Origin: Amanita rubescens
Lineage: Eukaryota > Basidiomycota > Agaricomycetes > Agaricales > Amanitaceae
Reading direction: 5' to 3'
Assembly (NCBI GenBank): GCA_015039365.1
Contig: WION01000119.1
Span: 62,001 to 126,000, forward strand
DNA length: 64,000 nucleotides
A model generated the notes under the pieces. That model saw only the letters and a list, made by a program, of their open reading frames with translations, did no database searches and was not told the DNA's origin. Position numbers and translations under genes: made by a program. Within the stretch, counting starts at the first letter, position 1, and each line of letters starts with the position of its first letter. Below, piece by piece: positions 1-64,000 of this stretch.

Positions 1-135
1 ATTGCCCAGATAAAGGATGCACTGGGTTATCAAGGCGGTGGCCGTATAGTCCTTCAGAACGCAGCTGAGCGCTCGGCGCTCAAAGGCTGGTGCAAGTTGA
101 CGAGGCTTGACGGCAAATCACGGCATGAGCACTAG
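1..135 (+). CDS. possible 3' end of an unidentified gene, cut by window start
   Basis: Frame 1 is open from the first base to a TAG at 133-135 (about 44 codons), ending in a basic tail. The length is not statistically persuasive. I recognise no family, and no upstream exon is visible. It could equally be chance. Confidence 0.2.
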   Translation: MAQIKDALGYQGGGRIVLQNAAERSALKGWCKLTRLDGKSRHEH

Positions 136-1740
136 TTGAAGGAGCGATCACTGTACGGCCCGGGGGAGCCGCCGTGGGAGTGTACGGACCATAATGCCAT
201 TGCTGATCTTTTCGGCGTATTGATCTGGCTGAGCATGATAGATGAAGATTCGCAGAATCCGATGATGACACAAGAGCTTAAGAGGTGGAATCTGCTACCA
301 CCAAAGCACGAGGAACATCACCATATACCATGTCCGATGAAGGCAAGAAAACAATTTTGGTTATTCGACGTATCATTACTGTAAAGACAACGTTCGTTTG
401 TGTTACGAACACGAGACTCAGAGTCGAGAGAGATCTCAAAAGACTATCTTGACAACATTGAAAAAGATCTCTTGTTCCACAGCGTCGCGGCCAGGTTTGA
501 CGATGAACTAAATCAATTTTCGTTAGTTTAGCTCGTCCCGAAAAACCAGAGATCGTACTCACAGTTTTTCCAATACCGAATTTATCAAACCAGTAGAGAT
601 CTTGGCCAGGGACAACGATTCTGCATAGCGGATATGTTAGCCTCCTAGATGCAACCAAATCAGCCGAGGCTTACTGATATTTTCCATCTGGGTTCCGATA
701 GAATATCCATTCATAGCGCCCCTCACTCCAGACAAGATTATCCTGGTTGAGAACATCGGCGAAGCTAAGGTCAGTTTGAACCTACGCTTTCGACTGCGAC
801 GTATAATATAATGATTCAGCCTTCCCTTGCACAGTGCTGATGCACAGTGGGGCTTCTAGCGGAGAGAGAATGCGAAGAAACTACTGTGTCAAAAATGTTA
901 GAGGGCAATCGTGAACGGGGCTTACACACTGTATCGTCGATGTTCTTATCTTGGTCAGAGACAGTTTTGACACTATCTCCCGGCTTTTCTTTTTCATCGG
1001 TGATGAGGAAATAATTTGTCTGGAGTCTGGACGCTACTGATGGTAAAAAGGCTCATCGTTGATCAAGTTCTGAAGTTGGGGTTCGAGGTGCTAAAGATGA
1101 CAGCATGACCAGACATCCTTTTATACCCCTCCAATGGCGCGTCTTTCAACATGAACACAAACGATAGGGTTCGCCCATCGACGTATAGAACCGAATAACA
1201 CACCTCGGAATAACGTCCATCTGCCAGGACTGCGCCATTGATAGAGTTAGCCGATTTCCATTTCGATTCCTCGTGTCAATTCCCCAATTCGGGCCAGTAA
1301 CAGCACCACAAGGCCGATCAGAACAGCTGCTAGTGTTGAACACAGTAAGGAACGAAGGAGCGTGGGAGCCATCTTCCAAACATGACAATTGACATGTGCC
1401 AACAGATTGCAGTGATGGGAAACGTCGTGAGGTTAATCCAGCTATGTACTCCTCGACTCTAATCAGATCTGGAAGCAATAATGTTGGCACGACTCGGAGG
1501 AACCCTTTGTTAGACGTCGCGTCCATTCTTGCATGGTAGAAGGGATCTAAACTTTACATTTCTAATCTGTCCTACCACGAATTTGATAACAATAACTATA
1601 CAACAAGGGTTGGAATTATACAGTGCTTTCGGAGCTCTATGACGAGCATATTAGTCCGCAAATACAAAGAATATACACAATCCAGAATGCGTGGCAGCTG
1701 TGCCAAAAACAGGAGTCGTAAGGATGTCGTGAAAATTACT
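136..1740. other. stretch with no recognised gene
   Basis: Several short open frames exist on both strands, for example 136-384 plus, 278-658 minus and 1146-1526 minus (126 codons). None shows a motif I recognise. I cannot join them into a convincing spliced gene. The 1146-1526 minus frame is the best candidate for a diverged or lineage-specific protein, but it has no supporting domain. Confidence 0.4.
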
Positions 1741-3866
1741 CTACCGTCGTTTCCCCGGAAGGGCTTTGGTCTGTGCGCCATCGGCTGCGTGTGAAACTTC
1801 CTGCTTCACCTTCGACAGCGGGGACACAGCATCAAGCGGAACAGCAGTGAGTGGCGTCATGGAATGTTGACCATCTTTGTGAGTTAACCTGATACCACAA
1901 TCGTGGGGTGCGACTTCACCGCACTTAACATGGGCTCTGTCATTTAAAAAAAGTTGAATCAAGGTATGAACGGAGACACGTGGATCATAACGACGAACCT
2001 AAGACCGCAATCATCACATTCCAATACAGGTTTCCACCCAAGCCTTTTACCACAAAGATCACACTTGGACATCAACAGACCGCTAGAAAAGAACAGCTCC
2101 AAAGGATTCCAGCTTGCTGACGCCGCGGCAATACCGCCGTCGCCCGGTCCAGGAGATCCTTCCCTCCTCTGTTTCGTACCCGGTTTGAGAAGCGTGAACC
2201 TGTGCACAAGCGGAGGGACAAAGTTGCCATATACAGAGCCTATTGATGATCCGCCTTCAGTTGCACGAGTGCTAGATATGACCGATGAACCTGTTCGTGG
2301 CGCAGTGTGGTAAGTGTCGATGGAAGCGATCGACATAAGTGATGATGTTCCAAGAACATCAGTGGCTTCGTGTACGTGGTACACGGGGGGCTTTGTCCCT
2401 CCTACACTAGCGGATTGGGTATCGCTGTCTGGGGAGGGTGGTAAAACTGCGGTGGGTATCGAGTTGGGATCGGGGGATGGCCGGACGGTAAGAACAGATG
2501 ATAATGACGGCGAATTTTGCGCTATATGAGAGCGAATCACCGATGTGCTGTAGCTTGAACCAGAAGCCGCGTTATGAGACTCTAGCAGAGGTTGTTGAGC
2601 TGGGACGACGGATCAGTCTTACTTCCAAAAATGACTGGACAGTGCCTTACCACCGGAAGAACCATTCAATTTGTCTCCAAGGTCGACTGAGGCCAACGCC
2701 TCAACGGCTTGATCAAATTCGTCTTCGCTATCGTCTGATGCAGTGATATCATCATTAACTTTGATGCCCTTTCCTATACCCATACCGAAGCTGGGTATTC
2801 TGGGAGCAGGACTAGGCCGTTTTCCGCGAGACATAAACTTGATGCTACCAAGGTGCGTTTTTTCCTCTCTTTCTTCAGGGCGCGCGAGAACTTCCGCCTC
2901 TATTGCGGCTAAACGCTGTAAAATTTCGCGCGTCGTAGGTCGCTTCTTGGGGTCAAAAGAAACGCAGGCAATGCATAAGTCCAGAAAACCCTGCGGACAA
3001 CCGGGATTTGCGGACTGCCGAATTTCAGCAGGCTCGAAATCAAAGTTCGGTGGGTATCTTTTGAAATGGTTATCGTTTGCAAGGCGACGCGAAGCGATTT
3101 CACAGAAAATAATCCCAAGAGAAAAAATATCAGGTGGGCAAGTCGAACTCGTTACCGAGAAGTATTTCTGGTGACATATATGCGTCTGTACCACAAAAGG
3201 TAAGCCGTTTCGATTCCTCGGCATTCCGCGCAGCGATGCGTGCAAATCCAAAATCGGTGACTTTGATCCGTCCGTTGGAGGTGACCAGAAGGTTTTCTCC
3301 CTTCAAGTCTCGGTGTATGCATTTCGTGCGTGGAGGTACGCCAAAGCACGTGAGACATCAGTTGCGAAAGATAAGCGTAGACGCCATGGGAAAGGCATGT
3401 ACTTGTCGTGAATATAGGTACGAACACTACCGTTCTCGATGTACTCCGACACTATGAATATGCGGTTATCTGGTGGTAGGCGCGCGGCTGAGGCCTATGA
3501 ATAGGCAGATATTCGGGTGTCTGCATTCCTTCATGAGTCGCCATTCACGCTCGAAATACTTGGCGACGTCATAATCGGTGGACGGCAGGACTTCCTTGAT
3601 GGCGACGTCGATACCCAAGTAGGTTCCTTGCGGCGAAATAGATTCAGATCTATCGGGAAGTCGAGGTGTTGTACGAACCTTTGTAAACCTTTCCAAAAGA
3701 ACCTGAGCCCAGTTTCTTCCAGTCACCTTTGATGTCCTAAGTGAACCCGAGATTAATAAACATTCACTGATCGCCATCGAGATGTACACTAGGCGTGATC
3801 TCTTTTAGCATCGCAAATGCGCACCTCATAAGGAATAACGTCAAAGGCATCCGAGTGTCGCGCCAT
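1741..3866 (-). pseudogene. TKL-type serine/threonine kinase with C-terminal C1 zinc finger, frameshifted
   Basis: Read on the minus strand, the exons give, in order: a first exon from ATG 3866; a glycine-rich loop (GSGSFGKVYKG); the VAIK lysine; the HRD catalytic loop (HRDLKGEN); DFG; MSPE; and a C-lobe ending near RPTTREIL. A Ser/Pro-rich linker follows, then a C1-type finger with CDLCG and CDDCG pairs completed after an intron (1998-1937) by AHVKC and HDCG. Further introns are 3824 onward, one just before the GTYLG segment, and 2650-2582. The order kinase then C1 is known in fungal LIMK/TKL-like kinases. Three single-base shifts break the kinase domain: an extra base near 3477, one missing from a T run near 3322-3324, and an extra base near 3132. 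All catalytic residues are otherwise present, so this is either a recent pseudogene or a locally indel-rich assembly. The true start may lie further upstream. Confidence 0.75.
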
Positions 3867-4640
3867 GGCCTGCAGGGAGATTATAGCACCACAGCGTCTT
3901 GCTCGCCGTTGGCGGCGGTGCTCGTGATGCCGAATTTAGCGATATCACGTGATCCTCTGAGAAACTGGTGTGACAGTGATACGTGACGTGACGGGATTGT
4001 GATCCGGGCTTCTCAGCCCGCTTTGCAGTGCGTCGCAGCATCCCCCCTTGGCTTCGAGGCCATCCTACGTCCCAGCCGAATGCACGGATCAGCTCTCGCA
4101 TCACCACGACTTGTTGGCAGGATATAGAGTCCTCAGCGGCGAGTCACACGAACAGTGCTGTATCCATTGCAGCATTCAATTTGGCGGATGGATGTGCGAT
4201 TATGCGATAAGTATGGCTAGCTTACAAGTTGTGTGCCTCGCTAAGTGGTAAGTTTCACGCTAGTGTCAGTGCCTGATTTCTGATAAATTTGCTCAGCCCT
4301 GCATTCAGAATTATTCACTCGTCCGACCCGGTTATTATTGAATTGAAATGACAGTTATCATCAAACCGAATGCTGGGCAAGTGAATAACAAGTTATTGTC
4401 ACCTACGGTCCAGCCCATGCATCTGATGAAAAAAGAACACGGAACCCTTTTTGAATGACATTTCAGTTGTCAGTTTTTGATGTTTTTACCTGCTGGCCTC
4501 CTGTTTGACCCTTCGTTAGAAAAATACGGTTCCTTTTCTCGCTATCTTGGAAGCCGTGCGACTCCTTGTCATCCATGAGACCGTTCGACTCCCGAAGGAG
4601 TCCTCAACGGCCTTCACCTTTCAACGTCATCATGACATCT
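3867..4640. other. divergent intergenic region
   Basis: This lies between the minus-strand kinase and the plus-strand fruit-body gene. A minus-strand frame at 3841-4107 could hold an extra 5' exon of the kinase, but no splice pair is convincing. I see nothing else. Confidence 0.4.
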
Positions 4641-4646
4641 CAAGCC

Positions 4647-4653
4647 TATAAAA
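4647..4653 (+). promoter_or_regulatory. TATA box of the first fruit-body gene
   Basis: TATAAAA lies 58 bases before the ATG at 4711, a usual spacing for a strongly expressed fungal gene with a short leader. Confidence 0.55.
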
Positions 4654-4710
4654 CCACCTGCGTCGTACATCTTTCCTCCAGTTCGATTTGAGCTACCCAC
4701 ACCAACTCCA

Positions 4711-5500
4711 ATGCGTTTCGCTCATCTTCTCGTCTGTCTCAGCGCTGCTATCGTTGCGTCGTCTTTGACGCTTAACACCAGGGGGCTTCCTTCGGGATTT
4801 AATGCTGCCGGCCATTATGGCTCCCCAATCCCCCCCTGGGAGGGAGGCTCATATCCTGGGTGGTACTTTGGTGAACATTGTCCCAGCGGTTATCACAACT
4901 TGCTCTGCCTCTCGGGTGTAAGCTTCAAATAATTTATTCCGTTTTCTTAAGTAAATATCGATTTGTATCTCAGCTCATCTGCGACCTGCTCCACCTCTTG
5001 GGCCTCGGTTTCTTATGCCCTTCCAATCGTAACCCGCCCCCCGACAGCGGCTACCATCAAACCTTCAACAACCTGACCGGCGCAACTGAAGCTTCCGATT
5101 ACCTGACCTATGGCCTGGTCGATACCGTTGCAGGTATAGTTAAGGTACCCCATTCCATTCAAGGCACATTATTGATGAAACTACTAGCTTGTGAAGCCAT
5201 GTGTAACTCTGTTACAGGCTGCGGTTTTGTTAACAGTTACGTTTTTTCACATAGTACCTGACGCTAGTGCTGATGATCTTCTAGCGTACTATGACGTGAA
5301 TGGCAAGGTGACGTTATTTTTACCTTTTGCGTCCAAGCGTGTTTTTGATCGGTTCTCTGCAGAATGGAAGCCCCTTGCTCACATGCGCGCTATTCAAAAT
5401 ATGCCATGGCGCGGCCGATGCTATTAACTATGGAGGCCAAACCCAGCCCGACGGGAGCGTCGACTACATCAAAGACAGCAATGGGTGGTGCAAAGCTTGA
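4711..5500 (+). CDS. fruit-body-specific secreted protein, long form (copy 1)
   Basis: Five exons fit canonical sites: 4711-4917, 4974-5133, 5188-5235, 5285-5307 and 5363-5500. The product starts with a signal peptide (MRFAHLLVCLSAAIVASS). Next is a Gly/Trp/Pro-rich section (YGSPIPPWEGG, GWYFGEHC), a Cys-containing segment, then the family core: TGATEASDYLTYGLVDTV, CEAMCNSVTGCGFVN, YDVNGK, LLTCALFKICH, GGQTQPDGSVDYI and a C-terminal GWCK. The core resembles mushroom proteins annotated as fruit-body specific protein a, whose paired cysteines suggest an Apple/PAN-like disulfide fold; that is recalled, not searched. It probably acts outside the cell, and its role is unknown. Two paralogues follow at 5992 and 55215 but lack the long middle section. 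Confidence 0.75.
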
Positions 5501-5990
5501 GTTTCCCAACAGTTTTTCCTGACGTGAATGGTTACGTATCGGCCTTTTTTGTACTAAGTAGCGAGCGATGGTAAAATTGATCATTTCAATACGAGGCACG
5601 GAATTGTATGGCTGGGTGGGAAACGTGCTGAGTCTTTACTCCAGAAGTTGAACCGAACAGTGGCACGTGCCTTGGTCCCGACTGGCTACCGATTTTTGGA
5701 GATCTTCTGCGCTCGCTTCACGCAAATACTCTCCTGAACTCTCCATCAAAACTGACTCGGATCTCCTTTTCTTACGCGTTTGGAAACCATTGTACCATTC
5801 TGAGCTGATGTAAATCAAGGGTAATCACAAAACTGACACTTTACATTGAGACATCCCTACTCTTCCAGTTCGGATGGTTAGCGGGCGGCATCATTAGTAA
5901 CGACACTCTACGTGCACTACAGACATATTTAGCCAGGCGCGTAAGTACTAGGAGGCCAACATCGCGTCCTGAGATTGCTCGCGCTCACAA
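5501..5990. other. intergenic spacer between fruit-body copies
   Basis: No open frame with recognisable content. It holds the 3' UTR of copy 1 and the promoter of copy 2. Confidence 0.5.
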
Positions 5991-5991
5991 T

Positions 5992-6544
5992 GCACTTCGC
6001 TTCGTTGTTAGTTGGCCTCGCCGCGGTCGCCACCGCGTTCTCGATATCTGTCCCAGCCAAGAGGGATGATCCTCACTACTTCTCCGACCTTCCGACACCG
6101 CAAGGCGGCAACCGTATCGCCGCCTGACTATTTGACATATGAACTACGCGAAACTGTCTTGGGTATGACCCCGTCTTTCATCCTTCGGACAACTTCTAAT
6201 CATGTTGCCTTAAGAGTGCCAAGAAGCGTGTAACGAGGTGGTAGGCTGCAATTTCGTTAACGGTAAGACCAATTCCTACTTTCTGTTTGATGTTAATATC
6301 AATATTTCTGTAGCTTACCATGATAACAACGGAAAGGTCAGTTATATCATCCTTTTCTTTTACTTTGTCAAAATCGACACGTACTGACGGATCTCTCTAG
6401 GGTGGATCTCCATTGCTTACTTGCGCGTTGTTCAAGGAATGCCATGATGCTTCGAGCGCTACAAACAGTGGTCAGACACAACCGGACGGAAGCGAGGACT
6501 ATATCACAGACAGTGACGGTTGGTGCAAAAGGCCCTACCACTAG
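5992..6544 (+). pseudogene. fruit-body-specific secreted protein, short form (copy 2), frameshifted
   Basis: A signal peptide begins at 5992 (MHFASLLVGLAAVATAFS). The family core follows: DYLTYELRETVL, an exon 6215-6262 with CQEACNEVVGCNFVN, a small exon 6314-6336 (AYHDNNGK), and a last exon 6401-6544 with LLTCALFKECH, GGQTQPDGSEDYI and GWCKRPYH. Between the signal peptide and DYLTY the frame shifts by one base (about 6080-6115), giving a stop at about 6126. No intron cures this. It is therefore a recent pseudogene or contains a sequencing indel. Splice sites and the rest are intact. It lies 0.5 kb downstream of copy 1 in the same orientation, so a tandem duplication is likely. Confidence 0.65.
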
Positions 6545-6694
6545 TGCGGTGGCGACCTAATCATCAATGGAAAGTTGATGTCGTGTGGACCTTACACCTA
6601 TACCCTTGGTAGCCTGTTCTTAGGTTGAACTTTATTCATAATCTCATCCTTGCGTAATTGTCAATGACGATCGATGATCGATGATTGAGCTGCA

Positions 6695-9390
6695 ATGTAT
6701 TCATGTCACTCACTTGGTAACCGTCACAAATCCGCTTTAACTCATGCCCTATTGCATGCAAGCCAGCGGTTCCTAGACACAGTCCGAAGCCTTTTTTCAC
6801 GAACTTTATCTCAATTGGATGCATGGGCAAGTGAACCGCAAGGAGATCTCAGAACTGTTTTGCCGTTCGTGCCGCGTAATCCACCAGACGATCCGTATGG
6901 CGCGAGTCGGGGGAAACTTCTAGTGCGTTTATCATCAGCATGATCTGCATACACTGGCCTTATATTAATTGAACAGGTATGTCATGATTTCAAGGTATCA
7001 ACCTCTCTTGATAACATCCACGCGATCTAAGCCGAGAACTTGAAATTGCTACGATCTGATAGGGTGGATACATCGAATCACCGTTCTCGCTCTCATACAC
7101 GTTCAATTTTTGGTCTATGATAGACATATTCGTCTAGTACGCCCATTTCCCAGTCCCTACTCCCACAGATTCACCTCAATGGCTTTCCTCAGCTTTTCGC
7201 ACAACCGCGTCACCATTCCACCACCATCGTGGATCAATGCTGCACATCGTCATGGAGTTAAGATGCTCGGAATCTTGTACGCACTTCCTATTCACCACCA
7301 TTCTACACTTATCTTACCTGCAGGATATTCGAACACCGCGAACACTTACCAGACCTTGTCCGCTTACTCTCGGGTCCAGATTTGGCACTTGAGATTGACC
7401 CGTCTATCCCATCGGATTACTACACCTGTATCCTAGCTGATCTGGCCCGTCAACGTGGCTTCGATGGTTTCCTTCTGAACTTCGAGCTATCGCTCCCAGG
7501 TGGTGCAACGCAAGCAAGGGCATTGGCGAGATGGGTGTATCATCTAAGAGAAGAACTATGGAAGAAAGTGGGTCCGCACGCTGAGGTTATATGGTGCGCG
7601 GGACCCATAACGAACGAACTCGTCTAATATGCATTTGTCTGGAAATCTTTACCAGGTACGACAGCGTCACCACCACCGGGGATGTGCGGTACCAGAATAA
7701 ACTTAATGATTGGAACCTTCCGTTCTTTCTCTCCTCGACTGGTTTCTTCGCCAACTATTTTGTAAGCAACTCTTATAGTCATGTTGTGAAAGCGATTGAG
7801 CGCGTTACTAAGTGGAAGGAAAACCACCCTTTCGAAACTGCGGAGTATTTTTATTCGCTTAATCCCGATACCCTCCTCATAGAGAAGCATAACCCAAGTC
7901 CTTCAGATACACCCACGCATACTCTGACTCATCGAGACATTTATATCGGCATCGACGTCTGGGGACGGGGATCTCAAGGAGGTGGAGGCTTTCGCATCCA
8001 CAAAGCTTTGGAAAAGATTTGTCCCGAGTCTTTGGGACTGAGCGTAGCCATATTCGGGCAAGGGTGGACATGGGAAAAGAGACAAGACGAAACTGGACGG
8101 ACATGGAAAGCATGGTGGGACGAAGAAGTGACGCTTTGGACTGGGAAAGCTTCTGGGCTGGATTTGAACAAACTGCTCGGAAGTGATACAGCGCCTTTTA
8201 GGCCAATTGGAGATTTCTTCGTTAAGAAACCTCCGCCTGACCCAAAAGTCTTACCATTCTTTTCGACGCTTTGTCCTGGAGTTGGAAAGGGATGGTGGGT
8301 AGCGGGTGGAAATGTTTGGGATGGACTCGAAGGTGACGACCAGCGCTGGACTTCTGGCTGGCTGGACGTCGAGAAATGTTACTCTATCGGGGATTCTCTG
8401 TGGCCTGTTCCGACTGTAGTACGCGATGACGTTCAAGGCGGCGTGCCATTATACGAAGCAGCACTTCCTACTGCTCAAGTGTCCATCAATCTAAGTAACG
8501 CCTGGAACGGTGGCAGTTCAGTTCAGCTATCGTTCTCTGAACCCGAACCTGCGAAGCCGGAACAAGCGCCAGGAGATCGTTCATTTTGGGTACCTGTGCA
8601 GACCTTTTCGCTTACTCCCGAGGAGAACTATACCGCGACAGCAGTGTATAACCTGGACAAAGTTGAGAAAGGCGTGGTCGTGGGTGTGAGGCTTGAAATA
8701 AGACGGTTTAGGGGTGATGTTCGGGGCGTGCCTAAAGGGATATATCAGGATGAATCGCGTCCTTTAGGGCGAGGCTGGAGCGGCTTACAGACGTGTATCA
8801 AGATTCATGCTAACGACAATACCCCCATCATCCCTGTCGAGCTGGCGCTCGGACTCAGATTCAATGTCAAGGGATGTGCTTCTGCAAATCAACAACTATT
8901 CTCATTGTTGCTTGGGCAGGTGATTGTCAATGCATCACAACAATATCCGCAAGCGGCCGAGAGAATTGCAGTTGACTTTAAAAGCCATAATGGTGAAGAA
9001 AGCGTACCGAAGACCGGCGGATTAGAAGGGCTAGATGGAATCTTGACATGGAGAGAAATCGCTTCCGTGGCCGGGCCCACCTCCCTTTACAGATTTGCAT
9101 ATTGGAATGTCTATGTTTCACCTTTGACTTCTCCTGGATTCGAAGATAAGGGGTTGACACCTGGGAATGCAATGTGGATTGGAACGTCTGGAGTAGGAGA
9201 TGCCCGGGAAGGTGAATTGGGTCGCTTCGCGGTTACCGGAAGGAATCTGTTGACACGCTCTACATTTTCGGGCAAGTTGGAGACCGCTGAGAAGCTGAGA
9301 TTCTACGTACAGGCAGTCGTAGCATGTGATGAAACTGGTGGTGAGAATACGAGTTCATACGTTGATGTCGGTATAAAGCAACCTACCTAG
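6695..9390 (+). CDS. GH85 endo-beta-N-acetylglucosaminidase (ENGase)
   Basis: This enzyme class cuts the chitobiose core of N-glycans, in the cytosol or secreted. Exons: up to 6922; 6977-6994 (only 18 nt, VCHDFK); 7063-7136; 7193-7276; 7324-7593; 7656-9390. Joined, they give the GH85 landmarks in order: SRGKLL-VCHDFK-GGYIESPF, WSMIDIFVYFSHNRVTIPPP, GVKMLGIL, GFDGFLLNFE, AEVIWYDSV, FFLSSTGFFANY and YIGIDVWGRGSQGGGG. In GFDGFLLNFE the Asn and Glu occupy the positions of the catalytic pair known in Endo-M and human ENGase. A long C-terminal beta-sandwich region follows. I see no clear signal peptide, which favours a cytosolic enzyme. The start is uncertain; 6695 is the most upstream ATG of the first exon, and a start near 6760 or a further 5' exon is possible. 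Confidence 0.85.
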
Positions 9391-11690
9391 CGGATGTCGA
9401 CTCTATTATAGCTCAATCTAGTGTTTCATCCTGCTTAGCTATGGACTCTTCTCAGGTAAACGCCGTACACACCCGAATAAAGTTTGTCTAAGGATGAGAT
9501 TTGGAGGTCCGTGGCATTTCTTCTGCCCTCGATGAGCAAGAATATAGAATCTTCTCATGAATTGCTGGTCCGTAACACGATTGCGGCGGCCGAGCGATCA
9601 AGGTTCGAATGGCGTCTCGCATGCTCCATTGCCTCATAAGAAGCTACACCGATCAAAAGCAGATCTCAAGTCGGGTACGAGCTACAGAAAAGCAGCGCCT
9701 GCTGGTCTTGCGATTCGTACTAGGCCACTGCATGGGGATGGTGCAGAATTGACAAGTCCCGGACACAGTTAAGGGGGGCTGTGATGCACCTGTGACAATT
9801 ACGGTAGCGGATGACATGGTGCCGATATTGTGTGGTGAAAGATCAATACCATTATTATAGCCGGATGGTTTTCTATGGGGAATGCGGTCGGATTTGGTAG
9901 CAACGATAATGATCTTCATTAACAAAATTAAAATACGTATCGAACATTTTCGGCTGTCAACCCCTCCGGAGAAAAATTTGTTAAATTTCGCGAACGGTGT
10001 CAAAGCCAGGCGGCGGGACCACAAATAAATGATTTTATCTCAGCTTATTCGGATCTCGAGGAAGCGCTCGCAAATTTTTAGTGGGATAGTCGAGTAGACG
10101 GTAGAGGTTAAGGCTGGGAGGAAGCACGCCGGCTATCCGGCTATCGCAGTGCGTCACGAGTCACGCGTCACGCATTTCAACTTTTTCAGCTTTCATCTCG
10201 GGCTCCTCACGGTCCGGTTATCAAGTCATGCACAGAAAGGCTTACTACTTATCCAAGACCCTCCAGCCATCGCACAAACGATGGGTGTGGATTATGTTGG
10301 ATGGACTCAAAAGCCCAATGCAGTACGTTGAAGGACTAGACTCTTAACACATCCCAGGACTGCCGGGTCCATGCGACGTCCATCTCGGACGTACGGCACT
10401 CCATGAATACTCATGGCTGGTTCGTGATCCCCGTATGCATGCAAATAAAGCTCTTGGTGAAATAAACTCCCAGACCCAGATATTAAACTCTAAAGGTAAT
10501 TTAATAACGTGGTGTGGCCAACCCCGCAAACTGAGGCTATACTAGACGGCGTCCAGAATGTCCTATAAATTATTTAGACTTCGGTACCGAACGGTTGGAT
10601 CTATGTCTCCTGTTTTTGACGCAAAATATAATTAGAGACTATATTCGAGGCGATTGTTCCTTCCCTGATTGTTAATCCTAGCACTCATGTTATGGCAGGT
10701 TCGCACAACATCCGACATCCTCGGGGTCGGGGCCAGGGCCATGTGATGTACGGTAAATGGGATACATCATACAGATGACACATACTGATGATCCAAGCGA
10801 AGCTAGAATGTAGCATATGCTTGGCCACTGGAGGGAGTCATATTGTTGTTATGCATTCTACAGTGACTCATACTTCTACGTCGCCTCCGGGCCTTACGTG
10901 CGCCCGTATGCAAATTCATTTCGCACAAGTTACTGATCCTTAATTTCTGGGTATGACCATTCCTTGAGTCGTCTCCTTCCGAGGCCAGATTGAACAGCGC
11001 TCTGGGCGGGCGCCATTTTGGAATGCTAAAAGGATGCCCACCCAAGTGCGTCATGCAGTAAAATTTGTTCTATTTATGATCTCAACCTTCTACGGCAAGG
11101 CGTTCATAACTTGGCCAGCATACGTCGGATGAATGCGAAGCACTCCGGTGAATCTGCCGCGCATTTCGGTATCAATAAATAGTGAACGAGCACTCACTTT
11201 TATCACCTTAATCATTCGACTGAAGACTTGCAGGTCGAAATACCTCGATCCAAGCTGCACCTAAGATACCTGAGTGGGAGTTAGTGATAAGATTAGGGGC
11301 TAGAATGCTTCGAGACATGCGAACTTTTGCAGAAGACAGAAGCTGGCGAAGTATCATTTGACTATCCGAATCGCACGTTCGGTAAACTTCACGTCACCCA
11401 CGGATGTTGCCCGCAATGGTAGGCGCCAACTTGAATTAGGGTGCATATTAATATAGCCCTTGGCAGATGTGCGGTACCGGTCCCCGCACAGCTCTCGCTG
11501 GGGAATGTTTGAACCGACAATCGGACTGCGTCACCAAAGAAAATCGCGCTGAAATGTCCCTATAGCGGGTGTCATGTATCTATAATACGCACTTTACGAC
11601 CCTTTCAACTCTGTGAGAAGCGTCAGGTTTACTTTTCGCGACCTGGCTGGTCTTATGTAAAAGGGCCATGAGCAAATGGTGTAATTTGTC
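9391..11690. other. long intergenic stretch
   Basis: Only short frames occur (for example 9653-10024 minus and 10803-11054 minus), without motifs or consistent splice pairs. Nothing is supportable as a gene. Confidence 0.45.
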
Positions 11691-11694
11691 ATCA

Positions 11695-11932
11695 CGAGGC
11701 AAAGCCTCGCCTGCCCTTCGGGCAGGGGGGGTCGCCCCTTCGGGGCTCCTCACCGATAAGTCATCTGGCCTGTGGCCAGCTGAGGGTCGCCCCTAGCGGG
11801 GCTCCTCACTGATAAATCATCTGGCCTGCGGCCAGCTGAGGGGGTCACCCCTAGACAGATAAGTGTGGGCATGTTAGCTCTGTTAGCCTGTTGAACTGTG
11901 TTACTACACCCCTTCGCTGCGCTGCGGGGTGT
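11695..11932. repeat. cluster of seven short perfect hairpins with a 55-bp tandem repeat
   Basis: Perfect stem-loops with 3-4 nt loops follow one another: 11695-11709 (CGAGGC/GCCTCG), 11710-11726 (CCTGCCC/GGGCAGG), 11734-11746 (GCCCC/GGGGC around TTC), 11766-11778 (TGGCC/GGCCA), 11789-11802 (GCCCC/GGGGC around TAGC), 11822-11834 (TGGCC/GGCCA), and a larger one at 11906-11932 (ACACCCC/GGGGTGT). The hairpins at 11734-11778 and 11789-11834 form two copies of a unit of about 55 bp. The section is GC-rich inside an AT-leaning region. It resembles mobile GC-rich hairpin clusters or part of a structured RNA or transposon end. No coding potential is seen. Confidence 0.6.
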
Positions 11933-13037
11933 GGGCGCTATATGCACAACGTTTCTGTGTGAGGTGTGGGGACAGAATAGCCATACTTGAGATTTTAGTT
12001 TGATTTTTAAGCACTGTATTGATATCTAGCATTTTACATAAATTTTGCTGATTTTTATTATTATTATTTGGTGGAGGGAGGGAGGGAAAGAGGAGGGCAA
12101 GCAAGGGATCGCACTGGATCACACAGAATGTGCTTAAGTAATGATTACGTAAATTATTAGTCAGAATTAGTCAGCGCTTTGTCAGCTGAGTCAGCCCGTG
12201 CCTGTTCCCACCCATCGTTCCCTTCTTTATAGATTCTCATGGACTGTGCAAGAACGTTCGTCGGATCCCACGCTATATCGCTTTTGACCTAGTCGAAAAC
12301 GTGTATTGAGACGGCAACCCCCGGGCCCCGAAGGATGCACCGTTTTCAAATCCTTCCAGCGTTTTCAGGCCGTTCATTGCATATTGTAACATTCTATACA
12401 TTCATCTGGTTCCCACTTCCACTCCTCTTCATTGGCATTATTCAATGCCCATGCCAATGGCAATGCAAGGATCAGCAACGTGGTTGGAAGATCCGCAGGA
12501 AAACTCCAATAATTTCTCTTGTTCTGGGAATATGAGCCCCGAGAATTCGGCCGTGACGGAAGGGTAGATGGAGCTGGGCATTCATCCTGTCAGTTACCTC
12601 ATCGCTCCGCACAAGATACGTATAGCTTATTCCGTGATAGCCCCAGTTCCAGAGTGTTATTCTGACCTAAATATCTCGCTACTGGAGGGTTCCAGCCGTC
12701 TATGCGAATTTGTCCATTAGCACAAGCCTTCGACGAGGTATTCCTCCAGGCTCGCAAAGACTCGTACAGCTCACACGAACTTCGAGAATGATTTTCTCTT
12801 GTTCGGATCCGATTACTGTCGAACTTTCACAGAGCCGGCCTTTCCATTTACATCGAAATCTGATGCGTCAAGTCAGAATAACATATTTCAACCACTCAAC
12901 TCCCACCGGGAAGGTTATAAAAATCGTCGGTTGTAAGAGGATCCTTATAGACCTGACAACTGGTATGAAAAGGATATAAGCCAACTTCTCCCCTCCACGC
13001 CTGCACCACATTCCGCCGGCGATCTTTCCACCGGTTG
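11933..13037. other. intergenic stretch with TATA-like site
   Basis: No gene recognised. A purine-rich GGA run sits at about 12070-12105. TATAAAA at about 12916 and ATATAAG at about 12973 are candidate promoter elements for the secreted-protein gene starting at 13038. Confidence 0.4.
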
Positions 13038-13745
13038 ATGGCGTCCTCCATCGTGCATTCCTTGCTGTTTCTGCAGATTCTCTGCCTCCGCTTTGTCGCC
13101 TCTCAGTATGTCCTAGGAACTGCGAACACGAAATACTACATCAGCGGCAGTGGTTACGAGCTGCCAGGCGACCCCGTTCATATTGCCAAATGCCACGGTG
13201 ACGAAGATAAACCTCCTCTAACTGCGCGGGTATGACTTAGCATATCTTGAAACTCCAGGTGTACTTACTCATCCTGATAGGCATTGGTGTTGTATCCGCC
13301 GCTCGAGGAGGGTCGCCTAAGTTCTATCTATGATAGATACTCTGGTCTGTTCATTGCTCCATACGTGAGTTTCATCGGTTCTTCCATCGGACTATGGAAA
13401 TGAATTGTGTATTAGGATGCCGGAAATGGCATAAGGCTTGCATGGAGCTCGCGCCCATTCCTGTGGCGATTGGAGAGCGTCAGTGATGGAAGCCATATGT
13501 AAGCGGTACACTGTTTATTTATTCGGTCCTTTGCGGAGTGCCTCGCCCAGAATCCTTCATCCGGAAAGCGACGAGTTCTTTTGGTACCATAACCTGGAGA
13601 TACCCGAGCTCGTGAGTTATTTTTTGATCATCAGTTAATTAAGTTGTAACTCAGACGGACATAGATCGAACTTGGCTATAGGCCAAACACTGCCACCGGG
13701 GGTGATACCGAATGGACCTTCCGACGCCCTGAAAACTATTATTGA
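13038..13745 (+). CDS. small secreted protein of unknown function
   Basis: Five exons join in frame with canonical sites: 13038-13229, 13281-13364, 13416-13498, 13539-13611 and 13665-13745 (about 170 residues). The N-terminus is a strong signal peptide (MASSIVHSLLFLQILCLRFV, then AS and a mature start near QYVLG). The mature part is aromatic-rich with short spaced motifs (YYISGSGYEL, FLWRLE, FFWYHNLEI, GGDTEWTFRRPENYY). The spacing is compatible with a beta-trefoil or similar all-beta fold such as fungal protease inhibitors or lectins; that is a guess from pattern only. No cysteine framework is evident. I do not recognise a family. Confidence 0.65.
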
Positions 13746-13918
13746 TTCGGTCACGGCCCTCTAAAAGTCCACCCAGTGACACCATTGTACTTTTTACCGC
13801 CCAGGGCCCGAATCTTACCGAGTCCTTGTTGATAATTGCTAATACACAAAAGGTTCCTCGGTTATATCCGATTGATAACGTTGTACCATACTTTTAAAAA
13901 AAACAGAATCGATGCGTT

Positions 13919-16900
13919 CTAGAATGCCTGCGTGTAGTCTCTAAATGCTTCCTGCCTCATAATTCCCTCGACTTCGAGCTCAGGTGATTCTGGTATCGGA
14001 AGATTGCTCTTGAATCTCCTAATCGCCTCGAGCCTCATATGCCAATTTGTCTTGACTTCGTTTCTCGTTGTGTCGCGATTTGTTTGCGCAAAAATGGACG
14101 CGAACCAATCGGCCAGCAGACTAAGCTGTCTGACGAGAAACGGTAGGTTCATACCCGAGATGAGCTTAAAGTTCCCCACAGGAACAAATTCCGTCATCCC
14201 AGGTGCTCGTTGCACCATGACCTTGAAATACTCGCTTTCGTATTCTTTATCAGAAAATGCTGATATCCCACCAGGAGAGTGTGGCTCGATGACGATGTTG
14301 ACAAATTGGAATTGGGTAGACAGCGTATCAAAGCGATACGGCAATCCAGAATCGTTCCAAACAATCCGCACGTAGTCATTGCCGATGTGACGCTTTTTGT
14401 TATTGGATTGCGGATCGTGAGCACAAGTTGGCATCATCGTTGCGGTGTGGTATAGTATTTGGCCGATGTCGTCCCACCATGCATATGCGTACTCTCCGTC
14501 CTCATCGGGGTCCAGCCCGCCGGCGTACACGTCTAGCTGTCCACGAAGGTTGATTAGCCTGCCCATGCCCTCCAAAAAACGTGTGTATGCTGGGGAGCCA
14601 TGCGTATTGCGCAGTATTTCAACCTCGTTGGTCTGCCCTGGCGCGACGTACAAGATTCCAACTTTGTGCGTGTCGATGACGGGTATTCGGTCGATTGTGT
14701 TAACAAATTTGGGCACTGTTGTCGGATCTGCGCGTACCTGCACGGTAGGCGGATTAAGGAATGTGGGATAGGGAGAAAACTGGATAGCAAAGTACGATGG
14801 ATCCACAGCTACTTCCTTTCGTCTTTGCGAAGGTGCTGACTTCTTCCATACATATCCAGTAATGGGATCCGGTCGAGGTAATTCATCCTCTGCGTCTGCC
14901 ACAGCCTCGAATATTTTCCCTAGTTGCACTGTCTATCGACAAGTCAGTCCTTTAGCATTAGCCCTGAATAGTTAAGCGATACCTGCGCCTCTTCTGTCGA
15001 GAACAGTGGACCTTCGTAGTCCTCGGGTCCTGCACGCAGGATCTGCGGTGGATCTCTTTCCATTAGCAGCGCCGCAGGTATCGAGACGCGATCAAGGTCA
15101 ACTTCACCCGGTCCTACGACCGGTGCATTTTCCACTCGACACAAGAACTTCGTGAACCCACTAGGCCTCCGCATTAGGACTTCCAGCCATCCAAGCCTCG
15201 GAAGCGCACGAATCGTGACAACGGCATTGCCGATTACCCATGTCTTCTCTTTTTCTGTTACTTCCGACGGTTGCTCATTGGTTGGATTCATCACGACGTC
15301 GGCGAGAAGAGAGTTTGCGGGACGAGGATCGGCAGTAGCATAAGTGTACCTCGCCAGCCAATCGAAGCACACTTCGGTCGGGCCGTCAACAGCTTCGTTG
15401 CCTTCATTCGCTATAAGAAGTTGCCTTGTAATGAACTTGATATGTTTCACCCTATCTGGCAACCGAAGCGCAAGGAACCAGACATAAATGACGTAGTACG
15501 ACAATACTCGTACGTGCTGTGATAATGCCCAAGAAAGTGTCGGCGATGCACTGTGTCGGCTGTGGTGCTGAAGGTATTGCAGGGCGACGCCAAAAACAGT
15601 CTTGAAATCCTCCTGGGTAAAGCTCGCATAAAGGTGGGGAAGTGATGCGATGATACTGATATAGGCCAAAATGTGGACGGCCATATCCGGATTGGACATG
15701 ATTTGCGACAGATTCTCCAAAATCTTGGGCAGATATCTGGTCGTCGAGCGCGGCATTTCAAACGCTGCCAATGTGAGGGCGTGGAGAGCACATTTAGTTG
15801 TTGACGGGCTTTCATTCAAACCAGCGTATAAGACTTCCATAAGGACGTGTCTTTGTTGCGGTTCATAACATCGTCGGTAGCCGATTAGTACCTCGATCGT
15901 GTAGTGCGCCAATCCTAGTGCATCTCTCTGCCGCGTAGATCCCATAGCCAGGGACTTGTTTAAGATGCCTGAGCATAGCACAGTCAATAACTGTGAAATC
16001 ATTTCCTTTGTCTTGGGTCCACAGAAGAAATGCTTGTTTGCGAGTTGAAGCGGTAGATGACACAAAGCGTACGATATGAGCTCCCACTCTTTCTCACCTT
16101 CCAGTATGCTGATGAGCATTTCGACGTGCTTGCTCACGGGCAAGCAATAGCAAGTAGGCGGACCGGATTCCCGAGAATCGTGAGTCGTGAGGGTTTCGCT
16201 TGGCGAATCGGTTTCTACCGAAAATGGTATTACTTCAGGATAGTACCACAATGGGTCTCTGGGCTTTATGGGTGCGGGCATGGTCACCTGGGGTTGCAAT
16301 CCAATGGAATACCCTGCAGGAACCCTTGATCGACTTCGGCTTGATGTTCTTCTAGTTACTCCAGTGCCAACAATTTTCCCTCTCGATCCCTGTCTCCCCA
16401 GCCTCTCCTGTGGCACTCTTGAACGGGCTTTATGAGCATCGCTTCGTTCGCTGAGACTACTGGAATGTGAGAGAGCTCCTTGCCTGTCACGGCCGTTGCC
16501 ACCACTTCCACCGACATCCTTCAATCGCCCTATTGATGCGGCTAACGATTCAACGCTCCCATTCCCATCGTAATAATCCTGGATGAAGAAAACGCGATGA
16601 TCACTATCAGCCCTCAACCGCATCAAAAATATCAGCGCGGTCAGGCGCGCCTCAACCGTCGCGTTCTGCCCAATAGTTCCTGAACCTGTTTTGTTCTCGT
16701 TACACTTGGTCTCTAAGCGGGTAAAGTAACTCACCACCAGCAATGCTCACCAAGGCTTCATACACCTGGATTACTAAACGAATCCCTTCCTGGTCCATCG
16801 TGAACGGTGAAAAAACCAATTGGCTGAATATCGAAACCAGTGCACAAACGCCGCATAACGATCGAGCAGTGTAAACAGCCTCCCGGGAAAGCATTGGCTG

Positions 16901-19900
16901 AGGTGAGGCGTTGACCTGACGTACAGACGGATCAATAGGCGCGTTGTTATTGGCAGAGGTGGCACTAGTGGTAGTAGTGGCATTTGACGAAGCCGAAGAC
17001 TCATCAGTAGTGGCAGCGCTGCTAGTACCCGTACTGGAACTTGCATTCGACGTGGAAGTGGTACCTGCATAGGCTTCCGGTCAACATCGGAAAGAAGACA
17101 AAGGCGGGTGAAAACTTGCCTGCAGCGAATGATGACAACAATGAGATCAAGCCGCTTCCGCTGGTTGCATTGTCCTTCGCGACTCCGCTGCCCCCATCTC
17201 TGGCTGACCCTGCCGCAGTTGCCGACGGCATCAGAATTGTTCCCGTGCCAATTCCCGTCCCTGCATATTCACTCTGCATCCTCGATATGACAGGCGAAGT
17301 CGCCCCCGAAGGAAGCGGCGTTCCTCCCACTGGCACCGTCCCTTCCACTCCTCCATTCAACGTGGTCGAATCAAATGACTTGGCTTCGGAGGAGACCTTT
17401 CCAGCACCACCATCCCCAGCCACATTGAGAATCAAATCCAAAAATGGCTCAATGTCTTTCACTGGGAGGCCTTCCACCGTTCGCAAAACGACTTCATCAG
17501 CAAGGAGCCGCCAGACAACCTCAAACTCGTCTCGCGCCTCCAACCCTCCACCTATCCCCATAATCCCCGCAGATCCTGCAGGCATCGCACCGCCCCCAAG
17601 ACTCGTCGCGTCAATCCCCCACCAGACGATTGACGTCGCAAACTCGCACACGACATCCGCCAACGCGCGCCTGTACGTCCCCATATCCCGGACACTATCG
17701 TACATCCTATCCAGCACCACCATCGCCTCCTCCCTAGTTTTCCTCCTGCTCAGCTGACCGCCGATCCCAATCAACCCTGCACAGCGTTCGGGTTCAATAC
17801 CCTCTTCATCCGCACCCTCACCACCACCTCGTTTTCTCCAATCTCCCGCAAACGCTCCCCACTGATCTGACTCGCGCTCCGCCACGATTTCCTCCATCCA
17901 ATTCAAATCATGTTGGGCCAATGCCAAGCCTCTCCGCTTAACATCCTCCTTCGTCTCCGTCGAAAGACCCGCATCAACAACGCACACCACGCCTAAAAGA
18001 GACCTCCAATTCGCCAGCCAGTCCAAACTCGTCGGACTCAGCTCGTGCATTCGCATCATGACATCTGGCAACGGAGCCAAGTCCGAGTCGGTGAGATAAT
18101 CTGAGAGGGAGGCAAGCGTTAAAGAAAGGAGAGGGCGAAGGGGTGTCGTGAAATGCGATCTGGATAAGAGCGTTGTGAGCGTGCGGATGAGAGTCGATGA
18201 ACCGTGGTGCGGAGTGGCACCTGGTGTAGGCTGAGATTGTACAAGAGGGGCAGACGAAGCCATAAATGCAAGGGGGGACATAAATGTGGGTGGCGTAGCG
18301 GCACTGGACGTGGGGGTGGTGCTGCGAGGGATGGCGCCAGAATGGGAGAGCGAGTGAGCAAGACGGGGTCGCGCTGAGACAGGTTGAGGATGTAAGCGTA
18401 TGATATAAGTGATTCCTAGTTTCCTGCATTTATGCATTAGAACGGCCAACCGAGGAAATCAAAACTTGGAACCCACCTTAATCCTTTGAACCAACCAGCC
18501 AATTGGAACAGCGTCTCGCCAATAGCCACACTCTCGTCTTCCTCCATCTGGCTGCCGGCCACTCCGCTGGGGTTCGCACCAGCGTATCCAGCACCACCTC
18601 CCGCATACTCATAATCATCATCCCCTCGTTCATCCACCTCCTGCAACAAATCCTTCAACACACCCGCAATCTCTTCCAACACACGTTCCGTAGCCTCCCT
18701 CAACCTCTGCCTCTCCTCCTTATCATCCTTCGCTTTTGCCTTCTTGTCCCCTCCCTTCCCTCTCGCACCCCTCTCCACACCCACTTCCCACTCAACCCAC
18801 GACTTGACAGCCCACCTCAACGTCCGTCCAATCCTCACAATATCCCATTCATGCCCCCTTGCCACACCCCCGGTCTCCTTCAAAAACCCAACGGCATCCC
18901 CAAGCGGCGCAACACCCCCAGAACCGCCCACACTCGGCCACGCACGCTCCATCGCCTGCCACTCAACATCCACTCGCGCGGGCACACCACTCATAGTGTA
19001 CCCGAAATTCGTCTCGCGGGATATATACGTCCGCGCGAGGCGCGAGATGAGCGAGCGGCGGAGGGCAGTACGTAACGTACGATGAGCGCCGAGACACGTG
19101 TGGATCGTGAATAGAGTAGGAGAGGTAGGATGGAGTGGTTGGGGGTAGTCTGCCTGTCCATGACTTCCTGATGAGGGCGGAGCTGGGACGGAGCTTGAGC
19201 CTGCACTCGCGCTCTGTTGCGTCGAAGACGATGGATGAGAGAGGGACGGGTGGAAGGACTGTAAGTGGACTGAGATGGAGGGCAGAACCGGTGAGACAAA
19301 GCTCGCCATAGGTGACGTAGGCATAGTTAACGGTACCTGCGGCGGTGGAAGAGATAGAAGTGGTGGGATGGGTGTCGCAGGTTGCGTTGGGACTGGAGAA
19401 CTCGTCATAAAAGAGAAACGGTCCGTTGCTGGGCCTGGTTGAACCTGTTGCCCTTGTACGTAGGCTTGCTGGCGGCCTAGCAAAGGCTGCGGGTGCAACT
19501 GGGGAGACGGCTGATGCTCGAGTGGAGCTGCTGTCAAAGGTTCGGCCGGTGGAGGGAGCTCAGAGTGGAACAAGGGCGGCGGTGCGGACATATCTGGCGT
19601 CGTCTTTGGAGGTCCTAACCACACCTTGAGGATAAGTTTGGACAGAGTTGCATAAGGGCCCGTGAGAAGTTGACCCAAAAACGTCGTTATCCTCTCTTCT
19701 GTTTCACGCTTCCAGTCGAGCGATGCGCTGCTCGTGGAGGGCTGCGATTGAGATCGGTCTGTTGACGAAGCATTGTGCCTCGAAACGACAGATAGCCTGG
19801 ATAAGGGCGTAGCACAAAATGCAGTAGCTCGAAACAGAGTAGGAATGATATCCTGCAGATGTTGCGGCGAGAGCATCTTGTCTTGGGAGAATAGATGAGT

Positions 19901-20917
19901 TAGATAAAGATGTATCGCTATTTCCGCAGGGTGTTTGAGGTGCGCCAGTCCAATTGCTGGTGCAGATGTAGTTGCAGAAGCGATTGTTGAAGTCGACGTC
20001 GTGCGCCTATGCGCCTGAGTAGACCGGGCGGATGGCGCTCCGGTTGTCGTTATCGAAGGCGTGGACGGTTGAGCCTGACCAAGTTCTTCTGGCTCCTCGC
20101 TTGCGGGATCATACCCTTTTGTCCTAGGCAGCTGGACAGCCCTATCCACTAGCGTGGCATAGAACGTGATAACAGCATCTAGCTCTTCATCGGGGATCCT
20201 AGCCACGTTTTCGGATTTGTCGAGTATTTTCGAGATAGATTCTGCACAGAGAGTGATGCACCGTTCCCGATCGTTTCTTTCGTTGCGTTCATCTATAAGC
20301 GAGCTGGATCGGGGAGGAGGGCTGATACCCTCCTGCACGTTTATCGCGCGTGCTTCGAGGATAAGGAGGCCATCGAATGAGGTTTGAATCCAAAACTTCA
20401 ACAGTTCAAGGACGGCTTCCTCGATCCCTAGGGTATCTGTGCCATACCCTGTCATCCCCCTGAGAGCCTTCAGCCTCGGCTCCCAAGTCTCTGCGGCCCA
20501 CTCTTTGCACATTGTAAAGAGTGAGAATAACGTCAACCTATCTGCGGTCGTCAGTTCCTCTCTTTGCTCGTTCTCGAAGTACGAGCCCATAAGATCGTAT
20601 CCTGCAGCTTGTATGGCCGTTGGTCTGTCTGGATCGCACAAAGAGAGCCAGATGGGTACAAAGAAAGATCGTTTAGGAAGCGGTGAAGCTGTTGGGAGGA
20701 CCGAAGCGAGATGACGGGCATAGACCAGAGAGGGGACAGCTGGGGGCATCAAGGATGAGATGAGGTCATAGATCTCGAGACTAGGCTGCGACGTGTGTAG
20801 GCTAGAGGACGACGAGGGCTCCGAGACGCGGGGTGCAGTACTCGGTGCAGCTGACGGTACGGAAGTTCGTTTGCGCCAGAAAAAGGCGGTGTTGGTTCGA
20901 GCGCGCGGGATCGACAT
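13919..20917 (-). CDS. TSC2: tuberin (TSC2), Rap/Rheb GTPase-activating protein
   Basis: Tuberin is the catalytic subunit of the TSC complex; it inactivates Rheb and so restrains TORC1. Five exons on the minus strand join in frame: 20917-18477, 18423-17120, 17064-16735, 16685-14983 and 14932-13919, about 2,200 residues (longer than the human protein because of low-complexity linkers). The N-terminus (FFVPIWLSLCDPDRPTAIQA, FSLFTMCKEWAAE) matches the tuberin N-terminal domain. The last exon holds the Rap-GAP domain: VGILYVAPGQTNE, LDVYAGGLD, YHTATMMPT and KKRHIGNDYVRIVWNDSG. The Asn in HIGND is the catalytic Asn-thumb of the family. Intron 17119-17065 uses a GC donor (GCAAGT). The gene looks intact, in contrast to several neighbours. 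Confidence 0.9.
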
Positions 20918-20969
20918 CGTCGTCGTCGCGCAAAACGACGAGCTTGCTTGATTACCTCATCACACATGA

Positions 20970-21834
20970 CTAATTTAGCAATTTCATCGTACGTAACGCT
21001 ACGATACTAATCCTAACACCAGCTGGGCATACGTCGTGTCTCGCCATTAAGAGGAAAAATGCATCACGGTCTCGCGTCTCGCCATTCTCGAGTCTGGTTG
21101 CTAATGCATAAGCGAGTAATGGACCAAGTGTGCCAGCGCAGGGTAGCGGATGTCGAGTCCGAAGAGCACTTGAGCGGGAGTTACGTCGGGTGCAAGTGGG
21201 ATAACGAAAGTGAGGATGAGACCGGAGACAATCATTAATGCCTGTTGTAGCATATATGTTCTTGGTCGCTTGTGTCGTAGTTGGTGATGTCAGAACGGAT
21301 GGACAGTCCACAATGGAAGGTGGGGTCAGGGCCTGATGGGTGATACGGAGCGTTGGAACTGCCGTTGTTGGTGGTATGCTGGTGATGGTGGTAGAAGGGG
21401 ATGTGGATGCAGGTGGTGATGCGCATAGTCGCGAGACATTGCTATTGTGGCTACCTACCACTCTGGAATGGATGTGGTGGCAGGTAGACCGGATAAGGAG
21501 AGGAAGGTGGCCTGGCGAGGAAGAGCCGGGACGAGGATACCGAAAATATAGTGTTGACCGTGATCTGTACCTTGTCCGCGGTTTCTTCTCGCCTTTGCAT
21601 AGCCCGGATGTCTAGGTCGGCTGAATGCTTCTGTGGATCTCGATAAATGCGCGAAATTCCTAAATTAAATGAAAAGACAAACATTCGCCATCTGGATAGC
21701 GACCACTCTCCAACTTCTTGCCAGTTCTTTTCCTCAGACGACGCAGCCTCCTCCTTAACATGTTCAGAATACATACAGGACGAGCTGTCACTTTCTCCTG
21801 TGCCAATGTCAGGTTTCTGCGTTTCATTAATCAT
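20970..21834 (-). CDS. possible multi-exon membrane protein, unidentified
   Basis: A minus-strand frame from ATG 21834 (MINETQKPDIGTG) reads to KNWQEVGEW. There a 44-nt intron (21703-21660, donor GTCGCT, acceptor TTTAG) shifts to a frame that stays open for about 65 codons (NFAHLSRS to TTSIPEW). A later segment near 21240-21190 encodes a clear hydrophobic stretch (ALMIVSGLILTFVIPLAP), preceded by an AACAG acceptor. Exon joins after TSIPEW are unclear, and the end is uncertain (about 20970-21110). It lies head-to-tail upstream of TSC2 on the same strand. I recognise no family. Confidence 0.35.
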
Positions 21835-23090
21835 ACAAACTCTCCTCTCTATAAAACGGTATTAAGGCACCGTTTTCGATCAACGACCGGCACTCACCAG
21901 CATATTTGCAAACTTCTTCATCATACCGTCCACGTAAATCGTACTTGCCTGTCGTCGCTACTCTCCCATTCTTGCCCATTTTCGCCAAACCCCCAAGCTC
22001 AACAAACTATTTCTGAAACGGTGGCGTCGAAATGACATCTGTAACACCATATTTTGCCGCTGCTGATCAATCTGCGAGGCCTTCTCGTCAAATTCGTCCC
22101 GCAATACCACCTCGACTAGTTCGGGTCCTCCCCTCTATGTTCCGCGCTTTGTGAAGCCACACCCGTGACAGTCAAAAGATGCATCCCCACGAAATTAGAC
22201 GTGTGTATCTCTGTGAATTCGATGAGAAATAGAAGAGCCACAGGATTTGAGTAGCGTTTCCTATGATTCTCCAGGTTCTGGTGTAGGAGAAGGTAATGGG
22301 AGGTCAACCGCGGTCATTTCAGCATTTTTTTTTCCGTCATCTCATCATATTATTCCGTAAATGAAGAAGAACGGTTGACGTGACTGCTCTTGCCATTTTT
22401 TCCTTCGCTTCTTTGTTCCTGTTATGCTTTGCGCACTCCAATGACACCCGGTAAATGACATCTGCTGGGTTTAGGGGATATATGCGCTTGCTTTTGCCTA
22501 TGGGATGTTTCTTGTCCGAGGTGGTGCTCACTGGGAGAGGCTGGACGAGGTACTTGAAAAAGCGAGCGGAGGGATGATGAAGCGCTGGAGATGGGCGTAG
22601 TTTGGGCGTAGCGGAGTTGCCGTAGCAGTCCAGGTACTACAACGGCGGAGGGTTCTGCTGTAAGATGGTGTCGGGCTCTCATTTCCAATGCCGCTGAAAC
22701 TGTAGGTGCGGGAACGGGTGCAAGCGGGGCCAGCCTGTACAGATGACCTGGGTCAAGGCTCGTGAGTCTGACGCGCATCCTAGCGGCATCGGAGGAGGAA
22801 TCCGGATTCCGCATGAGGATTGGCCAGCGCTCAGGCTGAGCACAGCTGACGAGAACTCTAGGGAGAGGTAGCTGAAAGAGAAGAATCCACTGCTTGATTC
22901 ATAGTGGAAAGAGGCCGGTGGGCGAGGACATTTTGCCAGGCGAGACAGCGAAGGGCGATGTAAAGACGGTTTCCTTGCTTGACAATGCAGAAGCGAAAAA
23001 GTGAACAATACGCCACTGATGTTCCGGAAGCGACATCGATAGAAGTCCATAATGAATCGTCTTGCGGCCCTTCGGCCTTCACTTTCCTGA
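21835..23090. other. region without a recognised gene
   Basis: A TATAAAAC at about 21852 precedes a 40-codon plus-strand frame at about 22032-22155. Longer minus-strand frames at 22422-23137 are low-complexity and show no domain. Nothing is supportable. Confidence 0.35.
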
Positions 23091-23091
23091 A

Positions 23092-23556
23092 CCTTCCATC
23101 GCCAGTTGAGCGCTCTGAGTTTGTTCTCGGCATGCATCCAACAGCTCTACATCTCCGAGTCCCTTGACCCTCCTAGGCTCACCCTGAATCCTTGACCATA
23201 ATCGCTTTCAAGACCAACTGATGGCACCCCTCGGATGATGGCACCGTGACTAGCGAGTCGCAGCAATTGTGATGCCGTGATTCTACTATGGCCGCTACAG
23301 CATTGCTTACTATACTCGAGTCTAGGATAAGTATGGGCCAGGTATGATGAACCACTGTCGCTAGGCTAGCTTGCTCACCGAAGCAGGAGTCTGGCCGAAA
23401 GCCCAAGTTTACCACGAGGTTCCATGCGACATGTGACATGTTACAGAGTCACTTCTTTCTTCTTGACCACCATATACTAATAGCTCAGGCACATCGTGAC
23501 AAGACATCATTTTCAAGTACAATTCTCAATTCCATATATCATAGACATTGATTGCC
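23092..23556 (+). repeat. duplicated upstream region of the NB-ARC genes (copy A)
   Basis: From ACCTTCCATCGC at 23092 to the ATG at 23557 the sequence aligns, with gaps, to 62461-62977. Shared landmarks include GTTGAGCGCT, CATCCAACAG, TACATCTCCGAG, CGCTTTCAAGACC, GTGATGCCGTGA, a CATGTGACATGTTACA palindrome-like block and a TATA-like TCCATATAT close to the start codon. The duplication therefore covers the promoter as well as the gene. Confidence 0.7.
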
Positions 23557-26500
23557 ATGTCGGCAGAGGATCCACCTCAGGTAGTGAATACTGGTATCTT
23601 TGCTGGATACCAGAATGTTGTTGTTATGGATAGTCAATATAAAGAGGTATTGCATTTCAGCATTTGGTGACGTGGATTTTGTCAATAATGATGACTCATA
23701 GATCAACTACTATCTTGCAGACTATTCCAATATTGATCTACCTCCTTTACCTCCTATCAAACATTCTAGTACTTTCTTTACAGGCCAAGATAAGTACTTG
23801 CAGAAGCTGAAGGATTACTTTGCCCCCAATATGGGAGGCCAAAGAAATTTTGTCCTTTTGCATGGTTTAGGTGGCATTGGAAAGACACAGATTTGCCTTA
23901 AATTCATTGAAGAAAACCCTGATTTGTGAGTAGTTTACACATTAGTATAGTAATTCAATATAACAGACCTATTCAAGGTTCTCTGACATATTCTGGATTG
24001 ATTCTTCTTCACAGAAAAGTATTGAATTTGCACTCACACAGATATCTTTAACCTACAGTACTTCACTAAATGGTAGACCCTCACCCAGATCTGCTCTTGA
24101 TTGGATCTCCCAAACACCCAACTTTTTGATGGTGTATGATGGAGCAGATGAACATTACTCAGTAGTTGAGAACTTCCTCCCACCAGGAAATGGAGGAAAT
24201 GTTCTGATAACAAGTAGGAATATTGGATTGAAGAGGTTGAGCAACAACTCAACAGAGATTCATGGCATGGAAGATAAAGATGCTATGTCCTTGCTTTTGA
24301 AGTCAGCCATGCTTGATGACACAGACAATGATATCTATAATCTGGCCCAGCAGCTTGTTTTGCAATTGGATGGAATCCCTCTTGCCATTGACCAAGCAGG
24401 AGCATACATGCATTTCTGTGAGTGCAGCATTGATAGCTATTTGGGGTTGTATGCAAGATACAAGAATGAGTTAATGAGGGATACACCAGGATTTAAGGGT
24501 GCTTCAGATTATGGGACATCTACATATGGGACATGGGACATTTCTATGAAAAACATGGAGATTATGACTGCAAGCAAAGTTGGGGGAGAAGCTGAGGCAG
24601 CACACAGTGCAATCAGGCTATTAAGGATTTTTGCCTTTTTGAATCATGAGAACATACCTGAAGAATTATTCAAGAATGCTGCAAAAAATTACATACAGAG
24701 AAATGTTGAAGTAAAAAAGTCTGATTTTTTGTTATCAATAAGCCAACTGAGCAATCAGACTTTATTCCTAAGTGAAGATGGGGAATGGGATAGAATGCAG
24801 TTTCTGAATGGAATAAAAGTTTTACACTCTTTTTCTTTGGTCAAAACTGTTAACCACTTGTATTCAATGCACATTCTGGTTAACACCTGGAGTAGGAGTT
24901 GTGTGCCAAAAACAGATGTTGAGAAATACTATTGCAGTGCAAGAGCACTGCTATCCTGTTCAATAGTCTTCAACTGGGAAATTGACAACTATGAATTCTG
25001 CAAATTACTTGCTCCACACATTAGGTCAAATTGCTTCCATGGATTGGAATTAAAATTGAACAGCAAGTACTATGATGATGAATATGAGCAATTTGCACTA
25101 GTATTCCATCACATTGGGAGCTGGGATGAGCAGGAAAAATTGTTACATGTTATAATTCATCAAAGAACAACAAAGCTTGGATCAGATGACCCATCCACTC
25201 TCACCAGCATGGACAATTTGGCATCAACATACAGGAATCAGGGAAGGTGGGATGAGGCAGGGAAGCTTCAAATGGATGTGATGAATTCAAGAAAAACAAA
25301 GCTTGGATCAGACCACCCAGACACTCTCACCAGCATGGCCAATTTGGCATCAACATACAGGAATCAGGGAAGGTGGGATGAAGCAGAGAAGCTTGAGATG
25401 GATGTGATGAATGCATTCAAAACAAAATTTGGATCAGACCACACATCCACTCTCACCAGCATGGCAAATTTGGCATCAACATACTGGAATCAGGGAAGGT
25501 GGGATGAAGCAGAGAAGCTTGACATGGATGTGATGAATGCAAGAAAAACAAAGCTTGGATCAGACCACCCAGACACTCTCACCAGCATGGCCAATTTGGC
25601 ATCAACATACTGTAATCAGGGAAGGTGGGATGAAGCAGAGAAGCTTCAGATGGGTGTGATGAATGCAAGAAAAACAAAGCTTGGATCAGACCACCCAGAC
25701 ACTCTCACCAGCATGGCAAATTTAGCATCAACATACAGGAATCAGGGAAGGTGGGATGAGGGAGAGGAGCTTGATATGGATGTGGTGGATGCATTCAAAA
25801 CAAAGCTTGGATCAGACCACCCAGACACTCTCACCAGCATGGCCAATTTGGCATCAACGTACTGGAGTCAGGGAAGGTGGGATGAGGCAGAGAAGCTTGA
25901 GATGGATGTGATGAATACAACAAAAACAAAGCTTGGATCAGACCACCCAGACACTCTCACCAGCATGGCCAATTTGGCATCAACATACTGGAATCAGGGA
26001 AGGTGGGATGAGGCAGAGAAGCTTGAGATGAATGTGATGAATGCAAGAAAAACAAAGCTTGGATCAGACCACCCAGACACTCTCACCAGCATGGCCAATT
26101 TGGCATCAACATACTGGAATCAGGGAAGGTGGGATGAAGCAGAAAAGCTTCAGATGGATGTGATGAATGCAAGAAAAACAAAATTTGGATCAGACCACCC
26201 AGACACTCTCACCAACATGGCCAATTTGGCATCAACATACTGGAGTCAGGGAAGGTGGGATGAAGCAGAGAAGCTTGAGATGAATGTGATGAATGCAAGA
26301 AAAACAAAGCTTGGATCAGACCACCCATCCACTCTCACCAACATGGCCAATTTGGCATCAAGATACAAGAATCAGGGAAGGTGGGATGAGGCAGAGAAGC
26401 TTGAGATGGATGTGATGAATGCAAGAAAAACAAGGCTTGGATCAGACCACCCAGACACTCTCACCAGCATGGCCAATTTGGCATCAACATATTGGAGTCA

Positions 26501-28081
26501 GGGAAGGTGGGATGAGGCAGAGAAGCTTGAGATGGATGTGATGAATGCAAGAAAAACAAAGCTTGGATCAGACCACCCAGACACTCTCATCAGCATGGCC
26601 AATTTGGCATCAACATACTGGAATCAGGGAAGGTGGGATGAAGCACAGAAGCTTCAGATGGATGTGATGAATGTAAGAAAAGCACAGCTTGGATCAGACC
26701 ACCCAGACACTCTCACCAGCATGGCCAATTTGGCATCAACATACTGGAGTCAGGGAAGGTGTGATGAGGCAGAGAAGCTTCAGATGGATGTGATGAATTC
26801 AAGAAAAACAAAGCTTGGATCAGACCACCCAGACACTCTCACCGGCATGGCCAATTTGGCATCAACATACTGGAATCAGGGAAGGTGGGATGAAGCAGAG
26901 AAGCTTCAGATGGATGTGATGAACACAAGAAAAACAAAGCTTGGATCAGACCACCCAGACACTCTCACCAGCATGGCCAATTTGGCATCAACATACTGGA
27001 ATCAGGGAAGGTGGGATGAGGCAGAGAAGCTTCAGATGGATGTGATGAATGCAAGAAAAACAAAGCTTGGATCAGACCACCCAGACACTCTCACCAGCAT
27101 GGCCAATTTGGCATCAATGTACTGGAGTCAGGGAAGGTGGGATGAGGCAGAGAAGCTTGAGATGGATGTGATGAATGCAACAAAAACAAAGCTTGGATCA
27201 GACCACCCAGACACTCTCACCAGCATGGCCAATTTGGCATCAACATACTGGAGTCAGGGAAGGTGGGATGAAGCAGAGAAGCTTCAGATGGATGTGATGA
27301 ATGTATTCAAAACAGAGCTTGGATCAGACCACCCAGACACTCTCACCAGCATGGCCAATTTGGCATCAACATACAGGAATCAGGAAAGGTGGGATGAGGC
27401 AGAGAAGCTTGAGATGGATGTGATGAATACATTCAAAACAAAGCTTGGATCAGACCACCCAGACACTCTCACCAGCATGGCCAATTTGGCAGTGACATAT
27501 ATGGATCAAGGAGGGCCAAATGAGGCAGAGACACTGGAGTTGGATATGATAAGTGCCCCAAAAGTGAAGTCTGAATCAGACCATCTGGAAGCAACTGTCA
27601 CTACTAATACATGTATCACTAACCAACCCTCTTCCAATAAGGATCTTCAGACAGTTCAGCAAGATGATAGCCAACCTGAAAATATGGTAAGTTAAGTAAG
27701 CTGACCTTGGCTTTTGTCTTATCACTTCTTTTGCTTAGCCAATCAAGCCCCTCAACCAGCTAGAGATCCAACAAGCTGAAGAGCAAGAGCCCATAGTAGG
27801 TGACATGGACATTTGCCTAACTTTTGCTAGATCTGGCTTTTGCATAGATCTCCAGTACCCATGACTATTTCAAGGAGGTTCCACATCAGGTGCAAGAGCA
27901 GAGTCAGGATGTGGTGCCCATGGTATTCTACCCTTGCACACCAATTCCCACTTTACATCTAATGTGTTCTTTGATGTAGCCTTCCAGTTCTGGTGAACAA
28001 CAACTTGAGCACATTGCAATGCAAACTAAGAATCAGTTTATTGAGGGACTCAAGGGCATATGGAGAAAACTGAAGTGTTGA
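23557..28081 (+). CDS. NB-ARC / TPR STAND receptor (fungal NLR-like)
   Basis: Six exons join in frame: 23557-23646, 23702-23925, 23978-27686, 27739-27795, 27848-27922 and 27980-28081. After a short N-terminus (VNTGIFAGYQNVVVMDSQY) come Walker A (HGLGGIGKTQ, about 23860-23887), Walker B (FLMVYDGAD), the ITSRN sensor motif and a GLPL-like motif (LDGIPLAIDQAGAY), i.e. an NB-ARC ATPase switch. The C-terminal half is a run of TPR units of 42 residues. A Gln-rich tail (EIQQAEEQEP, HQVQEQSQD) is encoded by three small exons. Such STAND proteins act in fungal non-self recognition and programmed cell death. There is no classical effector domain; the short N-terminal motif may stand in for one (inference). 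CpG is nearly absent throughout. A diverged copy starts at 62978. Confidence 0.85.
25209..27602 (+). repeat. 126-bp tandem repeats encoding about 19 near-identical TPR units
   Basis: From ATG 25209 the unit MxNLASTYxNQGRWDEAEKL recurs exactly every 126 bp, 18 times, to 27477. A degenerate unit precedes the run, and a final diverged one contains VTYMDQGGPNEAE. Units are almost identical in DNA. Differences concentrate at a few codons: W/R/C/K/M after STY, N or S next, E/Q/D before M, and the pair after VMN (AR, AF, TT, SR, VF). This is the kinesin-light-chain-like TPR type with high internal conservation seen in fungal STAND receptors. Confidence 0.9.
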
Positions 28082-28149
28082 GTACTGTACACCTAGCTTA
28101 GCTATTTTCAATATGAGAGCACAATACCTAGACACCTCAAAACTTCGGC

Positions 28150-28735
28150 CTCAGAATCAGTGCCTCAACCACCACCAGCCTCTTCCCATGCTATCGGAGC
28201 ATGATCTCTACAGCTAACAAATACATATATGTATCTCCAGCCTATTTCAGGGACCGTCGCGTCCAATAAGATCAGCATTTCCTCGTATGTGGTTCCATGA
28301 ACATCCTTGAACCGATAAGTAGTATGACCCCTTTCGAGACGGAAACAAGCCAATTCACCTTAAAGTCAATATACAAAACAGGATACTGTCGAAAGTGCTT
28401 CGAAACGAGCTCGCCATGGTCAGTAATGGCCGTCCCTGCAAACTGGCTGGTAGTTATACATATCTCCGGTGTTTGCCAGACCACGTTTCAGAGGTTGCTG
28501 CGGCAGGAACTCCCTGAAAGGCTCTGCATTAGCAAAATGCAGATATTCGATCAGAAATAAAACTCAAACCGAATCATTGAGAGTATATAGCTCTTTCCAC
28601 AACGTTTCGGGCGCAGAACGAGGTGGTGACTTCCGCGGTCGTGTAGGAAGGCCTCAATGGCGAGGGATATCCATAAATGTGGCATTTTCATGGTCAAATG
28701 TAGCAAAAGAGCTAGGGCCTGAGTAGACCCCCTCT
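28150..28735 (-). pseudogene. AAA-ATPase-like gene remnant
   Basis: Minus-strand pieces resemble the fungal AAA-ATPase-like family (I recall it as PF09820; not searched). They are FATFDHENATFMDIP, then a frame shift, then HLVLRPKRCGKSYILSMIR with a Walker A (about 28610-28580), then FAGTAITDHGELVSKHF and RQYPVLYIDFK. After an intron with GTGAAT and TTCAAG ends comes DVHGTTYEEMLILLD. Frame breaks and the lack of the rest of the domain point to a truncated pseudogene. The CpG-poor NB-ARC gene ends about 70 bp before it. Confidence 0.6.
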
Positions 28736-28851
28736 TGGACTACGACGCGTCGGACATCTCCTTTACTGACGTTGAAATCGCGGCGCGGTGGCGGTGACAC
28801 GGTCACGCCAAAGGTGACGCGATCCGTTGAAGGTCAACCTCCCAGTAAACC

Positions 28852-30189
28852 ATGTCTTCCCCTGTTGAAGTTGAAGTTGCCGAAGGTCATGTTGCGTTAG
28901 TTCTTCTGCAGGGCAGAAATTCGGTCTTCTATCTCGAAATCCCATTGGATATCATCAATAATTTATGTTTGAAGCCCCTCAAGTATCTCCTCTACCTTGG
29001 TTGGTGCATCCTCGGCGCTGAAGGCGTACTGGCTCTTGAACCTGACGGTGATGAGATTGATACCGATGAAGACCTGGATGAAGATGTATACCACTATGTT
29101 ACATATGATGAGCTAGGTATGTTTCTTTCATAATGCCATTGTTGTCATGCACACGCACGACACTTATGACATTCTATCTGTTCAACGAAGATCTCGCCAG
29201 TATTGTCGACCCCGAGGTCATTAAGACCAGGACGAACGTGCCTTCAGAAACTACGGAAATGCGTAACGAATTTTCCACCGATTTGCTGGAGCGTGATGTT
29301 TGTTGCGTGTGGACAGGAACTGATCCGTTTATTGGAGATGGTTTTCATATCATTCCATATAAGCGTGGTTCCGAAGTATGTTTCATAATCTTCTGCTGGG
29401 AATATGTCTCATCGTCCGGCTACTATTTCAGTGGCTTCAGCAGATCATAGAGAATCGACCGAAAGACGACGAGAATGTGAAGGAACTGAATGAGATTAAT
29501 GATATTCGCAACGGCGTCTTCGCGAACTCTGGCATACATCGCGCATTCGATCGGCGCCGTGCAGCCATTCTCAAAGTTTGTCATATTTGTCCGCCTGCTT
29601 GTCTTGTCCTATGTCCCACCAATCCTCACAGACTCCAAACTCTATTCTTCAAACTGAAGACGTTCCTCCACGCCACCTCCGAGAACATATCTCAGAAAAA
29701 GTCAGTTATCCGCCCCGTTGCCGTTACACGCTGCAATGGCTGGTAACCCCGAACGCAAACACGATGTCCTCTATTCCAAACAATAGCGATGCCGCTTTCA
29801 GGAAACGTACACCGAAGCGGGACTACCCATCGGGCGTTTTACTCCACTACATCTACGGTGCTGCAGCCATCAAAAACTGGGGGCGTGGTACGGATGTCCT
29901 TCTGAAAGTCGCAAAACCTGCTTGTCCACGGGTACCTGTCCGAGCACAAGCAGGACCACAGAGAACAATAAACAACAGGACCACTGCAATTAGGAAGCGT
30001 GAGGCGGCCGATCGTCGTAGAGCTGGAGCTTTGGTGGAATCGGAGGACCAGGAGACATGGGATGAATATGACATGATGCTATTTCTTCGGGCAAACACCA
30101 AGGCTGCAAAAGAACGCCGTCTTAAGAAAGCCAGCGAGGATGCTGGTCGTATTGAGCGGTGGAGGGGAGGTGTGTCGCAGGGGGTCTGA
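28852..30189 (+). CDS. HNH-endonuclease-domain protein
   Basis: Four exons join in frame: 28852-29116, 29191-29375, 29432-29575 and 29632-30189 (about 380 residues). An N-terminal domain (MSSPVEVEVAEGHVALVLLQ) is followed by an acidic patch (DGDEIDTDEDLDED). The HNH-like core then reads RDVCCVWTGTDPFIGDGFHIIPYKRG, NDIRNGVFANSGIHRAFDRR: a CxxT/H type finger with the HIIP His and a late His. This matches fungal HNH_2-type proteins. The C-terminus is basic and helical (IRKREAADRRRAGAL, AKERRLKKASEDAGR). Such proteins are numerous and uncharacterised in mushrooms; nuclease activity is presumed from the fold only. Confidence 0.75.
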
Positions 30190-30489
30190 TTGTACTAGTA
30201 GTAACGGTCCCATCACTGCTCTTGAAGGAACAGCTGACTCGTTAAAGCATTGAAGGCAGATTCTACCCGTTGCAGCCGAGATTCTTTTTTCTAGTAGACT
30301 GGCAGGACGGATGACGAAACGTTCGCAGGGCTTCGCAATTGTATTCTACGTAGTGGTTATCAGCATTTCAGCGCTGACATTTCGCGAAGAATGTACTTAA
30401 CACCTAACCATTTCTCACACGGATTGGCAATACTTACCGCCGAGAAGAATAAAGATGTCAGGGAAAATCTAAGATTTGATCTATTATAG

Positions 30490-31590
30490 CATTGGATGGA
30501 TGTCTTATTTACATAATGACCGTCGTCGGTAAAGTGTATTGGAACCAGAAGCTGCATTCTTTCGCGACGCCACGCCCAATCTCCGGCTTAGAGATGATAG
30601 TCGGGTTAAATGCCAGCATCTTGGTACATGCGGTTGATGCTGGCAATACCAGGTCAGGTTCATTGCGTATATACGGCCCAAGTCACTAATCGCGCTTCTT
30701 GCGAATGTTGTCGTACGACAAGTTGAAGCGGGATGTCATCGTTAAGGCCTATAGAAACCTTCGGTCAGAATCCCCTTCACTATATATGCGCATCGCGATG
30801 ACGAGTTTGCTTTATTTTTCCCAGAGTTGCCCGAATCTTCAGTCCTCGTCGTCCAGTACACGATCCCTTCACCGCTTGAATACGGACGCAGAACAAAACT
30901 TATTGACGCCCCTCCAAAGGAACATAGACTGGAGGAAGCGGAAGTGTAGTGCAAAAGCCAGAATGGCTAAAAAATGGGTTCAACGTGACTGGGACGCAAA
31001 AGACCTTAGATATTGAGGTGAGTGCGGATAATTATGGCTCTGAACGTATATTCATGTTGTCTGCATCAAGGAATGTCCAATTTTAACGCCGACGCTCAAC
31101 GCTGCCCTACCCTCTGTCCCCGTCCCATCGAACCAGTGTGCACTGTGCATACGTCAACTGGATCAGAACTATGCACACATATCGCGGGGGCGCTTCGCTT
31201 ACAATCTGTGATTGGTTATTATTCGGCATAAAGACGAAGAAAGCGTAGTTGGAAACTGGAAAGGGGGACAAGACAGCTTTGCAGACGAGGGCGAATTGCT
31301 TCGGATACGGATGCCGACATTCAAGCAGACATAATTTGGTGAAGATGAAACAGACAACGAAGAGGACCTGGATAAAAAATACCCGGAACATCTTCAGGAT
31401 TGCTTCTTTGAAGCTGCGTTTGCTTCTCAAAATGACCAACTACTAGAAGAGGCGTCCAAATCAGCGGCCAAAGCTTGTGTAAGACTAAACCATCGAAAAA
31501 GAAAAAACGGAAAACACAATCCAGACATCGTCCTCGGGTGCGTTTCTTTTCATAACCTCTGCCAATGCTAACCTTATGTTGTTCTTGAAG
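30490..31590 (+). pseudogene. decayed protein-coding region, family unknown
   Basis: Protein-like stretches follow one another on the plus strand in changing frames without convincing introns: SVLEPEAAFFRDATPNLRLR (about 30537-30600), DDEFALFFPELPESSVLVVQ and YTIPSPLEYGRRTKLID (about 30797-30920), VQKPEWLKNGFNVTGTQKTL (about 30950-31010), SNQCALCIRQLDQNYAHISR (about 31130-31190), and an acidic then helical part EDETDNEEDLDKKYPEHLQD to about 31585. One-base shifts separate several of them. I read this as an eroded gene, orientation plus, function unknown. Confidence 0.4.
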
Positions 31591-31665
31591 ATCACACTCT
31601 TGTCGACGTCACGACTTTCAGGAGAGGGCAATAGTGAATTATGACTCTCGCAGGGATGACTCGTC

Positions 31666-33039
31666 TCATCGATATCGTTTGAGCGCCGAGTCGTCGATGT
31701 AAATTTCAACGCCAGATCTTCGAATCGCTTTCAAGGCATCGTAAGGGATGGTTCTGCGGTGAAGGGGGATAGTATGACGATTTAAGCAGAAAGTGCACCA
31801 GCCCAACTGGAGTACCAATCTCTCGAGTGGTACAACGTCACAATTGGCAAGGACCAATCTAGATTCTTTGCCCCGAACTTCCAAGAGATGTGATAGAAAC
31901 TCATCGATCCTGCCGCCAGTGTGACCAGGGCAATATTTAATCTTCAACACCCGCAATTTGGGCAGGTAGATGTGGTTCCCGGATTCTGCAATGCGCCCGA
32001 TAAACCGAGGGGTTTTGATTGTATCTTTGTAGTTCCAGGAGTAGTTCCAGGAGTGCTTGATGACGAGCTCCTCCACATGGACCAGCATCTTCAACATCTC
32101 GGACATCACGATGATTTCACCAAATTCGAGTGTCAATCGGCGAATGTAGCACGATGAACGATTGACCAAAGATAATATCTCTCTGTTATAACTCTCCTGA
32201 TCGTTCTCCGCCACGTCGTAAATATCTAGATGTTCCAGTAAGGGTGCAGTGAACCATGAGAATACGATAGGATGGAGAAGCGTGGTTTCGAAAGATTGAA
32301 GGCGAGCAAGGCGCACGGCTCGAATGTTAGGAGGGGTGGCGTCGCTTATAAGGCAGAGCGTCAGCGTCTCGAGATTTTGTAACTGGATGAGGAATGCCTG
32401 CAGATCGCCACTATAGATTGAGTTGGTTGTTGAATCTATGCTGAGCTTCGTCAATTGTGCCCAGGGGAAATTCCATCCTCTTATCTCTACCGGATCGGTC
32501 AGCTTGAGTTCGGTGAGCCGAGGCGCGACTTCAATGATGTCCGGGTGCAAGTTCCGCATTGCCAGCGTGTCCATATAAATGCTCAGATAAGAGAGAATCG
32601 GAACTTTCGCCCGGAAAAAATCCAGCTCTGACTGGGAAATTACGCTCAGAGTTAATTTATTCCACCGGTACGAGCATGATATCAGTGTTCCGAGTACCAT
32701 TGTAGGAAGAGGTGCATTCAGGTACGTATCATGACAGAGGGAGATGGATATGGTGAGAGGCAGCTGTCCTGATCGTTCGAGGTAGATGATCGTACGACGG
32801 TTCATTTCTGCGAGATAAGCAGCGCTGGTCCGTGTGCGGCGGCGGAGGGAAAGAGAGATCCACAGAGGTGGGTAGGATATAAATGCGTCTCGCCATCGTT
32901 TGCAAACTTGCCCAACAGCCCACGGAAAATCTTGGGTGGTTGGATTGTGCAACAAATTGAGAGAGACAGGATGATGACGGCAAAGGGAATGAAATATTTC
33001 GCAGAGAATTTCGGTGGGTATTCCTGTTTCTGCGCTCAT
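31666..33039 (-). CDS. F-box / leucine-rich-repeat-like protein
   Basis: A single uninterrupted frame of 457 codons. The N-terminus is an F-box (IPTEILCEIFHSLC, then VCKRWRDAFISYPPLWISLS). Next are irregular LRR-like segments (LTELKLTDPVEI, LTKLSIDSTTN, LETLTLCLISD, LEHLDIYDV, LRVLKIKYC). F-box proteins recruit substrates to SCF ubiquitin ligases; this is one of the large expanded agaricomycete set with no known target. A 12-bp duplication (about 32030-32053) gives the repeated SWNY. The start at 33039 leaves the F-box at residues 6-50, as usual. Confidence 0.85.
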   Translation of the reverse strand: MSAETGIPTEILCEIFHSLCRHHPVSLNLLHNPTTQDFPWAVGQVCKRWRDAFISYPPLWISLSLRRRTRTSAAYLAEMNRRTIIYLERSGQLPLTISISLCHDTYLNAPLPTMVLGTLISCSYRWNKLTLSVISQSELDFFRAKVPILSYLSIYMDTLAMRNLHPDIIEVAPRLTELKLTDPVEIRGWNFPWAQLTKLSIDSTTNSIYSGDLQAFLIQLQNLETLTLCLISDATPPNIRAVRLARLQSFETTLLHPIVFSWFTAPLLEHLDIYDVAENDQESYNREILSLVNRSSCYIRRLTLEFGEIIVMSEMLKMLVHVEELVIKHSWNYSWNYKDTIKTPRFIGRIAESGNHIYLPKLRVLKIKYCPGHTGGRIDEFLSHLLEVRGKESRLVLANCDVVPLERLVLQLGWCTFCLNRHTIPLHRRTIPYDALKAIRRSGVEIYIDDSALKRYR

Positions 33040-34359
33040 CTCGTCGCGCAGAACGATAATTTCAGAGATCTAGAAAGTTTGCCGGAAAGAGAGTTTGAGC
33101 AATGCGAGGAGGATACGGAAAGGTAATTGATTGGGAGTCCCTCTCGGATAGGGCGTCTAGAGTCGAATCAGCCTGCGACTTCAAACCTAGTAACGCTGTT
33201 TTTAGTCAAATCCGTGTTAGAGACAAGAAAGCATTTAGTACCATATCAGCGATGGAGAGCAAGCCCTGGCGTGACAGGAATGTCACAGTCTCGCGCGACG
33301 TCATCTCTGTAGAAGGCCGCTCTAGCTCAGAGCCGCATCACTCAATCCCGGTGAGCATGTCCTCCCACCTCGACCATTCCACCACAACATCGCTCTCTAT
33401 GTGACTTGTGTGGCCCAACTGACTGCCCGCCCACGTCAAAAAATTTACCACTCAGCGCTTTGTTCATACCACGCATCGGCGATGTCATTTTTGGCAACTT
33501 GCTCTCTGGCGGTTCCCCCTCTGGCAAGGAACACTCACAAGACTGAATTGCCTATAGTAATGAGTATGTTCTTGCACCACTTTCAAAGTCTCACTGCTCA
33601 TGCCATTCACCATCCAGCCAACACGATAATTTTGCACTCCACCGCTCACCGATTCCCGGCGCTGCGCCGCTCGCCACCCCCTTGCCCAGCACCATCGCTA
33701 TGTCATCAACAACCGGCGCATTCCTCCACTACATGGTAGTACCCGCCGTTCATGCCAATTGCTCTTCTGTCTGCTCGGATCGTACTCGCTAGGGTGCCCT
33801 TTTATTTCCCAGGGTCTTATATGCACATCCCTGTCCTTGGTCCTTTTGAAATGCCTGCATCTCGGGACAGGGAGTTTGGATGGGAGTAGATTATATTCGT
33901 TTTAGTGAGCCGGATATTCTGTGGTCTTGTTCACGTATAACAATTTTGAAAGCATACAGAATCATGAAACGAGGCCCATATCATTTCAGTGCATAGCCTG
34001 TATCGCCATTCGCTGCAAGAAACCTGAATCGTCGCGTCTTGGTGCGTATACAACTCGTAACTGTGACATCCTCATTTACGGATGTCTATAACATCACCCT
34101 ATCCTGCTGATCAATTCCTCGTTTGAAAGCGACGCTTACTTTGGACAGTGAAGCAAACGGCATTCGATGAGCTTCAACTATCAGTACACTGAGGCCAGAT
34201 GGATGACGAACGTCTCGTTTCCTTGCGTGGTTCGGTTCGCGTGACGCATATGCCTACTCCACGCCACTTAGTAAGAACATTTTGTTTCGGCAAAGGTCAA
34301 TACGCAGGCTGCGATAATTGGGTGATGATTAACAAATACAACAGTAGCCATCGAATAGA

Positions 34360-34920
34360 TCACTGACATAAAATTAAATCATCTTCTTGATGGCGCTCGT
34401 ACGTTTCGTTTGATGTTTCAGACATGCGGGATAGTACTACGCTGGCGACCCACAAGCTTTCCCGCCGCCTAGCCTGCTCCCTTCCTTCTCGCTCGAAGCT
34501 CAGGTAACGGTATCTGCAATGATCGTCCAGCATTCCCCGCATGATCTTGAGCTACGTGGATGGAGAATGGGTCCTTAGTTAGCTGCGAATACGCAATGAT
34601 CGCCATCGGAGACGGTAAGCGTTGGGCGCCGGCTGGATAAGTAAAACTTTTCTCGACTATTTTGCCTAACGTTTCGGTTCTAGCCAAGCGTACACTTGCA
34701 TAAATCATAGAACACCTTCATTAACAGGCTCAGAACGGGCCCAGAACGGCGCGAGAGAATATGCCACCAGAGGATAGTACCAAGCTGGGTATTATAGTCT
34801 GGGTCCCGGCATGGCCCATAGTGGGATCAGGGGAAAGTGGGGTATGACGAATGCGCAATACTGGGGGGGGGGTCGACATTGCTACCAAATCAGGGCGGTC
34901 AGACTCGACAGAGGGCAAAG
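34360..34920 (-). pseudogene. unidentified coding vestige in outer left arm
   Basis: Pieces such as MGHAGTQTIIPSL (about 34830-34800), HVAQDHAGNAGRSLQIP and ELRARRKGAG followed by ARRRESLWVASVVLS have counterparts in the right arm at 47495-48005 on the opposite strand. The shared protein-like pattern suggests a second ancestral gene, transcribed outward from the GTPase. No intact frame or known domain is visible. Confidence 0.3.
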
Positions 34921-35884
34921 AGGATAGATGCGTACCGCCAACCTCCGAGCGTTGGCACTGTGCAGGACATTTTCCAACTCATATATTGGCCAAAGGACAG
35001 ATCACCAATGTTGATCGCGATCACGACTGTGTCGGACAACCACCATTAGCAAAATCCCATCCGAGTGGGTAGAATAGGCCCGCGTTTCTCATACGACCGG
35101 CGCTGCAAAGCAGGTTAGTAGGGACGCTGAATTGAAGATGGCGATCCAGACTGTACGTCATATGTCAGCTTTGGCACAAAGTATTTTTTTCCGTTTAGTC
35201 TTGGACACAACTTCCTTGATGCTGCCTGATTGAGAGACAGACGACGGGGATGAAAGCAATGGAGGCGATGAAACACGTGGCCTGAGGAAGTCACTCCGAA
35301 GGCATACCCCCCTCGTTTTCCAATCCACTGGCACGCTCGGAATCAGCCTGCCACGTATTGCTTGGAATACGCTTTGCAGCGAAGAATGGTGGCATGGTTT
35401 GCAGCAAGTCAGAGGTTTCGGACGAAACCTTCGACATTGCTAAATGAAGTAATTGACCAAATACGTACAACTTGGCTTAGGTTCCAGGGGTCCCTGCCTC
35501 GTGCTTGTTCTTCCGCCAAACGCACCAGCCATTCCCATCGCAGTGCTCTCAACTGAACACGTCAGTGTTTCATTTTCATGCCGTTGTCCGGGCTGACCAC
35601 CCTCATTTCAGAGCCTGACACGCCATCTCAGCGCTGCCCAGTGCCGAATTACCTAGACTGCACGTACCACTGGTGAGCTGCAGAAACTGCTGTTACTTCA
35701 CGACTCATGGCAGTGCCACCGTTCCCTAGTAGTACCAGCTGGTTCCTCAATCAAGTTGAACTCGGAGTCTCGGACCCGCTTTCTAGATTCACATCACTTT
35801 CCCCTGTCTTGTCTACTTCTCTCCTGAGCTTGTTATTACTTCTGCACCATACTACAATAAACATTCCACCACAAAGCACTGGTG

Positions 35885-38800
35885 ATGGAAGATACTCATA
35901 CAACTAGCATGCTTCTATCAAGTAGGCAAATATATGCATTTCTATCTCATCCCAAAATTTGACTAGTGTATTTGGATATAGATGACTCAGAGAAACATGT
36001 CAAAATGCTCAAAGATCAATACCTATGTCCCCATTTTCGTATCCTTATCATAGGAAGGGCCAATGCTGGCAAAACAACTGTCCTTGAGAAGATTTGTGGT
36101 GTAGCAAGGGGAGCAAAGCCTATCATATATGACAAGGATGGTAAGCCTGCCTCAAATTTCTGCATTTAAATTCTTAGTTCTTTGTAGGTAAAGAGCTTTT
36201 ACCCACTGGGTCTCATTTGATTTCATCAGTTGAGGTAAGTTGACTTGTGACATCTCAACATACTTTATTCATATCCAGTTACATATCACCAGAGAGGCCT
36301 TCATGATATTGAGCATCAAATTACATTTGATGGAAGTAATTTTATCTTCCATGACTCTCAAGGTTTTGAATCTGGTGCAACTGAGGAATTGGAGATTGTT
36401 TGGGATTTCATTGAAAAGAGGTCTGGAGAAACTGAGATAAAGAATCAGTTGCATGCAATTTGGTATATGTATTCCTTGTGCTTTTAACATCACATGCCTG
36501 ATCTAGCTTATTGTACATGTAGGTACTGCATCCCCATGGATGGCCCTCGTCCCATTCTACCTGCAGAGCTTGCATTTTTTACAAAAGGGACTGGCAAAGG
36601 TAAATATTTATTGCTCAAATTGGCTTCTACCTGCCCCAAAATCTATGATGCCTGTGTTAACAAATTCATATAACCTTGCAGTTCCTTTGGTGGTTGTGTT
36701 TACCAAATTTGATGGTCAAATCATTAATGAATATGTTACCTTAATGAATCCATACATTGAAGATAAGTGGGAAATGGCTAGGAACAATGCTGAACATACT
36801 TTTCAAGAGGTTTACCTTCCCAAAGTCTTAGATGCCAAATATCCTCCTAAGGCATATGTGCGATTGGAAGGTGAGAAGGCAAACATTCCATCTCTCTAGT
36901 AACATAAATAATATTGCTTGAAAAATAGACATGGATTTACCAGAGAAGCACTGTCCTGAATTAGCTCAACAGACTGCTGATGCAATTGATGATGAAAGCT
37001 TACATCATTTGTTTGTCTCAACACAGAAGAATAACCTTGATCTCTGTGTTAAGGCTGCATTTCAGTGAGGTTCATATTAAAGCATTTCTTTTCATGCACT
37101 GACCATTCTCAGAGCCATCATCAATAAGAGTAATTTCACATGGGAAGACACTGCTATTGTTGTTCTTAGCAAATTTCCACATTACTGGGTATGCATAGTT
37201 TGTTAAATATCTGCACAGCAATGTAGAAAGAATTGAATTGGGAACAGTTCCGCAGGCAGGCAGGTGTCCAATTTTATATGACATGCTAAACATTCACAAA
37301 ATATGCAACAGCATGCAAGTAACACTGTGATTTATTTGCATGTGCCCTAATTAGCCTTGTGCTAGATGTCTGCTACAGAAATGAAAGAAATTCAGGTGTA
37401 TTCTATCACATACCATTTGTACAAAGTTTAATGATTGGATGGCAGTGGGTGAGCAAAATTCAACCACTCATGTAGATACATATGGTGCCTTGTCTCATGA
37501 CCATCAGTTTGTGAGTGATGCTTCACTTGGTTATGTAAATGTCTTGTCCCATCATCAACAGGAAGTGAGTGTACCACTTAATTCCTGACAGGGAGTCCCA
37601 TGGCTCATGATGTGACCAACAGACAGTGAGTAAATCTACCCATTTAAACAATGTTGTCCTGCTACATTCTATAATTAAAAGGCAGTCAGTGTCACAATAT
37701 TTTCCTGACCTTGGGACTCACACTGCATCACATTCTATCACATCAAGAAAGTGAGTGACATTAACATTTTTTTAATGTCTACCCTGATCCAATAAGCAAC
37801 AGAATGTTTGTGACATTATACTTACATATATTTGAACAAATCTTGTTTAATTACATCTTAACAATAGCGAGTAAGTGACAGTGTCCATCCAACTACTGAT
37901 ATTCATTCTAAGTCACTCAATACAGGTAGTGAGTGAAGACCTACATTGTCTTCTGGGCAGTCTCTTCACACTGAGTACATGAACAATAGAAAGTGAGTGG
38001 TGCACTGTTCACTCCTATGCTAGGATCATTAATTATGTCCTTATGTCACAGTCAGTAAGTAATCCCATCATGCACTTTGGCAGGCATCTTATAACAGCTT
38101 GTGGTAATATGAACAACAGTATGTGAGTGAACTTGCACCTTTGTCTAAAACAAACTCTCAGGAAATATTAATTATGCAATCAGTCTGTGGGTAACATTGG
38201 GCATTTGTCTGAAAGAAAGCTTCATCACCCCTTCTTCCTACAATGGACAGAATGCAAGTGACATTTATTTCTCTAGAAGGCAACCTCAACACATGATAAT
38301 TAATAGCGTGTGATTAACATTGCACTATTTTCTGAAAGCAATCTTATGACATTTGTTCCTATGTCTACAGAGTGTGGGTGATATAAACAGCAATCATCAC
38401 AGCTCATTTCTTATGGTCAACAGCATGTCAGTGGCATTACATGTTTTTCTGATACTTAACCTCCTTCCTATGGTTAACAGGCAGTGAGTGACATTTAACA
38501 GTTGTCTGGAACAAATATTCATTGTATTTCTTTATGACCAACAGTTTGTCAGTTATGTTACACAATTTTCTGCAATCCAGTCTCATCACTGGTTTTCTAT
38601 CACCAACAGGCAGTGAGTGAATATTTTGAAATTTTGATGGCAGTCTCATCACACAATTTCACATCCCCGATAGTTTGTGAGTGATATTTCATATTTTCTG
38701 AAAGGTGATGACATATTACAACTGTTATCTCCAACAGGGAGTTCAGTCTGCACAGTTTTTTGGATGGTTGTCACACTTATCACATTGTTTTCTATTGCCT

Positions 38801-40275
38801 TCAGTATGTAAGTGAACATATTGCTAGTAAGAGGTGATTTCACCACATCCTTTACCACCACCAGTTTGTCAGTGATGCTATACATTTTTCTGGAAAATTG
38901 TTTCATCACCTTGTCCTACAATCAACAGAGTGTGAGTGACAATGAGCATCTTCCAGAAAAGTAGTCTCAGAATGCAACAAACAGGGAGTGAGTATCATCA
39001 TGTGAAATTCTCAAGGGAGTCTTATCACCTAGCAATCACATGATCACTTCTTCTATGATCAACAGGCTGTAAGGGAATTACACATTTCTAAAAAGCAATT
39101 TTATTACATATTTTTCTTTGACAAATAGCATCATGTCAGTGCACTTGCATGATTTTCCTCAACTTAGGAAGCCTCATCATGTGTTTTTTCTTGGCCAACA
39201 GGAAGTGGGTTCAGTGTATTGGCTGCTGCATTTCTCTGAAATATGGCATATTCTCCTATTTCCAACAGGTGATTCTGCACTTTGAATGGCAGACTGGTTT
39301 ATCACATCTTCTTCTAGCATGACATACTGCAAGTGTGTGACATTACACTTCTCATAAATTCAATTTCATAGCACATTCTCATCCCCAACAGCATGTATGC
39401 AATATTTTACCTTTGTTCTACAGTTGATTACATTTTGTCCATCTCCAACAGCAAGTAAGTGATGTTTAAAGGGAAGGAAGTCACATCACATCTTGTACAA
39501 TTCACAGTTTGTGAGTGATATTGTGCAATTTTCAGTGTGGAGATTCCCATGATCAATAGGGAGTGAGTGGGACCAAACATCTTAAGCTATGGAAACCCAT
39601 GGCATTTCTAATGACAACAGAAAGTGATAAGCCTCATTACATTCCAATCCATCAATGCTTGATGTATGTATCATTTGAATGTAACAGGAAGTGAGCAGCA
39701 TGATACAATTGTCTTTCTGTGCTTTCCCCCCTTTTTACTGCTGCCCATAGATTGTGAGATTGCATTTTAGTTTGTCTAATTCCTAAACTTTTGTGTCTTC
39801 CCAGGTGAGTGATATCAACATAGGATTTATTAATACTGTGACATATATGCTAGTTTGTAAGTCCACTTCTGCATTTGAAACCTGATTCTTTCTTATAATA
39901 TCAAAGGGACCACTTTTATCTTTGTTTGGAGATGTTTCAAACAATTTTTCAATAACTGTATGCATTACTCTTGCCCATGTGATAAATAACTGATATCAGC
40001 CAATTTGAAGCCCACAGCCTGCCAAGTTTTAATTTGTAAAAGTTGCTTCTCTTCACTAACTCTCTTCATGCTAATGCATTCAAGCAATGAATATTATTGC
40101 TAAGCTATCATTTTGGATTGGCAAACCATTCCGGGAATCAATCATGGAGGCTTTCAACAAATTTAAGAGAGAGGACTATGTGCAGAAACTGAAAATGGCC
40201 ATTACTTTGCAGGCCATAAATTTGAGCAAGGAAGACCTAGTTGTATTTATGTGCCAGTATGTGGCCCACATTTGA
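35885..40275 (+). pseudogene. P-loop GTPase gene with micro-exon array, left-arm copy, disrupted
   Basis: The motifs and exon order are those of the right-arm copy: G1 GRANAGKTTVLEK (about 36055-36093), G3 FHDSQGFES, G4 VFTKFDGQ, then EDKWEMARNNAEHTFQEVYL, DDESLHHLFVSTQ, SNFTWEDTAIVVLSKFPHYW, the array 37446-39856, GPLLSLFGDVSNNFSIT (39907-39957) and MNIIAKLSFWIGKPFRES. Two faults separate it from the right copy. Compensating indels at about 35947-35965 put a TGA in the N-terminal frame, unless a local GTAGGC...CTAG intron is used. One base is missing at about 40000 in the exon before the last. Six micro-exons are also lost. I call it a likely pseudogene, though the array itself stays stop-free. 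Confidence 0.6.
37446..39856 (+). repeat. array of about 40 intron-plus-codon units (left arm)
   Basis: Each unit ends in a 3'-splice-like AACAG (or AATAG), carries exactly 3 nt, then starts GTGAGTGACATT or a close variant. Three-nt segments sit at 37446, 37508, 37562, 37623, 37682, 37748, 37803, 37868, 37926, 37990, 38052, 38120, 38184, 38251, 38307, 38371, 38424, 38481, 38545, 38610, 38674, 38738, 38805, 38865, 38929, 38985 and 39066, a 6-nt one at 39129, and more at 39202, 39334, 39392, 39452, 39508, 39560, 39621, 39688, 39751 and 39854. Two sites (39268, 39804) have AG directly abutting GT. Spacing is mostly 53-81 nt. Introns share an internal TTTTCTGAAA-like block, so they are paralogous. 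None of the 39 codons is a stop. Confidence 0.8.
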
Positions 40276-40612
40276 TGGTAAGTCCTTCAGTTTCAATTCA
40301 TAAAACACCCATGCACATTTGAGGCAGGATGTCATTCCACACTCCAAGTTGGCAGTGCTTCCACATGAAACTTATTTTGATTTACCTGGATATACATAGT
40401 TCATCTTTTGTCACTACTGTTTTCCTCCAGTGTACTTATAATGCCCCCAGTTTCTTACTTCTGCTGTCCAAATTTCTTCCATAGAAGTATCTTTAGTATG
40501 CAGAATCTGATCATATCATGATGGAATGTTTCTGTAGTAGTGTAGCCAAGTCATGGGCTGCATGACACAGTTTCAACAAGAGGTTTTAAAAAATTGTTCC
40601 CTTGGGAACATG

Positions 40613-41080
40613 TGTTACAAACTCATTAATCTCAACCTAAGTTGCAATGGCAACTCTAGTCACAATTTACAAGTCTAAGTCAAACAGCAGTTGAGACTAC
40701 AAGTTGAATACTAAGTTAAGTGTTAACTTAGTATCAGTGAGGACAATTGTGGTTGAGTGAGTAGAACAAGTGAGATTGGCAATGTAGAACAGCTAAGCCA
40801 AACTCAAGGTTTGGCTCTAGTAATACATGCCTTTATATACATGTTAAAACAAAGGTGTACTGTAAGAAGCAATAAGGGAAGTACATATTGTAATTAGAAC
40901 AAGGAAATACTTGTAAGTAGAACAACACATATTGGACAAAGGGATGGTATTGATAAAGAAATGGACTTGTCCATATGAATCAAGCATAAGGGACACAATG
41001 AGTAAGGTAGACATAAAGAAAATTAACATGTCTGACTAATCATGTATGCATAATGCAGGAGTCTGTACTGTGTTGCAACA
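40613..41080. mobile_element. solo LTR in the spacer of the inverted repeat
   Basis: The 468-bp sequence starts TGTTACAA and ends TTGCAACA, and is flanked by a direct 5-bp target duplication ACATG (40608-40612 and 41081-41085). It contains a TATA-like TTTATATACATG (about 40831) and a perfect 12-bp-stem palindrome (40708-40734). No internal retroelement genes are present, so it is a solo LTR of a Copia- or Gypsy-type element. Confidence 0.75.
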
Positions 41081-41085
41081 ACATG

Positions 41086-41546
41086 TGCAACACAGCCTAT
41101 GGCAAAAGCCTAGAATTAGAAATTGTACTGTGATGAGTGGAAATGCAGGAGTCATGAGGGCCACATCTCATGTTGGTTGCACTGGGAAGACCCACAAACT
41201 CAACAAAAGACATGCACATACCCAAACTTGGCAAATCTGGGCCGCGACTTTGTGCAGCAGGTCCGAGGCAATTTTAGTACAACCATCAACAACTTGCCTG
41301 TTTACATTGCATTGGCATATGGGATAGGTGCAGTACACACCTAGGTGGGCATCTTATATAGCAATTGCAGACTGGAATTCATTGATCAAATCCTACAATA
41401 ATGATTGGTAGTGTATCACTGTGTGATCCTTTGTTACAACTCTTTAAATGGTAGATAAGTCCTGATAATGTTTTATATAGTAATTGCAGAGTGGGATTTG
41501 TTGATCAGAACTATCTAGTTATACCAAACCCCAGCTGAAATCCTGA
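41086..41546. other. rest of the inverted-repeat spacer
   Basis: Unique sequence between the LTR and the right arm. It holds two similar blocks (TTATATAGCAATTGCAGA at about 41353 and TTATATAGTAATTGCAGA at about 41471). A 73-codon plus frame (41123-41344) shows no known domain. Confidence 0.45.
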
Positions 41547-41812
41547 TGCATGCCTTGGCTACAATACTACATAAAGAGTCCATGATCATGGTATAATCTG
41601 AGTCTGCATACTTTGATGGAAGAAGTTTTGACAGCAAAAGTAAGAAACTTAAGTACAATGGATGAAAACAGTAGTGGAAAAAGATGGAGCATATCCAGGT
41701 AAATTAAAATGAGTTTCATGTACTGTGGAAGCACTGCCAACTTGGAGTGTGGAATGACATCCTGCCTCAAATGTGCATGGGTGTTTTATGAATTGAAACT
41801 GAGGACTTACCA

Positions 41813-44800
41813 TCAAATGTGGGTCACATGCTGGCACATAAATACAACTAAGTCTTCTTTGCTCAAATCTATGGCCTGCAAAGTAATGGCCATTTTCAGT
41901 TTCTGCACATAGCCCTCTCTCTTAAATTTGTCAAAAGCCTCCATGACTGATTCCCGGAATGGTTTGCCAATCCAAAATGATAGCTTAGCAATAATATTCA
42001 TTGCTTGAATGCATTAGCATGAAGAGAGTTAGTGAAGAGAAGCAACTTTTACAAATTAAAACTTGGCAGGCTGTGGGCTTCAAATTGTGCTGATATCAGT
42101 TATTTATCAGATGGGAAAGAGTAATGCATACAGTTATTGAAAATTTGTGTGGAACATCTCCAAACAAAGATAAAAGTGGACCCTTTTATTTTATAAAAAT
42201 CAGATTTCAAATGCAGAAGTGGACTTCTGACTTACAAACTAGCATATATATGTCACAGTATTAATAAATCTCATGCTGATATCACTCACCTGGGAAGACA
42301 CAAAAGCTCAGGAATTAGACAAACTGAAAAGCAATCTTACAATCTATGGGTAGCAGTAAAAATGGGGAAAGCACAGAAAGACACTTGTATGCTGCTCACT
42401 TCCTGTTACATTCAAATAATACATCAAGCATTGATGGATTGGAATATAATGAGGCTCATGCTCAAAAGTTTTAGTGCCACTCACTTTCTGTTGTCATTAG
42501 AAGTATCATGAATTTTGGTAGCATAAAGATGTTCAGTCTCACTCACTCCCTGTTGGTCATGGGAATCCCCATACATAAAATTGCACAATATCACTCACAA
42601 ACTTTCAATTGTATAAGATGTGACTCAGATGTGACTTCCTTCCCTTAAATATCACTTACTTCCTGTTGGAGATGGACAGAATGTAATTAACTTTACAACA
42701 AAGGTAAAATATCACACACATGCTGTTGATGATGAGAATGTGCCATAAAATTGAATTTTATGAGATGTGCAATGCCACGCACTCGCTGTTGGGCATGCTA
42801 GGAGAAGATGTGATGAACAAGTCTGCCATTCAAAGTGCAGGATGACACTCACTCCCTATTGATTATGAAACAGATATAATGTGACTCCTGTTCACAAATG
42901 TGTTACAATATAACCCACTACCTTTTGAAGACCGGAAATGATGTGATAAGACTGCCTTTTAATAATAAGGCTACTCACTGGCTGTTGTGCATTGCAGAAT
43001 ATACCATGAGGTTGCTTTTCAGAATGATGTGCATTGCCACCCACAAACTGTTGGTGAAGGAAAAGAAATATATTAGGGTTTGAAGAAATTGTGTCACATG
43101 TATACAATGTGACTCACATTTCCATTCTGTTGGTTAGGAAAAATGTCAAAAGACTACACCTCAGGGGATTGTAATCTTATTCCACTCACTGCTGGCTGTT
43201 GGTCATAGGAAAATATGCCATAAGACTGTATTTCAGAGAAATGCACAATACACAGAACTCACTTCCTGTTGGCCAAGAAAATAACACATGGTGAGGCTTC
43301 CTTGAAGAAAATCATGCAAGTACACTAACTCCATGCTATTTGTCAAAGAAAGATTGTATGTAATAAATTTGGTTTTTAGAAAATGTATTGAATTCCCTTA
43401 CTGCCTGTTGGTCATAGAAGAAGTTATCACATGATTGCTAGGTGATAAGACACCCTTGAGAATTTTGCATGATGATACTCACTCCCTGTTTATTACATTC
43501 TGAGATTGCTTTTCTGGAAGATGCTCGTTGCCACCCACACGCTGTTGATTGTAGGGCAAGGTGATGAAACAGTTTTCCAGAAAAATGTATAGCATCACTA
43601 ACAAACTGGTAGCAGCAAAGGATGTGGTAAAGTCACCTCTTACTAGCAATATGTTCACTTACATACTGTAGGCAGTAGAAAACAATGTGATAAGTGTGAA
43701 GACCAGAAAACTGTGCAGACTCACTCCCTATTGATGATAACAGAGTAATATGTGATCAGGCTACCTTTCAGAAAATATGAAATGTCACTCACAAACTATT
43801 GGGGATGTGAAATTGTGTGATGAGACTGTGATTAAAAACTTCAAAACTGTTCACTCACTGCCTGTTGGTGATAGAAAAACCAGTGATGAAACTGAATTGC
43901 AGAAAATTGTAACTGACAAACTGTTGGCCACAGAGAAATACAATGAATATTTGTTCCAGACAACTGTTAAATGTCACTCACATACTGTTAACCAAAGGAA
44001 GAATATAAGTATCAGAAAAATCTGTAGTAATGTCACTGACATGCTGTTGACCATATAAATTGAGCTGTGATGATAGCAATCAGAGAAATGTCTATATCAC
44101 TCACATCCTGTTAGATGCAGAAACAAATGTCATAAGATTGCTTTCAGAAAATAGTGCAATGTCAATCACTTCCTATTTGTCATGGAAAATTGTCATGATG
44201 TGATGAGGTTGCCTTCTAGAGAGATAAATGTCACTTGCATGCTATCCATTGTGAGGAGAAGGGGTGATGAAGCTTTCTTTCAGACAAATGTCTAATGTTA
44301 CCCACAGACTGATTATGTGATAGATATTTCCTTGGAGTTTGTTTCAGAAAAAGGTGCAAGTTCACTCACATACTGTTGTTCATATGACCACAAGCTGTTA
44401 TAAGATACCTGCCAAAGTGGATTACTTACTGACTGTGTGACATAAGGACATGATAAATCCTAGCATAGGAGTGGACAGTACTGTCACTCCACTCACTTTC
44501 TTTTGTTCATGTAGTCAGTGTGAAGAGACTACCAAGACAATGTAGGTCTTCACTCACCGCCTGTTTTATTGAGTGCTTAGAATGAATATCAGTAGTTGGA
44601 TGGACACTGTCACTTACTCGCTATTGTTAAGATGTAATTAAACAAGATTTGTTCAAATATAAGTATAATGTCACAAACATTCTGTTGCTTATTGGATCAG
44701 GGTAGACATTAAAAAAATGTTAATGTCACTCACTTTCTTGATGTGATAGAATGTGATGCAGTGTGAGTCCCAAGGTCAGGAAAATATTGTGACACTGACT

Positions 44801-46601
44801 GCCTTTTAATTATAGAATGTAGCAGGACAACATTGTTTAAATGGGTAGATTTACTCACTGTCTGTTGGTCACATCATGAGCCATGGGACTCCCTGTCAGG
44901 AATTAAGTGGTACACTCACTTCCTGTTGATGATGGGACAAGACATTTACATAACCAAGTGAAGCATCACTCACAAACTGATGGTCATGAGACAAGGCACC
45001 ATATGTATGTATCTACATGAGTGGTTGAATTTTGCTCACCCACTGCCATCCAATCATTAAACTTTGTACAAATGGTATGTGATAGAATACACCTGAATTT
45101 CTTTCATTTCTGTAGCAGACATCTAGCACAAGGCTAATTAGGGCACATGCAAATAAATCACAGTGTTACTTGCATGCTGTTGCATATTTTGTGAATATTT
45201 AGCATGTCATATAAAATTGGACACCTGCCTGCCTGCGGAACTGTTCCCAGTTCAATTCCTTCCACATTGCTGTGCAGATATTTAACAAACTATGCATACC
45301 CAGTAATGTGGAAATTTGCTAAGAACAACAATAGCAGTGTCTTCCCATGTGAAATTACTCTTATTGATGACTGCTCTGAGAATGGTCAGTGCATGAAAAG
45401 AAATGCTTTAATATGAACCTTACTGAAATGCAGCTTTAACACAGAGATCAAGGTTATTCTTCTGTGTTGAGACAAACAAATGATGTAAGCTTTCATCATC
45501 AATTGCATCAGCAGTCTGTTGAGCTAATTCAGGACAGTGCTTCTCTGGTAAATCCATGTCTATTTTTCAAGCAATATTATTGATGTTACTAGAGAGATGG
45601 AATGCTTGCCTTCTCACCTTCCAATCGCACATATGCCTTAGGAGGATATTTGGCATCTAAGACTTTGGGAAGGTAAACCTCTTGAAAAGTGTGTTCAGCA
45701 TTGTTCCTAGCCATTTCCCACTTATCTTCAATGTATGGATCCATTAAGGTAACATATTCATTAATGATTTGACCATCAAATTTGGTAAACACAACCACCA
45801 AAGGAACTGCAAGGTTATATGAATTTGTTAACACACTGGCATCATAGATTTTGGGGCAGGTAGAAGCCAATTTGAGCAATAAATATTTACCTTTGCCAGT
45901 CCCTTTTGTAAAAAATGCAAGCTCTGCAGGTAGAATGGGACGAGGGCCATCCATGGGGATGCAGTACCTACATGTACAATAAGCCAGATCAGGAATGTGA
46001 TGTTAAAAGCACAAGGAATATACCAAATTGCATGCAACTGATTCTTTATCTCAGTTTCTCCAGACCTCTTTTCAATGAAGTCCCAAACAATCTCCAATTC
46101 CTCAGTTGAACCGGATTCAAAACCTTGAGAGTCATGGAAGATAAAATTACTTCCATCAAATGTGATTTGATGCTCAATATCATGAAGGCCTCTCTGGTGA
46201 TATGTAACCGGATATGAATAAAGTATGTTGAGATGTTACAAGTCAACTTACCTCAATTGATGAAATCAAATGAGACCCAGTGGGTAAAAGCTCTTTACCT
46301 ACAAAGAACTAAGAATTTAAAAGCAGAAATTTGAGGCAGGCCCACCATCCTTGTCATATATGATAGGCTTTGTTCCCCTTGCTACACCACAAATCTTCTC
46401 AAGGATGGTTGTTTTGCCAGCATTGGCCCTTCCTATGACAAGGATACGAAAATGGGGACATAAGTATTGATCTTTGAGCATTCTGACATGTTTCTCTGAG
46501 TCATCTATATCCAAATACACAGTCAAATTTTGGGGAGGGAGTAGAAATGCATATATTTGCCTACTTGATAGAAGCATGCTAGTTGTATGAGTATCTTCCA
46601 T
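41813..46601 (-). CDS. P-loop GTPase with single-codon micro-exon array, intact copy
   Basis: ATG is at 46601. The G domain reads: HFRILVIGRANAGKTTILEK (G1), a short exon with LLPTGSHLISSVE, RGLHDIEHQITFDGSNF, FHDSQGFESG (G3), VWDFIEKRSG, YCIPMDGPRPILPAELAFF, LVVVFTKFDGQ (G4), EMARNNAEHTFQEVYL. Then come DDESLHHLFVSTQ, FTWEDTAIVVLSKFPHYW, and TTC-CGC-AGG and AAATGAAAG exons that reach phase 0. The micro-exon array 45042-42236 is entered and left in phase 0. The end is GPLLSLFGDVPHKFSIT, a 37-nt exon (HNLKPTACQVLI) spliced from GTAAAAG to the last exon (MNIIAKLSFWIGKPFRES to the stop at 41813). The G domain resembles AIG1/dynamin-like fungal GTPases expanded in Agaricomycetes; function unknown. 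If spliced as read, the gene would hold over 50 introns. Confidence 0.7.
42236..45042 (-). repeat. array of about 45 intron-plus-codon units (right arm)
   Basis: On the minus strand the same pattern recurs as in the left arm: AACAG, 3 nt, GTGAGTGACATT-like. On the plus strand it appears as ACTCAC, 3 nt, CTGTT. The first codon TGG is at 45042-45040 and the last TTT at 42238-42236. Forty-one units carry 3 nt, two carry 6 nt and one carries 9 nt (about 43117-43125); one has none. All 48 codons are sense codons. The third base of nearly every 3-nt segment is A or T, followed directly by the GT donor. Introns share internal sequence, showing that intron plus codon was amplified as a block. Confidence 0.8.
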
Positions 46602-47494
46602 CACAAGTGCTTTGTGGTAGAATGTTTATTGTTGTCCGAGACTCCGAGTTCAACTTGATCGAGGAACCAGCTGGTGCTAGGGAACAGTGAATGGTGGCCA
46701 CTGGCACTGCCACCATCAGTCGTGAAGTAACAGCAGCTTCTGGAGCTCACCAGTAGTACGTGCAGTCTCTGTAATTTGATACTGGGCAGTGCTGAGATGG
46801 CGTGTCGGGCTCTGAAATGAGGGTGGGAGTCAGCCCAGACAGCGGCATGCAAATGAAACACTGACGTGTTCAGTTGAGAGCACTGCGATAGGAATGATGG
46901 CTGGTGCGTTTGGCGGAAGAACAAGCACGACGCAGGGACCCCTGGAACCTAAGCCAAGTTGTACGTATTTGGTCTATTACTTCATTTAGCAATGTCGAAG
47001 GTTTCGTCCGAACCTCTGACTTGCTGCAAACTATGCCACCATTCTTCGCTGCAAAGGCAATACGCAGGCTGATTCCGAGCGTGGATTGGAAAACGAGGGG
47101 GTATGCCTTCGGAGTGACTTCCTCAGGCCGTGTTTCATGATTCGTCTTCGCTGCTTTCATCCTATTCGTCGTCTGTGGACATATGACGTACAGTATGGAT
47201 GCCCATCTTCAATGTTCTTTGAATCAGCATCCCTAGTACTAACCTGCTTTGCAGCGGCGCCGGTCGTACGAGAAACGACATGTAAAACTTCATACTTACG
47301 ATCCCGGGCCTATTCTACCCGCTCAGTTAAGATTTTGTTATTGGTAGCTCTCCGACACAGTCGCGATCGCTGGTGATCCAGCTAATATTAATGTACGAGT
47401 TGGAAAACGTCCTGCATCGTACCAATGCTCAGAGGTTTGCGGTACGCATATATCTTCGCCCCCTGTCCAATCTGACCACCCCGATGCAGTAGCA

Positions 47495-48010
47495 ATGTCG
47501 ACTCGTCATGTCCCACTTTCCCCCAATTCCACAATGAGCCAAGCCGGGACTCAGACTATAATACCCAGTTTGATATCCTCCAGTGGCAGATTCTCTCGCG
47601 CCATTCTGAGCTTATCCCACGTGTATCGATCAGGGCATTCTATGACTTATGCAAACGTACGCTTGGCTAGAACCGAAACGTAGGCAAAATAGTCGAGAAC
47701 AATCAGCGCCCAACGCTTATCATCTCCGACGGTGCGATGGTGACATTGCATATTCGCATTCGCAGCTGACTGAGGGCCCTTCACATAGCTCAAGATCATG
47801 CGGGGAATACTGCGCGATCATTGGAGATATCGTCACTTGAGCTTCGAGCGAGAAGGAAGGCAGCAGAGCAGGCTAGGCGGCGGGAAAGCTTGTGGGTCGC
47901 CAGCGTAGTACTATCCCACATGTCTCAAACATCTAACGAAACGTACGAGCGCCATCAAGAAATGATTTATGTCAGTGATCTACTCGATGGCTACTGTTGT
48001 ATTTATTAAT
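47495..48010 (+). pseudogene. unidentified coding vestige in outer right arm
   Basis: Counterpart of 34360-34920. It contains MSQAGTQTIIPSL, a shifted frame with HAGNTARSLEISSLELRARR, and then ARRRESLWVASVVLSHMSQT and ETYERHQEMIY, ending at about 48007. It is better preserved than the left copy, yet still broken. It is divergently oriented to the GTPase in the same arm. Confidence 0.3.
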
Positions 48011-49050
48011 CATCATGCATCACCCACTCATCGCAGCCTGCGTATTGACCTTTGCCGAAACAAGATGTTCTTACTAAGTGGCGTGGAGTAGGCATATGCA
48101 TCACGCGAACCGAACCACACAAGGAAACGAGACGTTCGTCATCCATCTGGCCTCAGTGTACTGATAGTTGAAGCTCATCGAATGCCGTTTGCTTCGCTGT
48201 CCAAAGCAAGCGCCGCTTTCAAACAGGGAATCGATCAGCAGGATAGGGCGATGTTATAGACATCCGTAAATGAGGATGTCACAGTTACGAGTTGTATTCG
48301 CACCAAGATGCGACGATTCAGGTTTCTTGCAGCGAATGGCGATACAGGCTATGCACTGAAATGATATGGGCCTGCCGCTTCGTTTCATGATTCTGTATGC
48401 TTTCAAAATTGTTATACGTAAACAACATAGAATATCCGGCTCACGAAAACTACTCCCATCCAAACTCCTGTCCCGAGATCCAGGCATTTCAAAAAGACCA
48501 AGGACAGGGATGTGCATACAAGACCCTGGGAAATAAAAGGGGACCCTGGCGAGTACGATCCGAGCAGACAGAAGAGCAATTGGCACGAACGGGTACTAGC
48601 ATGTGGTGGAGGAATGCGCCGGTTGTTGATGACATAGCAATGGTGCTGGGCAAGGGGGTGGCGAGCGGCGCAGCGCCGGGCATCGGTGAGCGGTGGAGTG
48701 CAAAATTATCGTGTTGGCTGGATGGTGAATGGCATGAGCAGTGAAACTTTGAAAGTGGTGTAAGAACATACTCATTACTATAGGCAATTAAGTCTTGTGA
48801 GTGTTCCTTGCCAGAGGGGGAGCCGCCAGAGCGCAAGTTGCCAAAAATGACATCGCCGACGCGTGAACCGCTGAAGTGGTATGAACAAAGCGCTGAGTGG
48901 TAAATTTTTTGACGTGGGCAGTCAGTTGGGCCACACAAGTCACGTAGAGAGCGATGTTGTGGTGGATGTGTGGGATATGATCAGTAAAACTTTGAAAGAG
49001 GTGGCTCACTGGGATTGAGTGCGGCTCTGAGCGACGTCGCACTTGCGTTG

Positions 49051-49404
49051 TTTGGCCAAATTGAAAGCGGAAATGGCCGAAAACTCCAGGGAGGTGCCAC
49101 TAACGGTGAGGCAAGAGTTAGTTCCGCGTTTGAATTCACCCGTAACTCAATGATGGAACATATCAAAGTCCTTCGATGACGCGATATTCGTGCCCCCCAC
49201 CTCCCTGTATATGGAGGAAGGCTCAGTCATCCCATGTACTCCGCCGGCATGCCTTCATATCTATCGTTCTCCGTCTGATTCCCTCACATTCACCTCCTTT
49301 GGGAGGAGACTCTAATATTATCACGTTATGTGGTGTAGCGTTGATGGGAATAATTTAATTTCCATTTTAGGCCTACTTTAGTAACCTGCAATCGCGAAAA
49401 TCAG
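49051..49404. other. intergenic region beyond the inverted repeat
   Basis: Non-homologous to the sequence flanking the left arm. No gene seen. Confidence 0.4.
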
Positions 49405-49434
49405 ATGATTCATCACTGCCAATCTGCAGCCAAC

Positions 49435-50735
49435 ATGCACGTAGCTAGCGACTCCAAATTTCCCCCAGAGCTTCTCGACGAATTAATCGATCAACTCGAC
49501 GAGACATCGACATTACTTTCCTGCGGCCTCGTCTCTAAACGTGCCCTTGTCAGAACCCGGCATCGTCTAATTTCCACCCTCGAGTTCCGGTCGGACAAGG
49601 ATTTTGAACAGTTCTTGAACCTTGCCGGTGCGCCATGGACCAGCTTTACGTCCGCTGTCGAAGAGATACACCTCCAAGACTTGTTCTGTCGAAATTACGA
49701 CTATGGCAATGAGAGAGACCCTAAAACAATCGCATCAAACCTCTGTAATGTTAAGACACTGAGCATATTCATACATTCGCTCTGGAAATATGGATGGAAA
49801 CAAGTACCGCGCTTCGTCCTAGATGTGATCTTCGAATTGAAGATACACGATTTGCAGTTGGACGGCGTGGGCATGACGAAAGCCGAAGATGTGGTGGCGT
49901 TGTTCCGCCGGCTTTCACCAACTCTGAAAACGCTTGCCTTCCGGAGGCTGCGGTTTAAAGAAATAGAACATTCGGGCTTCTCGCGTCATCTATCCATATT
50001 TCGTCGTCCCCTCCACTTCAGAATACTCGACAACATCTCCCTCGCGTTTTTTAAACATGTACTTGATCCATTAGTTAACCCCGGCCTTGACGTTACCGTT
50101 CATACCTTCCATATACGGGACCCCGTTGCTCGGGCTGCGGATCCCTTGACCTGGCGATTTTTACAGCACATCGGTCATAGCGTCGAACAGCTTCTCATCA
50201 CATTTATCAAGCCATATACTTTTGCCACGTTCGGTAAGCTCCCGCTTGTGTTCCAGATATATGACACCTTAGCGAGTAAACCCTGACAGATGAATCAATC
50301 AAATATTTGGAGCCAACCCAAGTTCTGCAATGCATCAACCTTCGGACGCTGTTTATCGGATTTCCCAATTTCGCCTACGCAAGTCTCGTATCGGCTATGT
50401 GGAAGATGTTGTCCGCTCTTCCTTCGCCAAACCTTCTAGAGGAATTTCAATTCAAGTTCATTCTATATGACAGTTCAGTACACGAATACTTGTCCAAGTT
50501 GGGATTTTTCGAGTCCCCAAATTGCCTCGATAAATTCCGGAGTCTGTTCCCAAATCTGAAGCTGATCAAGATTATATTGGGTATTTACAATCCAGAAAAT
50601 ACTGATATGTTTTTTGACGCAGTGCGTCGGGTGAAGGGTTTAAAAGAGTTGGAAGAAATTGGTATTCTAAAACTTGTCACGTTCCACTTGAAAAATCACG
50701 TCGCATGTCATTCTGTCCTAGAGACCTGTAGGTAA
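49435..50735 (+). CDS. F-box-like / LRR-like protein
   Basis: Two exons (to 50233, and 50290-50735) join as TFATF-DESIKYLEPTQVLQCI. The first residues form an F-box-like segment (FPPELLDELIDQLDETSTLL, then CGLVSKRALVRTRHRL). LRR-like strands follow (VKTLSIFIHSLW, IHDLQLDGVGM, LKTLAFRRLRF, LRTLFIGFPNF, LKLIKIILGIY). This is typical of the short, poorly conserved F-box proteins of mushrooms. An upstream in-frame ATG at 49405 is also possible; 49435 puts the F-box closest to the N-terminus. The presumed role is substrate choice for an SCF ubiquitin ligase. Confidence 0.75.
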
Positions 50736-50929
50736 TTTAAATTTTTACTAAGATATAGATTGTATATGTAGAATACACCCTGTCAGACAGAATGACATCG
50801 CTTTGCGCGGGACTGACTGTAGGGTCGAGGTCCCACGGAGAGCGGGCGCACGCCGCACCGTACTCTCTGCCCGAGGACAAGACGTCGACGATGTTCGCTG
50901 TGGAATTTGGAAGCAAGCCGTCTAATCAA

Positions 50930-51255
50930 GCAAGGTGCAACGTTAGAGTCCAAGAGCTACATGATGGCCAGAGGTATAGCAAAAGCGATATCTTGAATGA
51001 TTCGATAAACAAGAGAAAGTCGTCCATTGAATAGGTGTTGCGGGCAAATGTCGTCCGAGTCTTCTTAAGGATAAAGCAGAGGATACGGCCATAGGTGAGA
51101 TTCCTGTTCGTCGGTTGCGGAAAGCATGGTCTGTAAAAGGAAATAGAAGCGGCAGCGGCTGAGCGTAGATGGTGGGAACGAGATCCGGAAGTTACCGACG
51201 AGAAATGGTACACATCGCGCCGGCCACGTCGTACGACATCGGACATGTTGGACTA
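50930..51255 (+). CDS. possible 3' exon(s) of a small unidentified gene
   Basis: A plus frame ending TAA at 51255 reads, after an AAAAG acceptor-like site at about 51140, EIEAAAAERRWWERDPEV then KWYTSRRPRRTTSDMLD, with strongly protein-like composition. An upstream frame at 50792-51034 (SKSDILNDSINKRKSSIE) could be another exon, but I could not find in-frame splice sites to join them. It lies just upstream of the peptidase gene. Confidence 0.3.
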
Positions 51256-51419
51256 AATGGTGATCCATACGAGATTTTCAGAGTCTTACCATGACAAGTT
51301 GCATGTATGCATCTCTTGGGCGTTATGGTAGACTATTCGTGGATTTCCGTCATGGTTCGTATGGCCGCCGATTCCCCGCGTGGGTACGGTTCCACAGTGG
51401 AGTCCGGAACAACTCTTCC

Positions 51420-53817
51420 ATGTACTACAACCAACTATCAGCCCTTCCCCAGCCTACATCGGCCCAATTCCTGTCACAATCGTCTCTACGCATCGTGTTC
51501 AGTGTCCGGGATCATGAACGAAATGTGAAACGCGTTGTCACCAAATCCGTGGCATTACTTCCTCCGACAATCTCGACCGCACTTGAAGATGTGCCGAATG
51601 ATATCGTCTTGTCGCTCGTATCCCCATCCCGATCTTTCCGGGCTATTCTCCGGGACGCTTCAAAGACCGGGGGCTCTGGTCGATTTGTAGAGATCTGGAA
51701 CAACGACCGGTTGGTAGCGTGTAAGGATGTGACTCGTGCACATGGCCAGTTTTACTCAGACGGTGCGTTTTCTCCCTTTATTTGCCTATCGCTGCTCAGC
51801 GCGATGTAGAATTCATATCGTCAATCACATTTTCCCCGTCCGAAACTTCCCTACTCTACATCGCAGAGAAGAACCCACCATCTTCTTCAGATGATGCGTT
51901 TGCCAAATTCAGATACACGCCTTCGTTTGGTGAAGGTCTTCCAAGCTTCAAACGGCCCGGCGTGTTCATACTTCAGTGGTCAAGAGATGAAACCAAGCCG
52001 AAGCTATATCATCTATCGATTCCAACTGAGAACGTGGTTCACTTCGGCCAGGTCATATACCATACTGATACCGAACTCTATGCCACTGGGTATGAATCTT
52101 CGCCCGATGACCGCCTGTTAGGAATCAAATTTTGTTTTAATCGGCCCTTCGGTATCTGGCGAATAAGCGTTACCTCAGATACCAGCGATCTTGATGAATA
52201 TTCCACGAGGGAATGCACGGCGGACAAGTTGACGCCATCGCATCTCTCATGTCGGTCTCCACGCATATTTGTTTCGTCCGCTGGCACGAAACTGGTTTAT
52301 CTATCGAGCGAGACAGGGGGGCCACATGCGTCTACAAATTCTTTGAACGCTTTCGACCTTCCTTTATTATCCGATTCCCCATCGGCCCAATCTAAGACTC
52401 TAGTCCCAATCATACAAGACGCTGATCCCAAATCGTTCCCTGGCTTATACCCACCCTGGACTTTATCCTCATCATTCACTGTCAATCACCCCAACTGGAA
52501 CGCACCAAAGATCGTAGTTTCGTCGACATGGAGATCCCGAAATACAATTCTACTTATAGATACCCAAACAGGCCAGATCATCGACCTCACACCTGTAGAC
52601 GAATCGAACTGGAGCTGGACACTCTTAACAACTGATGACCAAGACAGGATCGTTTGCGTACGAAGCGCCCCCAACGTGCCGCACCAAGTTTTACTGGGTA
52701 CCATCTCTGCTACATGTTCCGTAGACTGGCGGGTTATACACGAGCCAACGCTCACCGAGGAGCTTAGAATTGCATTGTTATCCATCGAGACGAAGATCAT
52801 ACCTACTCCCAACCGGGGCCCTGTAGAAACGGTCGTCATCCGCTCAAATTTTCCGAGCCAGGCGAGTCGATGTATTCTCGCCCCACACGGTGGTCCGCAC
52901 AGCGGTACCACGACGGAATTCAACCCGATTACGTCGGCGTTCGCTCTGGAAGGGTGTAAGTTACCATTAATTCCTTGCACGTTCAATAATAATCATCGTT
53001 GATTCCCAAGACACCGTTGCTCTACCCAACTACACCGGTTCAATAGGGTATGGCCAATCCGCTATTCTCCGCTTGATTGGAAAGTGCGGTTCACTGGACG
53101 TTCAAGACTGCATTCAGACCTTGCATCATTTGGTTGAACTCGGTTACGCCCAGTTGGGCCGAGGAAAGGTGTTTTTCTTTGGTGGAAGCCACGGTGGATT
53201 TTTAGGCGCACACTGTATGCAACTTTTCGTTCTATCATTACGAAGGATAGATATACTGACAGGAATTTATATATATAGTGATTGGCCAGTTCCCGGATAT
53301 ATTCACAGCAGCCGCTCTCCGTAACCCCGTCATTTCAGTTGGCGAAATATTGACCAGTGATATCCCTGACTGGGGTTACGCTGAATTTGGCCTTCAATAC
53401 CCAGTCCCAATTGCTTCTTCTCCTCCTACTGTTTCATATTCCTCCTCACAAAGTGACGGCGTCATTTCTTCAGAGAACGCAACCGCAACTCAGCTAGGCA
53501 TGGTTCCTGAAGTATACCAAAAGCTATATAATGCCTCACCGCTGCGCTTCGCTGATAAAGTCACGGCAGACGTTCTCCTCCTCATCGGGAAGGACGATCT
53601 TCGCGTCGCCCCTACTACTCAAGGATACGGATATTACCATACTCTTAAAGCTCTTCGGAATGGAAGAGGAACAGCCAAAGGGGGAAGTCGAGTGGATATG
53701 CTCGTGTTCGATGGCGAGTCTCATCCTCTGAATGGAGTAGAGTGTGAAAGAGTGTGTTGGGAAGCTTCGAGAGCCTGGTTTTTAGAGTCCACTGGGGAAA
53801 AATGGGATAGTGAATAG
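51420..53817 (+). CDS. acylaminoacyl-peptidase (prolyl oligopeptidase family S9C)
   Basis: This family removes N-acylated residues from blocked peptides. Four exons join in frame: to 51762, 51810-52955, 53011-53214 and 53279-53817. The N-terminal two-thirds form the beta-propeller (FSPSETSLLYIAEK, LSCRSPRIFVSSAGTKLVYL, FTVNHPNWNAPKIVVSSTW). The C-terminal alpha/beta-hydrolase domain has LAPHGGPHSG, LPNYTGSIGYGQ, the nucleophile elbow FFGGSHGGFLGAH (Ser), the acid in GKDDLRVAP, and the His in FDGESHPL. All three catalytic residues are present. The same frame is open to an ATG at 51291, giving a basic N-terminal extension (about 43 residues, Arg-rich) that could be a mitochondrial presequence. 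I prefer 51420 but cannot exclude it. Confidence 0.85.
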
Positions 53818-55214
53818 GTACTAGTCACGTAAAAGAGAGGAGGCAACTTGCTGGTGTGCACCTTGGGCCACCTGCCTTGAACGGCAAAGATTTTAAGGAG
53901 GATGAGTGGCACCGTCAACATCGCTCGGTTGGACTATGGAGACGACTCGGCTGATGAAATGCGACCCAACTTTCTTTCAGCCGTGCGCCCTCCAAGCAAA
54001 TCCGTGCATCAGTGACTGAAGGCGGTGTATGGGGTTCACGGTCGTTTTGATTTTTTTTTTTGTTTCAAAGATCCATCTGTGAAAATACATGATTGTGCCT
54101 AGTACTAGTAGATTCACAGCCTACAGGTGTGCCTCTTCACTACGGTCGCGATCGACTAATGGGATGCCTAGGGACTTGCCGATAGTAGAACGATCCCGCA
54201 TCTTACGGGTAGTGGACCTTGGGATACTCCGCCAATTATCTCAATATTTGTGGGTTCCATCGCCAAAAATGGGTGATTTGTGAAACCGACCAACAAGGAG
54301 TGAGTACATAGGCGTTAGGCAAATTTAAGCATAATGATAAGTTTGAATTTCATCAAAACAGGGTTGGCGTGCGCAGTGTTTTCTTTAACTTGTAATACAA
54401 TTCTTTTCCTCTTCGTATTGGCTACGGAATTTGTTCATGAAAATACAACATGCAAATATACCCAAAAAAGGGAAACTGAACGAAAAGAGGTGAGGGTTAA
54501 TATTTATTATAAGAAATTGGTAAAGATCGACGGACAGGTAATGGACCCTGCCGAGCGAATGTCAAGCAAAGGAGCAGAGGCACACATCCTGTGACAAAGG
54601 CTTCAAGAAGGACCTGATGCACGTGTCGTAGCGCCACGCTCCCGTGATCCAAGCCTTTTGTTCGGCTAGCGCGCGCGGCACCGTCGCGATTTATTGGCAA
54701 TAGTTTATTGCTTCCCCCCTTACCCCCCGTCCTCCCGTCCTCCCGTCATAACTATTCTTGGCTACTTTCTTACGTTTGTGGCCCTCGGTTCGTGCTAATC
54801 AACGTGAGTTGAAATGGCAGCTGGACAACGAAAAATCCAAGGCTAGGCACAAACTTCAAGCACCGGCGTTTTGGGCATCCCCTGATTCCCGAATACGAGT
54901 GGTGAGCGGTGAGGGCAACTTAACGTAACATTTTCAACTACGTAACGTGTAGGTTTTGAATGATGGAGCCAAGACAGAAGATCGAGTGACTTGGTGGAAT
55001 GTACCACAGGGCGGATCTCGTGCGCAAACAACGGAGCTTCCTGACTTGTCGAGTACGAGGTCAAGAAACGATATCAAGGCGTTCCTGTGTCCAATACGAG
55101 TCGTGAGCGGCTAGGGCGGCAAGATACAGAAACATACACGCTGGGGGTATTTAACCTGGCGCGTACGAAGCCAACCTCAGACTCACGTCCTCAGATACAA
55201 GTCTTACGATCGAA
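53818..55214. other. intergenic region
   Basis: Short frames only. It holds a T run at 54051-54061 and a C-rich stretch at about 54714-54746. Nothing is supportable as a gene. Confidence 0.45.
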
Positions 55215-55739
55215 ATGCACTTCTCTTCGCTCATCCTCGCTCTCACCGCTGTTTCTGCTGCCTCGGCGGCCACAGTGGCTAAGAGAAGCTTTTTCTATCC
55301 GACTTTCCTGAACCTCAATGGTGCCACTGAGGCTTCGGACTATCTCACTTACGTTCTTGTCCCAACTATCTATGGTAAGGTGCTGGCTGTATATTCTTTC
55401 GCTCGACGCTTATTCGTGATTGTAGATTGTTTCACGGCTTGCAATGGTGTCTCCGGCTGCAAATTTGTCAACAGTAAGCCAATTCCTAACTGCAAAGATG
55501 TACGACGCTGAGCTTCTTTTAGCTTACCACGATGTCAATGGCAAGGTCAGCTGTCTTTTACTTTTTTGTTCAAGTGGATGGGTTCTAACGGATTTGCACA
55601 GAATGGCAGCCCCGATCTTACTTGCTCTATGTACAAGTCATGCCACTATTCTAACACTGCTATCAACAAAGGTGGTCAGACTCAACCCTCTGGACTTCTT
55701 GACTATATCACCGAGAGCGACGGCTGGTGCAAGTATTAG
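55215..55739 (+). CDS. fruit-body-specific secreted protein, short form (copy 3)
   Basis: Four exons fit: 55215-55374, 55426-55473, 55523-55545 and 55602-55739. The signal peptide is MHFSSLILALTAVSAASA. The mature product carries the whole family core without break: LNGATEASDYLTYVLVPTI, CFTACNGVSGCKFVN, YHDVNGK, LTCSMYKSCH, GGQTQPSGLLDYI and a terminal GWCKY. Intron positions and phases equal those of the last introns of copies 1 and 2, confirming common descent. It lacks the Gly/Pro/Trp-rich insert of copy 1. It lies about 50 kb from the tandem pair. A secreted structural or binding role is likely; none is demonstrated. Confidence 0.75.
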
Positions 55740-57180
55740 ATGAGATCGGAGGTGTCATGATGTTGTGTAGTGTTACGTACTTTGTACGTTCGTGAATCCG
55801 CTGTTGCCAATGACTTTGAATGTGTCCCAGTAAAACGGAGTGTTTTTTATGGCAGGACGTTGGACTTTGTGCCATGTTCGTACACGGTCTCAAAATCATG
55901 ACTAAGGTGGCTAGCGCTATAGTATCCTATTCCACATCCGATGTTTCTTGTATATATCATGCAAAAACTAAATAACATTCCTGTTATCCGAGCCCAGATG
56001 TGGAATGCTTTGCTGCTGTTCTCTTTAGCTATAGAATCAGCTTTGAAACCTGCATTCGTTTTACGATGTCCGACGTTGCTAGGGAGACTGGTTGACGTAC
56101 CTGATGACTATGCCTACCCACTCAGAGATGTCTCCTAGCCCCATTCTCTGAAATTGTCGAAAACGGAGCCGAATTGAACGCTGAGAAAGGAGGGCAATGG
56201 CAAGTCCTTTCTAATCCCTTTCTCAGTTGAATTGTGGTTGAAAGGGAGAACCCACCGGCCGAGTTATTCTTGACGTCATCGCTCAGCATAGAGGATAGAA
56301 GCGAAGCCAGCGGACATGCATGCTACAGGCTCGCAGCTCGTTTTCTACCGATCAATAGTCTCCGAAGACCGGGGCGAAGAATGCGAAGACGACCTCAGCA
56401 GGGCTGCTACCGAAGCTCGCCTTCGCGCCCAGGCCTTCTCGAGAGGGCGTAGTGTCCTTATCTGCATGCTCATCCAACATATCTAGTGTTTACCTACAAC
56501 GGTTAACAATTTTATCAGACTGAAGATGGGGAGTCGATGGAACAACTCGAACACCTTGCTGTTTCATGGGTTCAGTCTAAGCCACATGCTTTCGGTCTGA
56601 ATCGTTGCTCCTTCCGAACCATAGAACAAGGGCCGACACTCGTGCCCTGAATATTTAATAGAAGAGCCAGTCGTCTTGGGTAGATGCTTGACGTACCTTA
56701 TGGTCATGCCCATTCAAACATCTCCTCAACTCCTAACCCCGACCCTCTAGGAAGCTAGGTGGCACAACAGTCTAACTCGTTACTGCTTTTGGGTGCAGGT
56801 GCCGGCGCAGTGGTGCGCCGCTGTGTCCAAGTCACCTACAAGGATGTGAAAGACTGCACCCTTGATGTCCTGTGGCAATGGTGCCATTGTCGGTCCTCTG
56901 AGTGACGGACTTTACCACGAAGTAGAGCATAGAGACGGCACGGAAGGGTAGAGCCGATGACGTGTCAGGGCAGCTCAGCTGGTGCGGCTGGAGGATATGG
57001 CTTGTGCGGGTGGTGAAATTGGGCGGTACGTTGCAGAAAATGCGCAGGGGGCAGTGGATTTGTAGCCGGCAGTGGAGGTGGATCATTGAAGAGCACGCAC
57101 TACACCATAGTATTAGTACCAATCACCGTATCTCTCGTTTTCCGTCCTGTGTTAGCCTCACGGCCTACATAGCACAACCT
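55740..57180. other. intergenic region with an old internal duplication
   Basis: No gene recognised. Blocks near 56086-56145 and 56685-56750 (both with TTGACGTACCT, then ATG and CCCA, then CATCTCCT-like words) look like a degenerate direct repeat about 600 bp apart. Confidence 0.35.
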
Positions 57181-57219
57181 TCGCCTGTAGTAAAGCCGCA
57201 GCTCCTGTCGATACGATGA

Positions 57220-59641
57220 GATTGAGGCGCTGGAAAGTCAGAGAGAGCGAGATGATCACGTAGTAGGTTCTTGAACTTTATAAAGTCTACCGGCGTGGAC
57301 CCCAAAGACACCCACATCATGGACTGGTGGCAGTCGAAACGAGTCGAAATCCAGATTCCACATGATACTCCCTCCGAGTCCTCCTCCGGAGAACCTTCCA
57401 CGTCTACCTTGATGCTTGATGTAACGTGCACACCTTCTCAACACTTCACGGGACGGATACTGACGACTATCGTACTCTCTGGTGTTCCTGGGTCGTAGAA
57501 GCACCCTCCACAACTCTCGACCCATCTCTAGTCCCTGCACCTGTCCTAGATGCGGGGAACGATGCGACACCCAATGATCAAGCCGAGGCTAACGGTGAAG
57601 GGGCCAGCCCAGCTGAAGGTGATGGGGAAGGGACAAGCCCAGCCACCTGATCCCGCGGTTTTGATATATAAAACCTTGTTACATCAGTGCTATGCACGAT
57701 ACATAAAACCTGTTAATAACAGGCATGTCTGATACATAAAGCCATTGATACAACAGGCACACCTGGGACTTTACCTTTCCCAAATTGGGTAGAAAAGCGC
57801 ATCGCTCTGTCCGCGCACCTCTGCCATATTTGGTCATGGCTCAATTTGGTCATTCCTGGAATTGATATGTCATTTCATTTGTTTCAAGTTGAGACCCATG
57901 TATTGAAGCTGTTATTCTTGAAATGTATTGTGAGTTGCCTAATCAATGCCTAGACCTGGATATGTCAAAAGAAAAATTTTGACGACATAACAACTTGGTC
58001 ACGTGATCAGATCAAATCAATCATTAGTGGTGTTTGAGCCGTTCCAGGCATTGTTTATTGCGTCAACAGACTCTTCGGAAATGTTCAACGCCTGGTCACT
58101 GGGCGTCGGCCCTCGGGTGAGCCAAAAAAACATTTCGGCGACATATCAACGGTCACGTGATACAACGCCGAAACATCGCGCGCGCAAAATTATTATGTTC
58201 TAGGTCAAGATACTTAGGCTTCCCCTTACAATATATGTAGAGATAATGTCATATACAATAGTTGTGGTTCGATTGGAAGAACAAAAACAACAAGAGAAGA
58301 TTGTATCCAGTCTGAATCCTTGTGATAGACATATTTGTTAATGCAACTTTTGTTGCCATTCCCTACTTTCGTCTGACCGTTACTCAGAATGTCCTGTGCA
58401 TGCCTTATAACAATCTCATATCATTTATACTATGTATTTATTTAATTTGTAATATTGAGCGATCCGTTTTTGTGGGCGGAACAAGCAGGACAGGCCAAAC
58501 GATCTTTTGGCGTGGTCACGTGATTACCGTTATTTTTCAGGAATCCCGCAGATAGGGCCAAAGATGGCTCATGACAATCACATATCGATGTAAATAAGTA
58601 AATATACGAGTTATCAACATTCAGTGATATATATTAGTGGGCAGAACGAGCAATACGGGCAAATGCGATGTTTTCGGCGCGGATCACATGACACTCGTCA
58701 TTTTCAGCAAATAATGGTTTTATACGTGAGATGTGACGATTAGGCTTTGTTTAATCCATTTCCTATCAGGGTTCAATGTAGCAGTTTGGCCAGAAATGAG
58801 AACAGCTGAATTTGGTACACGAAAATGCAATGCTATATATGGAAAGCGACGCCTGGCGCGCGCGCCCTGCGGCCAGCGGGAGCATATATTCCCACAATCA
58901 AGTGGCCGTGGAGGCGAAATGCCCAAGTAGTATTGAGCTTCCCACGCCTGTTATATCAGCAGTTATGTATCAGACGTTGTGCTAATGTAACAGGCACTTT
59001 ATGTATCAGGATGGCCATATGGCCTGGCCCAGCTGAAGCTAACGACGAAGGGACCAGCCCAGCCCAGCCGAATAAATCCAACCCGATGGGAATGGTACCC
59101 CCCGCAATCGAACCCGAGGAAGATATCCCTCGAGGAGAAACCGTCAAAATATATTTTGCAGGCGACACTGGTTATCGCGCCGTTGTAGACGGCGAAGACG
59201 AAGACAAGTTCCCTCATTGTCCCGCCTTCAGAGAGATCGGAGAAGTTTTTAGTGGTTTTGATTTTGCCATGATACCGATTGGGTGGGTAGACCGTAGCTG
59301 GTCCCTTTCGTTTCTTCCAACCTTGAACTAACGCCTTGGGTGAACTGTAGGGCGTATCGGCCCAGACAGGTCATGTCACCTATCCATTGCGCTCCTCAAG
59401 ACAGCGTTCGTCTCTTTAAGGACATACGCGCACGTAAAGCGCTCGGCATGCACTGGGGGTAAGTTTACATTCCTCTCTTTTTTAGTTTTCGTCGACTTTT
59501 AACGCCTTGCAACAGAACGTGGATCTTGACAACCGAACCCGTCGACGAACCACCCAGACTTTCGCGTGCTGAATGCACCAAGCTCGGTATCCCTCATCGC
59601 GACTTTGACATTTGCCATATCGGCGAAACGTGGTTTTTCTG
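57220..59641 (+). pseudogene. NAPE-PLD-type metallo-beta-lactamase gene, 5'-truncated and interrupted
   Basis: The family hydrolyses N-acyl-phosphatidylethanolamines with a two-zinc beta-lactamase fold. Visible parts: a degenerate YDEIEALES piece (about 57217), FIKSTGVDPKDTHIMDWWQ (57274 onward), TLMLDVTCTPSQHFTGR, a shifted frame with RTLWCSWVVEAPSTT, and an Ala/Pro/Glu-rich repeat (GEGASPAEGDGEGTSPA). After an insertion of about 1.36 kb the gene resumes at about 59030: ETVKIYFAGDTGYRAV, EIGEVFSGFDFAMIPIG, intron, CAPQDSVRLFKDIRARKAL, intron, TWILTTEPVDEPPRLSR and GETWFF to the stop at 59641. The N-terminal HxHxDH metal motif is not found. It is therefore a pseudogene. Confidence 0.65.
57653..59012. 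mobile_element. putative non-autonomous transposon inside the NAPE-PLD-type gene
   Basis: The sequence splitting the gene is non-coding and unlike the flanks. Its two ends carry the word TGATACATAAA or ATACATAAA followed by CTGTTA and AACAGGCA in opposite orientation: at about 57701-57755 on the plus strand and at about 58950-59010 on the minus strand. Such sub-terminal inverted repeats suggest a DNA transposon derivative. I could not define exact ends or a target duplication. Confidence 0.45.
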
Positions 59642-59973
59642 ATGCATCCAATTTATTGTAATTTTAAGGAAATGAGTTAGTCTCTTATACCCTAATCAAT
59701 TACTGGTAACTCGATCGCGGGCTTTACTGTGATGAATGCCACCAGCTTGGTCGCTTATACCTGATGTGTTGTACTCTTGTAGGTAGTAATGACCCGATGC
59801 TTCTGATGCCCTGCAACATGCCAATCATGATTACAATATCCGAGTCACTGATGAAATGAGTCAAAGTTACTCGTTGGGGACGAGACGATGAGGAAACATA
59901 GGGCACTGAATCGGGAAACGGAGAGGAAATTAGCTTTCAGGAAGGACAGGGAATTCTCATATGACACGCCATC
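59642..59973. other. spacer between the NAPE-PLD-type pseudogene and the retroelement
   Basis: No gene seen. It ends at the target-site duplication of the retroelement. Confidence 0.45.
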
Positions 59974-59986
59974 GATGTCGTTCAGG

Positions 59987-61826
59987 CATCGCTTCTTGAT
60001 CTCATACCACCACCTTCCTCTTTTGGAACATGGCTCAACGTCGCGGTAGACGTGGTGGTTCTCTTCCTCCTTTCTCCCGGGGGGGGCGTGGCCGTGGTGC
60101 TGCGCCTCCTTCCGATTCCCAAGAAGCTCAACATGCTATGGATACTGATGGGGATGGCCCTCCCCCGTCGTCACACTCTTCGCAGTGGGCATCTACCCAA
60201 GGCGATGAGTTCCCCGAGGCCCCTCAGCCTTTCTCCTACGTCCAAGAGGCGTGTCTTGATTTCCGTACCGCCATCGATGGCATCCGCGCCGCCGATCTCT
60301 CCGATTCTGTCCGTCAGTCCCTTTATGAGGTTATCGAACCCTTCGCCCTGGCAATAGGTGTGGAATCTTTTGTCATTGGGGGTCGAAAGGTTACTGTAAC
60401 CCGAGCCGCGGGCACCCACTTTGAGGAGCTCCCTCCCCAGGGGGCCTCAACCTCTGCCCCACCTGCCCCCCCTGCCACGTCAGAACCGCCCCAACCCACG
60501 GGGACCACGGGTATTCGGCCGACTGTCGCCGCTGCCCCCCTTACCATTCGGATCAACAAGAGACAGCTTCTCGGCCGCCCTCCCCCCCCGCCTCCCGTCA
60601 GGCGATCCTACGCTAGCGCTGTTGGGGCCCCCCCAGCCAAGCCTACTCTTCCTGCTCCTTCAAGGCAAACCACCAATATCAAGTCCTGCACTCGTCAGGG
60701 TACCAAGGCTTCGGCTTTGGTGCTCCGCTTTAGGCCCAGCCCGACTGGCGGGCCCGTCATTCCCCCTCTCCCTGCCGTTCAGAATATACTGGTTGGTATA
60801 TCCCCACCGCCCGTCCATGTGGGCTTTACGTTGCGTGGCGATCTCTTGGTGCGTTTCCCCCAAGCGATAGGCCCAGAGCTCAAGAAGGAGGTCGTTTCCC
60901 TCCTTTCCACTTTGCATGCTGGAGGTGTCGAACTCCTCAGCCGGGATACCACATCCCTTATCAAGTTCATGCATGTCCCCACACGTCGCCTGGATGGTGC
61001 TCCCGCCACTGCCGACTGGCTCCATTCTACTGTCGCTGCCCACCCCCGTTGGAAGGGGGTGCATTTTGTCCAGAAAGCCCACTTTGTTGTCCCTACGGGC
61101 AAGACGATCGGTTTCACCGCCACCGTTGTGGTTGAGGTTGCTGACGATCGTGCATCATCGGTTGCACGTCGTCTTCTCCAGTCCGACGTTGTCTTTGACG
61201 GCGTCCCCTGTCGTGCCCGCCCTTGGGTTTTACGCAAGGCCTCTCGCCAGTGTGGCATCTGCCTACGGTGGGGCCATACCGCCCATGTCTGCTCGTCGCG
61301 CCTCGCTTGGTGCGCTCTCTGCGCCAACCCGCATAGTTCGGCCGTCCACTCGCAAGCTGTCCGCCAGGACTCCTCCTCCGACCGTATTAAGTGTGTCAAC
61401 TGCCTTGGGCCCCATCCCGCCATCTCCCGGGATTGCCCCTTTTTCGTCTCTAGATTTGATGAACAAGCGCTTGCTCGCCTGCAAGCTGATCGCCTCAAAC
61501 GGGTCCGCCAGGCTCGCTCTAGGCGCACAGAAAAGAAAGTTAACGCGAAATTCGCCGCCCGTTACGACGACCTGGATTAGCCCAGGTCCCTCTTCCTTCC
61601 AAGGCCCAACGCTCCTCCCTCTTCTGTATGGTTGGACCAAGCGATCACTATGTGCGGTTGCCCTATGCGCCGACGTCGAGTTTAGTTTGAGTATTTACTT
61701 ACGGGTTCTTTTCCTTACCACTTCCCTGAACGGAAGGTTTTTTCCCAGAGCATCTGTGTAGTGTACTTGGCAATACACGACTGTCCTTCCCCGCAAGGGG
61801 TGGGATATCTTCAAAAAAAAAAAAAA
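59987..61826 (+). mobile_element. ORF1-only non-LTR retrotransposon with poly(A) tail
   Basis: The element is bounded by a 13-bp direct duplication with one mismatch: GATGTCGTTCAGG at 59974-59986 and GACGTCGTTCAGG at 61827-61839. It ends in 14 A residues (61813-61826), preceded by a CCCC-GCAA-GGGG stem-loop. It contains one gag-like frame and no reverse transcriptase or endonuclease. Short 5' and 3' UTRs, a poly(A) tail and a target duplication indicate target-primed reverse transcription as a complete unit, using an enzyme in trans. Confidence 0.8.
60030..61580 (+). CDS. gag-like ORF1 protein of non-LTR retrotransposon
   Basis: An uninterrupted 516-codon frame. The N-terminus is Arg/Gly-rich (MAQRRGRRGG, RGGRGRG). 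A Pro/Ala-rich linker follows (about residues 140-215). A central domain (VGFTLRGDLLVRF, then VELLSRDTTSLIKF) resembles the nucleic-acid-binding ORF1 region of Tad/L1-like elements. Three Cys-containing knuckles come next: CGICLRWGHTAHVC, CALCANPHSSAVH and CVNCLGPHPAISRDC. The C-terminus is basic (RVRQARSRRTEKK). It would coat element RNA. The frame has no lesions, so the copy is young. Long frames on the opposite strand and in the next plus frame are shadows of its GC-rich codons. Confidence 0.85.
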   Translation: MAQRRGRRGGSLPPFSRGGRGRGAAPPSDSQEAQHAMDTDGDGPPPSSHSSQWASTQGDEFPEAPQPFSYVQEACLDFRTAIDGIRAADLSDSVRQSLYEVIEPFALAIGVESFVIGGRKVTVTRAAGTHFEELPPQGASTSAPPAPPATSEPPQPTGTTGIRPTVAAAPLTIRINKRQLLGRPPPPPPVRRSYASAVGAPPAKPTLPAPSRQTTNIKSCTRQGTKASALVLRFRPSPTGGPVIPPLPAVQNILVGISPPPVHVGFTLRGDLLVRFPQAIGPELKKEVVSLLSTLHAGGVELLSRDTTSLIKFMHVPTRRLDGAPATADWLHSTVAAHPRWKGVHFVQKAHFVVPTGKTIGFTATVVVEVADDRASSVARRLLQSDVVFDGVPCRARPWVLRKASRQCGICLRWGHTAHVCSSRLAWCALCANPHSSAVHSQAVRQDSSSDRIKCVNCLGPHPAISRDCPFFVSRFDEQALARLQADRLKRVRQARSRRTEKKVNAKFAARYDDLD

Positions 61827-61839
61827 GACGTCGTTCAGG

Positions 61840-62460
61840 TGGGATTTGCACTTTTACCAATCTTAATCAATTCCAGGGCGTTCTGCGAGGATTGATGCAT
61901 TCAATGAGCCCCTGCAAATAATTATTCAGGCATCTGACATATCCGTGTTGAGTACACAGCTGTCGCACCAGGCTGGCGTCTCGAACTGGACTTAAGCAAT
62001 GCATAACACCGTAAGTAAGAACAACACAAGTAGTACTTCTTTGAAAGGAAAGGGCCACAAATCTAATGCGTATGCGTCATCTGAAAAGTTCCATTATTGT
62101 CTAACACACTCTGAAGAAGGATTCGGCGCTAACCATTATCTTTGTTTCGACGCATTACCATCACAAGCGCTCAGTGACGCGCTTGACGCCAGAAATGTCC
62201 GATATAGCCGGCGAGGCACGTATGTATAGGATACCCTTAATTGGTACCAGACCCCGGATCGCCTTCAAGCTAGCGAGATGGTGCCGGGTTTTCTCGGTGA
62301 TGCCTGAAGTGCTGGCGCTGCAGAGGGAACCGGGCGATCAGGCGGGTAGATTGTCCTTGATGGGAGAAACAGCAAAAGAGTGGAGGCCGGGTAAAGGTTT
62401 CAAGTCGAAGGCATTTTGTAAAAAGATGGGCGGGAATCCAGGAAAGAAATAATACAGTCA
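61840..62460. other. intergenic region
   Basis: Two overlapping plus frames (61999-62229 and 62174-62452) show no recognisable domain. Nothing is supportable. Confidence 0.4.
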
Positions 62461-62977
62461 ACCTTCCATCGCTAGTTGAGCGCTAAGGCCTGAGGCCTGA
62501 CAGTCAACGCACCTCTGAGTTTGCTCTCCACGTGCATCCAACAGGTCTACATCTCCGAGACGCCTGACCATCTCATTAATGTTCACCATCAATCCTTCAC
62601 ATGGTCGCTTTCAAGACCGACTGGTGGGAGGCGATATTGAAGACGGCGCGAGCACTGGCGAGAGTTGCAGCACTGGAAGTGTGATGCCGTGACATGGCCA
62701 CACTCCTGCAGGCCAAAATACCGAGTCTAAGATAAGTATTCAAGTGACATGGGACGACCAAACGCTCTTGCTCACCGAAGCACCTTTCATGTCGATTGTT
62801 TGTTGTTTATCTACTGAGTCTATGCCGAGCTTTTTCCACGAAGTTCCATGTGACATGTGACATGTTACATCACATCTTTTCTTCTTGACCATCATATAGT
62901 TACATCATCCTCATTTTGGTCTATTCCAAGCATATTTCCCAATTCCATATATAATTCTTTCATAGACCATCATCACC
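62461..62977 (+). repeat. duplicated upstream region of the NB-ARC genes (copy B)
   Basis: Aligns with 23092-23556 and runs directly into the second NB-ARC gene. It shares the conserved words listed for copy A and a TATA-like TCCATATATAAT about 34 bases before the ATG. Confidence 0.7.
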
Positions 62978-64000
62978 ATGTCAGATCCACCTCAGGTAGT
63001 AAATACTGGTGTATTTGCTGGATGCTGGAACTTTTATATTAGGAATGCCCAATTTATAGAGGTATTGAATTTCAGCATTTTTTCACCTAGATCTTGTCAA
63101 TAATGAAGACTCATAGATCAACTACTATCTTGAAGACCCCTCCAATGTTGATCTACTTCCTTTACCCCCTATCAAACATTCTAGTACTTTATTTACAGGC
63201 CAAGATAAGTACTTGAAGAAGCTGAAGGATCACTTTCCCTCTAATATTGGAGGCCAAAGAAATTTTGTCCTTTTGCATGGTTTAGGTGGCATTGGCAAGA
63301 CTCAGATTTGCCTGAAATTCATTGAAGAAAATCCTGATTTGTGAGCATTTACTCATTAGTATAGTAATTCAAGATAACTGACTATTCAAGGTTCTCTGAC
63401 ATATTCTGGATTGATGCTTCTTCAGAGGAAAGTGTTGAATTTGTACTCACACAAATGTCCTCAACCTACAGTACTTCACCAGATGGTAGACCCTCAGCCA
63501 GATCTGCTCTTGATTGGATTTCTCAAAGGCCCAACTTTTTGATGGTGTATGATGGAGCAGATGGACATTACTCAGTAGTTGAGAACTTCCTTCCACCAGG
63601 AAATGGAGGAAATGTTATGATGACAAGTAGGAATATTGGGTTGAAGAGGCTTGCATTGAGCAAGAACTCAATGGAGATTCATGAAATGGAAGATGAAGAT
63701 GCTATTTCCTTGCTTTTGAAGGCAGCCATGCTTCATGACACAGATGATGATATTGATAGTCTGGCCCAGCAGCTTGTGTTGCAATTGGACAGAATCCCTC
63801 TTGCCATTGACCAAGCAGGGGCATATATGCTTTCCTGTGGTTGCAGTATTGATGGTTATGTGGAATTGTACACAGGATACAAGAACAAGTTAATGAGGGA
63901 TCCAGGATTTAAGGGTGCCTCAGATTATGGAACATCTACATATGGGACATGGGACATTTCCATGAAAAAAATGGAGGATATAGCTGCAAAGGATAACTCA
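62978..64000 (+). CDS. NB-ARC STAND receptor, second copy, cut by window end
   Basis: Exons 62978-63061, 63117-63340 and 63391 onward match the first three exons of the gene at 23557, with the same intron positions. Walker A is HGLGGIGKTQ (about 63276-63303), Walker B FLMVYDGAD, then MTSRN and LDRIPLAIDQAGAY. The N-terminal motif is VNTGVFAGCWNFYIRNAQF. The frame is open to the last base, so the TPR part lies outside the window. Differences from the first copy include an AL insertion in LKRLALSKNS and many scattered substitutions. CpG is almost absent here too. Whether this copy has the same repeat array cannot be seen. Confidence 0.8.

Follow-up and report, generated by a model that had tools for sequence, protein, structure and literature searches.

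Exons of one to three nucleotides have been published singly, as curiosities, and it is a standing question how far steric constraints restrict exons of very small size. The stretch of Amanita rubescens DNA analysed here (64,000 nucleotides, hereafter the window) raises this question in serial form, as the minus strand carries, from 45,042 to 42,236, an array of successive acceptor/codon/donor units, recognised by splice-site reading and by threading of the DNA along a protein. Is such an array spliced codon by codon, or does it only look as if it were? Taken as a whole, the evidence is almost certainly best explained by a genuine series of single-codon exons within a fungal GTPase family that has expanded.

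The chain lies exactly where the preliminary description had placed it, from a first codon TGG (45,042-45,040) to a last codon TTT (42,238-42,236). Threading along P0010, an intron-free protein record, resolved it into 44 exons (40 of them 3 nt long, two 6 nt, one 9 nt and one 15 nt) and one zero-length point, with introns of 49-82 nt. The longer exons described earlier (twice 6, once 9) were recovered, but CGA (42,785-42,783), which that description would count as a single codon, is the end of the 15-nt exon in the reading that fits P0010. A single-codon exon at 42,797 was rejected because P0010 has HAQQR there. One-codon exons thus defined are in frame, and the introns that flank them have ordinary length and strong splice sites. 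The introns end in GT/GC...AG with consensus donors and acceptors; three donors in the array gene are GC (CAT/GCAAGT twice and CAG/GCAGGT, the slash marking the junction), fitting GCAAGT/GCAGGT, and the remaining donors are GT. At the level of donor and acceptor, the array introns are U2-type spliceosomal introns. The 102-nt stretch from ATT to TTT around the zero-length point could also be one intron. The second gene of the window, on the plus strand, has its own array (about 37,442-39,900) with several units lost or damaged; neither had been mentioned in the preliminary description.

Table 1 Features of the array gene and its neighbour in the window.
Feature	Position	Strand	Basis or remark
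Whole gene: GTPase domain, micro-exon array, C-terminal exons	41813..46601	-	Start codon placed by eye
GTPase domain, ordinary exons, ends ...SKFPHYW in phase 0	45300..46502	-	tblastn; Pfam MMR_HSR1
Three pre-array small exons together	45093..45240	-	
Pre-array small exon TTCCGCAGGCAG = FRRQ, 12 nt	45,240-45,229	-	Same residues in P0010
Pre-array small exon CAT = H, 3 nt	45,176-45,174	-	Same residue in P0010
Pre-array small exon MSATEMKEIQ, 30 nt	45,122-45,093	-	Same residues in P0010
Array, product WFETAKNRAKSYSHEDHYFAFGYFRGAHGEPANGNFPVGHAQQRHEFGKEIF	42236..45042	-	Exon table, recount, P0010
Zero-length point TTCCCAG/GTGAGTG, possible recursive splice site	42289..42290	-	Splice-site reading
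C-terminal exon GPLLSLFGDVPHKFSIT	42,182 to about 42,132	-	Same order in P0010; boundaries by eye
C-terminal exon PTACQVLI-S	42,077-42,053	-	Same order in P0010; boundaries by eye
Last exon MNIIAKLSFW...CQHVTHI stop	42,003-41,813	-	Same order in P0010; boundaries by eye
Second, convergent gene of the GTPase family	35885..40275	+	Start and stop by eye

A chance origin of the AG-NNN-GT pattern is excluded, because the window contains 62 instances of AACAGNNNGTGAGTG at up to two mismatches (both arrays plus strays), against 5.8 expected and a maximum of 15 in 100 shuffles, and because exact AACAG-NNN-GTGAGTG sites number 3,005 in the genome, where the reversed pattern, used as a control, has 10. 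The pattern might still be what is left of a minisatellite decaying within one long intron, each AG-NNN-GT being a remnant of the repeat unit and the array being spliced out whole. The units do form one sequence family, and the annotated model P0089, from another locus, reads FPHYW...LFALFTLFGG without an array. However, Tandem Repeats Finder does not list the window array, the frame is kept at units of 6, 9 and 12 nt, and the array codons are present in order in P0010 and in a second intron-free record, P0014, so that we regard this explanation as very improbable. P0089 is also the only instance of the array-skipping product that had been set beforehand as evidence against the chain, and it is a gene model rather than a transcript. 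Gene annotation misses the single-codon arrays; all seven annotated proteins with ends examined stop before or shortly after FPHxW. Rfam gave no match within 34,000-48,000 of the window.

The two intron-free records carry most weight here. P0010 is an uninterrupted frame of 285 aa on a JGI contig of 1,099 nt and, because this protein frame runs without a break on a contig much shorter than the array in the genome, it most likely derives from spliced RNA, as P0014 most likely does. A peptide read from the DNA beforehand agreed with P0010 throughout, in 44 of 44 residues, of which 15 precede the array and 29 are its first. Over the window array, reading from splice sites only gave 43 of 53 residues as in P0010, and threading gave 48 of 53, while 15 shuffles reached at most 16. 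A second locus (L031) matched P0014 at 38 of 48 residues without gaps and, by threading, at 58 of 75, 12 shuffles reaching at most 35. Uninterrupted frames therefore hold the array codons in order for the window gene and for one other locus, which supports the proposal that each 3-nt segment is an exon adding one residue; if these JGI frames are RNA-derived, removal of the array as a whole intron is refuted for both loci.

Against intron-free frames, 12 of 18 array peptides scored above all 50 of their own shuffles, and six (L038, L040, L041, L042, L046 and L047) did not. Only 13 of 120 listed proteins have at least 35 aa beyond FPHxW, the others being uninformative on the array. A search with the L050 array returned P0010 as its sole match, and when the P0014 array plus C-terminus served as query, only P0014 itself came back. 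For the arrays with about 100 units, no matching intron-free record was found. None of the fetched genomic copies matched P0010 exactly. Variant exons of copy C689 (CCTGAA, CCAACA, AAAGGAATT and AAG) correspond to PE, PT, KGI and K in P0010, but this copy is ruled out as its exact source by MSV for MSA and Q for R. The KGI unit is also found in copy C328.

Recursive (ratchet) splicing, in which the units would be stepping stones through a long intron and leave no codons behind, appeared even less probable than a decayed minisatellite. A recursive splice site joins AG directly to GT with no exon bases, and the array contains a single such point, at 42,289/42,290; a similar TTTTCAG/GTGAGT lies near the end of the L049 array. 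Nevertheless, a 3-nt unit would leave a codon at every step, P0010 and P0014 do contain these codons, and AACAG followed with no gap by GTGAGT occurs in none of 21 sequences.

In those 21 sequences (the window and 20 loci, with some overlaps and duplicates), the gap from AACAG to GTGAGT was 3 nt 340 times, 6 nt eight times, 9 nt twice and 12 nt once; off-frame gaps of 1 nt and 2 nt were seen once and twice, and gaps of 4, 5, 7, 8, 10 and 11 nt never. A splice model blind to frame returned 514 exons of 3 nt, and its other exons of up to 24 nt comprised 20 multiples of three against 3 that were not (p 2e-7). This model built no array at two of 18 starts (L037 and L046) and, by missing weak units, produced many segments of 37-145 nt, which are included in the modulo-3 tally of 570, 40 and 19 for all segments. 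A second model admits only stop-free multiples of three and was therefore not counted as evidence of frame. Stop codons are scarce in the NNN slot (TAA plus TGA in 2 of 3,005 sites, TAG in 0 of 30 NAG); this can also arise from the overlapping donor GTRAGT that TAA or TGA would create and from the second acceptor that TAG would create. The two window genes differ less at their splice sites than in their introns (4.6% at donors, 5.9% at acceptors and 8.1% in introns).

The same single-codon architecture is found at many loci. Another site lay within 2 kb for 97 of the first 100 sites listed, and tblastn found the same GTPase family at 17 of 20 fetched loci; rough extrapolation gives about 300 arrays and about 10^4 single-codon exons per genome. 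For the N-terminal domain, MMR_HSR1 was the only Pfam match, just under the cut-off (E 4.5e-4, 20.8 bits against 21.9). A structure model of P0014 has a mean pLDDT of 82, falling below 50 at residues 322-359, a region with 33 of the 48 residues that the array encodes (327-374). Its top Foldseek matches are the IRG and dynamin-like GTPases IIGP1/Irga6, BDLP and IniA (E 2e-5 to 1e-3), at TM-scores of about 0.23-0.35 and 10-14% identity among the top 29, which suggests a loose structural likeness only. The array product would be a linker that joins the G domain to a C-terminal helical part and varies in length and sequence. The head (WFE...) and tail of this linker appear conserved among many paralogs, and its middle may have been enlarged by gaining units of one intron family.

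How could such exons be spliced? We infer that the nuclear spliceosome removes the array introns, an amplified family of about 62 nt, by intron definition and stepwise from the 5' side. Every step would add one codon to the growing upstream exon; the codon, once ligated, would thereby come to lie beside the next GTGAGT donor, and the spliceosome would never need to recognise a 3-nt exon by itself.

Exons as small are on record, singly or in pairs: 1-nt exons in Arabidopsis APC11 (PMC4674806), for which intron definition with successive removal of two introns was proposed, and in Fusarium CYP621A (PMC12940212), a 3-bp exon in Drosophila hth (PMC7392893), and plant micro-exons including neighbours of 5 and 12 nt in rice (PMC8831610). 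These cases likewise imply a spliceosome able to join exons of 1-3 nt, whereas Amanita has dozens serially and thousands per genome. Micro-exon genes have a working definition of at least seven exons, half or more of them below 70 nt and divisible by three, with at least four consecutive (PMC7653826); the array, with 44 consecutive coding micro-exons of 3-15 nt in 42,236-45,042, falls within it. With the micro-exon genes of Schistosoma, Echinococcus and Hymenolepis (PMC7653826, PMC10526429), the Amanita genes share expanded families, poor annotation and consecutive small exons whose divisibility by three would allow any of them to be gained, lost or skipped in frame. They differ in that nearly all array exons are exactly one codon, more than 40 in series, and in that the introns form one repeat family of 49-82 nt, against up to 5 kbp in flatworms. 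The host, with its N-terminal GTPase domain, is a mushroom GTPase unrelated to the secreted flatworm proteins, a family marked by an N-terminal signal peptide and long introns; by its short introns and its N-terminal domain it lies outside that family. Searches of open-licence PMC literature on serial or single-codon micro-exons found nothing near as extreme as the Amanita array.

The preliminary description attributed the array to amplification of an intron-plus-codon block, which finds partial support: the introns form one repeat family, but the adjoining codons are nearly independent of intron similarity. Beside introns 88-91% identical, 8-13% of codon pairs are the same, compared with 6% when pairs are drawn at random, and at 91-94% identity 11-37% (28 pairs, some being true counterparts in the two window genes). 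Because codon identity is this low beside such similar introns, codon and intron were not simply moved together, or else codons changed very fast later. Copying of the neighbouring codon by a new intron was unsupported (57 adjacent identical codons against 44.7, sd 6.3), and identical codons were not in excess beside young introns.

Similar introns with unrelated codons are what would be expected if a mobile intron family, akin to the introner-like elements of fungi, had been inserted repeatedly between pre-existing codons, and no codon strings were repeated beyond shuffles within arrays or between array middles. Like those elements (PMC4457414), the arrays present many similar spliceosomal introns in one genome. 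However, every codon boundary would need an insertion, always in phase 0; array lengths differ, therefore residues were gained and not introns alone; and the introns, one codon apart, sit in one gene family, the GTPases, at 17 of the 20 fetched loci, whereas the elements are described there in unrelated genes. We consider this origin unlikely. Somewhat less doubtful is that units were duplicated and their codons then diversified by strong selection or targeted change, as in a recognition segment. The two window genes differ at 18 of 111 codon sites against 146 of 1,798 intron sites (Fisher p 0.008), including whole-codon changes (TAT/GCA, GAA/CGT), and P0021 and P0026 have the same residue at 274 of 288 positions ahead of FPHYW and at 85 of 90 beyond the linker, yet at only 26 positions within their linkers (68 and 51 aa). 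Gene conversion homogenising the introns could, however, yield the same picture. Of the six comparisons possible within the set formed by the window array and the three fetched copies closest to it, five show less difference in codons than in introns (0.7-4.3% against 2.7-4.8%), which indicates constraint.

Whichever way the codons arose, the chain of single-codon exons shows a route to new protein sequence, residue by residue. The A. rubescens genome appears to splice thousands of one-codon exons, dozens per transcript and in frame, and the arrays open to direct test how far spliceosome geometry can be pushed, how faithfully donors and acceptors pair when many sites are nearly identical, and sequential splicing from 5' to 3'. 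A more tentative suggestion, to which we give somewhat less than even chances, is that the arrays work as a codon-cassette system. About 10^4 one-codon exons would form a bank spread over the genome and, with every residue flanked by introns of its own, single residues could be added, removed or swapped and the frame left unbroken; the GTPase family may so evolve, and perhaps vary within one cell by skipping single codons, segments that recognise something.

Each unit of the minus-strand array runs from an acceptor, in most cases AACAG, through three bases to a donor, in most cases GTGAGT; the introns are 49–82 nt long. The Pfam match of the upstream GTPase domain (MMR_HSR1, E 4.5e-4) is slightly under its cut-off. 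The array of the plus-strand gene has one donor with an extra base (GGA/GTTCAGT), has lost splice sites (CATACTG before CAA; AAA/GTGATA) and lacks several units relative to the minus-strand gene; it may be decaying, or be read differently. Elsewhere in the window, 24,126–27,695 (+) is an open frame of 1,189 aa with ~18 near-perfect 42-residue repeats, which we take to be TPR-like and to lie behind an NB-ARC/NACHT-like part.

Features of the window, in window positions
Feature	Position	Strand	Remarks
Minus-strand gene	about 46,601 to 41,813	-	GTPase half, three short exons, array, C-terminal exons
GTPase domain, ordinary exons, last residues ...SKFPHYW, phase 0	end at 45,300	-	tblastn; Pfam
Three short exons	between GTPase domain (end 45,300) and array	-	
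Array, TGG first, TTT last	45,042 to 42,236	-	exon table
C-terminal exons	3' of array, stop at 41,813	-	
Second gene of GTPase family	about 35,885–40,275	+	convergent with minus-strand gene; similar array, partly damaged
Second array	37,442–39,900	+	units damaged
126-bp tandem array coding the 42-residue repeats	25,163–27,491	+	

The preliminary description proposed about 45 consecutive single-codon micro-exons, each of which would add one residue. Our protein-search query contained the array peptide, read by eye from the DNA units before the matching record P0010 was seen. P0010, a frame of 285 aa, lies on a JGI contig of 1,099 nt and counts as intron-free because such a contig is too short for a genomic array of ~3 kb. 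It is identical to the prior reading in FRRQHMSATEMKEIQ and in the 29 array residues that follow, WFETAKNRAKSYSHEDHYFAFGYFRGAHG, then diverges for a stretch and matches once more at RHEFGKEIFGPLLSLFGD. A model using splice sites only agreed with P0010 at 43 of 53 array residues, while threading the window DNA along P0010 matched 74/81 residues, 48/53 within the array, against at most 42/81 and 16/53 when the array part was shuffled 15 times. All 28 exons of the window array from W to HG are included in P0010, and therefore inclusion can be complete. Similarly, the array in the genomic stretch L031 agreed, ungapped, at 38 of 48 array residues with a second intron-free frame, P0014 (478 aa on 1,486 nt), and threading gave 58/75, compared with at most 35 in 12 shuffles. 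Against the intron-free frames, 12 of 18 array peptides outscored all 50 of their own shuffles; those of L038, L040, L041, L042, L046 and L047 did not, and the protein search found no intron-free counterpart of the arrays of ~100 units. The intron-free frames are the decisive evidence, beside frame and stop-codon counts, and indicate at the sequence level that the array codons are translated.

The assembly containing the window (75.7 Mb, 786 contigs) holds 3,005 exact sites of the acceptor-NNN-donor pattern AACAGNNNGTGAGTG, compared with 10 for the reversed pattern, and 97 of the first 100 sites listed have a neighbouring listed site within 2 kb; the array pattern exceeds chance and is genome-wide. 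Twenty stretches around exact sites were fetched, and tblastn detected the GTPase family in 17 (exceptions L039, L040 and L043, with no match within the fetched stretch of L039). On unit scan, L043 showed no array and L036 only doubtful units. Seventeen arrays, counted from 18 models after omission of L044 as a near copy of L050, comprise 705 single-codon units, of which 167 match the pattern exactly. Extrapolated to the genome, this would give about 12,700 units; with ~ten exact sites to an array, the number of arrays would be about 300. Both figures are orders of magnitude only, because the sample was picked by array hits and the models were frame-constrained. The long array of L040 (G000:C26:113500-123400, minus strand) has a different head (MMH...), and no GTPase was matched in the 9.9 kb fetched. 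L039 and L050 carry arrays of ~100 single-codon units and, within the same stretch, further units rich in Gln/Pro codons (CCA, CAA, CTT).

Across 21 sequences, the gap from AACAG to GTGAGT was 3 nt in 340 cases, 6 in eight, 9 in two, 12 in one, 1 in one and 2 in two, and never 4, 5, 7, 8, 10 or 11 nt. The splice-site-only model gave 514 exons of 3 nt; among its other exons of up to 24 nt, 20 were multiples of three and 3 were not. TAA and TGA together occupied 2 of the 3,005 exact sites, both TGA (control hits with these codons: 2), and the 30 NAG sites comprised 8 AAG, 10 CAG, 12 GAG and no TAG. Stop-codon scarcity by itself is no proof of translation, since with TAA or TGA a GTRAGT donor would arise that overlaps the acceptor, and every NAG would itself be a further acceptor. 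The third codon base in the 705 modelled units was A in 335, T in 303, G in 66 and C in one, so that 638 codons end in A or T. This limit on codon endings probably comes from splicing, and the splice context would thus narrow the choice of amino acids.

Introns between strict units (n=299) have a median length of 61 nt, most commonly 62. Apart from the bases imposed by the selection, GTGAGTGACATT is common to their 5' ends and TATGACCAACAG to their 3' ends. Their median identity to a 62-nt consensus is 66%, versus 48% for shuffled introns. In L033, L035, L049 and L050, identity to the consensus is ~50–70% for the first dozen and last few introns and mostly 75–97% for the middle ones; arrays seem to have grown in their middle, because central introns are near the consensus and outer ones far from it. 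The adjoining codon is nevertheless the same in only 8–13% of intron pairs that are 88–91% identical, close to the 6% of random pairs, and in 11–37% of those 91–94% identical (28 pairs, some of which join corresponding introns of the two window genes).

The minus-strand array has four other full-length copies, 94–96% identical. Among the window array and three of these, codons differ by 0.7–4.3% and introns by 2.7–4.8%, codon divergence being the lower in 5/6 comparisons. The variant exons CCTGAA, CCAACA, AAAGGAATT and AAG on contig C689 correspond to PE, PT, KGI and K in P0010. Compared with the more distant plus-strand gene, codons differ more than introns (18/111 and 146/1,798, p 0.008), and divergence is 4.6% at donors, 5.9% at acceptors and 8.1% in introns. 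After duplication, codon change may have far outpaced intron change, or introns may have been homogenised, or inserted independently of codons; we lean slightly towards homogenisation or independent insertion, because codon change is not in excess among the closest copies. The two-gene pair of the window is found as a pair on contigs C23, C289, C67 and C328, and was therefore duplicated as one unit or represents separate haplotypes.

Joint binding of an acceptor and the donor 3 nt beyond it would hardly be possible. The short introns with strong ends suggest intron definition. If the most 5' intron is removed first, every ligation would join a single codon to the upstream exon and uncover the next donor, and the splicing machinery would walk along the array. 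A similar scheme is proposed for the 1-nt exon of APC11 (PMC4674806). A zero-length AG/GTGAGT point lies close to the array end both in the window (42,289/42,290, minus strand) and in L049 (about 5,224–5,236), and is possibly a conserved recursive splice site. The minus-strand gene falls within the working definition of micro-exon genes applied to flatworms (PMC7653826) but, in contrast to the flatworm genes, has nearly only single-codon exons, dozens of them in series, with short introns of one family. A 2026 paper presents one 1-nt exon as the first for any fungal gene (PMC12940212), and our searches of open-licence papers gave no account of single-codon exons in series.

In the AlphaFold model of P0014 the G domain and C-terminal helices are confident, and residues 322–359, which include 33 of the 48 array-coded residues, have pLDDT below 50; its structural neighbours are dynamin-like and IRG GTPases, with loose likeness. 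Two further protein records, P0021 and P0026, agree at 274/288 positions before FPHYW, and their linkers of 68 and 51 aa share 26 matching positions. We infer that the array product is a variable linker.
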